This document shows positions 1 through 64,000 of a stretch of 64,000 bases of DNA, in pieces. The DNA lies in the NCBI GenBank assembly GCA_017506865.1, contig JAFCMP010000096.1, positions 124,001-188,000 on the forward strand. The letters are read 5' to 3'. Numbering within the stretch: the stretch's first letter is position 1; each line of letters opens with the position of its first letter. The notes under the pieces are model-generated. The model searched no databases and was not told where the DNA came from. It saw nothing but the letters and a program-made list of their open reading frames with translations. A program made the position numbers and the translations under genes. This DNA is from Tribonema minus. Lineage: Eukaryota > Sar > Xanthophyceae > Tribonematales > Tribonemataceae.

Positions 1-319
1 TTGTGCTTGCAGACTGCCCGCCGCTTCGTCGTCGCTGCTGCGACCGAGCTGCAGCGCCGTCGCGACGCTGCCGTTGCGCACCGCGCTCCCACTGCCGCCG
101 CCGTCAAGCGTAGCGCAGGCGTCGCCGCCACTGCGGTGCCGCCGCGACACTGCCGTAGCGCGTCGCGCGTGCGCCGCGGCCCTCGCCGAGCTGCGGTGCC
201 GCCGCGGTGCTGCCATCGCGCGCCGCATGCGCCGCTGCCCTCGCCGATCGGCGGCGGCGCCGCAGCAGCAGCAGCGCACGCCGCCGCCATTGTCCAGCTG
301 CGGTGTCGCCGCGGCACTA

Positions 320-1080
320 TTGTTGCACGCCGCGCGCGCGCTGCCGCCATCGCCGTGCTGTCTGCGGTCGCTGCCGCTGAGCTGCTGGTTCCCCCCCCCT
401 GCTGCTGTTGGCAGGGGTAGGGGTCACCGCAGCAGTGTAACCGCCTTGTGCGCGAGCCGGTGTGCAGACCAAGCGTTCGCATGCGGTGCAAGTTACTGGC
501 TCCAGGTCAATTGCACCCACGTATGCCAAGCCCTGGCGTATCGCACGTGCCATGACTGGCAGCATGACATTGGCGGCCACCACTCCTTCTTGCAGTGTGC
601 GCGTGATGTCCGGCGGGGGGTGCATGGATTGCAGACCTTGCACCTGCAGCCTTTGGTTGAAGCCGAGCACCAGCGCATCTTGAGCGCTGGTCACGTCGTC
701 GCGCCGTTGCTCATACTGCTGCGGCAGATGCTGCTGCGCCTCATGAATGTCGGCGCTGGCGTGTCTGTATGCAGTGTTGATACCTTGTCACGGTTCCACG
801 ACCCAGAGAATTGGCTGCTCGCAGCGCAACTCCTTGTGCACGCTGCCGGCGCGCTGCTGCTGCATCGCGTAGGCACTGTCCTGAACGCAGCAGCCGCGCG
901 CCGATGTGTTCCTGCCGTCGCAGCGCCGCATCCCAAATGCGGCTGCGCGTAGCGGCGCCGCCGATTCAATCCGCGCGCAGCGTATAGACGCCAATATCGT
1001 AGCCAGCGTCGAACGGCAGGTCGCGATTCTCGCGAAAGGTGGAGGTGCTCAGGAAGCGTGAACATTCCAGCATGACCAGC
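320..1080 (-). pseudogene. Relic of a retroelement-type C5 DNA methyltransferase (C-terminal half)
   Basis: Read on the minus strand, this stretch resembles the methyltransferase domain of the Gypsy element at 55.9-56.8 kb. From about 1080 down to 900, fragments such as FLSTSTFRENRD and GYDIGVYTLRAD match FLSSATFRAYRD and GYDIGIYTLDAA of that domain. From 694 to 400, LQVQGLQS, VVAANVMLP, AYVGAIDLEPV and ERLVCTPARAQ match LRIQGMEP, LAANAILP, AMVGALDLLPV and GRLICAPTRAK, that is motif IX/X and the stretch after it. The copy is broken: an in-frame TGA lies at 966-968, the motif VI Glu-Asn-Val is changed to Glu-Cys-Ser, and a frame change separates the two parts. Motifs I-IV are missing because the foldback repeat begins just beyond. 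It is a dead fragment of a related but clearly diverged element. Confidence 0.8.
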
Positions 1081-1149
1081 GATTGACTTGAACCGCGCTA
1101 CTTATTTGGCCGCTCGCATGGCAACGTAGGCCCGCTCCCCCAGCACTCG

Positions 1150-1975
1150 CGAGCAGGCGCTGCAACGGCACTGCGGGCGCGGCGATGACTGCGGCGGCAG
1201 CAATGAATCGGTGGCCGCTGGAGACATGCAAATGGCTGCAGTGAGCGCGGCTGGCTGCACGTGCACCACGGACGTGAAGGACAAGTGCACCTGCGACGGG
1301 CACGATCACAACAAGCACGCCGCTGTGGCAGGCACGGAGGCGCGCAGAAGCTGCGACGGGAGTATGCCGCGGAGTCGTTGATGGACCCCGAGAGAAGGGC
1401 AGGAGGATGCAAGACACGCTGTTCACCGGCGACAGCGCGCGTGATGCAGGCACGCTTCGCCAGGACCTGAATGAGGCCGCGTGCGCGCTGGAGGGCGCGC
1501 GGAAGTCTGGCTGAAAAAAAGTTAGCAGGGATCGAATCTGCGCAGGTTTGATCTGTGCAGCGCAGGTTCGATCGCCGCGCGGGTTCGATTGCACCCCCGC
1601 GGGTTCGATCCCCGCTCCTTCCGCCAGACTTCTGCGCGCCCTTTGGCGCGCATGCGGCCTCATCCAGGTCTTGGCGGAGGGTCCCTGCATCACGTGTGCT
1701 CTCACCGGGGAACGGTGCATCTCCAACACTGTCTTGACCGTCAACAGCCCCGCGGCATGCTGCCGCCGCAGCTTCTGCGCCCCGTGTGCCTGCTGCAGCG
1801 GCGTGCTTGTGGTGCTCGTGCCCATTGCAGGTGCGCTTGTCGCTTCACGTCTGTGGTGCGCTAGCAGCCGCGCTCACTGCAGCCGTCCACCATGTCCCCA
1901 GCGACCACCGAATTGATGCTGCCGCCGCAGTTGTCGCCGTGCTGGCCGTGCAGCTGCTGCGCATGCTCGAGAGAG
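1150..1975. repeat. Foldback element: imperfect inverted repeat of about 360-bp arms
   Basis: The reverse complement of about 1150-1515 aligns along its length with 1622-1975; shared blocks include GCCAGACTTC, CGGCGTGCTTGT and CCGCGCTCACTGCAGCC. The arms have diverged by substitutions and small indels. They enclose a roughly 105-bp centre with repeated GGTTCGAT motifs. No open reading frame inside looks like a transposase. The element may be a foldback or MITE-like transposon, or an old inverted duplication. It abuts the methyltransferase relic on the left. Confidence 0.75.
1545..1626 (+). other. Four GGTTCGAT (B-box/T-loop-like) motifs ending in a tRNA 3'-half-like segment
   Basis: GGTTTGATC at 1545, GGTTCGATC at 1565, GGTTCGATT at 1582 and GGTTCGATC at 1602 are spaced 17-20 bp apart. 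The last forms a perfect T-arm: stem 1599-1603 (GCGGG), seven-base loop, stem 1611-1615 (CCCGC). A seven-base acceptor-like strand, one discriminator base and CCA follow at 1624-1626. No matching 5' half with D and anticodon arms is present, so this is not an intact tRNA. It looks like a tRNA-derived fragment, possibly amplified, at the centre of the foldback element. Confidence 0.5.
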
Positions 1976-2503
1976 CTTACTTTCGAGCACTGCCACTTGA
2001 AGTGTTGACTGACAACAAGTATTTGCTGATAATTAGTATTACTGAGAATGAAGTTCAACTACCGTGTCAGCATATGCTCTCGTCGGAGGCGGTGCAGACA
2101 GCCCCGGCGCCGGTTGTGCACGCACGCCGCAAGCCTGGGCGCGAATGGGCCGGCGATACAAAAGGACGCCCTGCCGCTCCTGCCGCAACACCGCACAGAA
2201 CCGCCACCTTACACGTGCTTGCTAAAGTATGCATATATTCATGGCCCACGGCCTTACGTGAAAGCCTGCCTTATGCATGTGTGCGCGGCCCACATGCTTC
2301 TAAACAACAGCTTCCGCGCGCGCAGAGCGTGCACAGTGCTGCCTTGTCACCACTCATGCTCCTACATCAGCGTCCCCGCCGGCGCGAGCGAGGCGCAATG
2401 ACCCTGTGCTGCACCGTCTATTTTCACATATTCCTAACCCTAATTCCTACCCCGACCCAAACCTAAGCCTGACCTCCCCCCCCTTTCCCCCGCCAACCCC
2501 CAG

Positions 2504-3779
2504 TGCTCCTTCACCGGCACGCTGTTCGTGGACCCCGTCAAGAGCCGCGTTTGCGGCCACACCTTCAGCAAGGCCATCCTCGGCTACATCCGCTCCAAGG
2601 GCCACGCCGCCGTGTGCCCGATGGGCGGCTGCAACCAGCCCATGCGCGCCGACGACATGGAGCCGGACCACGCCATGGAGATCAAGGTGCGGCCGCGCGT
2701 CGCGCATGCGTGCCAATGACGTGACTTGTGTGGCTACCTCTACATAGTCGCTTGCCCCTCCTGTGAATGCGCATGTATACAGGTGCGGATCACGCCATGG
2801 AGATCGAGGTGCGGTCGCGCGTCGCGCATGCGTGCCGTTGACGAGACCTTTGTGGCTACCTCTACACGCGTCACTTTCTTCTGTCATGAATGCAAATGTT
2901 GTAGTCCAGGTGCTGCTTCGAAGTGCGCCCATTCAGCCGCTGCGGGTGAGCGCTGTTTTGCGCGCGTTTCACCGTGACGCGGCGACCCCACCAGGGAGAC
3001 GAAGGCGCGGCCGCGAGCGCACTAGCGGCATCTCGGTGCTACACAATTGAAATCAAAACGACTCGAGTAAGGGCCGCGGTGCCATGAGCATGGGATGCGC
3101 CGTACGCGCGCATGGCCTCTAGGAATGGCATCGCCTGCGCGGACGGCATACGGTGAACTGCGTCTCCGCTACATAAATGCCATGTGGGTACACGGTGCGC
3201 GCAGCTGGCGGCGCGCCGCCGCCGGCGCATGCACGCAGAGAAACCGCGCTGCAGCCAGGTCGTGCCATGCAGATCGCCGCGCGCCGTCACGTGGCATCAG
3301 TGCTATGCCGCTTGCGTGCGCTGCAGTGGCAGTGCATGTGTTGCGTTGTGAGCTTTTCAACTGAATGCTGCAGCCAATGAGAGCGCCCCCCTTCTCCCCC
3401 CCTGCCCCCACTCCCCCCCAAGCCCCCTTGCGCGCTCCGCATGGACTTGGGGGCTTGAAGTAGATGGCTGCATGGCTTTCCTGTACGGCACTCGACAACT
3501 CTCAATCTTCATGTGTCCGACAAAACTTATCGCTCATTCTGCTATGACCACGCTGCCAAGCCCAACATCAACCCCACTTGTTTCTATCGCTCAGACCCCA
3601 GCGCCCCTCAAGCGGAGGCAGTTGCGCCGTTCTGAACATACAATATCCGACTCTCCGCCGCGCAGGTGCAGCGCCATCGGCAGGTGGAGGAGCAGACGCA
3701 GCGCGAGCGGCAGCAGCGCTCGCAGGATGACGGCAGCGATGATGATGACCATGAGGGGGAAACCTATTACCGCGTCTGA
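2504..3779 (+). CDS. NSE2/MMS21-like SP-RING SUMO ligase, 3' exons (5' part not resolved)
   Basis: Two exons are clear: 2504-2686 (acceptor AG at 2502-2503, donor GT at 2687) and 3666-3779 (acceptor AG at 3664-3665, stop TGA 3777-3779), joined in phase 0. The first encodes an SP-RING zinc finger: CSFTGTLFVDPVKSRVCGHTF, then AVCPMGGCNQ and an acidic MRADDMEPD tail, with zinc ligands of the NSE2 pattern (C...C-x-H...C...C). The second exon encodes a Gln/Arg/Glu-rich and Asp-rich C-terminus ending in YYRV. In other eukaryotes NSE2/MMS21 is the SUMO E3 ligase subunit of the SMC5/6 DNA-repair complex. The SMC5-binding N-terminal coiled coil must lie in exons upstream of 2504 that I could not place. 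Domain identity is good; orthology is inferred. Confidence 0.72.
2669..2912 (+). repeat. 122-bp tandem duplication across an NSE2 exon end and its donor site
   Basis: 2669-2790 and 2791-2912 are tandem copies. Both contain CACGCCATGGAGATC, then AAG or GAG, then GTGCGG, and both run into GTGGCTACCTCTACA. The first copy holds the functional exon end (donor 2687); the second carries a decoy donor at 2809. It is the smallest example of the splice-edge duplications seen elsewhere in this window. Confidence 0.8.
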
Positions 3780-5491
3780 GTCCCCCCTCCCCCCCCTCAG
3801 GGGGCGGGTGCTACGCTTTCAGCCGCCTCCGCTGTCGCGTGCGCACCGCTTCTACTTGGCGCACAAGGACCACCAGCCACCACCCCCCTTCCCCTGCGCG
3901 GGGGGGGGTGCTGCACTTTCAGCCACCCGCTGTCATGTGTGCGTTGTGCGGTTCTGATAGCCTGCACCCGCGTCCATATCGTCGAGCGATGTGCACTGCT
4001 CATGGCCAGCGATGCAAATGCGTATCGGTAATGGGTTGCTGCTGCGGCGGCAGCAGCGGCGCGGGGGCGGTGGCGGTGACCATGAATGGAACGCAGCCGC
4101 TGCAGCACCTGTGGCGTGGCAAGCCGTCTCTGCTGCTACATAATCGCCAAGCGCTGGTCAGGCTCTGCGTAGCAAGCCAGGGAGCTGGGACGATTCAGCG
4201 CTGCAGCTCCCCTTTTCTTGCCACACAGCAGACGTTGGCGCTGTGCTTGGGGAGGGGAGTGCAAGTACTGTGTGGATGAAAATAATCTAATTGTTTCAGG
4301 TTTCAAACGTGTGTTTTCTTCTCGCGTAATGCGCTGCCACATGGTCGCACTTTGCTCACATTGTTTCAGCTGTTGAGGCCTTGTTCGCCCTCATATATTG
4401 CAATGCAGCATCAGCACCCCACACCCACACTCTCAGTGACACATGTACGTGCACATTCAGGCTACCTTTTTCACTGAGAAACCCTGCAGCGACAAGGGCA
4501 AGTAACTGTCAGATGTTTGTCTTGCCCTGAGAGACACAGAGTTGCAACGCGCCCATGGTCCGGTGTCATCTCGCAACACACCGCTCAAAGTGTGAAGCAT
4601 GCCGTTGTGCCTTGGGGATAAGAAAACGTGATTGGCAGCTGCGATCACACTCGTTCGTGTGCGCCGCTGCGGGGTCCTAGGCTGGACGAAGCCTTCTTCT
4701 GCTGCGCTGTTGTCCTGACGAAGCCGGACGAATCCTTATCCTGCCATGCTGTATTATCCTGACGAAAGCCTTGTTTGCCATGCGCGCTGTTGATCGAAGC
4801 CTTTTGCAACAAATTGTCGACCTGACGAAGCCTAGTTCCGCCTGCCACGGCTTAGATAGTGGACGAAGCCTGATCTGCCACAGTCAGTCTGACGAAGCTT
4901 TACCTGTCATGCGTTGTGAACAACGATGCCTTCTCGGCTATGGCGCGCGGTGATAGACTGACTAACTTTTTCAGGTAGTACTAGGTACTGCGACGGTGGT
5001 CGGCGAAATTGCGCAAACGAGGGAGGGGCAACGTTTCAGATAGGTTGAGCAAAGCGTGACTGGCTGATCGTCGGGCCTGGACCAGCCGGCTGCTTGGCAA
5101 GTGATCTAGCTCGCGAGCGGCCGAAGCGGCAGCGTCGGTTATCGGGTCTTAAACGGCCTTCCTCAACTTTCGACCGATAAAAAGCCGATAATCCCTAGTG
5201 TCGCTCTGGCCACAGGCGATGGCGCGAGCTCGCCAGTCGCGCATCTTAGTTTGCCCCTCATACAAGCTTAGTCTGAAGAGGACGCCGCCTATCACTGCCT
5301 GGTTCGTCCCATCACTGGTAGTTGCGAAAGTGTGACATTCTCGTATTGCCCCAGCGGCTAAGACCTAGGCTTTTCAAGCCTTAGGAAAAAATCCCCAGGT
5401 GCAACTTCAGAGCTCGAGGCTCGACTCCAGTGCATCCCGGCTAACCGACATCGACCCGATACCTGTTCCGTTAAACAACCCCCGAAACAAC
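3780..5491. other. Intergenic stretch with two minisatellite-like repeats
   Basis: No convincing gene is visible. Just after the NSE2 stop, a G-rich segment is duplicated: GGTGCTACGCTTTCAGCC near 3808 and GGTGCTGCACTTTCAGCC near 3908, about 100 bp apart. From about 4680 to 4905 a degenerate repeat has the core CTGACGAAGCC in about eight copies every 30-45 bp. The rest (4910-5490) has ordinary composition and no long open frame. Confidence 0.6.
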
Positions 5492-8400
5492 ATGATTCCC
5501 CCCTCGGGAGCTCCGTTTGAAAAACTGCAGTTCCTTGTCACACCACGACGACGACGGAAGGCGGCAGTGAGAGCAGCGGAGGAGCCCCCGCTGAGTAAGG
5601 TGACTGTTTAGTTCTGGTTTCTGGCCCTCTTAGAGCAACCATCATGATCTGCAATGTGTGATGCGGTATGAGAGAACGGAAGCTCTACTTTTAGGTTGCA
5701 GTACGCCTTTCGTGCACGCACCAGGCGGAGGCAAGCGGCCGAGAGTAAGGGTGGCCACCCTCACTTTGTATTCTATTGACAGCTTCCTTGTGAGCGCGAT
5801 CTCCTTAGCACAGCCTGCCCTTTTCCGAGGCGTGTGTATGCGTGCGTAGCGACGGGACCTGTAGCTATCGCGGCCACCCGCCACCTAGAGAAAGTGATAG
5901 CTGCGTGTACTAATCCGCTAGTATCATGCGTCTCGTCCCCCTGCTCTGCTCCGTGCAGGTGTAGCACGCGGCAGCATGGGGTCCCCCACCAAACGACGCG
6001 ACATGGACATGATGAAGCTGTAAGTGCAACTAGCCGAATGACCGCTGTGGCAGCCGGCGCTGCCCGGTGCTTGCAAATCTGCTCTGCTCAGTTTGCTGCG
6101 AGCTGCTGATCCGGCATGCACATGTATGGCTTCCTGCCTGGTTCCGCGCGCACACACACATGCAGCTGTTTCATCACCTCACGCGCCCTTGCCACCTGGG
6201 TGTTCCTTGCGGCCTGCAGCATGATGAGCGACTTTGCAGTGCACATACCGGACGAGTGCAGCATGCATGACTTCATGGTGGCTTTTCCCGGCCCAGCAAA
6301 CAGTGAGTGCCCTCTTTTGTGCCCGCGGATGCTTCCATGCCTCGACTTGCACTGCCTGCCTCACGCATGACGAATCTGCCCCTCACCTGCGATTACTGCT
6401 GGTGCGTGTGCTGCAGCTCCTTACGAAGGAGGCGTCTGGAAGGTGCACGTCTCGCTGCCAAGGGAGTATCCGTACAGAAGCCCGTCCATCGGATTCGAAA
6501 ACAGGCACGTCGCAGCATGTTGCGATCGACACATGTGTCCCGCTGTACCGGCGCAACTATCGCTTTGCCTTGGTGCTGCATCAAAAGCCACCACTGTACC
6601 CCAGTCTATACCCAAGCACATGTGTCACAGGATCACTCGTTTGCCATGTTGCCAGCTTGCAGTGCCTCGCTCGCCGCACTGACCACCACCGCCTCCCTGC
6701 CTGTTCCGCTCTCTATTGCTGCAGAATCTATCACCCCAATGTGGACGAGATGTCAGGATCTGTGTGCCTGGATGTGATCAATCAGACGTGGAGCCCCATG
6801 TTCGGTAAGAAGCGATTGACTTTGCCTTCCAGCGCATCTTCCGAAGTGGTGCTCCACTTCACTGCGCAGCTCCTGTATGAATGCACAGATTTAGTGACAT
6901 GGCATGTGAATTGCATGTGCAGATAAAGTCATGCAGGACCACCGTGCGGCCGCCAATTGCTTTATGCTGCTCACAGTCGCTGTAGTACATCGAAAATTGG
7001 GTCCTATGCAGTGAGCTCAAGCATGTCAGGCAGCAGCAAGGCGTTGCTCGCAAGCACAGGAAGAAAGACAGTCGCACTGGTGGGTGGCGCTAGTTTGCCT
7101 TTCATTGCTGTGTCACACTGCATGATGGACACCCATCATTGTCCCTGCGCTTTCCCCTGGCATCAGCAGCTGATGGCGCGTAGCGTGCGCTCCCCGAATG
7201 ACGTGCGGACGCTTCGTTGGCTTTGCACTTTCCCTCGCAGTTCCTAGATCTGAACACGCGCGCATGTGGTCGAAATGCGTCGCTTGAGGTTTCGCAAACA
7301 TGCACGTGTTGCACAGACATGGTGACCGGCGGCGTGCTCGTCAGCGCACCGCGCTCGCCGTCATTGCGTTTTCTCCCACAATGATCACCCTGCGGCCGCA
7401 CGTGTCCGTCTAGAAACCACATTGCAGCTGCGGCTCGTAGCCAAACTTGATCTCGCATGCGGTCACACGCAAGCCGGCGCCCATTTCCTTCACCCCCCCC
7501 CCCCCCCCCCCCCCCCCCCCCGCCCCCCTCCTCCCGCGCGTGCGCCAGACCTTGTCAACATCTTCACCATCTTCCTGCCGCAGCTGCTCGCGTACCCGAA
7601 CCCCACGGACCCGCTCAACAGCGAGGCGGCGGCGCTCATGCTGCGCGACCCCAAGGCGTACGGCGCGCGCATCCGCGAGTCGGTGCGCCTCCACGCGAGC
7701 CGCGCGATCACGTTCGACGACGATGACGACGGCGGCGGCGGCGGCTGCGGCCGCGGAGCGCAGCGCATGGGCTCCGCCACGAGCGCCAAGTCGGACGGGA
7801 CATTCGGCTCGCCGAGCACGGCATCGCTCAGCGGTTCGAGCCAGGTCAGCGGGGAATGCGCGCGCTTGCAGGTGTGGCGTGGTGACATGGAACGAGGACG
7901 AAGGGTGTCGCGGAATGCGTAATGCGTACGACGGGTGTCGCGCCTCGCTAGGTATGGGAAGGCAGCTGTCGCTGGGTACGGGGAAGCAGCTGTTTTTTGC
8001 GGTCGTGCTGATGCCGTCGCTCGTCCGCCTGGCGGTGACCCGTAGTGACGAGGCTCTGAAGGCCAGGGAATGCAAGCGAATCGGGTGCGAGCTTGCATGT
8101 GCGTTGCGGCGTCAGTTGGTGATCGCCATCTCATGGTGCTGCACTTCTGCATGCGTACCCCTTCACCACAGTGCGACAGACTGCGCGCCCGGCTTGCCCA
8201 GCACAGCATCGCTCAGCTTGTGGACACAGTGCTCCGCTCTCGGGGGGGCGATGGTTTCTTTGCGCTAGCCGCTGCGCGCACGCTCACGCTGCGTCTGCCA
8301 ATGCAGCTTCACGTTCTTGTCGCATGTAACCCTGCGGGGGAACCCAGCGCCACAAGCAGATGCGCATTTGAACAGAGTTTGTCTCAACACGAACAAGCAT

Positions 8401-8573
8401 ATTCGGACCACTTGTTATCTGGGTAAATTGGTCGCGTTGGTCGCCTCAATCATCACGACCATGTATTTTGCAAATAATGTTGCTCACACCCCCTTGTGTG
8501 CGCTCCTTCTGTGCAGGACGACATAGACGACAATGCCAGCGACGTCAGCGAGATGAGCGACCTCGGGATCTAG
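5492..8573 (+). CDS. UBE2H/UBC8-type ubiquitin-conjugating enzyme E2
   Basis: Exons with matching phases: 5492-5594, 5959-6019, 6220-6302, 6417-6504, 6725-6804, 7549-7844 and 8517-8573 (stop TAG 8571-8573), encoding 255 residues. An alternative start at ATG 5976 gives 215 residues beginning [15 protein letters not shown], which matches the usual UBE2H start (human is 183 residues). The UBC fold is continuous: [19 protein letters not shown], then IYHPNVDE with the HPN motif, and [12 protein letters not shown] with the catalytic Cys at 6765-6767, then [16 protein letters not shown]. The acidic/Ser-rich tail ends [14 protein letters not shown], as in UBE2H. Family members pass ubiquitin to substrates; yeast UBC8 works with the GID ligase. 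The intron after 6504 appears to use a GC donor. The acceptor before 7549 has a 30-base C run. A ghost of the 7549-7844 exon end lies at about 8185-8215. Confidence 0.9.
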
Positions 8574-9969
8574 CGCGCAGCTGCTAACTTCAACCGGATT
8601 TCAGGGGGGGGTGCACCCCCCCCCCTCCCCGGGACGGGGGGCACCCTCCCCGGGGGCTGTACATGCCACAAGACTCCAAGAAGAGCGAGACCGACAGACA
8701 CCGGCTCCAACCGGCAGCGTAGCCATGTGACCACCACAAAAAGGGCGTAGAAAGGCCTTGTCCGGATGACCTGTGCCATGTATCAAGACTCTCGTGTGTA
8801 GGGGGTGGGGGGGGGGGGGGGGAGGGAGGGTAAAAAGCGACGTAAGTAGGGGAGGGAAGAAGGGGGCTCAACTTGAGGGGGCTGGCCACAATCCCAGCCC
8901 TAAGGGGGGAAACTGCACATATAGTGCTGCCCAGCACCACCGGCGCTCACTGCCGCTCCGACGTTGTACATACAGAGAGGCCGCCGGCCCGACAGCGAAC
9001 GCCGCGATAGCACTTGTACTGCTAGGTAGCGGGCAGCTAGGTCCAGTTGAAAGCCGAGTGTTTCCACTGCTACAGCAGCATGCTTGCGCCCTTGTAAGCA
9101 TAGCAGGCGTGCGCGCGCGCGCGCGTGACTTGCACGCGCCCCCTTTAGGCGATCGTATGCCTCCTCGATCGCCGGCTGTCGCACAGTGGCGCTACCCTCT
9201 CTCGCAAATGCAGTAACCGTGCCGCTATGATGTTGTCCGTGAGCAACTGTTTTGTTTGTCTCTCTGGCTGCTCGCGCGCCGTGCCGTGGCAGTTTTTGTT
9301 GCGCTGCCTTCCAGGATTTGCACGCATGTACATGTGCTGTCGTAGGGCGATGCTGAGCATCCGCCCCTATGCTGTTGTTGCCGTATTGCAGTGTCACAAT
9401 GGCGCTGGGATCTAGGTGCTGGGGTGGTGTGACGCAGCAACGCTGTATGTGATGTTTTGCAAAGCAGTGCCTGCCAACTGCAGTGCTTACTTGCATGTCA
9501 CCTGCTGCAGTGATCATCAGTCAAGGGCTCTTCACATGACGACTGACGAATGAGAGTCACTGCTTGCATGAAGCTCAAGACGGCTTGATGTGCGTATATG
9601 CATCAGCTGACATGTACGTTGCATCAAAAATGAACATTTCGTATGTTCTCTGCATGAAGCAGCTGAGAGTGCTGAGCACACACCAGGATGGGGGGGGGGG
9701 GGGGGGGGGGGGGGTTGGAGAGGTCTCTTTGCCCCCTCTTGGTGTGATGTGCGTACATGTACGTACCAGCTGACACATGTCGTATCAGAGATGACAATTA
9801 GAACTTCGTCAAAAAATGTAAAAAATCTGAGCACCCCTGCGCTATCTGAGCACCCCCATTTGCTTGAGCAGTGTGTCAACCGGAGTGGTAACCGTCAGTT
9901 TTTCGAATGATCATGATCTGCGCGCTACCTACCTTTTTCCCACACTAGTGTGGGAGCAGCAGCGACGCC
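8574..9969. other. Intergenic; G/C homopolymer tracts and GC-rich hairpins
   Basis: I see no gene. Just after the UBE2H stop, 8604-8660 alternates C and G runs around CACCCTCCCCGGG, which can fold into hairpins. Long G runs occur at about 8806-8822 and 9690-9714 (25 bases). A (GC)n run lies near 9112-9126. Confidence 0.55.
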
Positions 9970-11066
9970 ATGGCTGGCAGTCAGCTGTTGGCTTCGCTAT
10001 CCCTGTCGACCTTCGGAGCACGACATGCATCCTTCAGAGCTCACAGCCCTTCTAGACGGCGAGCAGCTTCCGCCCTGGGTGACAGCGTGAGGTCAGGCGA
10101 TCACGATGGCCCGACCTCAGAGGCCGAAATTGTGGCCTTTCTGAACCGCAAGAGCAACCACTTTAAGGTCCCCATCTGCTTTGTGGATCAGGTACGAGCC
10201 AGGCACTCTCAGTGATCACACATGTTGTAATAATGATCGCGGAGGACCCTCGTATCAGCTGCCGTTGATGGAATCTGTAGCTGAAAAGAAGAAGGGTTGA
10301 CTGACATAGGGCAAGAGCCACGCTGGCTGCTGGCTGAGAACATGCCTCTGTCTGTGTTTCAGCTGGCGCGCTCCGCCAACCCGCACACGCGTTTGAATCT
10401 GCTGCCGCGTTGACCAGGTGAAGGCCAGCCACCTATGCACCATCCTGGACCGGCTGCTGGAGAAGCTGGATGATCTCAAAGCGGCCACGAGCCCGTGGTC
10501 CTGCGCCTGCGGCGCCGAGGCCATTTCCCCAGGGTCCCACGCCTGCCCCCGCTGCAGGCAATCGCGGCCCTCCCACCGCACCGGCGGCGGCGGCGGCGGC
10601 GGCGCCAGCAGCGGACCTTTCCAGCGCTCCGCAGCGCCGTCCGCCACGGCGTCGCACTCGGACGGCGCGGCGTGGGCGCGCCTCGACGCGCTGGACAAGA
10701 AGCACGGCGCCGCGCTGGCGCTGCCGCCGCCGCCAGCGCTGCGCGCGGGCGAGGCGGCGCTGTCCGGCGCGCTGCGCGGCGACACGCCGCTGCTGCTGGC
10801 GCTGCTGTGGCACCTGCAGCGCTGCGACGAGCGCGCGGACCTGCTGGTCGCCAAGAGCCGCATGACCGCCGCCGCCGCCGCCGCCGCTGCCGCGGCGCCG
10901 CCGCCTCCGCACGCCGCGCCGGCGACGCCCGAGACGCTGCCGCGGAGCAGCGACTCCGTCGCGTCCAGCACGACGGGATCGCCATTCGTGTCGCCCGACG
11001 CGTCGCCCAGCAACCTCTCCTACCACAGCGCGCTGTGCACGCCGGAGCGGGAGGACCGCGGCAGCG

Positions 11067-11098
<32 letters not shown>

Positions 11099-14000
11099 GG
11101 CAGCGCGAGCCGCGTGGCAGCGCGGCGCTCGAGCTTCACCACCGCGCAGACCATGATGGAGCGGCTGTCGCAGAGCGCGCGCAAGGTGCACACGTCGCTC
11201 GGCGGGAAAACACCGCCGTCGCCGTCGTCCGGCGGCAGCGGCGGCGCCGCCAGCATCAGCAGCAGCACCGGCGGCGGCGGCGGCGGCAGGCGCCGCGACG
11301 CATTCAGCAAGACGACGCCGGCGCGGCTGCAGGTCCGCACGTCGCCGCGCGCTGCTGCCGCTGCGCTCGCAGCTCTAAGCGGATCTGGCTCGCCGCCATC
11401 AGAGGAGGACGAGAGCGCGGTGGGGCCGCTGTCGCCGCCGCTGCTGCTGCCGCAGCAGCGGCAGGGGGGAGGGGCAGGGGGCGGGAGTGCGGGTAGGGGC
11501 GACGCTGCAGGGACGGCACGGCAGGGTGCGGCGGCGGCAGCGGTGGCGGCGGTGGCGGCAGCACCTGCGGGAGCCGGGGCGCCTGCAGCTGGTACGTTGA
11601 TGGCCTGAAGTGGCGCTGTGTCGGTTTGATGTGCACTTGACATTCGTACTGAGGTGTATTGGGAGTGTACTTGATGTGTACTATCGTGTGAAGTCCTATG
11701 CACTGACTGACGGCACGAGCGACTAGCGTCCACTCGCGACGCGCTGGCTCCGGCTGAGGTCGGCAAAGCTGCTGAGAATGTGATGACACACGCGTTGATG
11801 GGCCGCAGGGACGCTTGAGACGCGATACACACAGCATTTTGCATCCGCTGCGCAGCCCTGCTGGCAAACCTGTTGAAGTATGCAGTGCCGCTGTCCCGCT
11901 GCGCAGGTGCCGCTGCGCGCTGTTTGCAGTTTTTAATCTGCAAGTGTGCCTTGCCACCAACCAGCACGGCTCAGGCGCTGACTGCGGGCAGCAACCGTCT
12001 GCATTTACAATGTGCTTCGCTCCTTATGCCCCCTGATGTATGAGGACTGTGGCGCTGAAGTGTCAGCCCGCCTGAGAGCACTGACGCCTGCCGCAGCAGA
12101 TGACGCGGCAGCGGAGCCTGAAACACGTGCACGCCACCGCACCGCAACTTACTCATGACCCCCCCCCCCCTCTCCCCTACTTGCTGCTGCGGCGCTCTCC
12201 GGCACCCACGCTGGCTCTGCTGCATGTGCTCATCGACACCACGCCGTCGCCGCCGCTCGCGCTGCAGCACCGGAGGCGCAGGTCGCGTCGCCGCCGCGGC
12301 GCTCGCGCATCTTCAAGCAGTACCGCCCGCCGCCCGCGCTGGCGGCGCAGGGGGGCGGCGCTGCGGGGCCTGCGGCGGCAGCAGCGCGCGCCTCCGCGCC
12401 ATCGCTCAACTTCACCATATCGCCGCTGTTCGGCAGCGGCGCCGCGGGCGGCGGCGGCGGCGGCGCGGAGGCTGCGCGCAAGCGCCGCAGCGGCAGCGGC
12501 GGGGCTGGCGGCAGCGGCGGCGGCGGCAGCGACGGCGGCACGCACAAGCGCGCGCAGACGCACCGCGACGCGTTCCTGGCGCTGGTAGAGGGGGACTCTG
12601 CAGCACCGGCGGCGAAGCGCGGCAGCCATCCGCCGCTAGTGCTGCGGCGGTCGCTGACGGCGGGCGACGTGGGCGCGCGCAGGAGCAGCGGCAGCAGCAG
12701 CAGCAGCCGCGGCGGGCGCAGCTCCGCGCTGCACAGCGGCGGCGGCGGCGGCGGCGGCGGCGTGCAGTGCCCCGTCTCCGGCTACAGCACGCAGGACAAC
12801 GACGCGGACATGCCGGCGTACTACCGCAACCGGCTTGGCGCGGGGGGCTCGGCGGCGGCGGCGACGGCCGCAGCAGCGGCGGCGGCGGCAGCGGCGGCGG
12901 ACGCGCAGCAGGCGCTGCTGCTGTCGCCGCTGCCGCCGGCGACGCCGGGCGGGCCGCCGTCGAAGGACGCTGCGGACGATGATGCCGACGTGCCGGAGTA
13001 TTATAGGAAGCGCCTGAGTCTGCAGCGCTCGTCGTCTGCGTCGTCGGCGACGCTGGCGGGGAGTTCCGGCGGCGGCGGCGGCGGCGGCACCGCGGCGGCG
13101 GGTGCAGCGCCTGCGACGGGTGCGTGCGGCGTTGCGCTGCTGGAATGCGTAGCGCTGTCGCTGCGCTTGCTGAACGTCGCCTGTCGAGCTCACACAGCCT
13201 CTAAGGGCGTGAGGAAGTTTCCTACCTTTGTGTTGCCGGCGTGCCTCGGCAGGCAGATGTTGCTTCCTTTCATGGTACATTGTTGCGGAGAGTTGACGCG
13301 GGTACATCTGGTGCAGGTGCGGCGCGGCGGCGGAACCTGATTGGTGTCGCTGGTAATGCTGACGTGCGGACGGCCACCCGTCAGCAATGATGCGGGACGC
13401 ATGGCTGTGTGGAGAGGCCTGTACTCACGCGCACCCAAGGTCATCCGCCGGCAGCGCGGTTGCGCAGGCATCTCTGACCGCACTTCTCGCCAGCCGCAAC
13501 TGCAGCCACTCCCAGCGCCGCTGTCCCTCGCCAAACCCCGACCGAGCGGCCATGCCATTGCACACACCGCAGCAGTCTCTGCCCCAACTCTCTGACCCTA
13601 AGGTCGCGTGCTCACCACAACACCTCCGGCACACGCCTTCCCTTTCGCCTGCCGCAGCGACGTCGGCGTTCGCGCTGGGCTCCGTCGCCGGCATCCGCGC
13701 CTTCTCCGTGCGCCGCTCCTCCGCCTTCACCCAAGGCGACGCTGCCTCTGCTGCCGGCAGCAGCAGCGGCGGCAGCGGCAGCGGCGGCGGCGCCAAAACC
13801 GGCGGCGGGCACCACCGCCGCTCCACGGTGACCACAGTGGTGCAGGAGGCGGGGGCCGAGGGAGGGGTCGCAGCGGCGGCGGCGGCGGCGGCGGCAGCGG
13901 CGGGGGGGAATGCGGCGCATATGGCGGGGCTGAAGCAGCGCCTGCGCGCGGCGTCGCGGCCGCCGTCGCTCGACACAGGCACGTCGAGCCTGCTGACCGC

Positions 14001-17000
14001 CGCCGCCGCCGCCGTCGCGAAAGAAGGTGCGCGCGCCCGCCCCTCCTGAGCACTGCTCACCGTGCTGCTGAAGTACTGAGAATGCTTCACGACCGCTCGA
14101 AGTTGTGGGGAGGGGCCGCCATTGGTGCCGGCCTGGGGGCTCGGACAGCGCCTCCGCCGCGTTGTCGTCGCCGCCGTCGCGTTGCGTCGCGCGCGTGCCC
14201 CGAGCCTGCTCGCTGCCGCTGCTGCTGCCGCTGCTGTGGCCTTTGAGATTTTTCGCGGGAACACCTGTCGGCGACTGCTGTGAGCGCTGCTGCCAACGCT
14301 TGAGGAGTGTGCAAGCTGTGCGGTCTGCGCTTGGTGTCGGGGGCATCGTCGCTTGTGCACCTCGCCCAGCTCGCTTGCCCTGCGCAGCGCTCGGTTGCTC
14401 TGTGCACATCCGCTTCACCTGCGCACTCTGTGGCTGCTGCGGCCTTCGCAAGATCCTTTCATTGAAGCGCTCTCAGCCTCGATCGCCGAAGCGCTCAGGA
14501 GGGCACAAGCTGCTGTGCATTGCACGTCGTTGCCCCAGGCGTCGTCGCCTGAACATATCACGTGGCGCTCACTCACTCAGCTTTCCCATGCGCGTGCTCT
14601 CAACGCGCATCTACTTTAACTGCGCCCCTGCAGGCGGCGCGGCGCGCGGAGCGGCGCTGACGCACTTCAACCTGATGGCCGCCTCGCTGCGACTGCAGTC
14701 CGCCGCCGATGTCGGCGGCGGCAGCGGCGGCAGCAGCGGCGGCGGCGGCAGCAGCGGCGGCGGCGGCAGCGGCGCTGTCATCGTGACGGCTGCGCACCGC
14801 GCCGCCGTTGCCGGCGACGCGACCTCAGCGGCTGCTATGACAGCAGCAGCAGCGGCGCCAGCGGCAGTAGCACCGGCGGCAGCGGTTCCCGCGGTAGCAG
14901 CGCAGCGCAGCAGATCCGGCGACGCGGTCATAAGCGCGTCGCAGCCGACGACGCCGCTGGGCGGCGGCGGCGGCGCGGGGCAGCGCGGCGGCGGCGCGCG
15001 CGGCAGCTTCTTTGAGTTTGACGTGCCGGCCTTCTTCAACACCATCTTCGGCACGCCGCAGCCGTCGCCGCACAGGTGATGCATGGGGTTAGGGTTAGTG
15101 AGTGCGCTGGCGCTTGCGCCACAAGTTGAGCTGCCAGTATTGGCGGGCCGAGCGTCGCGCTGCGTAGGCGCTGCTGCGTACGGTTTGCGATCACGGTGCG
15201 GCTAGGGTGAGCATGCTGGCCGCGAACAGCGCAGCGCGGCGGCGGAGGTGCGCAGTGCGTCGCGCTCTTGCACATTGCGCACTGCGAGCAGAGACGCTGC
15301 GCAGCGCGCGACGGTGCTGCTCGAGACCCCCCATCAATGTTGACGGGCTGACATGACTGCCTTGGCTGTGGGCTCCGCGCTCTGAGGATGGCGGCTAGGG
15401 TTTGGGTCAGTGTGAGGCCGCTGGTCGAGGTTGCAATCGCAGCTGGATTAGGGTTAGGGTTAGGGGTTGTGTTAGGGTTAGGATGCGCGATGCGCTCCTG
15501 GTTGACGTGCGGAACGTGCACGTGTGCTGGCCGTGGGTCCACAGGGGACGAGTGCCAGCCATCTATGCATCAACTTTAGTGCATGAATTGGCGCCGGGGC
15601 GTCCCCCTGGTTTGCCCTGCATTTTCCCTTGCAGTCCCCCGTTGCAGACCCTTCAGGCCCCCGCGGGCAAATTATCATAGGCTCGCAGCTACGTCGACAA
15701 GTGTTGTACTGTCTGGGGGTTAAGGTCAGGTTCCGCGCGTGCACCTCACACACTGGGGCGAGTTCCATGACCTCGACGTGCTGCACTCTAACGGTCCGTA
15801 CTGCGCGTCAGGGCTGCGCTCGGGTCACACGTACGCACCCCACTCACTGGGGAGAGTTCCATGACCTCGAACATGTTGCGCCGGGGGTGACCTTGCAGCG
15901 CTGCTCAGCGTTAACGCGCAGTGCACATTGCTCAGCTCCGCCCCCCCCCCCCCCGATCCCCCTCCATGAACCCCCCTCAGGTCCCGCGAGGAGGCGCCGA
16001 AGCACGACCCCAGCACCGCCGGCCGCGCCGCGCGCTCCGCCAGCGCCGAGCCAAAGCGCACGACGCCGGCGTCGGCGGCAGCAGCGGCGGCGGCGGCACC
16101 AGCGGCGGCGGCAGCGGCGCCGGTGGCGCTGAGCATGCTGCGGTCGCCGCACGCGCGGCCACGGCGTCGCGTCTCGGTGCCGCTGCGCGCGCCTGCGGCG
16201 GCGAACGCGAGCGACGCCGCGCTGCTGCTGCCGGTGCCGCACGCGCTGCTGGCGGCGCTGGCAACGACAGCGGCGCGCACGGTGGCGGCCGGGGGTAGCG
16301 CTGCGGCGGGTGAGCATCCGCTGCTGCTGATGCGCTGTTGCGATGCGCTGTGGCGCCTGGTCTATGAACATCTTTCGTTGCCAAATGTGTAGTTTCAGAG
16401 GTGGCCACATGTAGACAACAAGGCAAGGAACTTGGGTGCAACAGATTTCCGTGTCTGCCTTGTTCCTACTTGACGGATAATGTTCCGCGAATCCACTCTG
16501 TGGTTCTTACGCTGTTTGTTGGAATCTCGCTGCAAAGTAAGCAAGTTTGCACACTGCTGGGTGCACACATCACATCAGTGCTCTGCGATGCAGCTGCGCA
16601 GCGGCGTGGGCAAGCGTGCGACCTCATGACACGTCGAACAGTCAGCAGCAGCCACCGTGTCACCTCCGCCACCATCGCAGAGAACATCTGACTTCAGCGC
16701 CCCTCCAATCCCCGCCATCGGTGCCATGCTTTGCTCTGCGGTGCTGCCAATACATGACCACGTTGACACAGCGTGACCTCTTTGCCCGTATCCATGCTCC
16801 TCACAAGACAGGCATCGCTCATGAATCGATGAAATGAAGCATGTTGGCAGCATTGAGTGCTGGACGTGATTATTTCACGGTGTTGTTGACTTGGCCCCAA
16901 TTCACTTCGCCGCCCTCTCCGCGCCCCCCGCAGCAGCAGAGCAGCAGCGCGTCCCCGTCCTCGTTGCCGCGCTCGCGGCGCTCTGCGACGTGCGCGCCGC

Positions 17001-17986
17001 CGCCGCCGCCGCGCTCACGTGCCGTGCGTGGCGCGCCGCCGCCGCGCCGCACGCGCTACCGCTGCTGCAGCGCGCCGTCGCTGCGCGCGGCGGCGCGCCG
17101 CCGCGCCTCCGCGGCGCCCTGTACCGCCACCTGGCGTCGCTGGTGCCGCCGCCGCCGCCGCCGAGCAGCAGCGGCGGCGGCGGCGGCGGCGCGCCGCTGC
17201 CGTCGTGCCTGAGCGCCGAGGCCTTCGGCGCGCTCGTGCGTGCGGGCGCGGTGACGCCGGACGTGGAGCGCGTTGCGCGCGATGTGCGGCGCGCGTTCGG
17301 CGAGCGCGCCGCGCACACGCGTATTGTTAGTGCCGATGCGCTCGCGGCGGAGGCGCGCGCGGCGGACGAGTGCGGGTACGGGCGCGCGCCGGCGGCGTGG
17401 GCGGCCGACGGCGAGGTGAGGGTCAGGGGTATGTAGGTAGGGGCTCGTCTTGGTGGTAGCGCTCGGCCAGCGCATGCGCAGGTTTACGTGTTTTTCCCGT
17501 TGCAGCACAGCCAGACAGCGGTGCCAATGCTCGCAGCACCGCCGCCGCTGCTTCTGCGGCCTCCCCGCGGTGGCCGACCTTATCCGATCCTGGCATACTA
17601 CGCGCTGACCTGCTATGCTAGCTGCTTCACGAATGGCTTTCTGATGCTCTTGGCAAGGGGCTCACAGGTTACTGATCAACAAGTGCTCCCTGTACCTGCG
17701 AAAGATGCATCGACATGCCTTGCTCCGCAAACTCTATCCCCCCCCCCCCCCTCTCCCCCACCCCCCTTGCAGGCCCTCAAGAAGCGGCGGCAGCGCTGCT
17801 TCTCCAACGTCTTTCTGGCGGCGCTCGGGCACGCCGCCGCGTACGGCAGCGGCTTTGTCTACGACCAGGGCCAGAGCCGCATCGTCGAGCACCTGATGCG
17901 CGCGTGCTGCGACGAGCCGCTGGAGGAGCCCATGCCGGAGGACGACAGTTACACTTTTGGTGGCGGCGGCGGCAGCAGCGGCGGCA

Positions 17987-18027
<41 letters not shown>

Positions 18028-19422
18028 AGTGGCGCAGCGGCGGCGGCAGATGCGGGGCAGAGGGCTGCGTTCCTGGCGGGGCGCGCCATGTTTGAGCTGT
18101 ACGCGAGCCTGTACGAGGGGTACCGGCTGCGGGAGGTGAGCGCTGCTGCCGCGTGGGGGTTTCGGGTACTTCACTCTTGAAGTGAAGTACCACCCTTGAA
18201 GTGAAGTACCATCCGCTGATTGGAGAGAGTGTGTAGCGCGCGGGCCTCGACAGGAAGTGGAGCTGCGCTCTCGCAGCGCACCTACGCCTGTGCGTTGATG
18301 TCGCTGCCGCTGCACGCGTGCACTTGCGTATCGCCCGCAGGTGTGCGTTGAGGCAGCGCTCAGGCGCTGCTGCGCCTCTCAGGGCGCCGCCCCTTGGGAT
18401 CCAACGTGCATGCGTCGACGCATGGACCGCTGCTGCAGCGCGCTATGCTAGGCATGTGCGCTGACTCGTTGCACATCATGGAGCGGCTGCGCCGCGACGC
18501 CAAACGCCGCTGCGCGCCTGCACACCACCGCAGTATGAAGCAGTGTGTAACCCCACCGCCGCTGCGCCGCCGACGCCGCCGCGCCCCGCCCCCCCCGCGC
18601 GCGCAGCTGTACTGCGTGGAGGGCAAGGGCTCCTGGGTCAGCGCTCAGATGCTGCTGCGCCTCGTGGAGCGTCACCTCCCGAACCTTCACGCGCACTTCG
18701 TCATGGTGGAGTACAGCCTCGACCTGCTCGCGCTCGGCTGGTTCCAGACGCTGCTGTTCGAGGCGCCCATGCCGCCGGCGGCGCGCGCCGCGGTCTTCGA
18801 CTGGTGGATCGCGACGGGGGAGATGGAGGTCCTGTTCCGCGCAGGTGCGCGCGCGCGTGATGGGGGCACGTTTGCTCTGCTCAACAGTAGGCATGTGTGT
18901 GTGTAGGTTGAGCAGTGTGTGTGTGTGTGTGTGTATGTGTGTGTGTGTGTGCGTGTGTGTGTGCCTCAAGCCCCAATGGCCGCCATGTGTAACCTCGACA
19001 ACGCTTTGACGTCCCGGCGGGCGCTGCTGTTTCCATCGTTTGCGTCCGGCCTCCTTTCAAGATAAATATGCGATCGCACAGCTGCCTTCGACGCTCGCCC
19101 ATACCAACAACATTGACGCCCTCTCGTTTCCCCCGCGCACCGCGCAGCCCTGGCCATGCTGCAGCTGTACCTCCCGGCGCTCGTGCGCTGCGACTTCGAG
19201 GGCATCCAGGCCTTCTGGCGCTCGCCGGAGCCCGTGCTCGGCGGCGCGGCGCTGCTGCGCGCGGCGCGCGCGCTGCCGCTCGAGGAGGGCGTCCTCATCG
19301 GCTTTGAGCAGCAGGTGCGCACGCGCGAGAACGCCGCCGTGCCGCTGAGCCGCATGCTCATGGCGGGCGGGCCCTTCGCGGACGCCGCGTTTGGCGCGGC
19401 GTCGCTGTCGCCGCTGCCGTAG
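9970..19422 (+). CDS. Large TBC-domain (putative Rab GTPase-activating) protein with an F-box-like segment
   Basis: Model: 9970-10191, 10418-11591, 12268-13119, 13658-14026, 14634-15075, 15981-16309, 16934-17415, 17773-18135, 18364-18844 and 19148-19422. All junction phases agree, giving 1662 residues. The N-terminus has a possible zinc ribbon (CACGAEAISPGSHACPRC). A long Ala/Gly/Ser-rich region with two DADVPEYYRKRL-type motifs follows (the other is DADMPAYYRNRL). From 16934 an F-box-like LCDVRAAAAAALTCRAWR leads into the TBC fold: LRGALYRHL, the arginine-finger motif VARDVRR (17272-17292; IxxDxxR), and a glutamine-finger-like YDQG (17860-17871; YxQG). TBC-like helices follow (LVERHLPNLHAHF, ALGWFQTLLFE, ALAMLQLYLPAL). 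TBC proteins stimulate GTP hydrolysis by Rab GTPases in membrane traffic. Gly/Ser runs interrupt the domain. The low-complexity exons are the least certain, and the start at 9970 rests on a good ATG context only. Confidence 0.62.
15447..15482 (+). repeat. Interstitial TTAGGG tract in an intron of the TBC gene
   Basis: Several TTAGGG units, with TTAGGGG and TGTTAGGG variants, lie in the intron between 15075 and 15981. A shorter GGGTTAGGGTTAG lies at 15086-15098, just after the donor. They read 5'-TTAGGG-3' on the sense strand. Confidence 0.85.
18892..18963 (+). repeat. (GT)n microsatellite
   Basis: A mostly pure GT repeat with single TA and GC interruptions follows the donor after 18844 in the last intron of the TBC gene. 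Confidence 0.9.
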
Positions 19423-21481
19423 ACCGCCACCGCTGCTGCTGCTGCCGCGGAGGCGCAGCGGCTGCGGAGCCGCTGCGCCTCTCCGCAGCCGCTGCGCCTC
19501 CTGCTGCCGCTGCGCCTCCGTGCCGCAGCAACTGGATAACGTCGGGCGCGGGGCGCACGGTGCGGCTGGCGCGCTTGATGGCGGCAGAGCGCTGCTGCTG
19601 CGGCGGCGGCGGCGGAGGCGCACCCCTGCTGATCAAGTAGAGCACCACTGCTGCTGCTGCTGCTGCTGCTGCCGCTCACCACAGCTGCTGCGGCAGCGTG
19701 GCCTGGGCATTCGCTGGCGCTGCTGGTGCCGCCTGGCATGCTGCCATGCCGGTCGCGCCGCGAAATGCTCTCAGCGCGCGCTCTTTGTGTAGGCTCGTTG
19801 ACGCCACGCACACAACATCTTTATGGTTGGTGCATTGAGGCGAGGTAGTATAGTAGTAGGATCAGGCGCACAGGGACTGAGTGGAGTGAGTCTCTCCCGG
19901 CGACACGCCAGACGCAGTGAGTGCTTCGTGCTGCTGGTGAAGAGAGGCGGCGGCTTGCGCGCTGCGTGCACGGCAGCCGGGGCCTTGCGCAGTACATAGT
20001 TAGAGAGTACACACAAAGTTCACTGTTCACACACAGTACCATCACACGCCGCGTTAGCTGATGCAGCCCGAGCAGTAGGTGCGTTCGCTATATTTAATAG
20101 TATGTGAAGAGGGCAGAAGTATCACAAAGCCACCGGGGAACATCTCGTTGTGTAATATAGTAATTGTCCACGTTGTTCTGCTTTCTCCTGCTGCCGATGG
20201 TGATGCTGTGCGCCAGGTGGGTCTATGCAACGCGTCTCGCTACCTGTACCACACCATGCAGTCTGAAGTGCGTAGTCTGATGCCATTTTGCTACATGCGT
20301 CGTTTGAAGGTGATCATCAGTGCGCATTTGAGGTACTTTGTCAGCAGGTACATGCAGATTCTGGCATGAAGCGAGCTTGACATTAATGACCTGGGCTGTT
20401 TTGCACCCTTAGCGAGACTTGTCAAGGGGCATGCCTCGCATGTGTGTGGGGGGGGGAGCGTATGCAACAGTTAAGGCACACCGAGCAGAGCCAGCGCACA
20501 GGCGCAATGGCAGGCGGCATGCATGTCAAGCAGCACCCGGCAAGAATACACGCTGCATTCCAGCACACCAGCGGCTTCGTCACAACTGATTTTGTAACTG
20601 ATTTTGTGCAGGCGGATAGGGCCATGAGGAGGCCATATGCCTACCTTCAGTACCATCAAGAAGCGGGCCACCCTGGGCAGGAGTGGCAGGCTCTGAATCA
20701 TCTGCATTCATACTCTTACAGCATGTATACTCACAAAGTATTCATACTAGGTACATGTATATACACACACTAGAAGCATATTTTGAGACTAAGTAGGTCG
20801 TTTGAATACACAGTCTGAGGTCGTGCATACTGTATACATAGAAGTACTCGCTTTGGTGGACAGATATGCTTCTCAGTGTACTTTTTATTAATTCTCGCTC
20901 AGGGCGCGAAAAAGCCCAGTGCACTATTTATTAGTTCTCAGTGTACCTGTGTTCTCGGCTGGTGCATGGAAATGCACGATTGTTTGCCTAATAACATTGT
21001 GACTCTCACGAGCGCCGCCAGTTGCGCGACCGTCCCTTGATACGCGCATACAAAGCGGGGAACAGTGCTAGTCGCGCTTCGTTCCAGCCATTGTACCCGG
21101 ACAATACAGTGACATTCTGCAGGCAGTGAACTTGATGAGATCCTGGCATTGACAGGTGCTCTTCCATGTGCAATGCAAGGACAAATGAATGCAGAGTAAC
21201 ATTACACACACCAATTGCTGCATCACACTCGTGTGCAGACATCAAGCATGGCCACCATTGATTGCATTCACTCGCACCACAATCACTCTACCGGATACCG
21301 GCAGTTTGTCTGCTGAGAGGACCTGGTGCTCTGTGGCGCAGCCTGTATATGCACAAGTCACAAGTTGAACCTGCACTGCTACCGCTCAGTCCCGGGGGCA
21401 CTGGCAGGGGCAGCTATAGCTGTGCAGAACTCGCTTTGCTGGGACATACTCGCGTTCCAGCTTGTTGCATTCATGCGTGCC
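19423..21481. other. Intergenic; no gene seen, one dispersed repeat end
   Basis: The first 250 bases after the TBC stop are rich in GCGGCTGCG/CTGCTG repeats that can form hairpins. The rest is less GC-rich with no convincing exon. A 43-bp segment at 20877-20919 recurs inverted at 49994-50035. A minus-strand open frame of 79 codons (21006-21245) ends next to it, but I do not recognise it. Confidence 0.5.
20877..20919 (+). repeat. 43-bp dispersed repeat, copy 1
   Basis: It contains ATTAATTCTCGCTCAGGGCG and GCGAAAAAGCCCAG, and is identical to the reverse complement of 49994-50035 except for one T in a T run. A second, weaker half-copy (CAGTGCACTATTTATTAGTT) follows at once. Such short near-identity in non-coding DNA suggests the end of a mobile or integrated element. 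Confidence 0.8.
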
Positions 21482-23044
21482 CTACTTGCCCCATGGACAG
21501 CCCTGCCTGAGTGCCCACAGTACTACCTCTGCAAGTACATCTAGTTTCATCGTGCCAAGAAGGTCACAGAGATTCACGGGCCACTGAGCCCCCTCGCGCA
21601 GCAGATACTCTGCGATGCTGTAGTTGGGGGCGTCGAACGTGTCGTGCAGCATGAGAGTGGAGCGCAGCATGTCAGTCAAGTCGGCGGCGCTCCATTCCCC
21701 CCACCCGCAGCCCCTCATCCACTGCAAGATGTGACCAGTGCAGCGGCTGCCGGGCACGCCTGCGTATGTGCTGCAGATGCTGCCCTCATCGCACGGACAC
21801 TGCTTACCTCGCAGCCACCTGAGGAGAGGCAGATGGCCCCGGTGGGCGGCGACATCCATCATCTTTGCCGATAGCTTGTACGCCCTGTGCTCGACGAGCC
21901 ACTGGACAGTGCTGACGTCGCCCCCCCAGGTAGCTACCTCAGCTAGCGTCAGGGCATGGCCAACCCAGCCGAGGAAGTCGTGACGTGGCCCCTGGTCGAG
22001 CCATGTTTCGTCCAGGGGGCCAAACAGCGCAAGCCCGGGCCCCAGCAGGAACTGCAGCGTCCGCAGCTGCCGGCAGTCTGCGGCCCTCTGGCACAGCAAC
22101 AGATTGTACCGTGGCGGCCAGCGGCGTCCTGGCGGCTGCCGCAGCTGCGACAGCCAGGTCAGCGCGCCGCCGCCGTCGCCGCATTCCACCAGCTTTTCCC
22201 CCACGCGTTGTGTGAGCATTAACCACGCCCGCGAGCCCACGTCCCGTGGGGTCACCGCCTGCCCGTACAGGGCGCCCCGCACGCCGGCGTCGCACAGCCG
22301 CGCTGCGCCACACAACACGTAGCTTTCGATGCGCACGCCGAGGGCTGCGAAGCGCTGCACTAGCCCCGCTGCGCCCGCAGCGGCGGCAGCACCGCTGAGC
22401 ACGTGTGTGTTGCAGCGTCCTCCCTGTACGACTTGCTTGAACTCTTTGCTGAGCAGTGCTGAATCTAGCCGAGCGTGGCTGTGTACGGCCTGCTCCAAGC
22501 GCGTCCTGCACACCCACGCAACAGCGCTCCTGCCCATACTGCCGCGGAATGCAGTCTTCCTGATGGTCGCCGTCATGTATGCCGCACGCACCAGCCTGCT
22601 TATGGGCGCTGTGAAGAACCAGTCATCGACGTCCCTGTAGGAAAGTATGTGCGTCAGGAGGTCCCAGCTCGCCAGCACTGTCGCCTGCGCCGCGGGGGAT
22701 GTGGCGGAGGCACATTTTGCCGGTGGCTCGGCGTCGTCTCTGTCAAGCGTAGCCTTGACGTCATCCGCCAGTAGCCTGGAGCTGGTAACAGCGTTCTTGA
22801 AGTCTGAGAGACCTGGCAGCTTGTAGCTGACGATGTCTTCGTTGACGTCCAATCTGAACTTAAGCGACATCCAGGTGTGGCGCAAGTTCCGCAAAGCATC
22901 CTCCATGCTGGCGAGCTCCGTCGTTGTCGCAGGCATGTCCGCCACAACGTCTGCCAGCTCTGCAGGCGTAGCGCAGCAAAGAGCATGAGGCTTCCTGGTG
23001 GTGGATTGGATCACAGATAGCGTGTGCACAACACCGTGTAGCAT
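21482..23044 (-). CDS. Intronless F-box/ankyrin-like repeat protein
   Basis: A single open frame of 520 codons, ATG at 23044 and stop at 21482-21484, is uninterrupted and much less biased in composition than its neighbours. Residues of about 125-160 (WDLLTHILSYRDVDDWFFTA) look like an F-box-type helix. The C-terminal half holds degenerate ankyrin-like units such as VQWLVEHRAYKLSAKMMDVA, AAHRGHLPLLRWLRGKQCPC and VVLWALRQGCPWGK. The G-H-L-x-x-L-x-W-L-x-x-x-x-C-P pattern is typical of large ankyrin-like families in stramenopiles and giant viruses. These usually act as protein-binding adaptors, and with an F-box could recruit substrates to an SCF ubiquitin ligase. The specific function is unknown. 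Lack of introns is unusual for this window and may mean retrocopy or viral origin. Confidence 0.75.
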   Translation of the reverse strand: MLHGVVHTLSVIQSTTRKPHALCCATPAELADVVADMPATTTELASMEDALRNLRHTWMSLKFRLDVNEDIVSYKLPGLSDFKNAVTSSRLLADDVKATLDRDDAEPPAKCASATSPAAQATVLASWDLLTHILSYRDVDDWFFTAPISRLVRAAYMTATIRKTAFRGSMGRSAVAWVCRTRLEQAVHSHARLDSALLSKEFKQVVQGGRCNTHVLSGAAAAAGAAGLVQRFAALGVRIESYVLCGAARLCDAGVRGALYGQAVTPRDVGSRAWLMLTQRVGEKLVECGDGGGALTWLSQLRQPPGRRWPPRYNLLLCQRAADCRQLRTLQFLLGPGLALFGPLDETWLDQGPRHDFLGWVGHALTLAEVATWGGDVSTVQWLVEHRAYKLSAKMMDVAAHRGHLPLLRWLRGKQCPCDEGSICSTYAGVPGSRCTGHILQWMRGCGWGEWSAADLTDMLRSTLMLHDTFDAPNYSIAEYLLREGAQWPVNLCDLLGTMKLDVLAEVVLWALRQGCPWGK

Positions 23045-23724
23045 GAGTTCTCAGGCAGTCTCGGCTGCGAGTTGCTTCACGACGCGAAACAGCTTACTAG
23101 ATACGCCGTGAATAGCACTGCCAGAAAACTCTGCAAGTGCTACTGGCAACATGCTACTCAACTACCTTGCTGCCCTGTCCACCACGTGCCCCACTGGTGC
23201 CGACCTCACTGATTGCAACGTTAACACCGCCACGGTGTCATCGCCCCCCCCTCACGCACAGGACATTGATTTTCTGGCGACTCACCAGCAGATGTGGCTG
23301 CCGCTGCCTTAAAGTTGGGAGACAACCACACTCTTGTCCGCATGAGGAACGCAGCCGCTCTTTCAGCACACTCAGCACCCGACACTCGTGCCGAAAGCCC
23401 TCAGGTGCATCAGACTCCTCATCGTCAGATCCGTCAAATCCAGACTCCGACATCCACCGCCAGGTTCTCGATTCGACAGCTCGTCCTCCGCAATACTGAT
23501 GCAGCACCCCAAAACGGTTCCGATTTTACTTCAACTCGATGAGGCGAGTCAACTTCCTCAAAGTTGGCAGAAGTTAATATACGAAGAGCTGTGCTGTGCT
23601 GTCGCTATCTGCTGCGCAGGCGTGCAAGGCGTGCATAAAGCGCCTTCTCTGCACTGCTTGACTCTGCACAAACTCAGACCCAGCTCAAGTCTGAGTGGAG
23701 CAGCCTAATCAAAAGACGGAACTC
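23045..23724. other. Intergenic gap between divergent genes
   Basis: This 680-bp gap separates the minus-strand F-box/ankyrin gene and the plus-strand ABC1-like gene, so it should hold both promoters. I see no clear TATA element, repeat or RNA gene. Confidence 0.4.
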
Positions 23725-26700
23725 ATGTTGAAGCAAGTTCTGGTACAGATCGTGGTGTGTGTGCTGCTGATGCTTGATGGCTGCCTAGCGGCTGGCATCG
23801 GCGACACGCTTGCGGCCTACCGCACGCGCTTCACGCAGCAAGACACAGGCACCGGGCCCCCCTCTGGTCGCCAGAAACCAAAGGTGGGTTCACACTGTGA
23901 TTGCAAGTAATGAAAATCATCACACGCTGGACAGCGCAGCTTGTTGCAGGCTGCTAGTGAGGCATAGTTTCCTTATTTTAGCCGAACAATGCAAAATCCT
24001 AGGCCAGGGTCTCGACCATATCACCCAGGCCTTGCCTTGTTGAAGTTCAACGTCAGAGTTGCACCCACCACCGCACTCGCGTCCGCTCTGATCGAAAGCA
24101 GATCACATCTGTAGATTACAAATCATTCCAATGTCGTTCAGCTAGCTGGGATCCTGATGCTCCGCGCCCCCCCTCCCCACCTCGCAACCCCCCTCTCAAC
24201 TCCCGCCAACACCCCGCCCCTCCCCCCTTGACGTGCGGCGCGCAGGTGATGGTGGTGTCCCACGACGACCGCGAGCTGCACTTCTGGGACCCGCTGAGCT
24301 CTATGGCGGCGAGCGGGCGCAACCACACGCACGCCGCGCTCGTCGCCGCGCCCGCCTACCTCCTCCACTCCTCCGCCTCCATCGGCGCCAAGGCGCTGCT
24401 GCCGCCGCCATGCTACAGCACGCTGGTCCTCATACGGCTCGCCGCGCTCGCGCGCGCGGCCAACAGCGTGTCCGCCTTTGGAGCGCTGCTGCTCAGCGAG
24501 CTCGCCATGAGCCCCAACACGCACCTCGCCGCCGCGTCCGCGCTGCTGCGCGTGCTGTCATACCGCGCGTGGCGCGCAGCCGCGCTGCGCGCGCATGCGG
24601 CGCTGGCGGCGCTGCGCTGCGCGCTGCGGCGGCGCTCCCCGCTGCGGCGGCGCGGCGAGGCGGCGGCGCTCAGGTGAGCGGCCGTGGGTTGTAAAGTGCG
24701 CTGATGCTTCAGCCCGGCGGCATTGACCGGGACCCCCTCAGTACATGAATCGAAAGCGTGGTAGAAAAAAGTTGAATGGGGCACGCCACACATGCATGCA
24801 TACAGTCATCATTGCGAAAGCCGATGACGCGCGCTGTACATTGCCCTTCTGGCGCCGCACACGCTGCTCGCTGTCCGCTGCCGGGCGCATCCCGCGCCGC
24901 GCTGCTGCCGCTGACCTTGCGCTGCCGATGCTCAGCCTAACTCTCACACCAAACGCTGGTTGGCATGCAGTTGCAGCTGCCCACACTCCTGCCCTCCGGT
25001 CTCGCCCCGCCCGCAGGCGCATCCTGAGCGCTGCTGCCGCCGACATCGTCCCCCTCGACGGGCTCGCGGCAGCGCTCGCCTTCGACGCGGCGCTGGCGGC
25101 GGAGGGCGCGGCGCTGCCGTACGCGCCCGCGTGGCCCGACCAGATGCGCTGGTGGCACGGGCGGCGGCAGCGCACGGCGCGGCGCGCGGTGCTGCGCGAC
25201 GTGCGGCTCGCGTTCGCGCCGACGAGCGCCGCCGCTGCTGCGCGGCAGCCGCGGCTGCCGTGGCGCAGGCGGGGAGCGCAGCCCGTAGGCGGCAGCAGCA
25301 GCGCAAAGGGGGAGCAGCTGCTGCCGCGGCAGGGGGGCGGGCTGCGCGGCAGCGGCGGCGGTGGTGGCGATAGCGGCGGCGCTGCCGTGCAGCGGCGGCG
25401 GCGGCTGCCGCGCTTTCGGCGCAGGCGCACCATGCAGCTGTTCAGTAGCGGTGCAAGCGATGGCGGCAGCAGCAGTGCCAGCATGCAGCTGCCCTGGCGC
25501 AGGAGGCGGCAGCTGCTGCTTAGGAACGGCGGCGGCGGTGGCAGTGGCGGTGGCGGCAGCAGCAGTGGTGTCGGCAGTGCGGGCTTGCGCAAGCTGCTGC
25601 CGCGGCGGCTGTTCGGCGGTGAGCGTGGGAGAGATGGCAGCAGCAGCAGCAGCGGCAGCGGCGGCGGCTACATCATCGGCGATCTCAGGCTGTCGCAGCT
25701 GCAGGCCGTGGACCTGCCGGGCGTGGCGGCATGCACGACGCACCTTGCAGTGCTAGCGGGCACGGGGGTGCGTGCTGAGGGCAGCAGCAGCAGCGGCGGC
25801 GATTCCATCACAGTGCTCATCAAGAGGGCAGATGCCGCGCGCCGCCGCTATGCGAACGACGACGTGCGCGCGCTGCGCGGCGCGCTGCGAGCAGCGCGGC
25901 GTGCGCTTGGCAGTGCCGCGGCGGCGGCATTCGAGGAGGACGCGCGGCGGCGCGTCGAGGCATCCGCAGATCTCACGCAGGAGGCCGACGCGCTGCGCGC
26001 CATGCGCAGCAGTCTGGCGGAGGTGGGGCTCCTGGGCTCTGCGGAGCTGCCCGTGGTGGTTGAGGTGGGCGGCGGCAGCGGCGGCAGCGAAGGCGGCGAT
26101 GGCGCAGAAGGCAGCGGCAGCAGCAGCAGCGGCGCGCTGAGCGCCCTGGCAGCGCGCAGCGTGCTGGTGACGACGGCGCCGCGCGGCGTCAGCGCCGCGG
26201 ACCCCATCATGTTCGTTCACGCGGCGGGCGGGCGCGGCGCCGCGGCGGTGTGGGCGCGCCGCGCGGCAGCGCTGCACGCGCACCTCGCGCTCGCCGACGG
26301 CCTGTGCCTGGCGGCGCCGCACCCGGCGGCGCTGCTGCTGGCGCGCGGCGGCACGGTCGGCTTCGTCGACCCGGCGCGCGACGCGCGCGCGCTGCCGCCG
26401 CCGCTGCGCCAGGCGCTGTGCAGGCTGTACGAGGCGCTGGGGGCGCGCAAGGCCGACGGAGGCGGCGGCGGCGGCAGCGGCGGCACTGACGGCGGGAGCA
26501 GCGACGATGACGAGCGTGCACGGGAGCTGCTGGAGGCGTGCGGCGTGGAGGTTGACATGGCGCGCGCGCGCCCGGGCGCTACATTGTGGGACGTCGCGCT
26601 CGCGCTGTTTGACGCGCCGCCGGTGCTGCCGCGCGCAGCCGCCGCCGCCGCGAATGCGCAGCAGTACCGCATCAGCGCCTTCGGGCGCTGCAGCGGCGGC

Positions 26701-26907
26701 GACGGCGGCGGCAGCGGCGGCGACGGCGGCGGCAGCGGCGGCGGCGGCGCCTTCTTGTATGGCGCAACGCTCGTGAGCGTTCCGCCGGAGCTGGCGCCGT
26801 TCTTGCGCATGGTGGCGGGGCTGCGCGGCGTGTGCGCGCGCGTTGGCGCGGACGCCTCGCTGCTGCCGGCGTTTGCCGAGGCGGCGCAGCGTGGCGCGCG
26901 CACATAG
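23725..26907 (+). CDS. ABC1/UbiB (ADCK)-family atypical kinase, catalytic motifs degenerate
   Basis: Exons 23725-23883, 24246-24673 and 25017-26907 (stop TAG) join in phase and give 825 residues. The first exon encodes a hydrophobic, signal-like N-terminus (MLKQVLVQIVVCVLLMLDG). The family signature is recognisable: ITVLIK with the conserved Lys near residue 465, an E-x-D-x-x-x-E-like stretch (VEASADLTQEADALRAM), VLVTTAPRGVS, then a catalytic-loop equivalent LAAPHPAALLL near residue 631 and a metal-loop equivalent FVDPARD near residue 647. In active ABC1 kinases these last two read close to HADPHPGN and DFG. Here the catalytic Asp and the Asn are replaced, and DFG reads Asp-Pro-Ala. ABC1 kinases support quinone and isoprenoid metabolism in mitochondria and plastids. 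This one may be a pseudokinase. Long Gly/Ser inserts break the domain. Confidence 0.7.
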
Positions 26908-29333
26908 CGTACACAGCGCAGCGCGTTCAAGCGGCGGCGCATGCGGCGCGGAGCATTGCTGCTTCCTAATGCGGCCATGGCAGGCGCGCAGTCGGCGCGG
27001 ACGTGTTTGCCCGAAACAACGATGGCCGTAACTGCGCACAGCCCACATCGTCAGCAGCGGCGGCAGCAGCGGCGGCAGCAGCAGCAGCAGCGGCAGCAGC
27101 AGCAGCAGCAGCGGCAGCAGCAGCCGAGCCAGGCGGGCACCAGCTGCGACAGTGGACAGTCACTGCGTCCGGCCACCACAAGGTTAGGGGCGTGTCCCAG
27201 GGTGATGCTGATGCTCAGCCTGCAACATACGTACCTGCAGGACTGCTGAGCGTGGTTACAGCTGCAGCACGCCATTCACGCAGCGATGGCGGCTGCACGC
27301 GCTGACGACGGCGTTGGCGGCGCACACAAACTGGTCAGCATGCGTGCCAGCGCGCGCATGTACAGCAGCAGTGCTCAATGCCGCGCGCCCCGGCATATGC
27401 CCATATATATGTGCGAGGCGCGTGCCGCAATGTGGAAAGTCACGCTAGGTAATCAGCTTCCGGTGCGCACGCAACGGCGCCGCGGCTGCCATGCAACGCT
27501 GACTGACAGGCGCTTGACCTGCGTTTGGGTCCGGAGCTGCTGCGTCGCGCAGCAGCGTAGCGCTGAGCTTTGAAGTTCCAAGTTCAACTGTGAGCTGCGC
27601 GCTTGTGGCAGCGCTCACCCCATTACAAGGCAGATTTGACACAGCATAGCCTGAGAAGCGCGCACGCTGTGCAGGCAGCGAAGCGCGCGCTCGTTCACAT
27701 TTACTCCGCGCCGCATGCTTCAAGTTTCCGTAGGCCCGCTTTACACGACACAGGAAGTTGGAGTTTTAGCGTAGCCATGACCACGATGGTCTTGCAGCAT
27801 GCAGTGTAAGGCACCTACCTGCACTCGGAACATCCAGGCTACACAGAACTTACATGTATTGTGCAAGATCTTACATGTACTGTGCAAGCTCTATTGAGCT
27901 GATTGTCGGCGTTACCTCTGCATTGCAATGGGTACATGATGTGCTGCAATGTCTGTGCCAAGCGACTGTAGAATGCATTGTGCTTTGTAGCTACACTTGT
28001 GACCTGGGCGGTGCGACGTACATGGAGCATACATGAAGAACTACATGCTTGAAAAACTGACATTTTGATTTCAATGGCCGTTGTGGCCCAGCAGGGCTAG
28101 CGTCTAAACTGGGACGGCCTTGGCGCAACTGACTTGATGTTTCGAGCCCTGGCTATAAACCAGTTCAGCCATGGCCCAACTGGCGCAACTCTTATTAACG
28201 CTTCTAGTGCTTCTACAGTAACTATTAAGGCCCATAGAGCTTCCATAAGGGCTAGGGTAGGGTTACGGTCATGTCTTACCCTAGGCAAGACTCGCGAGTA
28301 AACTTGCGAGTAATGAGTAATTCTCATGAGTAAATGTGCGAGTTGCGCCACGAGTCACTTGAGCCGGCAACTGGCGCAACGTGTTTGGCGCCAGAGTTTA
28401 GTGTGGGCGCTAGCCCTGGTTGTGGGGGCCCTCTGCATGCACATCACGTGCGTGCAACAGCTCAACATCACAACGCGTGTGTGAAAATCGTGCAGGCAGT
28501 GTGCGCCCAGTTTGTGTCCAAGCAGCGCGTCTCGGCGCCTGTACGACACAATGTCTTGCAGTTCCAAGATTCGCAGTGTCGTACAGTCACCAGGCTAGCT
28601 GCATTGCATCGACAACACCTGGGCGCACAGCAGCACTCATGCAAACAGCACATGCACTGTGCGAGCAACATGCAAACACCACTTTTGTTCTCTAGCGATC
28701 CTATATTTATGCGACAAGGCAGTGCCCCGTCGCCGGGTGGTACATATGCTCTGGATGGTGCATGACCCAGAGCGATCCTGCGATTCTGTGTGACGCGTGT
28801 GCAGCGATATTCGACGCGCTGCACCCACTATATCGACGGCCAAGCCCTGTTCTCACGGACAGCAAGCGACGTGTCTCTTGCATCTCAAACCGACGGAGTG
28901 CAGCGATTCGGCGGGGTGAACAAAAGTGCCGCCCCCGCGGTGCCCCCGCACATGCGCGTGACCCGACGGAGCACAAACCTGTAACCGCAGCGTCACCATA
29001 TGACGCCGCCACATGACGTGAACGAAACCTCTGTGAACACGTAGTACTGTGTCAATACCCCCCCCCCCCCCCCCCCTCCCCCCCCCCCGCGCGCCCCTGC
29101 TTCTCCCCCCAGCCTCGCTGCCCCGCTGCATGCCCCCTATGTGCTGTGAATCAGCTGAGCAATGCGCGTTGAGCGTTGCCACCGCCCACAGACTATACTC
29201 CTTGCCGCCACCAGCAGTGCGCGCATCACACGCCTACTTCCTGTACCGTCCTCACCGCCACCAGCTCTGCCGCCGCCGCTGAGGCGGCAGCACTGACGGC
29301 GCCGGCAGCGGCGGCAGTGCGGCGGCGGCGCGC
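26908..29333. other. Intergenic; CAG-rich microsatellite, no gene seen
   Basis: A (CAG/CGG)n tract lies at 27048-27126, just beyond the ABC1-like gene. From 28110 to 28380 the motif CTGGCGCAAC occurs several times, together with GCGAGTAA repeats. At 29058-29088 there is a long C run. No exon with good splice sites was found. Confidence 0.5.
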
Positions 29334-30152
29334 CTATCCCCGCTCCGTGGCGCCGTTGCCTTGCCGTCCGTTGTTGGGCTCCACGCGCAGGTCGTCGGTG
29401 ACGATGTACGCCGCCTTGTCGCGCTTCGGGTACGCCGCGGTGACGCCCCCGAGCCACGCGCTCAGTACCATCTGCACGGCGACGGTGATCTTCCTGCGGC
29501 GCCGCTCGCCGGGGATGGACACCGTGGCGCACGCGAGGGTGCCGCCGGACGGGGAGCGCAGGTCGCTGGTGCTGATCATGAAGTGGACGCCGTCGAGGTG
29601 GACGAGGCGGCCGCGCTGCACCACGAAGGTGCTGTCGTCGACCTGGGCGCCGTCGACCAGGGCTCGCAGCATCTTGAAGATGTTGACGACGGCCTGGCCG
29701 TCTGCGAATTGGCGAGCGGAGCCGTCGGGGGGGAGGGCCTGGCAGAACAGTCTTGCGCCGCCGTGCTCTCTCATCGCCGATTCCTGCTCTGGAGTGAACC
29801 AAACGTCTGCCGATGGTGGCCGCTCCCAGCCTTGAGGTGCTCTGGCGCTGGGGTCCTCTACGAGAGTGACGGCTACGAATGGGGCCTGCAGAAGCTGCGG
29901 TAGCAACGCCCTCACGTCTGCTGTTGCGAACTCTGCCCTTGCAATGGTCTGGTGTATGTTCGTGCAGCTGGTGTCCCTGCAAAGCTTGGAGGGCTTGACG
30001 TAGGTGCCCGTTGTCTGCAGCGCCATAATTGCCATCCCTCGCTGCTGCCTTTCCTGTGCACAAAGCGCGGCGACGACATCGCCGCCGGTGCTGCTACAAG
30101 TGCTGGTGCTGTCGATACTGCAGTGGCTGTGCTGGCTGCCGAAGTCATCCAT
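29334..30152 (-). CDS. Paralogue A of an unrecognised protein family (intronless)
   Basis: One open frame of 272 codons runs from ATG 30152 (MDDFGSQHSHCS) to TAG 29334-29336. The conserved part begins near residue 85: VRALLPQLLQAPFVAVTLVE, SADVWFTPEQESAM, KMLRALVDGAQ, LVHLDGVHFMISTSDLRS, ATVSIPGERRRRKITVAVQ and AAYPKRDKAAYIVTDDLRVE. The gene downstream on the same strand (31712-33194) shows the same order of blocks with clear similarity, so coding is well supported. I do not recognise the family; there is no signal peptide or membrane helix. Paralogue B has an intron after LVDG that A lacks, so A may have arisen through an RNA intermediate or lost the intron. Confidence 0.7.
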   Translation of the reverse strand: MDDFGSQHSHCSIDSTSTCSSTGGDVVAALCAQERQQRGMAIMALQTTGTYVKPSKLCRDTSCTNIHQTIARAEFATADVRALLPQLLQAPFVAVTLVEDPSARAPQGWERPPSADVWFTPEQESAMREHGGARLFCQALPPDGSARQFADGQAVVNIFKMLRALVDGAQVDDSTFVVQRGRLVHLDGVHFMISTSDLRSPSGGTLACATVSIPGERRRRKITVAVQMVLSAWLGGVTAAYPKRDKAAYIVTDDLRVEPNNGRQGNGATERG

Positions 30153-31711
30153 CTGAGTGCCCTTTGTGTGTGCTCGAGTGCGTTTGATCGCTTGGCCAAT
30201 GCAGCGCTCCAGTCCAGCTCTCGCGGATGTACTTCAGTGCTGCCGTTGGCCGTTAACTCGAATTGCCGGTGCACATATGGAGGCGTCAGAGAAGCAGCTT
30301 CTGTTGAGAACAGCTTTGTTGACATCCGCGATGGATGGTGAGCGCAGGTTTTCAGAGCAGAAACAGAACCGCAGCCAGGCTGCAACCGCTGTCACGACCG
30401 GGTCATGAAAGCCTGCAGAGAGAGAGAGAGAGACGATGGGTTATATCGCTGGGACTGAGCCACATATGTATAGATTAGCGGCCCGTAGAACACCTGCAGA
30501 ACGCAATGTTGGGACGGCGACCTGTTCACCTCGGCGAAGCAGCAAATGCTCTGTTCGCCGCTAAAGGCACGCTCGAAGAACATCATCTTTCCTGCCTTGC
30601 AGGAAAGGCGCACTCGCTTTATCAAAAGAGTCGAGAACCTTCACGAAAGAATGAGCTCCTTACTCGAATGCACCTGCAGTTTCACAAGCGCGTGCACGCA
30701 GCACGAGTGCTATGAAGCAACAAGAACTTGTTCAACTTACTTGGGGCACCAACAGGCTTCGAGAGCAAACAACGCGCAGCTGCGCACTGTAACAGGCATC
30801 ATAGGGAGCCTCACTGTATGATTAGGGCGAGCACTCATTTTTGCTCTAGGGTATGCACCTGGGGCCTGGTCAGTACACAGTCGCAAAGCAAGTCCTCTGG
30901 GGGCTGCTTGAGTACACAAGATCAAAAGCACACAACTGTCGCGCAGACAGTGAGTGGGACAATTCAATAACCACCCCGCGTTTGGTTTCTCTGCCATATC
31001 AGTGACCACATCAGTGACCAGATCACGCCAGACGCACAACTGGAGCCTTGTAGCACAGACATGATGCCCCTGCTGATTGCATGCGCAGTATGCTCGTTAG
31101 GGCAAACATCCATAAACACTGCCAAGAGCAGGCTCACAACTGTAGACAATCAGTCAGGCAGCAAACTGTTTGTAAGGGCTTAAATGGTTTTGTCTTAAAG
31201 TCAAAAGTTCAATCGACGGCAACCCCGGCTGCGCGGCAGCTGCACTCTGTGCCATCCCAGCCTCAATTGCCGCAGTGGCCCGTGGTGAATGCAAAACTTC
31301 AACCTCTGGCACGCACACACAAACTTGTTGCTTGCACCAAGTGGAACTACTGTCTAACCTTCAGCGCACAGTGCTGCACCTTGCAAGTGTTGCTTCAACA
31401 CAAACCGTCGCGGACCGCGCAGCTTCCGTGCGGGCGGCGTCCTGACGCTTCGCAGCTCCTTATAGTGCAAAGTACGAATCTTCCCCTGTTTTCAACAGCG
31501 CTCAGGCAGTCACGTGTGCCAGCGCGCAACAGCGCAGGCGGGCGCCGCGGCGCCGCGTCCCGCATCTGTGATGCGGCGTCCGCAGAGCACGGCGCAGCAG
31601 CGCCGCTCAGCTGCAGCGCAGCTCTGCAGCACGGCTCAGCAGCGCAGACTTGCGCGGCGCAGCTCAACACTGCAGCCCCCATGGGGCTCCTCAACAGCCC
31701 CGCCTTTCACA
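30153..31711. other. Gap between paralogues; no gene seen
   Basis: It contains an (AG)n microsatellite at 30416-30434. Neither strand shows an exon with family similarity or convincing splice signals. Confidence 0.45.
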
Positions 31712-32036
31712 TTAGCCCCCCACGAAACTGCTCTGGCGCTCGTCGCGCAGCGCGTCGACATACAGGTCCTCGGTGACGACGTACGCGGCGCGCTCGCGCT
31801 TCGGCTGCGCGGCGCCGACGCCGCCGAGCCACGCGCCGACGATGTTCGGCACGGCGACGGTGAGGTGGCGGCGCGCGCCGCACGCCCACGGCATGGACAC
31901 GGTCGCGGACGGCAGCGGCACGCCCGTCACCGAGCGGTACTCGCTCGTGCCGACCATGAAGTGCACGCCGTCGAGCGGATCGAGGCAGCCGTCGCGCGCC
32001 AACAAGACGGCGGTGTCGTCGGCGGGCGGCGCGCCT

Positions 32037-32086
<50 letters not shown>

Positions 32087-33194
32087 GGCGGTGGCGTGGA
32101 TGAGTCGTCAGAAGATGCGCGCAGAAAGGACGGGGCGTGAGCGTATGTGAGTTTTGACATTGTGTGAATGGGTGGAGAGCTGCTGCTGCATAGGAGAAGC
32201 GGGTTTGCAGCACTGACATCAGCAACAGACCACCGGTCCCAGGGCGGTACACCAGCAGGGGCGGCAACAGTGGCGGCGGCGCCGGCGCCAAATATTCAAC
32301 TGTCATCTGGGGCGGTGCCAGCCCTGACCCTACCCAACACTGAGCCCCAACCCTAGGCTTCGCCCGAACACTGACGCAATGCTGAACGCACGATGGACAA
32401 CAGCGCCCAGCCTCATTAGGCACGCCCAGCGTGCGTGATGACTTGGCGCAGCCGCAGCAAACACGTGCAGCGCTGCGCGTGAGCCGCTTGCAGACGATGA
32501 CACCGCCGCCGCCAGTGCACGACGCAGCGCACCCCTGCTGTGTGCACACTTGCCGCCCGGCAGCACGTCCAGCGACCCGCGCCATCAAGCAGCGCCAGGC
32601 TGCGGCCAGCAGCATGTACACCGTTCGTAGATGACGACAAGAATTCGGCGCTACAGTAGGTAAATCGTGCAGCACGTGAGCGCAATGGACCGCGTGAGCG
32701 ACGACGGTCAACCCGCGTGGGCATGCGCCGTCGCCGCTGCCGCCGCTGCGCGGCGGCACCACCGCGCGCGGACGCAGCAAGGCATTGCATGCAGACCCAC
32801 ATGCACGCTCGCGTTTACTCATCCACGCACACAAGGGCCGCCTACACGCACACGCACTGCAGGACGCAGGCATGGCAGCGCCGCGGCGCACCGCGCGCGC
32901 GCTCTCTCACCGTCCACGAGCACGCGCAGCATCTGCACCATGTGCACGACGACGGTGCCGTCGGGCAGCGCCGCGGCGTCGCCGCCCGGCAGCGCGCTCG
33001 CAAAGAGGCGCGTGCCGTTGTGCGCCATCATGGCCGCCTCCTGCTCCTCCGTGTACCAGACGTCGGCGCTCGCGGGGCGGCGCCAGCCGCGCGGCGGCTG
33101 CGCGGCGGCGTCCGCGACGAGCGTCAGCGCGACGAGCGGCGACTGCAGCAGCAGCGGCAGCAGCGCGCGGACGGCGGGGGGCGCGTGGCCCGTC
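31712..33194 (-). CDS. Paralogue B of the same unrecognised family (two 3' exons, N-terminus not resolved)
   Basis: Two exons are supported by alignment to paralogue A and by phase: 32911-33194 (acceptor beyond 33194, donor GT at 32910-32909) and 31712-32034 (stop at 31712-31714). The first encodes AVRALLPLLLQSPLVALTLV, SADVWYTEEQEAAMM and MLRVLVDG. The second encodes LDPLDGVHFMVGTSEYRS, ATVSMPWACGARRHLTVAV and AAQPKRERAAYVVTEDLYVD. The junction codon completes the Gly after LVD. The 876-bp intron ends in a long CCG/CCA repeat just before its acceptor. The segment matching residues 1-80 of A was not found. Function unknown. Confidence 0.66.
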
Positions 33195-36100
33195 CTGCGC
33201 AGCAGGGGGGGAGGGGTGGGTGGGGGGGGCGTTGAGGTGTCTAGCGACGTGCTTTGTTGTGGGAGTGAGGGCGTGGGTATGGGACAGCGTCGTGACGGGT
33301 GATTGGGGGGGGGGGCGGGGGGGGGGGGGGGGGGCTGACTGATTGCGATGTGATGGGCCATGACCGGAGCGCCGAGGGAAGGTCGATGCGCTAGTTCCTG
33401 CGTTGTTTTTCTGAATGAGGTAAGACCTACTCAGGGGGCAAGGGGGCGTGGCAGCGCTCTGAGGCTGGGCTCGGAGCGAATGGTCGGATAACGTTGACTC
33501 TGACGTCCTGTCGAGTCAACTTGATGCTTTTCTTCTTCAAGTTTGCCGCAATGCACGGCGGCGGCACGTAGCCTCTGTTCCGCCTGCAACCGGGGGTGGT
33601 GACAGCGGCCCTGGAGACTGCTTTCCCGTGCAAGGTTGTATGCACTTGCTCACACAGAGCCATACAAATTTGCCTCGAGGGAGTGATGATTGACCTGGCG
33701 AGCGCACCATGTGTCAAATCTCGTACTCAATATGCGCGGCGGTTGAGGCATGGATGGTCGCGTCGGAAGCACCCAGTCAGCAGCGCTCACGCAACTATAA
33801 GGTTCGCAGCGCTGCCAGTGTGTGCAACTTCCTGATGATATTGGCGCCATCTACATTGAGACGCCGCTGCGTGTGCCTGCCTTCGTGCAGCTGCACCTGC
33901 TGCGACTGAGTTCAACAAGTGACTTGCCTCATAGCACTTCCGTTCCCCGCATGCCCACACTACGTTCAGCGCGCAATGCATGCCGCGCGCTTTGCAGAGA
34001 AAGAAGCGCTGCAATTTCATCCGATTCGTTGTTATGGCAATTACTGATAATAGTGCTCAAGGCATCAGCATTGGTACAGTGACAGCATGACTACAGGCGC
34101 AGACCGCAGACTGCAGATGGCAGCAGCACCGCCACTTCTCCCAAACAATGCTTCGCTGCTCCTGGTGCCTCACCGTTCCATGGTGGTGACAAGGTCAAGA
34201 GGATGGTCACTTCTGAAGGTGGGCGCGCGGCTGAGCGGTGGCTTGAGCAGTACAGGTAGTATTAGGCCACTACAGGTCGACTGATGTAGTAGCACCGGAG
34301 CCATTCTTCCGCCATGGTGTTCCATGGAGCCCTCTAAGGAATGATGTCCATGCTCCGCGTGAGCGGCATCGCTGAGGCGGTCTAATTGGTCGCCCTCAGA
34401 GTAATACTCCTGCTCCGTGCAAGGCTGTGCAGTGTCCTGATGCATTGCGCTGGTTTACTGCAGGTTGGATTGCGTAGAGGTGTGTGTTGTGCGCTTTACG
34501 AGCAGTGTCTGTAGGCCTCGCTGAGAATGGGCGCTACATACTGTTTGTGAATGGACAGAAGAACAGCCCGCTATGTCTATGACTTGCACCTGCTCTACAG
34601 AGATCGTTTCGTCAGATGAAACGTCCGAAACGGCGGTGAATGTTTTGTTTGCCTCCGCACCGACAGACAGAGTCTGGCAGGCCGGGCATAGTATGCAGCC
34701 CTTGGACACTAGCAGAGGGCAGGTGAGCGTGCTACAGTGGTGGCCCTAGCAATACTCATCTGAAGCACAGTTGAAGCAGATCGAGGGCTCAGCAGGCAAA
34801 CCAGAAGACGTACAATATAAGCTGAGTGGCTGATTTGAGGTCGAAGTAAACCACCGCCGGTGCTGCAGCAGTCGAAAACTTTCCAATGCGGAGACAAACA
34901 AGCCAGCGCACCGTGAACAGTGACGCCTGAGCTTGACGGCTCATCAGCCGCTGACGCGGACGTCACGTATACGTATAGACTAGCCGTTGGTGCGCGTCGT
35001 GGGTGCGCGTCAGCCGCTGGTTGCACCGGCTCCCGCGCCTCAAGCCGAGCACAGTACAGTCGAGTGTAAAAAATCCAATTGCTGCCGATGCCATCTGCAC
35101 TCATTTGTGGCAGAGCTGCCAGCCATTGTTGACGCTGCAATTGTCAGCTCGCTGTGCCTCAGGATGCTGCGCTGTGGAGGCATGCACACATGCTTGGTGC
35201 TGCAGAATACATATGCGCGCTAAGGTCGCCACGTGTGAACTCAAAGCTGCCACGTGTGAAGTGATCCTAGCATGCATTATGTTTCCGCAACACAATAACA
35301 TGCACATGTGCTGCAGCGCATTGCACGTGCGTTGAAGCTGCAATAAGCTCAACACATGTAGTGCCTTCCAGCGTGCAGCGTTTCAAGGAAACCTGGAAAG
35401 GAGTTGCGATTATTTGCTGCTCACCGGCATCAACATTATCATCGGCAGCATGATGCGCAGGCAGACAGCTTATGACGTGTGCTGTGTTCAGCATGCACAC
35501 AGGCGCGTGCAGACGTACAAGGCCGTAATGCGTACATGTTGTGTCACAACAAGCACCAGACACCAAATGGCGTGCTCACGCATTCAAGCACTGCACAGAC
35601 AAACCAGCCAGCAGGGGTGCAGCAACGGCACCAGCTCTTTGCATTTTTACCCCATGCATGCACAGAACCAAATTTCCAACTCAACATTATATAGTGTGGT
35701 AATTCCACTTTCCATCGTGTCACAGATTCTTGTGCCGCAGCATAGCGAGGGTACTTGCGAGAAAATATAAACTCAAAACGGAATGTTGTAGGCTCGACTC
35801 CATCACGCACTAATTTTAGCCATTGCTCAAGGGGAAGATGACTGGGTCCTGCTAGTGCTGGGGGGTCTTCTCAGAGACTCCTCTGCTTGCCGCGGCACCT
35901 GCCACCGCAGCTACAGTTTTTGACTGAGCTGAGTACGTGAGCCACATACGTAGTACTTATGATCTTGTATTTATAGCAGCCCCAAGGTGGGCTTGATGCG
36001 TTGGATCAGATTGCAAAAAACTAAAATCGGACGGGCCCTTAGAGCCCTGCGTTGCAGGCTTGTACTAGACTCATGGGGGGCAGACACAGCGGCACCCAGT

Positions 36101-37107
36101 CTGAGCCACACCTATCGTAGCCGATGTCTCCATCTCTTGAGCGAAAACGCCGGAGGACCGCGGTTATGCCTCTAGTATACATTTGGGCCAGAGGCGCCCG
36201 GTCCTCGATTCCTTGCCTAAGCACGCCGCTGACGTGCCTGGCCGAGGTTCTCTTTCTTGCGTGTTCAAGCAAACGATCTACAGTGTGCCCTGATGCTATC
36301 CGTATCCCCATGTTCCAATATCCCCTGCTGCTGCCCAAAGCCGTATCCTCAACACACGCGACTCCGCAGCTCCTGCTCACAGCCAGCATCTCCCATCCCC
36401 TTGCTGCCTGATGCACCCTCGCCACCATCAGCGCCACCGCGAGCGCTGCCGCACCTCTCGGTGCTAACGAGCATACGTAGTACTTAGTGATTGCAGCACA
36501 ATCTTTTTCACAGGTCTTCACACCGCTGAGCGAGCATCACTTCGCACCCTAGACCCTGACCTAACCCACGCCTAACCCTTTTCCTAACCCTAATCCTCAC
36601 CTAAACCTCACCCTAACCCTCCCGCAAACCTACCATTGACCAAACATATTGCGATGCTGGTGTGTCGCTGGAAAGTACGAGACCTCAAAATTGGTGCAGA
36701 AAGGCGGCCTTTCCCCCCTCAAGGGAAATCGTGGTGACTTGAAGTTGTATTTATGGCTGGACCGTGGGCTGAGCACACTAGATATATATCTACGGGCGGC
36801 TCTTGGGGATAATATCCTTGCGAGTGAAGTTCAACAGCGACGTGAAGTTCTGCTCGTATGATCCGTACACATACGTACCCTTTGCTAGCTGGAAAACAGC
36901 AACTGAGAAGAAGTGCAGACGTGAGCGTTGGGCGAGCCTTCTCACGAGTGATCCAAGGGCTGCTGCTGTCTACCTGCAGCGAGCGGAAGTATCAATCGAC
37001 TTCCCACAGGAAGGCCGTGTTGCTCGTTTAGTAGAAACATCAACTGCTGTTTGAGAAAGCAGCACCTACAGGCGCTTGGCGGCGGCCGCGCCAGCAGCTG
37101 AGCCGTC
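33195..37107. other. Long gene-poor stretch with degenerate telomere-like repeats
   Basis: No confident gene. G runs occur at 33305-33334. A degenerate CCCTAA array lies at 36548-36620. A minus-strand frame of 160 codons (36039-36521) is the longest open frame here, but it matches no family I know and has no clear start context. Any 5' exons of paralogue B or of the 37108 gene may be hidden here. Confidence 0.4.
36548..36620 (-). repeat. Degenerate interstitial telomere-like array
   Basis: CCTAACCC, CCTAACCCT, CTAAACCTCACC and similar variants of CCCTAA (TTAGGG on the minus strand) fill about 70 bp, interrupted by single-base changes. Confidence 0.75.
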
Positions 37108-37857
37108 ATGTTCTGTAGAGCAACGCTAGCTGCCATGCGGGTGCGGAAGGACCTGGAGGAAATCACGGACACCAAGTCCTCCGCTGGCATCGCGACCACC
37201 ACGGTCGATTACTGCACCCCGGACTTGCTGACCCTGCACATCACGCTGCACATGGAGACTGGCATCTACATGGGAGCCTCATTCACCTTCGTCATCGAGG
37301 TGCCGGCCAACTACCCCTTCACCGCCCCGCGGGTGACCAGCACGGGCAGGATCTGGCACCCCAGCGTGCACCTCACCACCGGGTGCGTTCGGCTGCCGAT
37401 CCTGGAGGCCGACTGGCGGCCCGTGCTCACGATACACACTGTGGTGTTCGCGCTGCAGCTCATGCTGCTGGAGCCCAGCCACGAGTACCCCGCCAACGAC
37501 GCGGCGGCGGCGGCGGCGCTGTCCACCCCCGACGTCTTCAGGGAGCAGGTGCGGTGCACCCTGCGCGGGGGGTGGTTCGTGGGGCACGAGTTCCCCGCGC
37601 GCCTCGCGCCGGAGCCGCAGGCGTCGAAGCGCAAGCAGGCGCACGAGTGCAGCGACAGCGACTCCGAGCTCAAGTACAACCTCGAGGGCCTGTGCCTGCA
37701 GGACCAGGTGGCGCCGGTGGCGGGGCCCCGGAAGCGCATGCGCCTCAGCAATGGCGGCGTGGGCGCTGGCGGCGGCGGCAGCGGCGGCGGCGGCGGCGGC
37801 GGTGCAGGGAGGATGGCCTGCGTGCCGATGTGTGGAATCGCGGCGGCGACATGTTGA
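37108..37857 (+). CDS. UBC12 (UBE2M)-like E2 variant lacking the catalytic Cys
   Basis: A single-exon frame of 249 codons. An in-frame TGA lies nine bases before the ATG, which fixes the start unless there is an upstream intron. Residues 11-140 follow the UBC fold closest to UBC12, the NEDD8-conjugating enzyme: RVRKDLEEITD, ANYPFTAPRV, then ILEADWRPVLTIHTVVFALQ and LMLLEP. The active-site region is changed. The HPN motif reads HPS (84-86), and where UBC12 has GNVCLNIL this protein has GCVRLPIL (92-99): Arg95 occupies the catalytic Cys position and a Cys sits two residues earlier. The tail has nuclear-localisation-like KRK and RKRMR stretches and a Gly run. It is probably a non-catalytic E2 variant or a decayed retrocopy. 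It lacks introns while the UBE2H gene nearby has six. Confidence 0.75.
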   Translation: MFCRATLAAMRVRKDLEEITDTKSSAGIATTTVDYCTPDLLTLHITLHMETGIYMGASFTFVIEVPANYPFTAPRVTSTGRIWHPSVHLTTGCVRLPILEADWRPVLTIHTVVFALQLMLLEPSHEYPANDAAAAAALSTPDVFREQVRCTLRGGWFVGHEFPARLAPEPQASKRKQAHECSDSDSELKYNLEGLCLQDQVAPVAGPRKRMRLSNGGVGAGGGGSGGGGGGGAGRMACVPMCGIAAATC

Positions 37858-39088
37858 GGTACCGCCGCCGTCCGTCGTCGGGACGAGCTGAGGGCGCGGG
37901 GTTTATGAGTGAGTGAGTGAGTGAGTGAGTCGCTGCGCGCGCACGCGCTCATTGCATTGGCGGTGTCGCATCGCGCCAGGCCCCCGCTCACGCAGCGTCC
38001 GCGTCCACACCAGACTCCCTTCGTGGGCAACTTCACCTGGTGACGTTCGAGGAGGGATTGCTGTGTGTGTCATGCGTATTTCCTGTAACTAGCGCACACA
38101 GGACGCCCCTCCCGGCAGCAGCGGCAAGCACCCATTTGTCTGTGTTCTCTGTCTGTAAACATCACATCATAAACCGTTCTTGCCTGCCCGCTGGCATTGC
38201 CGGGGGGGCAGGCGGGGACGCAGGACTGGCACCGCTGTATATAAAGCACCAAGTGTTCTCTGTTCAGTGACTGTGTGTGTGTGTTTTGTCTGTTGCTGGC
38301 AATGCCTGACAGCGCTATGACCTTTGCTGCGCCACATGCCTCTGCTGGAATATACTGTTCACGTAGCCGATGTATACATGCCCGGGGAGTGCACCAATCG
38401 CACGCTGCTGCACATGGTGGTGCTTGCCTTGATGTTGATGTTGGACACAGTGTGGGTTTGCACCATGCCGTCGATTCCCGTCTGTCTCGTACACGCTTGC
38501 ATCTGCACAGTGTGAGGGTCGCCAGTAGTACAGCGCGAGCCTAGTTTCGGTTACGTATGGGAGGAACGCACGCGAAAGTCAAACAGCTCAGCGAGGGCAT
38601 TGTGCTCCTGACAAGGCAGCATGGCAGCGCAGCTGCAATGCCCTGCGGCCACCTTGAGGATCGATGAGACGTGCTCGTCACGTGGAAATGGATGCGCTGC
38701 GGCGGTTGGCGATGGCCGCGCTGCACTTTGCTGTGGCGCAAGGCCTGTGTCCGTACGCTTGAAACGCGTCGCCACACGAAGCACATTTGTCAGGCGCCTG
38801 AAGTAACAAGCATACAGGCGTGCTCATGCGCAACGCTGAGCACTGATGTGCAGATTGCGGTCATGCGGCAAGACAGCAGCGCGCGAGCGGTGCACATCCG
38901 ACAGCGCAGCAACGATGACTTGCGCTGTGCAGCAGCAGCGGGCCAGAAAAGCAGCGTAGCACAAGCCGAAGACCGGACCCACGCACATATATATACTATA
39001 TTTACAAACATCTTAGCGCGGTGTGTACAAAAATGTGTGCGTGCGGTGCATCCCACGCCCGCGCGTGCGCTGCTGTCGCCGCCGCCGG
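37858..39088. other. Intergenic; (GTGA)n repeat, no gene seen
   Basis: A GTGA tetranucleotide repeat lies at about 37907-37930. The segment 38985-39005 is AT-rich (ATATATATACTATATTTACA), next to the 3' end of the minus-strand gene, and could help form its 3' end. Confidence 0.45.
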
Positions 39089-40718
39089 CTACGACAGCGG
39101 CAGCGCGCCCGCCCAGTTGCCGTACACGTTCACCGCGGCGCTCAGCAACAGGCTGACGAACGGCACGACGGGGACGTCGGGGAAGTGCTCAAAGTGGCCG
39201 CCGCCGGCGTCGAGGTGCGGGTAGCGCGACGCGAAGAAGTGTATCGACGCGATCGTGCCGAAGCCGCTCACGAGGTGCCAGAGCATGTGATAGTGGTCGT
39301 ACAGCGGGTTGCTCGCGCGTCGCAGCGTGCCGTCGCCGCTCGGGCACGCGCACACGACGCCCGGCATGCCGCACGCGACCATGAAGTAGCCCGCGAGCGG
39401 CGTCCCGGCCAGGACGACGGCGGCGTGCGCCCACACGCGCGCGCGCGCCGCGAGCGCGAGCGACCACGCCGTCGTGAAGAGCAGCGCGAGCGCGCCGACG
39501 TTGTCAAGGTTGAAGTAGCGCGTCTCGCGCGCGCGGTGGAAGAGCGTCGAGCCCACCGTCGTCGCGGCCTGCAGCGCCGCGACGCCGTACTGGTGCGCGG
39601 CGACGCCGTACAGCGCGGGCACCGCGTACACGAGCGACGTCCACACGAGCGGGTCGCGCAGGCGCCGCCGCACGTCGCGCCGCCCGAGGCGGCAGCGCAG
39701 GCGCGGGTCGCGGCGGTAGCGGCTCGAGCGCAGCAGGTACGGCGACAGCGCGCAGCCGAGGCCGAGCAGCGCCGCGGCGCGCGCGGCGGCGGCGAGGTGC
39801 CACGGCGGCGGCGCCGCCGCTGCCGCGCGCGCGAGCGCGAGCGCCGCGGCGAGCGCCGCCGCGCTCGACAGCAGCCGCGCGCGGACGAGCGTGCTGGCGG
39901 CGCTGCGCTGCACCAGCGCCGGCGGCGAACACTGCAGCCGCACGATGACGACGGGCTTGGCAGCGCCAGCGGCGGCGGGGAGCGCGGCGGCAGCGGCGGA
40001 GGGGTTGTGCGGCACGAGGCGGCAGACCTCGCCCGCGGGGACGACGTGGTAGTGGATGTCGCTGGCGGAGGACGAGCGGCGCCGGCGCTCGTACTTGCAC
40101 GGCGCGGCGCCATTGCTGTCGTTGTTGCTGCCGCCGTTGGCATCGCCAAGAGCGCTGCCGCCGTTGGTTTCGCCGTCGCCGCCCGGGTTGTTGCCGTTTG
40201 AGGCTGTGCTGCCCTGCGTGTCGTCCGGCTGCTCCCCCTGCGCCTGCTGCCTCCCCTCGTGGTTTTGTGACGACACTGCAGGTGCATTATTGGCAGAGCC
40301 ATAGCCGGAAGCTGAGCTGCCCTGCGCATCCCGCACTGCAGCGTCCTTGCCATAAGCTGTGGGGGCCTGCGCTTGCAGCAAGGAATCGCTCTCCCCCAAG
40401 GCTGCGGCTGCTGCTGCCACCACAGCAGGTGGCGCAGCGACTCGTGAAGTTCGCAAGCACCACAGGGCAAAGTCGATGCATATGTATAGGCAAGATACAG
40501 CCCCTACTGCGAGCGCAGTCCAGTGCACTGGGTACACACCTGCAAAAGGCACACAAAAAACACAGAGAGGATGAACAGAAGATTCAGGATCCGCGAAGTG
40601 GGCTCTGCTGCTGGCGATTTGATTACAGCGCTGATGTCTGGTTTTGAGATGGCAATGACTCACCTTGCACTGCGGCCTGTAGCGCCGCTGCAGCCTTATG
40701 CAGCAGGATCGCCGCCAT
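39089..40718 (-). CDS. CREST-superfamily-like multi-pass membrane protein
   Basis: Two exons: 40664-40718 (ATG 40716-40718, MAAILLHKAAAALQAAVQ) and 39089-40539 (stop TAG), phase 1, 501 residues. Hydrophobic segments start near residue 20 (WTALAVGAVSCLYICIDFAL), followed by a hydrophilic Gly/Asn/Ser-rich loop and then several helices in the C-terminal half. Three conserved features recall the CREST superfamily (alkaline ceramidases, PAQR receptors, Per1/PGAP3): a Ser-x3-His in STLFH (349-353), an Asp in LDNVGA (364) and a His-x3-His in HMLWH (436-440). These residues form a metal site in characterised members, so a membrane lipid-hydrolase activity is possible. The subfamily cannot be decided by eye. 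Confidence 0.65.
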
Positions 40719-40952
40719 GGCCAGTTTGAAGCTTTGCCCGGTTCGAGGAACGCGTGTGCGTGCGTGAGTCCCCGTCAGCGAAGTGCGAGCGCAATGCAGC
40801 AATAGGCGGCCGCCTGATGGAATTAATTGCGTCTGACGCACATGCTCTCAGCAGCTTGCATCAAGCATTCTTGGCACCAGCTTCCGAAGGTGACCAACTT
40901 CAAGGGCACCTCGTCAGCTTGAAGTTTACTGTTCACTGTGTGTGTGTAGGTC

Positions 40953-43900
40953 ATGGTCGCCCTCAACGCTGCTGCGGCAGCAGTAGTGGCAGCTTGTGCT
41001 CTATGCGATGGTGTTGCAGCCTTCAACGCCCTCAATACAGGCAAAGCCCCACTACCTACTGCTGCTGCCAGCACGTCATCTTGGCCGATCCTGCAACTCC
41101 ACCATGGCGTCGCCAAGTCCATAGCATCGGCCGCCGCCGCTTTGTCGATAGGACTCGGAGCGCTGCTGCAGCACCCAGCTCCCGTTCTTGCGCTAAACGA
41201 GCAGCAGCAGGTGGTGGCGGAGGTGTGGAGGGCAGTGGACAGGCTGTACTTGGATCGGTCCTTCAATGGCGTTGATTGGTTCGACCTGAGGCAAAAAAGT
41301 ATCGCCAAAGTTGCGTCGCCCATGAGCGAGACGGAGCTGAACAAGGTGAGCATGGGAGCACCGCTGCTCTGAGAAATCTCATCTTCTTCTTTAGAAACAT
41401 GCAACTTCAACTTGCATTGCACTCGATCTTTTTGTTGAGAAGCAGCTACTTTGCTTGTCGATGCTGCTTCAATCATTAGCCGGAACATGGAATCGCAGCA
41501 GCAGCAGCAGCAGCCATTTGTTGGGGGTAATCAGCCGCTGGCTGGCTGCATGCATGGCAAGCCAGAGCCGACGGCACGGCGGCCGCCAGCTAGCCACCAG
41601 ACCGGACCGCATTGCTCCCTGTGCCGGTGCACCGCTTCCAAATGTGATGCGCTGACGCGTTGCATTGGGGCTTTCAATCTCACACCATACGCCGCCATTC
41701 TATGAGCTGCCAAATTTGTGAGCCACCACTGGCAAGCGTGGAACAAGTACATCGACACCTGCCAGACCTCAATGTGGGCTAATATTCATGTCTCTGGAGT
41801 AGTGACTGCACTCTCTGAGCTGGGACTTGACATGCAGCGTCTCTCTGCACGACTCAAAAGGGTAAGCTTTGCTGACGCGTGAGTGAGCGGCAATATACAT
41901 GCCTCCCCTTCACGGGAACCCAGCTAGCTGGTAACATCACCAAGACGCACACACAAGCCAACGTCACACTCGATACGAGCATTGTAGAGTGTTTAATCAC
42001 AGGCTGGGAGTTGATCGTGGGCAGATGTTTGTCGTTTTATGGCGATGTCCAGACAATGCACCGTCTACCTGTGTGGTGACAGCTGGCACCAGATAAAGCT
42101 GACAGCAGAGGGAGGAGCGTGCGGCGCCACGCATGACATTTGCTCCAAACACTTCTTTCTGCATGCTGCGCTCCTTCACGCTGCAACGCGTGACTGCACA
42201 TGCGAACGCGAGCAGGGCTCGTAACTGTATGATGGGCCATCATGCGGCGGCACATGCCAGCAGCTTTCTTGTCTACAGTTATACGTTCACGCGGCGCGTA
42301 TCATTGCACACACAGTGCGCCTCTACCAAAGGCATCACGCCGCGCAGCACAGGGCGCCACACGGCGCTGCTGTGGCTCTGCAACCCCATCTCGTGCAGCC
42401 CCTCCTCGCGCTCTATACGTCAGCGTGCGAGGCCCTCTCCCGGTTCGCGATACATACTGTATGCCCGGACTCATGGGACTCGTGTCCAACTACAACGCCT
42501 GGCTAGGTCTCTAAGGGGACTCACGACCTGACTCGTGAAGTCATGCCATCGCGACTGGTGCCTTGACTTGAAGTCAAAGTCATGGAAATATGCCTCGACT
42601 CATGCCAACGTGTCTCTATTGCCTGCGGTCATGCCAACGGGACTCATGCTGTGACTCGCTGATTCAGGCGAGATACGGCATCTCGCTGTCCACTTGCGGG
42701 CACGCTTGACTCAACGACTCATACACGGCTCTACTGACCGATGCCTGGACTTCATGACTCACTGAATCATGACATGACTCATTGACTCATGGCGTGACTC
42801 AAAGACTCAACGCGCGTTCTCCCCCCCCCCCCCCCGCAGGTCATCGCCGACATGCTGTCGCAGCTCGGCGACAAGTACACGCGCTACCTGCCGCCAGCCA
42901 AGTACGAAACCATTGTCCAGGTGCGTCAGCAAACACTCCCTTGTCATTTATTGTCATCAGGACTGCTGCCCCCCGCAAGCCGATACTTGACGTCTGTGAC
43001 AACAGTTGGAGGCGTTCATGGTTGCCGTTTGCCGCTGACGCGATAGGGCGTGCCTCGGCAGCAGCTGCTTGCTCTGTGACGCGTGCTTGTGCTCGCTTCT
43101 TCAGGTGGCGCGTGCACGGCAACAGTTAGGCAGTGATGCGCAGGCAGCGAAGCTCAGGTAGCGAAGCTCTATCAGCACAGCTCAGGCAGTGATTTTCAAT
43201 TGGGGCTGCTTAGTCGCTGACAGTTCTCTGTAACTCAGCAGTGCTCAGGCAGCGAGCTCAGTCAGTGATGCTGAGTATCCGCTCTGGTGTAGACCGCGCA
43301 GTGAGACTCATTCAGTGGTGCTCATTCACGGTGCAGCAACGCCAACATTTCCATGCAGACTGCCGGCATTTCCTGCGCTAGCGCTGTATTTGACGAGCGC
43401 TGAGCCGTGTTGGCAAGCCCTGAATCTACCCCTCATAATGTACTGTTCTTGTGTATCGTGGCGTCAGGCCGCACTCTGCACACAAGTCCGGAGCGCGGTC
43501 CGCGCCTCTGCCAACCCTTTCCCTAATCCTAAGTTGCCAACGGCTAGGGTTAGGGTCAGGGCTAGATGCTGCTTCAGTTACCGCGCTGCCGCCGCTCTGA
43601 CTCTGTTTTGTATCATGCGGCCCGGCCGGACTGCGGCACACATCGTGCCGGCACTCACGCATTGACTCAACACGCACTCAGTGACTCGCGAACTCTGACT
43701 CACTTGCGCAGAGCGCCAGCGGCCAGCTGGCGGGCGTGGGCGTGCAGATCAGCTTGGAGGGCGACTATCCTGTGGTGGTGGACGTGGAGGTGAGAGCAGT
43801 TACGCGCCTTCACGCATGAAACTCATGAGCGTGATACACCTAGCGGCTGTGGCTGATTGTTGTGTGGTGCGGTGACTACCCCGTGGTGGTCGACGTGGAG

Positions 43901-46900
43901 GTGGGAGCAGTTGCGCGCATTCACGCATGAAATTCATGCGCATGATTCACTGCAGCGTTTGGCGGTCATCGCTGACTGACTGTCAACGACTGGCGCATGT
44001 GCCGCTGCGTTCGGGGGGGGGGGAGGTGACGTTTTGCACGAGTGATGATGGCCACAATGGCTTGGAGGGCAACTAACCCCGTGGTGGTCAACGCGGAGGC
44101 GAGAGCGGTTACGCGCGTTCACGCAATAAATTCATGCGCATGAATCGCTTAGCAGCTGTGGCTGAGTGTTGTGCTGTGTGGTGCACGCAGATGCAAGCAG
44201 TCTGTGCGCAACGAGGTTGACTGTGCTTGTACGAAGTATGATTGCGACGGATCTTGCAACTCGATGACTTACGTCAGCGCAGAGGGCGACTCTCCTCCCC
44301 GATACCGCAACCAGTGGCAATCATTTGATGTTCTTCATGCATGACTCATGCATGAAAGGTGAAGTTGCAACTGCAACTGGCCAGCGAGTTCCCTGCGGAC
44401 GCGAGAGCCGCGGCAGGCAGCCTGTGTTCGCATGCAAAAACTGCATGATTTCACTTGTCGTTGACTGTGCCGCAAGCGCTGGTGCATGTCGCTGGTTCTT
44501 ATCAAGTGCAGTCGGGTGGTGAGAACCAGGTCTCAGACCACGCGCAGAAGGGCATCCCGGCGCCCGCGGTAGAGCTGAAGGCGGGCGATCTGCGGGTGCA
44601 TGACTTCAACTTCAACTCATACTTCACTTATTGCTATAGCTTATCTCGTTGTCATCAGCGCCGCTGATGCGCGTCTTTGCACACGCTGTCGCTGTCGCTG
44701 CTGCTGCCGGCGCAGGAGGGCACGCCGGCGGCGGCGGCGGGGCTCAAAGCGGGCGATCTGCTGGTGCAGGCGAGCGGCGAGGACCTGCGGGGGTACACAC
44801 CCGATGACACCGCAGCGCTGCTCAGGGGGCCGGAGGGGAGCCGCGTTGGCGTCGTGGCGAAGAGGGGGGGCACACAGGTGCGTGCTTATTAGGCTCTTTC
44901 TAGCCACCAAAGCAGCATTTCATGCTCGGGCTGATAGAGCTCTTTCTCGCTACCAAAGCGGCGTCTCGTGCTCAGGAGCCGGAGGGGAGCTCATTAGGCT
45001 CTTTCTCGCCACCGAAGCGGCATCTCGTGCTCGGGGGGCGAAGGCGGGCCGCGGGGGGGTGCACATATGCTATCAGGCGCTTTCTTGCCATTAAAGCGGC
45101 ATCTTGTGCTCGCGCGGCTAGAGGGGGGGCGGGGGCACACCCACACACTCTTATTAGGCTCTTTCTCGCCACCAGAAATGCAGAAGTATACTTGGCGGTG
45201 CCTTGGGGGGCTTGGGTACCCGGATCGCCCACTCATCAATTCTAGCGATATGGCTGCGTCACTAAAGGGGGCGGAGGGGAGCCGCGTTGGCGTGGATGGC
45301 GCGGGGGGGGGGGCTGCACATGTGCACACGCTTATTAGGCTGTTTGTCGTTGACACAAGCCCACACACAATCATCATGATGGAGCGGCACTGTGTTGATG
45401 GTGTGAACTGCCTTTTTGTTGAGTATACATCTGTGGCTTTTTGTCGCTACTCAAAACGTACTTCAAAGTATTCGAATTCAGTGTTTGTGGTGCCTTGACG
45501 CACGTACTTGACTGAGCCTCGCAGCCCGGCGGCACTGCTCAGGAGGTGCAGAGGGGCGGCGTGCACGGACGTTGTTCTTCAGCTAACGCGGCAGCAGGGT
45601 GCTGCTGCGTCACATTGGTTTGTGCGGTTGCAAGGCACATGTAGCAAAGAAGCATTAGGGATGAGCAAGCACCGAGGAGTGAAAGCGCAGCTTTGCTCAG
45701 GCGGCAAAAGGGGAGTCGCGAGGCGGCTTCTCAGCCCCGAAACCCCCCCCCCACATACACTCACACACCCAACCAGAATCCTTTCTGTTGAATGCTCAAC
45801 CCGCTCCTCATGCACGCCGCCGCCGTCGCGGCCGCCGCATGCACTCAGACCCGCGCCGCTGCGCCCCACACGCCGCAGCAGCCGCGCTCTTTACCCCCCC
45901 AAAACCCCTCCCCCCCGTCCCCCCCGCGCATACACTCAGCCCCCTGCTCACCTGCATACGCGCATGCTTTAACGCATGCCCGACGCCGCCAAAGCAGCGC
46001 CCCTCACCCCCCTCACCAAACCCCCCCCTAACCCCCCCCCCCCCCCCCCGCCGCGCGCGCGCAGACGCTCGACCTCGTCCTCACGCGCGCGCGCTTCAAG
46101 ATCCAGGGCGTGCGCGGCGCGCGCACAACGCTCAGCGGCGGCGGCGGCACGCCCCCTGTCGCCGTCGTGCGCGTCAAGTCCTTCAGCGCGACGACGGCGG
46201 AGGACGTGGCAGCGGCGCTGCGCGCGGCGCGCGCCGCGGGGCCGATTGGCGGCGCCGTGCTGGACCTGAGGGGGAACGTGGGGGGGCTGCTGCCGGGCGG
46301 CGTGGACACGGCGCGGCTGTTCCTCCCCGCGCAGCGCGACATTGTGTTTGTGGTGGGGAAGACGGGGGTCGTCGCGGCGCAGGTGAGCGGAGGAGCGTCA
46401 CACGCTTGCACTTTAGTATGTTTGTTGCGCGCAATGTCAACATTGGTGTTGCGTGGTGCACCCGTGGTGTGCTGGTCGTCTCGGCACTCCTTGCTTAGTT
46501 TCTGAGTCTGGGGGGCGGAGTTGCCGGCGCACTTTACTGCGTGGTGTGCGCGTCTCGCGCAGCCATCGGTACACATTGTCTTCGTCGTGGGGAAGATGGG
46601 CGTCGTCGCAGCGCAGGTGAGCGGAGGGGTGCCACATGCGCGCATTTGGTGGCGTGTTTGTTCTTGTCAGTCGTAGCACTGGGGGGCGCAATTTGCACTC
46701 GTGCAGGCACTGGTATTGTGTCCGTAGTGGGGAAGACGGGGGTCATTGCGGCGCAGGTGAGCGGAGGAGCGTCACGCGCGCGCACTTTGGTAGGAAACAA
46801 ACTTTGTCATGGAAACGATTCAAACAATCGCAGAGCTCTAGGTGACAGGGCGTGGTTAGCCGCAGACGCCTTCCACCGATGACCGTGGTCGTGGCTGCTG

Positions 46901-48805
46901 CGGCAATTGGCCAAACGTCATGTTTGTAACGCACATTGCGTGGCGCACGCGTGGTGCACGCACGGTGTGCATGTCCGTCTTGTCACTACCTAGTTCCTGA
47001 GTCTGGGGGGCGGAATCGCGGGCGCGCTTTGCTGCGTGGTGTGCTTTAGGGTTAGGGTTAGGGTAACCCTAAACCTTACCTAACCCTAACCCTGTCTGCC
47101 GCTGTTTCCTGGGTCTGGGGGGCGGAAAAGTTGCGGCCGGGGTCCGAGACGCGGCGCAGCCATCTGTGCTCGCGCGCTGCCTTTTGTACCTACTTCTCAG
47201 CATCGTGTTTGTGGTGGGGGAACACACGGGGGTCGTCGCCGCGCAGGTGAATGGAGCGTCACACGTGTATTTTTTATTATTATTGTTGGTGTCGCGTGCA
47301 TGCCTGTCCATCGCTCTATTTCGGAACAGAGCTGCCTGGACTCTGGGGGGGCGGAGGTTGCGGGTCGGGGGGGTCAAGGACGCGGCGCGTCTAGGTTTTG
47401 CTGGCGCAGCGCGTTGGCTGTAGAAGTATGACGTTTGTCATCCGCAAGACGGCGGCAGCAGCGGGGAAGGTGATGGGCGTCTGCGCGCGTGTCGTGTGCG
47501 TCTGCAGCGGCAGCAGCGATGACGGCGTTTGCTCACGGTTTGAAGTTGATTTCCCCCGTCGTCACCAGGGCACAGGCGCGGAGGGGGGGGGTCATCAGGG
47601 CAAGAGATCTCAACTTCAACTTCAACTTGAGACGAAAGCGGAAATTACGGCGTTCGCTTACCGCATGAACCTGATTTTCCCCCATCATCACCAGGGCACG
47701 GGGCGCGGACGAAGCCGTGAGCAGCACGCCATGAAGCAGCAGCAATGACTGCGTTCACTCACGATTTGAACTTGATCTCCCCCATGGTCACCAGGGCACG
47801 GGTGCTCAGGTCCCGGGGGGGGGGGCAAAACAAAACAAATTCAACTTCAACTTGAGCATCACGCCACGAAAGCACAGATGACGGCGTTCACGGTTTGAAT
47901 TTCAACCACCATTTCCCCCGTCGTCACCAGGGCACGGGCGCGGAGGAGGGGGCGGAGGTGAGCGTCCCCCTTGCAGTTCTCGTGGACGGCAGGACGGCCA
48001 GCGCCAGCGAGGTGCTGAGCGCTGCTTTGCAGGAGAACGGCCGCGCCAAGCTGGTGGGCACCAAGACCTTCGGCAAGGGCGTCATTCAGGTACGATTGGG
48101 CTAAAGTACTTCGAAGTAGGAACTTGAATGCTTTGACGAATTACTGAAGCGTTGAGGGCTGCGCTGTGGGGAAAAGGTCGCACCAAGCTGGTGGGCACCA
48201 AGACGCTTGGCAAGGGCGTCGTGCAGGTACCGCTGTGATTCTCTACTGGCTTTTATGCTGCAGAAGTGGTATGAATTATTGCTGAGCTGTGCTGCTGTGC
48301 TGGCCGCGCCGTGCTGGCGGGCACCAGGGCGCCAGGCACGGGCGTCATCCAGGTACCGCTGTGCTGCCATAGTAGCTTCTGAGCTGCAAGTAGAAGTAGT
48401 TGATCAGCTACTGGCGCCACTGTGCTCCAAGTTGCTGCAATATAGTTGGTGAACCATTGCTGAGCGCTGCGCGTCTGCAGACCTCAACGACACAGCCGCT
48501 GTCGGGCGGCGGCGACGTCGGTGCCATGACCGGTACAGTCAGACCAGGTCCAGGGCCAGACGAGCCCAACAGCAGTGCTCACACGCATCTCCCCCCCCCC
48601 CCCCCGCCCCCCCATCACTCCCCCCCTTCTGCAGACGGTGGAGCCGCTGTCCGGCGGCGCGGGCGTCGCCGTGACCGTTGCGCGCTACGAGACGCCGCAG
48701 CGCCACGACATCAACGGCCGCGGAATACCCGTCGACGTGGAGGCGGCGTGCGCGCCGGAGCAGCCGGCGCAGGACTGCGTGCCCGCCGCCGCGCTGGCGC
48801 GGTAG
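40953..48805 (+). CDS. ctpA: CtpA-like C-terminal processing peptidase (S41), plastid D1-processing type
   Basis: Exons 40953-41345, 42840-42920, 43712-43789, 44716-44877, 46065-46382, 47931-48089 and 48635-48805 (TAG) all join in phase 0, giving 453 residues. The N-terminus ([20 protein letters not shown]) is followed by VAAFNAL, an AF-type site expected of a bipartite plastid presequence, and then a second hydrophobic stretch. The mature part starts near [20 protein letters not shown], as in algal and cyanobacterial Ctp[12 protein letters not shown] precedes a PDZ domain ([31 protein letters not shown]). The S41 core has [18 protein letters not shown], the catalytic Ser in TASASE and the Lys in TKTFGKG, and ends [12 protein letters not shown]. 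CtpA trims the D1 precursor in the thylakoid lumen so the oxygen-evolving cluster can assemble. Most introns carry decayed tandem copies of the adjacent exon edges. Confidence 0.88.
42470..42810 (+). repeat. GACTCAT/TGACTC-rich degenerate minisatellite in ctpA intron 1
   Basis: More than a dozen GACTC cores, many as TGACTCA or GACTCATG, occur in about 340 bp before the second ctpA exon. Confidence 0.7.
43755..44180 (+). repeat. Decayed tandem copies of the ctpA exon 3 end and donor
   Basis: The true exon end GACTATCCTGTGGTGGTGGA is followed by a donor at 43790. Related copies read GACTACCCCGTGGTGGTCGA, with an intact donor at 43901, and AACTAACCCCGTGGTGGTCA, with a GC instead of GT at 44099. 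Each is followed by similar intron sequence (TTCACGCATGAAATTCATG and variants). Confidence 0.8.
44548..44612 (+). repeat. Ghost copy of the ctpA exon 4 start (PDZ segment) with its acceptor
   Basis: After CGCGCAG at 44541-44547 it reads [20 protein letters not shown], against [20 protein letters not shown] in the true exon at 44716. It lies 168 bp upstream. Confidence 0.75.
44885..45330 (+). repeat. Tandem repeats derived from the ctpA exon 4 / intron 4 junction
   Basis: The unit TTAGGCTCTTTCTCGCCACC plus AAAGCGGCATCTCGTGCTCG recurs about five times between 44888 and 45180 with changes. GGCGGAGGGGAGCCGCGTTG near 45270 repeats GGCCGGAGGGGAGCCGCGTT of exon 4. Confidence 0.75.
46565..47255 (+). 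repeat. Three decayed copies of the ctpA exon 5 end with donors
   Basis: The true exon 5 end is TGGGGAAGACGGGGGTCGTC then GCGGCGCAG and donor 46383. Copies ending in GCGCAGGTGA lie at 46611, 46751 and 47241, each preceded by GTGGGGAAGATGGGCGTC or similar. All three keep a GT donor (46617, 46757, 47247). Confidence 0.82.
47045..47093. repeat. Head-to-head telomeric repeat: (TTAGGG)n then (CCCTAA)n
   Basis: TTTAGGGTTAGGGTTAGGG is followed directly by TAACCCTAAACC and then CTAACCCTAACCCT. It lies inside ctpA intron 5, among exon 5 ghost copies. Confidence 0.85.
47530..47940 (+). repeat. Array of four intron-end/acceptor/exon-start units before ctpA exon 6
   Basis: TCACCAGGGCAC preceded by a pyrimidine tract (TTCCCCCGTCG or TCCCCCATGG) occurs four times, with exon-start positions 47569, 47695, 47795 and the true 47931. 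Upstream of each is GGTTTGAA-type sequence, and CAACTTCAACTTGA lies between units. Confidence 0.85.
48035..48360 (+). repeat. Array of three exon 6 end/donor units after ctpA exon 6
   Basis: The true end GGCAAGGGCGTCATTCAG is followed by GTACG at 48090. Copies GGCAAGGGCGTCGTGCAG and GGCACGGGCGTCATCCAG are each followed by GTACCGCTGTG (donors 48227 and 48353). Spacing is 137 and 126 bp. Confidence 0.85.
48481..48535 (+). repeat. Ghost copy of the ctpA exon 7 start with its acceptor
   Basis: After CTGCAG it contains CAGCCGCTGTCGGGCGGCGG, against GAGCCGCTGTCCGGCGGCGC in the true exon 7 at 48635, then similar GTCGGTGCCATGACCGGTA. It lies 154 bp upstream. Confidence 0.78.
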
Positions 48806-49188
48806 CCGCGGCGGCGGTGGCGGCAGCGCTCCGCGATGCCGCAGCGCGACGCAGCGCAGCGCAGCGCAGCGCGCCGCCGCTCAGGGCGTCAGGCGCGAGC
48901 ACGCGTTGCGTTTTGCGTGTGTGAGTGTCGCAAGAGCCGCCTGCTGCCGCGAACATGGTGGTGGCGGCAGCGGCGGCGGCAGCGGCGGCGGCAGTGCAGG
49001 CGTGCACTGCGCAGTCATCGCCTCTGCGCTGCCGCGCAAGGAGCGTGCAGCGTGTGATGCCGCTATCCTGCACGCCTCTTTGTAGAGGTGAATGGCAGCT
49101 ACCGTGTGGGGCTGCTGTCGCCAGCCGCACTGCCTGTGCCTCACACATTTGAGGCACAGAACGCACGGGCCTTCTGAACGCACCACAT
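48806..49188. other. Intergenic gap with a perfect 10-bp hairpin
   Basis: Past the ctpA stop there is a GCGGCG-rich stretch. CTGTGCCTCA (49134-49143) and TGAGGCACAG (49150-49159) form a perfect 10-bp stem with a six-base loop. It lies where composition drops, just before the decayed segment at 49189. Confidence 0.55.
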
Positions 49189-49930
49189 ATGTGGCGTCAG
49201 GCAATTTCTGGAACAGCTTTTAGTGACAGAAGTATAGTGATTGGTGGTGTGTATACAGTGTCTGAGCTCACGCCCACGTGCCTAGATGGAGGCTCAGTAC
49301 TTTTTACAAACACAACTATGGAGGCATCTGTTGAGGCCATGACCTTTACAGGACATTTCGGAGCACATTGGCTCATGTTAGAGCTAGTGAAGCGCAGCGA
49401 ACACACAGCAGAGGATTGGCAGCTGCATGCACAACTCTTAATGAAGACTTGACTGGTACTTGGGACGCTCTTCAGCCGTGCCTGACATTGGATCCAAGTG
49501 GTGCTCATGCTCTGTTGAACTCGGTGTCGGAGTTGTGTGCATCAGTATGGGTGGTTCCGACCTGTGTCCCTTGGTGTCAAGGTGTATTACATTGGCGCTG
49601 AGCAGACTACGGGCGGTCTTATTACTCTTGGTGGCATTGGCACCATTGGCGTGTCTACGACAACCATCCGTGCTGACATCACGGAGTGGTATGATCTTCC
49701 TGCTGTGCCTGAGGCTGTTGCAGCCTTGCTTTCGCTGCGTGCAGCCGCATCAATGGACTGGACGCATTTGCACAAGTACAGGCATACTCGGCTCTGTCGG
49801 CAGCGCTCCACATGGCGTACTCTGGCCGTGTCATGACACACATGTCAGAATCCAGGGGGGGGGGCACATGGAGGAGGACGTAGGGGAGGATCCCGAGATG
49901 CCATTTGGCGGCGGCGGCGTTTGAGTGGTT
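49189..49930 (+). pseudogene. Decayed coding segment of unknown, possibly viral-capsid-like origin
   Basis: Composition is less GC-rich than the surroundings. Protein-like stretches appear in successive frames but no single frame is open: 49189-49452 (88 codons), a segment around 49446-49540, then 49537-49836 with FRPVSLGVKVYYIG and TIRADITEWYDLP, and a last part near 49755-49850 in another frame. The pattern of short beta-strand-like segments after FRPVSLGVKV recalls jelly-roll capsid proteins of small RNA viruses, but this rests on eye-level resemblance only. At least two frame breaks mean it is not functional. The 43-bp dispersed repeat and then the retrotransposon follow it. Confidence 0.3.
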
Positions 49931-49993
49931 TCATTACGACACTTTCAGACTGTCATACGACATGTAGATTCCGTACAGCTAGATGCCAATCAT

Positions 49994-50035
49994 CTGGGCT
50001 TTTTCGCGCCCTGAGCGAGAATTAATAAAAGTACA
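49994..50035 (-). repeat. 43-bp dispersed repeat, copy 2 (inverted)
   Basis: It is the reverse complement of 20877-20919 with one T fewer. The Gypsy element inserted immediately next to it. Confidence 0.8.
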
Positions 50036-50036
50036 G

Positions 50037-50459
50037 TGTGGGAATCTGCCCCTTTATCCGCCCCACAACTTCACCTTTCAACTTCCGTAACTGCCATCTA
50101 CCGTTGGCCAGTTGCCCACCACGAGGCCCACTACTTTGGCACCCTTGGTGTAGTGTAACTGCCACTTATGATTGGTTAGTTGTCTCCCAATCAGGCCCAC
50201 CACTCTGGCCCTGGGTGTGCCCACACTGGCTCTCTAAGTTGCCAACTGCTTGCAGCAGCTCTCCTCTGCTCCCTTGCAATGCAATCACTCTTAACCTGCA
50301 ACACGACAGTGTCAGACTTTGCAACCCTGCCCTGCCTTGCCAACCTGGACTCAACAAGTGGCTTGCTGCTTTTCACCTACAGCTGAGTGTGGGCTGACCT
50401 ACAACTGGTCTGGCCATCACACACTCTGTGTTTTGGGGCTTAAAACAGCCTACCCCACA
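50037..50459 (+). repeat. 5' LTR
   Basis: 423 bp, TGTGGG...CCCACA. It should carry the promoter and the RNA start, though no clear TATA element is visible. It differs from the 3' LTR mainly near 50300-50375. Confidence 0.95.
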
Positions 50460-50462
50460 TTC

Positions 50463-50480
50463 TGGAGGAGTCCATCCGGT
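50463..50480 (+). promoter_or_regulatory. Candidate primer-binding site
   Basis: TGGAGGAGTCCATCC starts three bases after the 5' LTR. TGG is the expected complement of a tRNA CCA end. The cognate tRNA cannot be named by eye; it is not the initiator-Met type. Confidence 0.5.
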
Positions 50481-50978
50481 TTCGGACCTCGCGCGCGGTA
50501 CCTGGCGCTGCAGCAACAGCAGCAGCGACTCACCAGCAACGCGCCCTCGCCAGCTACAAGCGCAGCTACTGTGAACGTCGGCCGACATCATCTCACAGCA
50601 GCAATTCTTCTGGCAACTTCGTCTATTCCTACCTTCCCAAGCGAGCAAGACCTCAACGCGTTCGCCATCTACCGAGTCTACAGCCTTCTGGACAGCATCA
50701 GCATCAACCAGTTTCGGCAACCCGGAAGCGACGGCTTCCCCATCTCGGCACTACTTTCCATCCCTAGGTATCATCAAGGGGGGGAAGAATGTACATCATC
50801 TACAGCAACAGGAACGTAAGCCTGAAGCTGACTCCTTGCTTGTGGCTGCATTCTTAAGTGCGCTGCATTCTCAGCAAGTAGAGCTCTAAAGCTACTTTGC
50901 CTCGCGTGGCAGTAGCAATTCAGTCCGCAACCAGCCACAGCAGCACTTTCCTAGTCTGCTGATACCTAGCCTGGCAGC

Positions 50979-51301
50979 ATGTTTAATGCATTCGGACGCA
51001 TGTTCGGAGGTGGAGCTGGGGCTACACCTGCCGAAGTCGCCGCGTCTCGAGCGGCCGCTCGAGCTGCAGCCGGGGGCCCGTCGAACCCGTTCGACGACCC
51101 AACCCTCGTCTACCGCGACCCCAACAACGAAGACAGCAGCAGCGACGAGGAAGACACGTCAGGCCCGCCTGCCGCTCCGTCGCCGCGCCGCGCGGTGCCA
51201 CCACGCCTCCTTGGCCCTGGCTTTCCGCCCAATCTTCCTCCTTTTCCTGGCCCGCCGCCGCCGCCAGCCGCAGCAGCTTCCGGCCGCGCCGCCGCCGCCA
51301 T

Positions 51302-51332
<31 letters not shown>

Positions 51333-52033
51333 GGACCTCCAGCAGACGCCGCACCCTCCTTCGCGGGCGCGCCCTCTACACTGGACCCGACCGCGGCCGC
51401 CACCGCCGCTGAAGTCGCCGCCGCCGCCGCCGCCGCAGGCATCGACCTGCGCCCGCGGCGCCATCGCACCCCCGAGAAGCGCGCCGCCCGTGACCATGCC
51501 AAGCTGCTTGCCTCGTTGCGCAGCATCGGCATCCCCCTCACAGGTCGTGGCGCAGTAGAAAAAACTCTCAAGCCAGACGCCGTCAAGAACCTCCCCGACT
51601 ACCATGGCGCCAAGCTACTTCAAGGCGTACGTACGGAACAAGACGTCACGGAATGGGTAGGGCGCTTCATCTCCTATATGGAGACGCAGAAAGTCACCGC
51701 GCCCCACGACATCTGCCACTATGCCTTCCTCAGTTTGAGAGGCGAGGCACATGCGCTTGCTACCTCTCTCCGCCAGGCCGGCACCTGGCCAACTTCCTTC
51801 ACCGGCATCGCCCAGGTGCTGCTCGAGCACTTCGCCCCCCCGGCAGCGTTCGAGGACAGCTGCCGCGCCGTGGTCGACCTCAAGCAGGGGGCCAAGGAAA
51901 CCAGCAAGGCCTACATTCTACGCGGCCGCCGCACGCTTCAGCAACTGTCTACCCTATACGGCCAGGTTCGCCGCACTGGCGCCGTCTCCGTTGACGGCAG
52001 CAGCGGCGCCTCCGCCGCCCCTCTACCTGAGCT
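50979..52033 (+). CDS. gag: Gag-like structural protein of the retrotransposon
   Basis: The frame begins MFNAFGRMFGGGAGATPAEV, with a Pro/Ala/Gly-rich N-terminus (to about residue 170), then a helical core: RRHRTPEKRAARDHAKLLAS, TEQDVTEWVGRFISYMETQK, FLSLRGEAHALATSLRQAG and VLLEHFAPPAAFEDSCRAVV. This order is typical of the Gypsy retrotransposon Gag capsid region, which packages element RNA. After LPELQE near 52033 similarity moves to the -1 frame, where helices continue (VLFLTILEGGLLPGL). No CCHC zinc knuckle is visible; an Arg/Gly/Asn-rich stretch near 52340 (GNRNGSGRRPYRGNRHG) may bind RNA instead. No slippery heptamer is seen at the switch, so a one-base loss is more likely than programmed frameshifting. 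Confidence 0.82.
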
Positions 52034-54990
52034 TCAGGAGTGCTGTTCCTCACCATCCTCGAGGGGGGCCTACTTCCGGGACTGCGCCAGCAGATGCGCC
52101 TGCAGACGCTTTCTCGCTTCAACGAGGAGGAGATGGTGGCGTCTCTTCAGCGCATTGAACGCACCATCGTTTTGCGCAACAAAGAGAATTCCACCGCGAC
52201 CAACGGCGCCAGCAGCGCCAACTTCATGCCACCTCAGCATGGGTCGCCATCTCCCTTCAACAGCTCTCCCTCCGCCGACTACGTTGATGACGACACATCG
52301 CTCAACTACGGCAACAACAACCAGGGCAACGGCAACCGCAACGGCAGCGGGCGCCGTCCCTACCGCGGCAACCGTCACGGCGACAATTCCCGTCCGCAGA
52401 GTGCTCCCACCCCCCAAGGTGGCAACTCTGCGCTGCGTTTTGCTCCCCCTGCAGGTGCCACCTCCGCACTCACGCCTTCTCGAGACCGCGGCCAGCAGCG
52501 CCAGCAGGCGCCGCCGCCGCGTCCATCCACGCTCAACCCCAGCAGCGGAGAACGGCCCCAAGACGCACGCCGCCAGCTCCCTAGCCGCGGCCCCAACAAC
52601 TCTGGCACGCCTGGCGCAGCACAGCAGCGCCCGCGGCCAGCTCATCACGGTTCTGTCAACCTGGGCGCCCCCGCATACCTACGCGCCACAGCATTCACGG
52701 ACCCTTGCGTCATCCCCGTCGGCATGCCGTCTCACTGGCGTACCGACGACTGGTACAAGATGTTTGGCTACGACGCCGGAGCAACTTTAGCCACCGTGAA
52801 GGTCAGCATCGGCAGCGGAGCCGACGCATTGGACCTTTCAGCCGCCGTCGTCGACACCGGCGCCGGCAACGTGTACATCCGCACGCGAGAGGCCAAGAGC
52901 TACTTCAGCCTACTCCCCGTCGCCGATCGTCCGCGCGTGTTCCTCATGCCAGAGGACATCACGCGTCAGCACATGCCCATCTTCCACGCCGGCAGCGACG
53001 CCAGCGCCGACGAGCCCGGGGACTATGGTGGCCTACCTCTCCCCGCGCCTCGGCTTGGGCGCCCGTCGCACACCCCTGCCAACTCCCACCGTCCTGTGGC
53101 CAGCGCCAACATGACCGCCGCCGGCAGCCCGCGCTACTTCGCAGTCCCAGCTCATCACGGCGCCGACGACGTCGACATGCTGGACTTCAGCGACGCTCCA
53201 CCTCGCCGCAGCGCGCACCACGCTCAAGCAGTTCAGAACTCTGCCAGGGGCCGCGCGCCGCGCCGCGAGGGTCAGGCTGGGCGCACACCCCGCGCCGACG
53301 CATCGCGCCACCCGCGCCGCGGCTCACCGCCGCCGACCGACCACGCGCGCCAGGCCTACGTCGCCCCAGCTCACGACAGCCCTCGCCGCAGCAGCGCTCG
53401 CGAGCGCAGCCGTGATCAGCCAGTTCGTCAGCACAACCGTCCCCGCAGCACTCACGAGCGCAGCCGCGATCAGCGAGCTCTTCGGCACGACCACCGCCGC
53501 AGCTCAGCGCGCCGCTCCCCGCAGCACCGCCGCAGCCCAGCGCGCCACTCCCCGCAGCACCGCTCGCCCCCTCCACAGCCTGCCGCTCAGCGTGGCCACC
53601 GCGCGCCGCACCCAGCGCGCGGGCAAGTGGAGCGCATCGGGCCACTGCCGTCACCACAGCGCAATCAGCCCGTCGCCATGGACATAGCGCCGCCCGCCAA
53701 TGGAGCAGCAGCGCTCAACCAGCGCCACGGCCACCCCTTGGATCCTCGCACCGACCCCGACGTTCGGCGCACTTCCGCAGCTTACGCGGCCGCACAACTT
53801 GCCGCACGCCCCTTTCACCATGACGCAGACGCTGCCGGAGGGCCCCCTACTTCCGACCCACGCGCGCACCGGGAGGTTCAGCGCGCCGCCATTGCTGTCT
53901 TTGCCGCTCGCAACACAGCAGTGGCTCGGGCACGGGGGCTGCCACTTCCGCCGCCAGTCTACAGCCCCATATCACCGGTGTACAGCCCTCTTGGCTCACC
54001 CGTGGGCGACCACCTCGGCATGTTCCTGATGGCGCCCGGCTCACCAACTACGGACGCCCACGCCAACAGCAGCAGCAGCGACAGCTACGAGACCAACAGC
54101 GTCACCGGCGACCAGCTCATCGCCACCGACGCGCCTGACGACGACGACTCAGACACTACCGAGGACGTCGCACCCGTCATGGCCAGCCTACTCAGCGACG
54201 CCGATCTGCCAGTACATCCCCTGCTCGCAGATCCACTGGAGCCGTCGCGCCTATTTGGCCCCCCTGCTGAGCCTCGCGACATGACCGGCAAGCCGCCGGT
54301 GGACTTCGCGTCGCTCATCCCAACCGACAGCCCATTCACGGCGGAGCAGCGCCAAGACTTCGTCACCCTGCTCCAACAGTTCGAGGACTGCTTCGGACAA
54401 GAAGACACGGACGTCGGCAACGTCTCTGCTTCCTTCGGCTACTTCCGGCCGGTCATGAAGGCTTCCTACAAGCCCTTTCGTGAACCCACACGCCGCTTCA
54501 GCCCCGTGGCCCTTGCCATACTGCTCACTTGGGGCGAGCAGCAGCTTGCAGCTGGCCTTCACGAGCGCTGCGCGCGCACTGACCAGCTGAGCCAGCCCCT
54601 CGTCACCCCCAAGCCGCACACCAGCAAGTGGCGCATCTGCGGCGACTACCGCCGCATCAACAAGGACACCGCCGACGATCACGGCCCCGTTGTCCACATA
54701 CCGCAGCTCATGGGCGACTTCCGCGGCAGCCGCATCTTTGGCAGCATTGACGCGCTTGGGGCGTTCAACAACTTGGTCATCGACCCCAAGTGCCGCCACC
54801 TGTACGCGCTGGAGATACCGCAGCTTGGCATCATTCAGCCTACACGCCTCGGCTTTGGCAGCAAGGTCGCTCCCACCGCCTTCAACCGCGTCGCCGACAT
54901 GTGCTTTGGCGACCTGCGCCCCGCCGGCGCCACCAAGTACGTCGACGACATGAGCCCACACGCCGCCAACTACCAGCAGTACCGCGCATC
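52031..54990 (+). CDS. pol: Pol, first part: Gag C-terminus, aspartic protease and most of reverse transcriptase
   Basis: This frame continues the Gag tail, then shows a retropepsin-like active site in LSAAVVDTGAGNVYIRT (about 52840-52890; Asp-Thr-Gly). From 53030 to 54250 is a long linker with Arg/Ser/His repeats (RERSRDQPVRQH, HRRSSARRSPQHRRSPARHS). RT begins near 54410: KASYKPFREPTRRFSP, QPLVTPKPHTSKWRICGDYR, SIDALGAFNNLVID, LGFGSKVAPTAFNRV and the catalytic YVDD at 54938-54949. Just past YVDD the frame is lost near 54988 and similarity resumes in the -1 frame. The RS-rich linker is unusually long for a Gypsy Pol and has no enzymatic signature. Confidence 0.87.
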
Positions 54991-55870
54991 ATTTATGCCA
55001 TCCTACTCCGCACCCGCTACTACGGCCTGGTGTGGAAGGTGAGCAAGTGCTCTTTTGGTACAACTTCAACCAAGTTTGTCGGGTTTGAAGTTTCTGCTTC
55101 AGGCGTCAAGCCGCTCACTCGCAATGTGGAGATCATCTCTGCAGTGCCCTTGCCGCGCACCGTCAAGGAGCTGCGCAGCTTCATCGGCATGGTCGCGTTC
55201 TACAGCAAGCACATTGCCCGTCACGGAGAGCTCGTGGCACCGCTCAACCACCTCTTACGCAAGACGGCGGGACCTGATCCATTCCGCCAGTGGTGTGAGC
55301 GCCACGACCGTTGCATGGCTCAGCTGCGCGCCGCCCTGCTATCGGAGCCCGTCCTCACATACGCTGACCCTCAGATGGCATACCAGCTCTACACCGACGC
55401 GTCCGCCTACGCCGTAGGCGCAGTGCTCACACAGTGCCCGCCGGGTGCAGAAGCTGGTCCCGATCGCGCCGGCGCCCTACAGCCCTACGAGCGCGTCATC
55501 TCTTTCTTCAGCAAGGTGCTATCCCCCGCGGAGGCCAACTACGGCGCCACCGTCAAGGAGCTCATGGCCATCGTCAAGGCCGTGGAGTTCTTCCGCGGTT
55601 ACTTACGCTACGAGTCGTTCACAGTGTGGACTGACTGCCAGCCTCTACTCTTCCTCAACCGCAACATGGCCAGCAGCGCAGTGCTCACGCGCTGGGCCTT
55701 ATAGCTTGAAGAGTACGACTACACCGTGCGCTACCTCAAGGGCGAGCATCAGCCTGCCGACGGTTTCAGCCGCATCATTGGCATGGATCAGCTACAGGAG
55801 CTGTACGACGTGCCCGCTGCCGCTTTACCGCTTCAACTGCCGCTGCGCCGGCCAGGCGCATCGCGCAGCA
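54990..55870 (+). CDS. pol: Pol, second part: RT thumb and RNase H, with in-frame TAG
   Basis: After the frame change, IIYAILLRTRYYGLVWKVSK and FVGFEVSASGVKP continue RT, then LRSFIGMVAFYSKHIARHGE leads to RNase H. RNase H has Asp in YQLYTDASAYAVGAVLTQ, Glu in NYGATVKELMAIVKAVEFF and Asp in FTVWTDCQPLLFLN. The last catalytic Asp follows in YLKGEHQPADGFSRI, beyond an in-frame TAG at 55702-55704 that falls between RWAL and LEEYDYTV, where related elements read through. The stop could come from a single C-to-T change of CAG. Translation of the downstream methyltransferase and integrase would need readthrough or a separate start. Confidence 0.87.
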
Positions 55871-55872
55871 TA

Positions 55873-56830
55873 ATGCAGCCAGCCACCTTTGCCGACTTGG
55901 GCTGTGGCATCGGCGGCGCCACAGAGGGCGCCGCTGGCTACATGCGCCCCATCATCGCCGTGGAGCTCGACCAACGCACACTAGATGTGTACTCGCAGCG
56001 CTTCCCCACGGTGCCCACCATCTGCGCCGACCTTGCCTCGGAGGAGGTTTACCGCTTCCTACGCGTACGCTCTGTCTACGCCTTGGTACATGGCAGCAAC
56101 TGCCAGCCCTACTCCGCCGCCGGCCCGCGCATCGAAGGACCACTCGCCATCTCCACACTCGACTACGGCCGCCTGCAGCTACGGTGCCGGCCCGTGCTCG
56201 GCATCTTGGAGAACGTGCCCCCTTTTCTCAGCAGTGCCACCTTCCGCGCGTACCGCGACATGCTTCTCAGCGGCGGCTACGACATCGGCATATACACGTT
56301 AGACGCAGCGGCTCTTGGCGCCGCCACTGTACGCCGCCGCGTCTACGTTGTGTCACTGCAACGCAGTGAGCGCTCTGGGTCGCGCCTCATGCTACTGGAC
56401 CAGTGCATTCGCGATTGCCACCAGCAGCCGCGCCGCCTCACCGTCCACGACGTCCTGCCCAGCCAGCCGGACGCCTACGTCTACATGTCCCGCTACCCCG
56501 CCGGCGCTTGCATCTTGGATGCTCACGCGCCCGCGCCCACTCTTCTAGCGCGCATCGCTCAGCGCCTGCCGGCCAACTACGTGCCGCGCGCCGGCGATGC
56601 CTGCGCACCTTCTGAGGCTCATACTTTGAGCTTCAGCGACATGCTGCGCATTCAGGGCATGGAGCCTATTTCGCCGCCACTGCCCCTCCCCCGCGCTTTG
56701 GAGGGACGCCTGGCCGCCAACGCCATCCTGCCCATTCACATGAAGACCCTCTCTAGCTGCCTGGCCATGGTAGGAGCGCTGGACTTACTGCCCGTCTGCA
56801 CGATCATTCCTGGCCGCCTCATTTGCGCGC
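55873..56830 (+). CDS. Retrotransposon-encoded DNA (cytosine-5) methyltransferase domain
   Basis: In frame with pol, between RNase H and integrase, with its own ATG at 55873-55875. C5 methyltransferase motifs appear in order: motif I FADLGCGIGGATEG (55888-55929, S-adenosylmethionine binding), motif IV HGSNCQPYS with the nucleophile Cys at 56101-56103, motif VI ILENVPPF (about 56203-56226), motif VIII ATVRRRVYVVSL (about 56323-56358), a target-recognition-like region, motif IX/X LSFSDMLRIQGM (about 56626-56661) and AANAILPIHMKTL (about 56716-56754). The usual Pro before the catalytic Cys is Asn. All core motifs are open with no stops, so the domain may be active. It could methylate the element's own DNA copies or host chromatin. 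Methyltransferases captured by Gypsy elements have been reported in a charophyte alga and a dinoflagellate. Confidence 0.9.
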
Positions 56831-59046
56831 CGACTCGCGCCAAGGCCCACATGGCGTCAGGAGCTGCTCAGTTTGACCGCGCAGCGCTCAACAGCGCCGC
56901 GCTTGTCATCGCTCCAAACCCTCTGGTGCCCAACACTAGGGTTCTTCGCAGCGCCGCCAAGCCCGCTGCCACCGCTACCACTTCCGCCGCGGCTGATGCA
57001 ACTGCCAGCGCCGCCACTTCTTCCGCCGGCGCTAGCGCCGATGTTGAAGTTGGCGTGCAGTCAGCCGCCCTTGGCACCACCGACGCAGCCGTCAGCGCCG
57101 CCGCTTCGCCCGCCTGCGCCAGCCCCGACGTTGAAGTTAGCACGCAGCCGGCCGTCCTTGGCACCGCTGGCGCCGATGGCGTCGGCCGCTCCGCCAGCGC
57201 TTCTGAGCCCGCTGCCGCCGCCGACCCTGCCTCTTCGCCAGCCCCATCGGACAGCAGCAGCGCGCCCATGCCGTCCGCTGCCGCCTCTAGCGTCGCAGAC
57301 GCTGGCGGCGCGGACTTCATCAACGACGCGGACTTCACCGCCTCAGCGGAAGGCGACGGCGACTCCAGCGCGCCCGCAAGCTACTCCAGCCTGCCTGGCC
57401 TTACGTTAGAGCGCCTTCGCGAACTTCAAGCCGCTGACGCCGCCGCCGGCCCCATACTGCGACAGCTCGCCGGCGACTCTACTGCTCAGTCATCTGCCGC
57501 CGGTGACGCTCCCACTTCTGCCGCCGCCGAACTCGCCAACTACCGTCTCAGTGACGATGGCGTATTATTCCGCGTGGACATGGAGCAGTCACCAGTGTAC
57601 AGCAACGACAGGGAGCGCGTTACTCTCTTTGTGCCTCAGGTTTTGGTCTCCACAGTGCTCACCGCCACCCACGACGACCACGTCTCCGGCGGCCACATGG
57701 GCGCGGAAGTCACGCTGCGCCGCGTTCGCGCCAAGTACTACTGGCCCACGCACCGCGCCGATGTATTGCGCTGGTGCGACACGTGCATTACGTGTCAGCG
57801 CACCAAGACCCCCCACCGCAAGGCGCAACTCCCCTCCGGCACGCTCAACACTACACTGGAGCCGCGCCAAGGCCTCCACATCGACCTTATGGGCCCCTTT
57901 CAGCCGTCCGCTGATGGCAGCCTATACGTGTGCGCACTGGTGGACCCCTGCACGCGCTTCCGCGTCAACACCGGCATACCAGGCAAGGCGCCCCGCCACG
58001 TCGCTCAGCGCATCGTGGACTACTGGGTGGCCTACTTTGGCGTGCCGCGGTACCTGCACTCGGACCAAGGTACGGAGTTCGTCAATGACGTCATTCGCGA
58101 GCTTTGCGACCTGCTCGGCATCGACCAGACCACCACCACGCCGTACCGCCCCCAGGCCAACGCCATCGTGGAGCGCGGCAACGACGTACTCGGCAACCTG
58201 ATGCGCGTACACGCCCTGCGTCACCCTCAGCATTGGGACCGGCTACTGTTCGCGCACTCCCTCGCCGCCAACACCGCGTACCGCCGCTCGGTCTTTGAGT
58301 CGCCGTTCTTCCTCCACATGGGCTTTCACCCGCGTCTCCCCATCGACATCATTTTGGGCGAGCCCGCGCCGCCTACTTCCAGCGACTACCGCCACGAACT
58401 TCAGTCGACACTGCAGGAGGCATACGAGCTGCTGCGCCGCAACAGCGAGGCCCTACAGCGCCGCCTTGACGCTGACGCCGCCGCGCTCGACATACCTGCC
58501 TACTCAGTTGGCGACCGCGTCTGGGTGGCCGCCGTACCGGACCCCAAGATCGCCGTTGCACCCAAGCTTCAGTCGGACTGGGCAGGCCCTTTTGAGGTGC
58601 TACGCGTCATCAACCCCGTATGTGTTGAAGTACGCATGTCTGCCAACGCTACCACCGGCACGCGCTTCCACATTGCGCACATCCGCCGCTACGTTGACGG
58701 CAAGCGCCCATCGCCGCTCAAGGAGAGCGACTTTGTCTACATGGGCCGCCCCCTACTCACGGTTCACGCGCCACGCGCGCCTGGCCGCACCGACGGCGCC
58801 GACGCCGACGTCGCCCGTACGTTGGACCCGTCTGTCGCCGTCGAGGCCATCGTGGCGCGCAAACCTGGGCGTGGACGTGCCGCCGACGGCAACCAAGTCT
58901 ACCAAGTCCGCTACTTCGGCGACCTCAGCGGCACTGACTGGCTCAGCCGTCGTCACCTCATCAACCGTGGCCTTCACGACATGGTCACCGCGTTCGACAC
59001 GCGTTTCGCGCTTCCCGAGCCCATCAACCTCGGCACCCGCGCCTGA
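56830..59046 (+). CDS. pol: Pol, third part: integrase with chromodomain-like tail
   Basis: An Ala/Ser/Pro-rich linker (56850-57390) contains a repeated block (SAGASADVEVGVQSAALGTT and PACASPDVEVSTQPAVLGTA). A linker helix LERLRELQAADAAAGPILRQ precedes the zinc-binding H-H-C-C domain (HDDHVSGGHMG ... WCDTCITCQRTKT, 57670-57810). The catalytic triad is Asp in LHIDLMGPF (57883), Asp in LHSDQGTEF (58063) and Glu in NAIVERGND (58171). Near the end VEAIVARKPGRG, YQVRYFGDLSGTDWLSRRHL (58840-58960) resembles a chromodomain, which in chromoviruses can direct insertion to modified chromatin. Stop TGA at 59044-59046. Confidence 0.9.
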   Translation, partial: PTRAKAHMASGAAQFDRAALNSAALVIAPNPLVPNTRVLRSAAKPAATATTSAAADATASAATSSAGASADVEVGVQSAALGTTDAAVSAAASPACASPDVEVSTQPAVLGTAGADGVGRSASASEPAAAADPASSPAPSDSSSAPMPSAAASSVADAGGADFINDADFTASAEGDGDSSAPASYSSLPGLTLERLRELQAADAAAGPILRQLAGDSTAQSSAAGDAPTSAAAELANYRLSDDGVLFRVDMEQSPVYSNDRERVTLFVPQVLVSTVLTATHDDHVSGGHMGAEVTLRRVRAKYYWPTHRADVLRWCDTCITCQRTKTPHRKAQLPSGTLNTTLEPRQGLHIDLMGPFQPSADGSLYVCALVDPCTRFRVNTGIPGKAPRHVAQRIVDYWVAYFGVPRYLHSDQGTEFVNDVIRELCDLLGIDQTTTTPYRPQANAIVERGNDVLGNLMRVHALRHPQHWDRLLFAHSLAANTAYRRSVFESPFFLHMGFHPRLPIDIILGEPAPPTSSDYRHELQSTLQEAYELLRRNSEALQRRLDADAAALDIPAYSVGDRVWVAAVPDPKIAVAPKLQSDWAGPFEVLRVINPVCVEVRMSANATTGTRFHIAHIRRYVDGKRPSPLKESDFVYMGRPLLTVHAPRAPGRTDGADADVARTLDPSVAVEAIVARKPGRGRAADGNQVYQVRYFGDLSGTDWLSRRHLINRGLHDMVTAFDTRFALPEPINLGTRA

Positions 59047-59205
59047 GCCAAGAACTTCAAGAGGCGTTGGAGGGGGGCGTCGCCGCGCACGCGCTAAGTA
59101 CATGCCGCACTCCGCCGTATGTCTGTTGTTTTGCACTCCATGTGCAATGTAGTGTGTCGCGCGCCGCGCGCGCGCGCGTTTCATACAGCTTGGCTGTTCA
59201 ATGTT

Positions 59206-59295
59206 AGCAGCATCGCCGCCCTATTGGCCGCTTTGCGTACATGCAGCTTTTGCTGTTAGGTGTCAGCAGCATCGCCGCCCTATTGGCCGCTTTGC
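59206..59295 (+). repeat. Direct repeat in the 3' untranslated part of the element
   Basis: AGCAGCATCGCCGCCCTATT plus GGCCGCTTTGC occurs at 59206 and again 59 bp later at 59265. It lies between the pol stop and the polypurine tract. Confidence 0.85.
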
Positions 59296-59391
59296 AATGT
59301 GGTGCTATTGTGACACCGTTTGAGTAACTATAAGGGAGGGGGGAGCATATTCTTGTGATGCACCACGTTCACACTAGTGTTATCACTGGTA

Positions 59392-59405
59392 CATCAAGGG
59401 GGGTA
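59392..59405 (+). promoter_or_regulatory. Polypurine tract for plus-strand priming
   Basis: CATCAAGGGGGGTA ends directly at the 3' LTR. A second purine run (TAAGGGAGGGGGGA, about 59331-59344) lies about 60 bp upstream. Confidence 0.7.
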
Positions 59406-59828
59406 TGTGGGAATCTGCCCCTTTATCCGCCCCACAACTTCACCTTTCAACTTCCGTAACTGCCATCTACCGTTGGCCAGTTGCCCACCACGAGGCCCAC
59501 TACTTTGGCACCCTTGGTGTAGTGTAACTGCCACTTATGATTGGTTAGTTGTCTCCCAATCAGGCCCACCACTCTGGCCCTGGGTGTGCCCACACTGGCT
59601 CTCTAAGTTGCCAACTGCTTGCAGCAGCTCTCCTCTGCTCCCTTGCAATGCAATCACTCTTAACCTGCATCACGACAGTGTCAGACTTTGCAACCCTGCC
59701 CTGCCTTGCTAACCTGGAGTCAACAAGTGGCTAGCTGTTTTTCACCTACAGCTGAGTGTGGGCTGACCTACAACTGGTCTGGCCATCACACACTCTGTGT
59801 TTTGGGGCTTAAAACAGCCTACCCCACA
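59406..59828 (+). repeat. 3' LTR
   Basis: 423 bp, same ends as the 5' LTR; about five substitutions, such as CATCACGACAG for CAACACGACAG and GGCTAGCTG for GGCTTGCTG. Confidence 0.95.
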
Positions 59829-60798
59829 ACAGGCATATTGCTATGACAGATGTGTTTTTTGTCCTTCAAACAGCAACACATGCTGCGCATGTATATTTGT
59901 GGTTGCACGGTTTGCACGCGTTATCCCATCAGAATGGACACTGGTGTCAATCATATTGAATATGTCTGCTGTTCTCTATGCCTCGAGCTGCCAAAATACA
60001 AAACATCTGCATCCGCCCGCCATGTCTCATTGGATGTGAGAACAGCCTTCTGCAGTATGCACAGCACGTCTTGTACAGCTACCCTGCGCACGGCGTCAGC
60101 AACGGTACCATGTGACCAGAGTAGATGCGCGTCGTTGTTGTCAATTTCAGCTTAGAGCGCCAATTGACACCACCAAGCTTGCTGAAGTACACTTCTTCGA
60201 AGTGTACCAGAGCCTACATTTACTTGTGTGCACAAAGTCTCACCTGTTGGCATGTGCACTTGTCGACAGTTCCAAATACATCGGCAGCAGCGGAGCTGTA
60301 TTCTGCTTGACCTCTGACGCATGGCACCCGTGCGTGCACGTTATTGCCCCCGCGGCATCGTGCAAGTCCCATACACAACAACAGCAAATTGCGACATGTC
60401 CATATGCATCACGAGCGCAAGGAACTCCATAAGCCGCGCTGAACTACTATGTACACTGTATTCATCTTCGAACAACGGCCAAAACCACACACCGTGTGTC
60501 TGCTCTAAGAACCTTGACGCTAGCTGAGAGCGGCATACTGGTCGTGGAAAACGCAATCTTCGAGTGTCGCGACCGACAACAGCAGCTCCCGCAATTGTGT
60601 TCTGTGCGCGCCAGACACCCCGCGCCAGTAGCGACAGCAGGGCACTGGACGCAACGGGCTCGCTGTGGTTGTGCGTCTTTCTCTCCCCGCTGCAGAACCG
60701 TCCTGACGGCGCCGCCCCAGTGCCTGAGCACGCGGCCCACTGCAGTGATGAAACAATTTGCCCGGAAGCGTTTGCGCGGCGTGCGCTGCGTTGGCAGC
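59829..60798. other. Intergenic; no gene seen, one palindrome
   Basis: Starts with the ACAG target duplication. A near-perfect palindrome GTACACTTCTTCGAAGTGTAC lies near 60187. Short open frames look random. Confidence 0.45.
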
Positions 60799-63700
60799 TC
60801 ACTTCTTGGGTGTAGACGTAGGCACTGACGTGTCCGGTCCGGGCTGCCACAGGTCCAGCAGGCCCTGTCAAGTGGCAGCGGGAGAGGCGTGCAGCGAAAG
60901 TGCAACATCAATCGTGTGTGCATCCACTCTTGCAGTTGGCTGTGCTACGTGAGCGAGAGAGAGCAAGTGAATCGTTGCAAGATTCGTTAGCCAGTCTTCG
61001 TGAGCGTTGCAATGGAGAAAGGCAGCGCATGAGGAAGAGCAGCATGTCCAACACAGTTCGTTGGCCCCCGACCCCTGATACAGCAACGCACTATTTCTGC
61101 GGGGAATAAATGACTTGAGAGGGGGAGCCACGCAGCGATGGCAGGGGCACCCCAGAGCCATTGACTGGCATGAGCGCACTGGCGACTCCGATGTTTGGCT
61201 ATTCTCAAAAGGTTGTGCCCAGCCCTACAGTAGTTTCACGACACAGTGCTTCTTGCGCAAAGCAGGCCCTCGCTGCGTGGGCACGGCTGCACTGTCGCTT
61301 GGTGCGGGCTGCTCTTGCCAGCATCCGTTTCAAATGTACACTGTAAAGCTACAACACGCAACGTCGTTGCCGAGCCTCAAGCTGAACTTGAGGTTGATGC
61401 TGCGGTCAACTCGTATCCACTGCTGCGAGGCGCGTGATATCCAGCTCTGCAGCGTTTGAACCGCTGCGCGACGCCTAGGGAGCTGTCCTTGCGGTGGTTG
61501 CGGATCACGCCTGACTTGAACTTCAACATGATTTCTACAACTGTAGCTACTTCACGGTAACATTTTCCAGCACCTTCAGCACAAGGCGGGGCCTGCTGCA
61601 GCAGTGCACGCCCTCCGTCGCATTAGTGGTGATCAAAGTGCCACAAGCAATGGATGGCCTCGACAAAGCTCTGCTGACACCTTGCATATCAGGAATTGTT
61701 CGCTTCACGGCCTTCTTGAGGTGATTGTGAAGACACCACACCACTCCCTGAGCCTGCAAGGGCGGCCCCTCGCCAGCACCTCTAGATTGTAGATGTGCAG
61801 TTGAAGTTTGTCATCGAGGTTGAGTGTTGTCATACTTGAATATGCTACGTATCGTCCAGTACGCCCCGTAGCTGCCGTTCACGACTAAAGCATTGGCTGT
61901 CATGGATTGCAGCGAGATGGCGATAGCCTCGATTGCGAGCTGCCATGGTGCGCGACATTCCATGCTCAACTACAACTTCAACATCTAAACAACCCTCAAC
62001 TTTCAGAAGCGCAGTGTGCATTTGAGCCATGTGTGGTACGTTGAGGCACTAGCCTCAACGCATGATGAGGTCAACTGCTGCCATTCTTGCATGGACGTCA
62101 CCACATTCGACCTCACGCCCAACGTTCCTTCCGCAGCGCGGCGTATCCTCACCTGCCCCCTGAGCTTGGGGGCCCAACCACATGCTCCCCTACACGGCAT
62201 TATTGCGTGCCGCGCGCGCACTCGACCTTCGCCACGCAGCAGCAGCGGCGGCGCGCGCTCTCCGCGACGCGCAGCGTCTGCGACGCCCCAATGACAACAC
62301 CGCCGGCAGCACTCGGCCTCACCTGCTCTTGGGGCTCGGGTTCAAAGCGCAAGTTCTCACACGCGCCGCGCGTGAACGCCTTGAGGCGCCGCGCGATGGC
62401 TTTGACGGCAGCAACGAGTACCGTCATAACCGTCACAACAGCCAACCACACTCATCCTCGGTGATGCCAACAACAATGATGACAACGTCAGTGCTCGCCC
62501 TCACCTGCCCCTTCAGCTTGAGGTCGAACCGCACGTTCCCCCACACGTTGCGCGCCTCCGTTATCTCTACCTGGGCCGCCTCAAGTCGCTGCACGATGGC
62601 CAAGATCGCAGCAACGACTACACAAGTAGAGCAACTCAACCCACATAATGACAACAACGACAATGATAACAACAGTGCTCGTACTCACCTGCCCCTTGAG
62701 CTTGGGGTCGAACCGCATGTTCTCCTTCACGCCGCGCGCCTCCATTATCTCCACCTTGGCAGCCTCGAAGCGCCGCGCGATGGCCTTAATAGCGCTGTCC
62801 TCGCGGCCCTTCTCACGCGCCGTCATAAGCTTCTCCTTGTCCTCCTCCGTCATTAGCGGCTTGACGTCCATGGGCATCTCCCACCGCGCCTTGCAGGGGG
62901 GGGGGAAGGGGGCGGGGGGGAGGGGGGGGGGGGGGGGGGGGGAGCAAGTACACACACTGTGACTTGAGACTCAGACCTGCTTCGCACGTATGCTGCGCAG
63001 CAGACCGCGCTGGCGCCATTCGTGCATCACCATCAGTGCTCGGCGGCATGTGCAACCGTTTCCCATCAGCAACACATGTGCCGCTCTTGATCATGCATAT
63101 GTACGTCTCCCACACTGAAAGTGCGCTATGCCATCAAAGCGCCGTGGCGCCGGCGCCTGGCGGCGCCGCGCCGCTCCCTGCGCATACGGCCCATCCTCGA
63201 TCGCCCATCACAGCGCCGATGCTACCTTCGGTCCACCTCGCACGAGACACGGCCACACGCGCGCCATCGCCGCAACCGCTCCAATGATAGTGACGCGTGT
63301 GCAACCGCTTCTCGTCAACATGCACTGCTCCCGACCACGTGTACATGCATACACCCTCTAACACTGCGAGGGCGCTGCGCTGCGCCATCACAGGCGCCAT
63401 CCATGGCAACGGCACCTGGTGGACGCGCACGCACATACCTGCTCCGCGCCGCCGTCGTTGCCCGGCGGCGCGCCGCTGTTCTCCGCGCGCACAGCTCATC
63501 CTCCAGCACACGCCTGGCACCACAGCGACAATACTACCTTCAGTCCTACCTGCACAAGACACGGCTGCAGCGCGCCGCGCCGCGCGATCCCCCCCCCCGC
63601 CCGCATGCGCATGCACACAAACGTCCTCTAAAATTGCAGGTGCGCTACGCATGCCATCAAAGCGCCTCGGTGGCGATGGCGCCTGGCGGAGGCGGCGCAC

Positions 63701-63970
63701 CTGCTCCGCGCCGCCATCGTTGCCCGGCGGCGCGCCGCCGTTCTCCGCGCACCACTCGTCCTTGATCACCTCCAGCAGCGAGCGCGACGGCGTCGTGATG
63801 TGCTGGACGCGCACGCTGTGCGTGAGCTCCGGGCAGCGCGCGAGGTGCAGGCGCAGCGACTGCTGCACGCTGCGGCTGACGCCAATGTACTGCAGCGCGG
63901 GCGTCGCGTCGTACACGGCGTACACGCTCGCCTTGACGCCGCGCGCCGCGCCGACGTCGCTCACGAGGCC
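60799..63970 (-). CDS. GIY-YIG-domain protein (nuclease-like), 3' exons; 5' end beyond the window
   Basis: Exons on the minus strand: 63701-63970, 62689-62889 and 60799-60864 (stop 60799-60801), all phase 0. A good acceptor precedes 63970, so earlier exons lie off the right edge. The first carries a GIY-YIG-type core: VKASVYAVYDATPALQYIGV and SRSVQQSLRLHLARCPELTH, with AVYD and YIG in place of GIY and YIG. The second encodes the basic helical RWEMPMDVKPLMTEEDKEKL and FEAAKVEIMEARGVKENMRF. The last gives GLLDLWQPGPDTSVPTSTPKK and the stop. GIY-YIG domains cut DNA in UvrC and homing endonucleases. Whether this copy is active is unclear, because the Arg and Glu catalytic residues cannot be placed with certainty. 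Downstream introns hold ladders of decoy donors. Confidence 0.72.
62151..62690 (-). repeat. Ladder of decayed copies of the GIY-YIG middle-exon end with donors
   Basis: On the minus strand the true exon ends at 62689 (CCCCAAGCTCAAGGGGCAG then GTGAG). Copies ending in a CAG/GTGAG-type junction lie at 62505, 62323 and 62153, spaced 184, 182 and 170 bp. Translations of the first two ghosts still read VRFDLKLKGQ and LRFEPEPQEQ against MRFDPKLKGQ. Confidence 0.85.
63128..63680 (-). repeat. Two decayed tandem copies of the GIY-YIG exon end plus intron start
   Basis: Segments at about 63128-63380 and 63385-63650 repeat the true exon end and its intron (CTGCTCCGCGCCGCC, TTGCCCGGCGGCGCGCCGC). The nearer copy keeps a donor at 63438, 262 bp from the true donor at 63700; the farther one has lost it. 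Confidence 0.75.
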
Positions 63971-64000
63971 CTGCGCGCGGCGACGGCGGCGGCGGCAGCG

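Follow-up and report, generated by a model that had tools for sequence, protein, structure and literature searches.

Intron growth is usually ascribed to transposons, and exon copies with their splice sites lying next to an exon are known from tandem exon duplication; small tandem duplications have reportedly been found in rice by Vaughn and Bennetzen in 2014. Tandem exon duplication copies whole exons, whereas in the gene studied here, ctpA, only exon edges are copied, and one further locus (L016) may be a whole-exon form. Short tandem duplications left by staggered double-strand break repair are well described (Schimmel et al., 2021, PMC8355091), the gain of introns through tandem genomic duplication of AGGT has been reviewed (PMC3443670) and reported in potato (PMC4974935), dual-specific AGGT sites occur in repeats (PMC10809524), and introners represent one element copied into many genes (PMC9860276).

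The copies reported here resemble the break-repair duplications (PMC8355091) in being direct, abutting and short tandem; however, the latter are single new mutations, mostly < 100 bp, whereas the copies here pile up, nest and decay, and span many introns with splice junctions inside. With AGGT-mediated intron gain (PMC3443670) they share a tandemly duplicated stretch of exon with a splice-site motif in it, but there the duplication creates a new intron, whereas here an existing intron is enlarged and the duplicated site is surplus. As with the dual-specific or recursive sites (PMC10809524), AGGT in intron repeats could act as both donor and acceptor, although the copies here are known from sequence and one copied donor is skipped. 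A mutational process reshaping introns across the genome is common to introners (PMC9860276) and the present case, but each copy here derives from the exon next to it. In the literature searched, which covered few subscription papers, no description was found of introns growing through junction copies; the duplication process is thus known, while its extent and the junction-copy outcome look new.

The window, namely the whole 64,000-nt stretch of Tribonema minus DNA analysed (contig G000:C96, 124001-188000; assembly of 158 Mb in 554 contigs), carries the seven-exon ctpA gene (Table 1), the product of which is a C-terminal processing peptidase of 453 aa. The nearest named homologues listed are proteins of ochrophytes (Chrysoparadoxa, 58% identity; Ectocarpus, 55-56%), and no close transcript was found among the 120 proteins listed in the homologue search. 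All six introns are GT...AG introns between codons, and AG precedes GT at six of six donors (AG/GT). Intron gain by AGGT duplication was considered and rejected for this gene, as the acceptor precedes GT in 1/6 introns and the copies sit within introns already present. Acceptors 2, 5 and 7 follow long C runs (42820-42839, 46030-46064 and 48590-48634), which is atypical for a poly-pyrimidine tract. Elsewhere in the window, a coding-looking segment of ~270 nt occurs twice, at 29388-29652 and 31763-32031, 2.4 kb apart and with 73% identity.

Each ctpA junction, named D for an exon end or A for an exon start and numbered by exon, was represented by 40 nt on the exon side and 40 nt on the intron side and compared by alignment with its own intron and the remaining five, with 200 Markov shuffles of the own intron per junction as control and z ≥ 6 as threshold. 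Eight of the 12 junctions resembled their own intron at z ≥ 6, above every one of the 200 shuffles, with scores of 52.5 (D3), 33.5 (D4), 58.0 (D5) and 34.0 (D6) at exon ends and 26.0 (A4), 28.0 (A5), 41.5 (A6) and 20.5 (A7) at exon starts, against shuffle maxima of 16.5-19.5; D1, A2, D2 and A3 were at chance level against their 200 shuffles, and no junction scored above 19.0 against the other five introns of the gene. Since the A5 match consists of poly-C only and its reverse complement also scores (19.5 vs a shuffle maximum of 17.0), it was left uncounted. The weakest junction, A7, fell below threshold with shorter 30+30 windows, with which 7/12 ctpA junctions (one of them the poly-C A5) matched their own intron vs 1/276 for unrelated introns.

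In a sliding profile, duplicated stretches fell on those junctions and throughout introns 3-6, and exon centres and introns 1-2 were nearly flat; introns 1 and 2 hold no junction copies, having weak repeats only, with scores up to 20. The copies are in direct orientation and placed on the intron side. Exon-edge copies in the ctpA introns are therefore confirmed as real, as a sequence-only reading of the locus had proposed for exons 3-7: the ends of exons 3, 4, 5 and 6 and the starts of exons 4, 6 and 7 matched as mapped. Its further point, that edges are copied without whole exons, was borne out as well, with edges but no complete exon copy seen in the repeat families, the profile and the alignments.

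Table 1. Positions in the window of ctpA, its exons and the exon-edge copies of ctpA and of other genes.
Feature	Position	Strand	Basis or remark
ctpA	40953..48805	+	seven-exon open frame, S41 profile matches, homologues
ctpA exons	40953-41345, 42840-42920, 43712-43789, 44716-44877, 46065-46382, 47931-48089, 48635-48805	+	
Exon 3 end copy 1, with donor and intron start	43871..43950	+	86% to 43760-43839, 80 nt; donor GTGGGA
Exon 3 end copy 2, donor decayed to GC	44076..44183	+	repeat families, pair alignment
Exon 4 start copy, with acceptor	44542..44600	+	81% to 44710-44768; score 26.0
Intron 4 start, tandem copies, some with exon 4 piece	44884..45126	+	repeat family D4, 61-78% to reference copy
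Exon 4 end and intron 4 start copy	45253..45349	+	75%, 59 nt, to 44812-44870; repeat family D9
Exon 5 end copy 1, with donor	46563..46652	+	77% over 78 nt; donor score equals real one
Exon 5 end copy 2, with donor	46715..46792	+	88% over 78 nt; donor score equals real one
Exon 5 end copy 3, with donor	47201..47279	+	62% ungapped; exon part 39/43
Exon 6 start, three copies, with acceptor	47510..47810	+	acceptors after 47568, 47694, 47794; repeat families D5, D10
Exon 6 end, two copies, with donor	48146..48388	+	repeat families D3, D8; exon part of first copy 63/81
Exon 7 start copy, with acceptor; weakest	48481..48532	+	score 20.5 vs shuffle maximum 16.5
Other gene, exon end copy with donor (junction 2686/2687)	2786..2866	+	90%, 81 nt, to 2664-2744
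Right-edge gene (exon 62689-62889), exon end copies with donor	62148..62601	-	82%, 134 nt, to 62655-62785
Right-edge gene, copies around donor 63700/63701	63139..63488	-	76.7% over 163 columns

Many introns of this genome contain decayed tandem copies of neighbouring exon ends together with their splice signals. Predicted junctions were surveyed in ~260 kb made up of 20 random loci, three S41 loci and the window (L016 left out), wherein 26 of 397 junction windows were dropped for low complexity and copies within 1.5 kb were counted for the 371 kept. A strong direct copy accompanied 46/371 junction windows and an inverted one 1/371; in the random loci alone the counts were 27/246 and 1/246, with the direct copies spread over 8 of the 18 loci having junctions. 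The home-made gene finder, which returned ctpA exons 1-6 exactly and ended exon 7 early, also called copies as exons, and therefore these counts, as well as the position profiles, are inflated. A cleaner set was built from genes with exons anchored by homology or transcript, namely the CCT chaperonin genes L032 and L033 and the S41 genes C390, C174 and C526, in which 10/46 junctions matched their own intron at ≥ 18.5 (L032 5/10, L033 2/16, C390 1/8, C174 2/6, C526 0/6) vs 1/1088 for introns of other genes. Given matches to other genes' introns in only 1/1088 and, with the shorter windows, 1/276 comparisons, introner-like dispersed elements were rejected.

The anchored genes were not chosen for copies: L032 and L033 were fetched as loci without clear profile overlap, and C174 and C390 (L003, L004) came via the S41 search, their copies being already known before the anchored test. 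In L033, 7/16 exon borders are a few bases out, and those of L032 differ between two anchored tests, with the match at D1 in one and D2 in the other. In the earlier of these tests 11/44 junctions matched, one of them in L025, which was picked after its copy was seen and is excluded from the 46 junctions, C526 being in the 46-junction test only; nine of the ten matches outside L025 hold at least 5 nt on each side of the junction, and one L033 exon start match (span 30/0) is intron sequence only. HSP70 profile matches gave no clear junction copy, with one 30-position overlap at C190:755980-757113 and smaller ones, and DEAD matches were of no use to the test. In a protein search, an L023 gene showed 65% identity to a Phaeothamnion relative, and no same-species transcript for it was found.

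A whole-genome CCT profile search gave 56 matches at about ten loci by our own grouping, and neighbouring matches cover the same profile positions at three of them (C5, C51 and C135), which we take to be the epsilon, gamma and theta subunit genes; near 809 kb of C279 the matches overlap by 31 positions. The DNA of these three loci (L029, L030 and L031), fetched because matches overlapped, enters no rate. L029 holds four tandem copies of the start of one exon, the real exon counted, and two of its end, L030 about five extra copies of an exon end, and L031 an exon start with two extra copies. Copies follow one another without a break in the arrays of L029 and L030, and in L030 a copy block is itself copied. 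The CCT-alpha gene matches exactly the EukProt transcript-derived protein P0122 (residues 51-559), the closest named CCT-alpha proteins being at 78-84% (brown algae, Vaucheria, Chrysoparadoxa); therefore, transcriptome data exist for this organism or one almost identical to it. On protein identity, the sole basis, the organism would be an ochrophyte, probably close to brown and yellow-green algae. The occurrence across the genome that had been raised as a possibility from ctpA is supported by random loci, anchored genes and three CCT genes, similarity to the own intron exceeded that to unrelated introns in ctpA and the anchored genes, and the proposed repeated short tandem duplication with intron lengthening is supported by the direct copies and the contiguous CCT arrays.

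Local repeats were direct in 89 cases and inverted in 1 at E 1e-6 (window plus 13 loci; 56 direct without L016), and direct in 209 vs inverted in 33 at E 1e-4 with looser scoring, and the duplication units are ~65-340 nt, head to tail, in the cases seen. Exact abutment was seen in young pairs of L009, L018, L024 and L028, none of them at a predicted splice junction, and in many junction pairs of 85-92% identity the copies are instead separated by long gaps; the only gap traced, in L021, holds a further nested duplication. Our reading is that tandem duplication occurred in repeated, nested rounds and that the copies were later altered or lost. Nine predicted exons of 75-78 nt stand in a row at L016 3223-7691 with strong local direct repeats, probably a whole-exon tandem duplication. 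At L026 6263-6548 and 9239-9924, small predicted exons copy each other; in pairs with exon identity ≥ 90%, 11/11 counted mismatches (the counts overlap) are at third positions, and these are perhaps real repeated exons.

As for fate, pooled differences between exon and copy at codon positions 1:2:3 are 80:82:138 (68:53:106 in an earlier pooled count over predicted junctions), and those between copy and copy are 134:127:170, the latter not being independent counts; the copies compared were taken by greedy local alignment at a low score of 14, such that weak ones, notably of exon 4, may be chance. A neutral copy of a synonymously changing exon predicts ~1:1:2 and ~1:1:1, respectively, and judged by these ratios most changes in the copies look neutral. 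A general coding constraint on them was rejected from the codon positions, CCT-epsilon excepted: copies of its exon start (L029 92-384) differ almost only at third positions (pooled count 6:2:30; a single copy 2:0:14), a pattern that formerly coding sequence would give. In the CCT-theta start copy, the exon half is identical at 102/105 positions, and the 182-column alignment with the intron half is at 85.7%.

The presence of competing splice sites, as claimed for ctpA, is supported at the sequence level. In ctpA, the exon 5 donor scores 8.0 and its copies 8.0, 8.0 and 6.8, and the exon 6 acceptor 3.8 and its copies 3.8, 3.5 and 3.3; lower copies accompany the exon 3 donor (6.5; copies 4.9, 4.6), the exon 6 donor (5.8; 3.4, 3.4), the exon 4 acceptor (8.6; 5.6) and the exon 7 acceptor (6.8; 3.8). 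The CCT-alpha donor and its copy both score 7.7, and the CCT-theta acceptor scores 5.9 with copies of 2.9 and 7.9; the set leaves out misplaced sites (real: CCT-epsilon D, CCT-gamma D; copies: CCT-epsilon D, GIY, CPSase). In the transcript-derived protein of CCT-alpha, splicing is from the outer donor, and the identical copied donor 106 nt downstream is skipped, the identity spanning 13 exon and 8 intron nt. In this gene at least, then, the choice is made by position or exon context and not by the strength of the site.

The sequences show that the copies are direct, that some young duplications abut without a gap, that many genes are affected, that the differences look mostly neutral, that several copied sites have full strength and that one copied donor is skipped in a transcript-derived protein. 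We consider it probable that short tandem duplications arise often and genome-wide, and that those spanning a junction are tolerated and kept recognisable by the frozen exon. The duplication step itself would be break repair with fill-in, or slippage. Duplications inside exons would change the protein and mostly be removed by selection, those wholly inside introns would be nearly neutral, with both copies drifting, and a duplication straddling a junction would put an extra half-exon and splice site into the intron. The mRNA would remain unchanged while the outer pairing is used, namely the first donor after the exon and the last acceptor before it, and such duplications would be tolerated because the complete exon is still spliced by the outer sites. 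Exon definition probably enforces the outer pairing, since a copied half-exon has one proper edge only, and would be the reason for the tolerance; edges rather than whole exons would accumulate because, by exon definition, a whole-exon copy would be spliced in, as L016 may show. Later rounds would copy copies, the intron lengthening and the copies decaying, and old copies of exon edges should stay recognisable for longer than those of plain intron because selection freezes the exon.

Whether junctions are also special targets, duplicating more owing to co-transcriptional structures, nicks or sequence, bears on the earlier claim that duplications arise at exon-intron junctions, of which the recurrence there is supported; special targeting is the less likely reading. 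Outside ctpA, duplicated windows make up 14.5% at donors and 6.5% at acceptors vs 2.9% in intron interiors, 2.0% in intergenic sequence and 3.7% in exon interiors (coding repeats included), and the donor profile peaks exactly at the junction (12.7%) and is 0.9% at 100 nt into the exon; the peak and the excess over intron interiors would fit targeting. However, exon-free windows at +60 nt drop to 2.2%, within the intron-interior scatter (0-5%), windows with their centre 60 nt or deeper in the intron show no more duplication than its remainder, and duplications without exon sequence occur, both between genes and in introns, including three intronic pairs in L032 and L033. Since introns away from junctions are duplicated too, targeting is not needed, and survival together with longer visibility, which favour junction copies anyway, can account for the junction peak. 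Nevertheless, junction windows exceed intron interiors ~5-fold at donors and ~2-fold at acceptors, figures which the gene finder inflates, and this is more than longer visibility alone readily gives; as the donor excess is larger than fully explained and partly gene-finder inflation, targeting is unlikely but stays a live rival. The excess counts against tolerated genome-wide duplication as the preferred account, as do the gaps between the 85-92% junction pairs, and neither the CCT-epsilon ratio nor the well-kept exon half in CCT-theta is predicted by neutral decay.

That the copies are functional, retained to serve as alternative exons, decoys or step-wise (recursive) splice sites, would suit the copied sites that match real ones in strength, the AG/GT context of all six ctpA donors, the stretch within exon 5 end copy 1 (46563-46616) that the gene finder takes for a complete small exon, and the CCT-epsilon differences; it is nonetheless improbable, as the pooled codon positions fit neutral decay, the copied D3, D6, A4 and A7 sites are weaker than the real ones, and the identical CCT-alpha donor is skipped. 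The synonymous-only differences in CCT-epsilon and the kept exon beside a diverged intron in CCT-theta could also arise if copies came from a diverged allele or relative of the gene and looked old from the start, but the pooled differences are not synonymous-biased beyond expectation and the roughly ten CCT-type loci of our grouping fit one gene per subunit plus organellar chaperonins, such that this origin is very improbable. Mis-joined haplotypes or reads in the assembly would hardly give short copies diverged to ~60-95%, up to about six in a row, nested and on many contigs, nor an exact agreement of the CCT-alpha DNA with an independent transcript-derived protein, and such an artefact is extremely improbable. 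Chance or low complexity, on which the poly-C match of the ctpA exon 5 start does depend, is just as remote for the rest, and is ruled out for the set as a whole by the shuffle, reverse-complement and unrelated-intron controls, which are at or near zero.

Doubled TTAGGG or its complement occurs 21 times in 250,487 nt vs 0.00 expected, in 15 clusters, 13 of them in predicted introns (window 15448 and 47046; L012 7449; L015 7681; L017 639-1665; L018 3316; L021 547-5911; L023 1678; L027 98). A link of these stretches to local repeats was considered and found not convincing, 5/15 clusters lying inside repeat spans vs 2.3 expected. It is conceivable, though we regard it as doubtful, that introns of this ochrophyte lineage grow mainly via break repair by the telomere machinery (CST and polymerase alpha fill-in, telomerase), which would leave tandem duplications and TTAGGG stubs with introns as the sink. 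If so, a large share of splice junctions would carry one or more near-perfect decoys, and the spliceosome would face a crowd of rivals from its own gene.

Because the copies derive from an exon edge of the same gene, the origin of some of the intron sequence is directly readable. Each copied junction is also a natural experiment, in that a similar, sometimes identical splice site lies close to the real one, and could allow the cues used by the spliceosome beyond site strength, such as exon definition and the order of transcription, to be measured and intron growth to be dated. Gene finders may call junction copies exons in this genome, as the home-made one did. Exon-edge copies look like a route of intron growth, and they raise the question of how the cell chooses the correct splice site.
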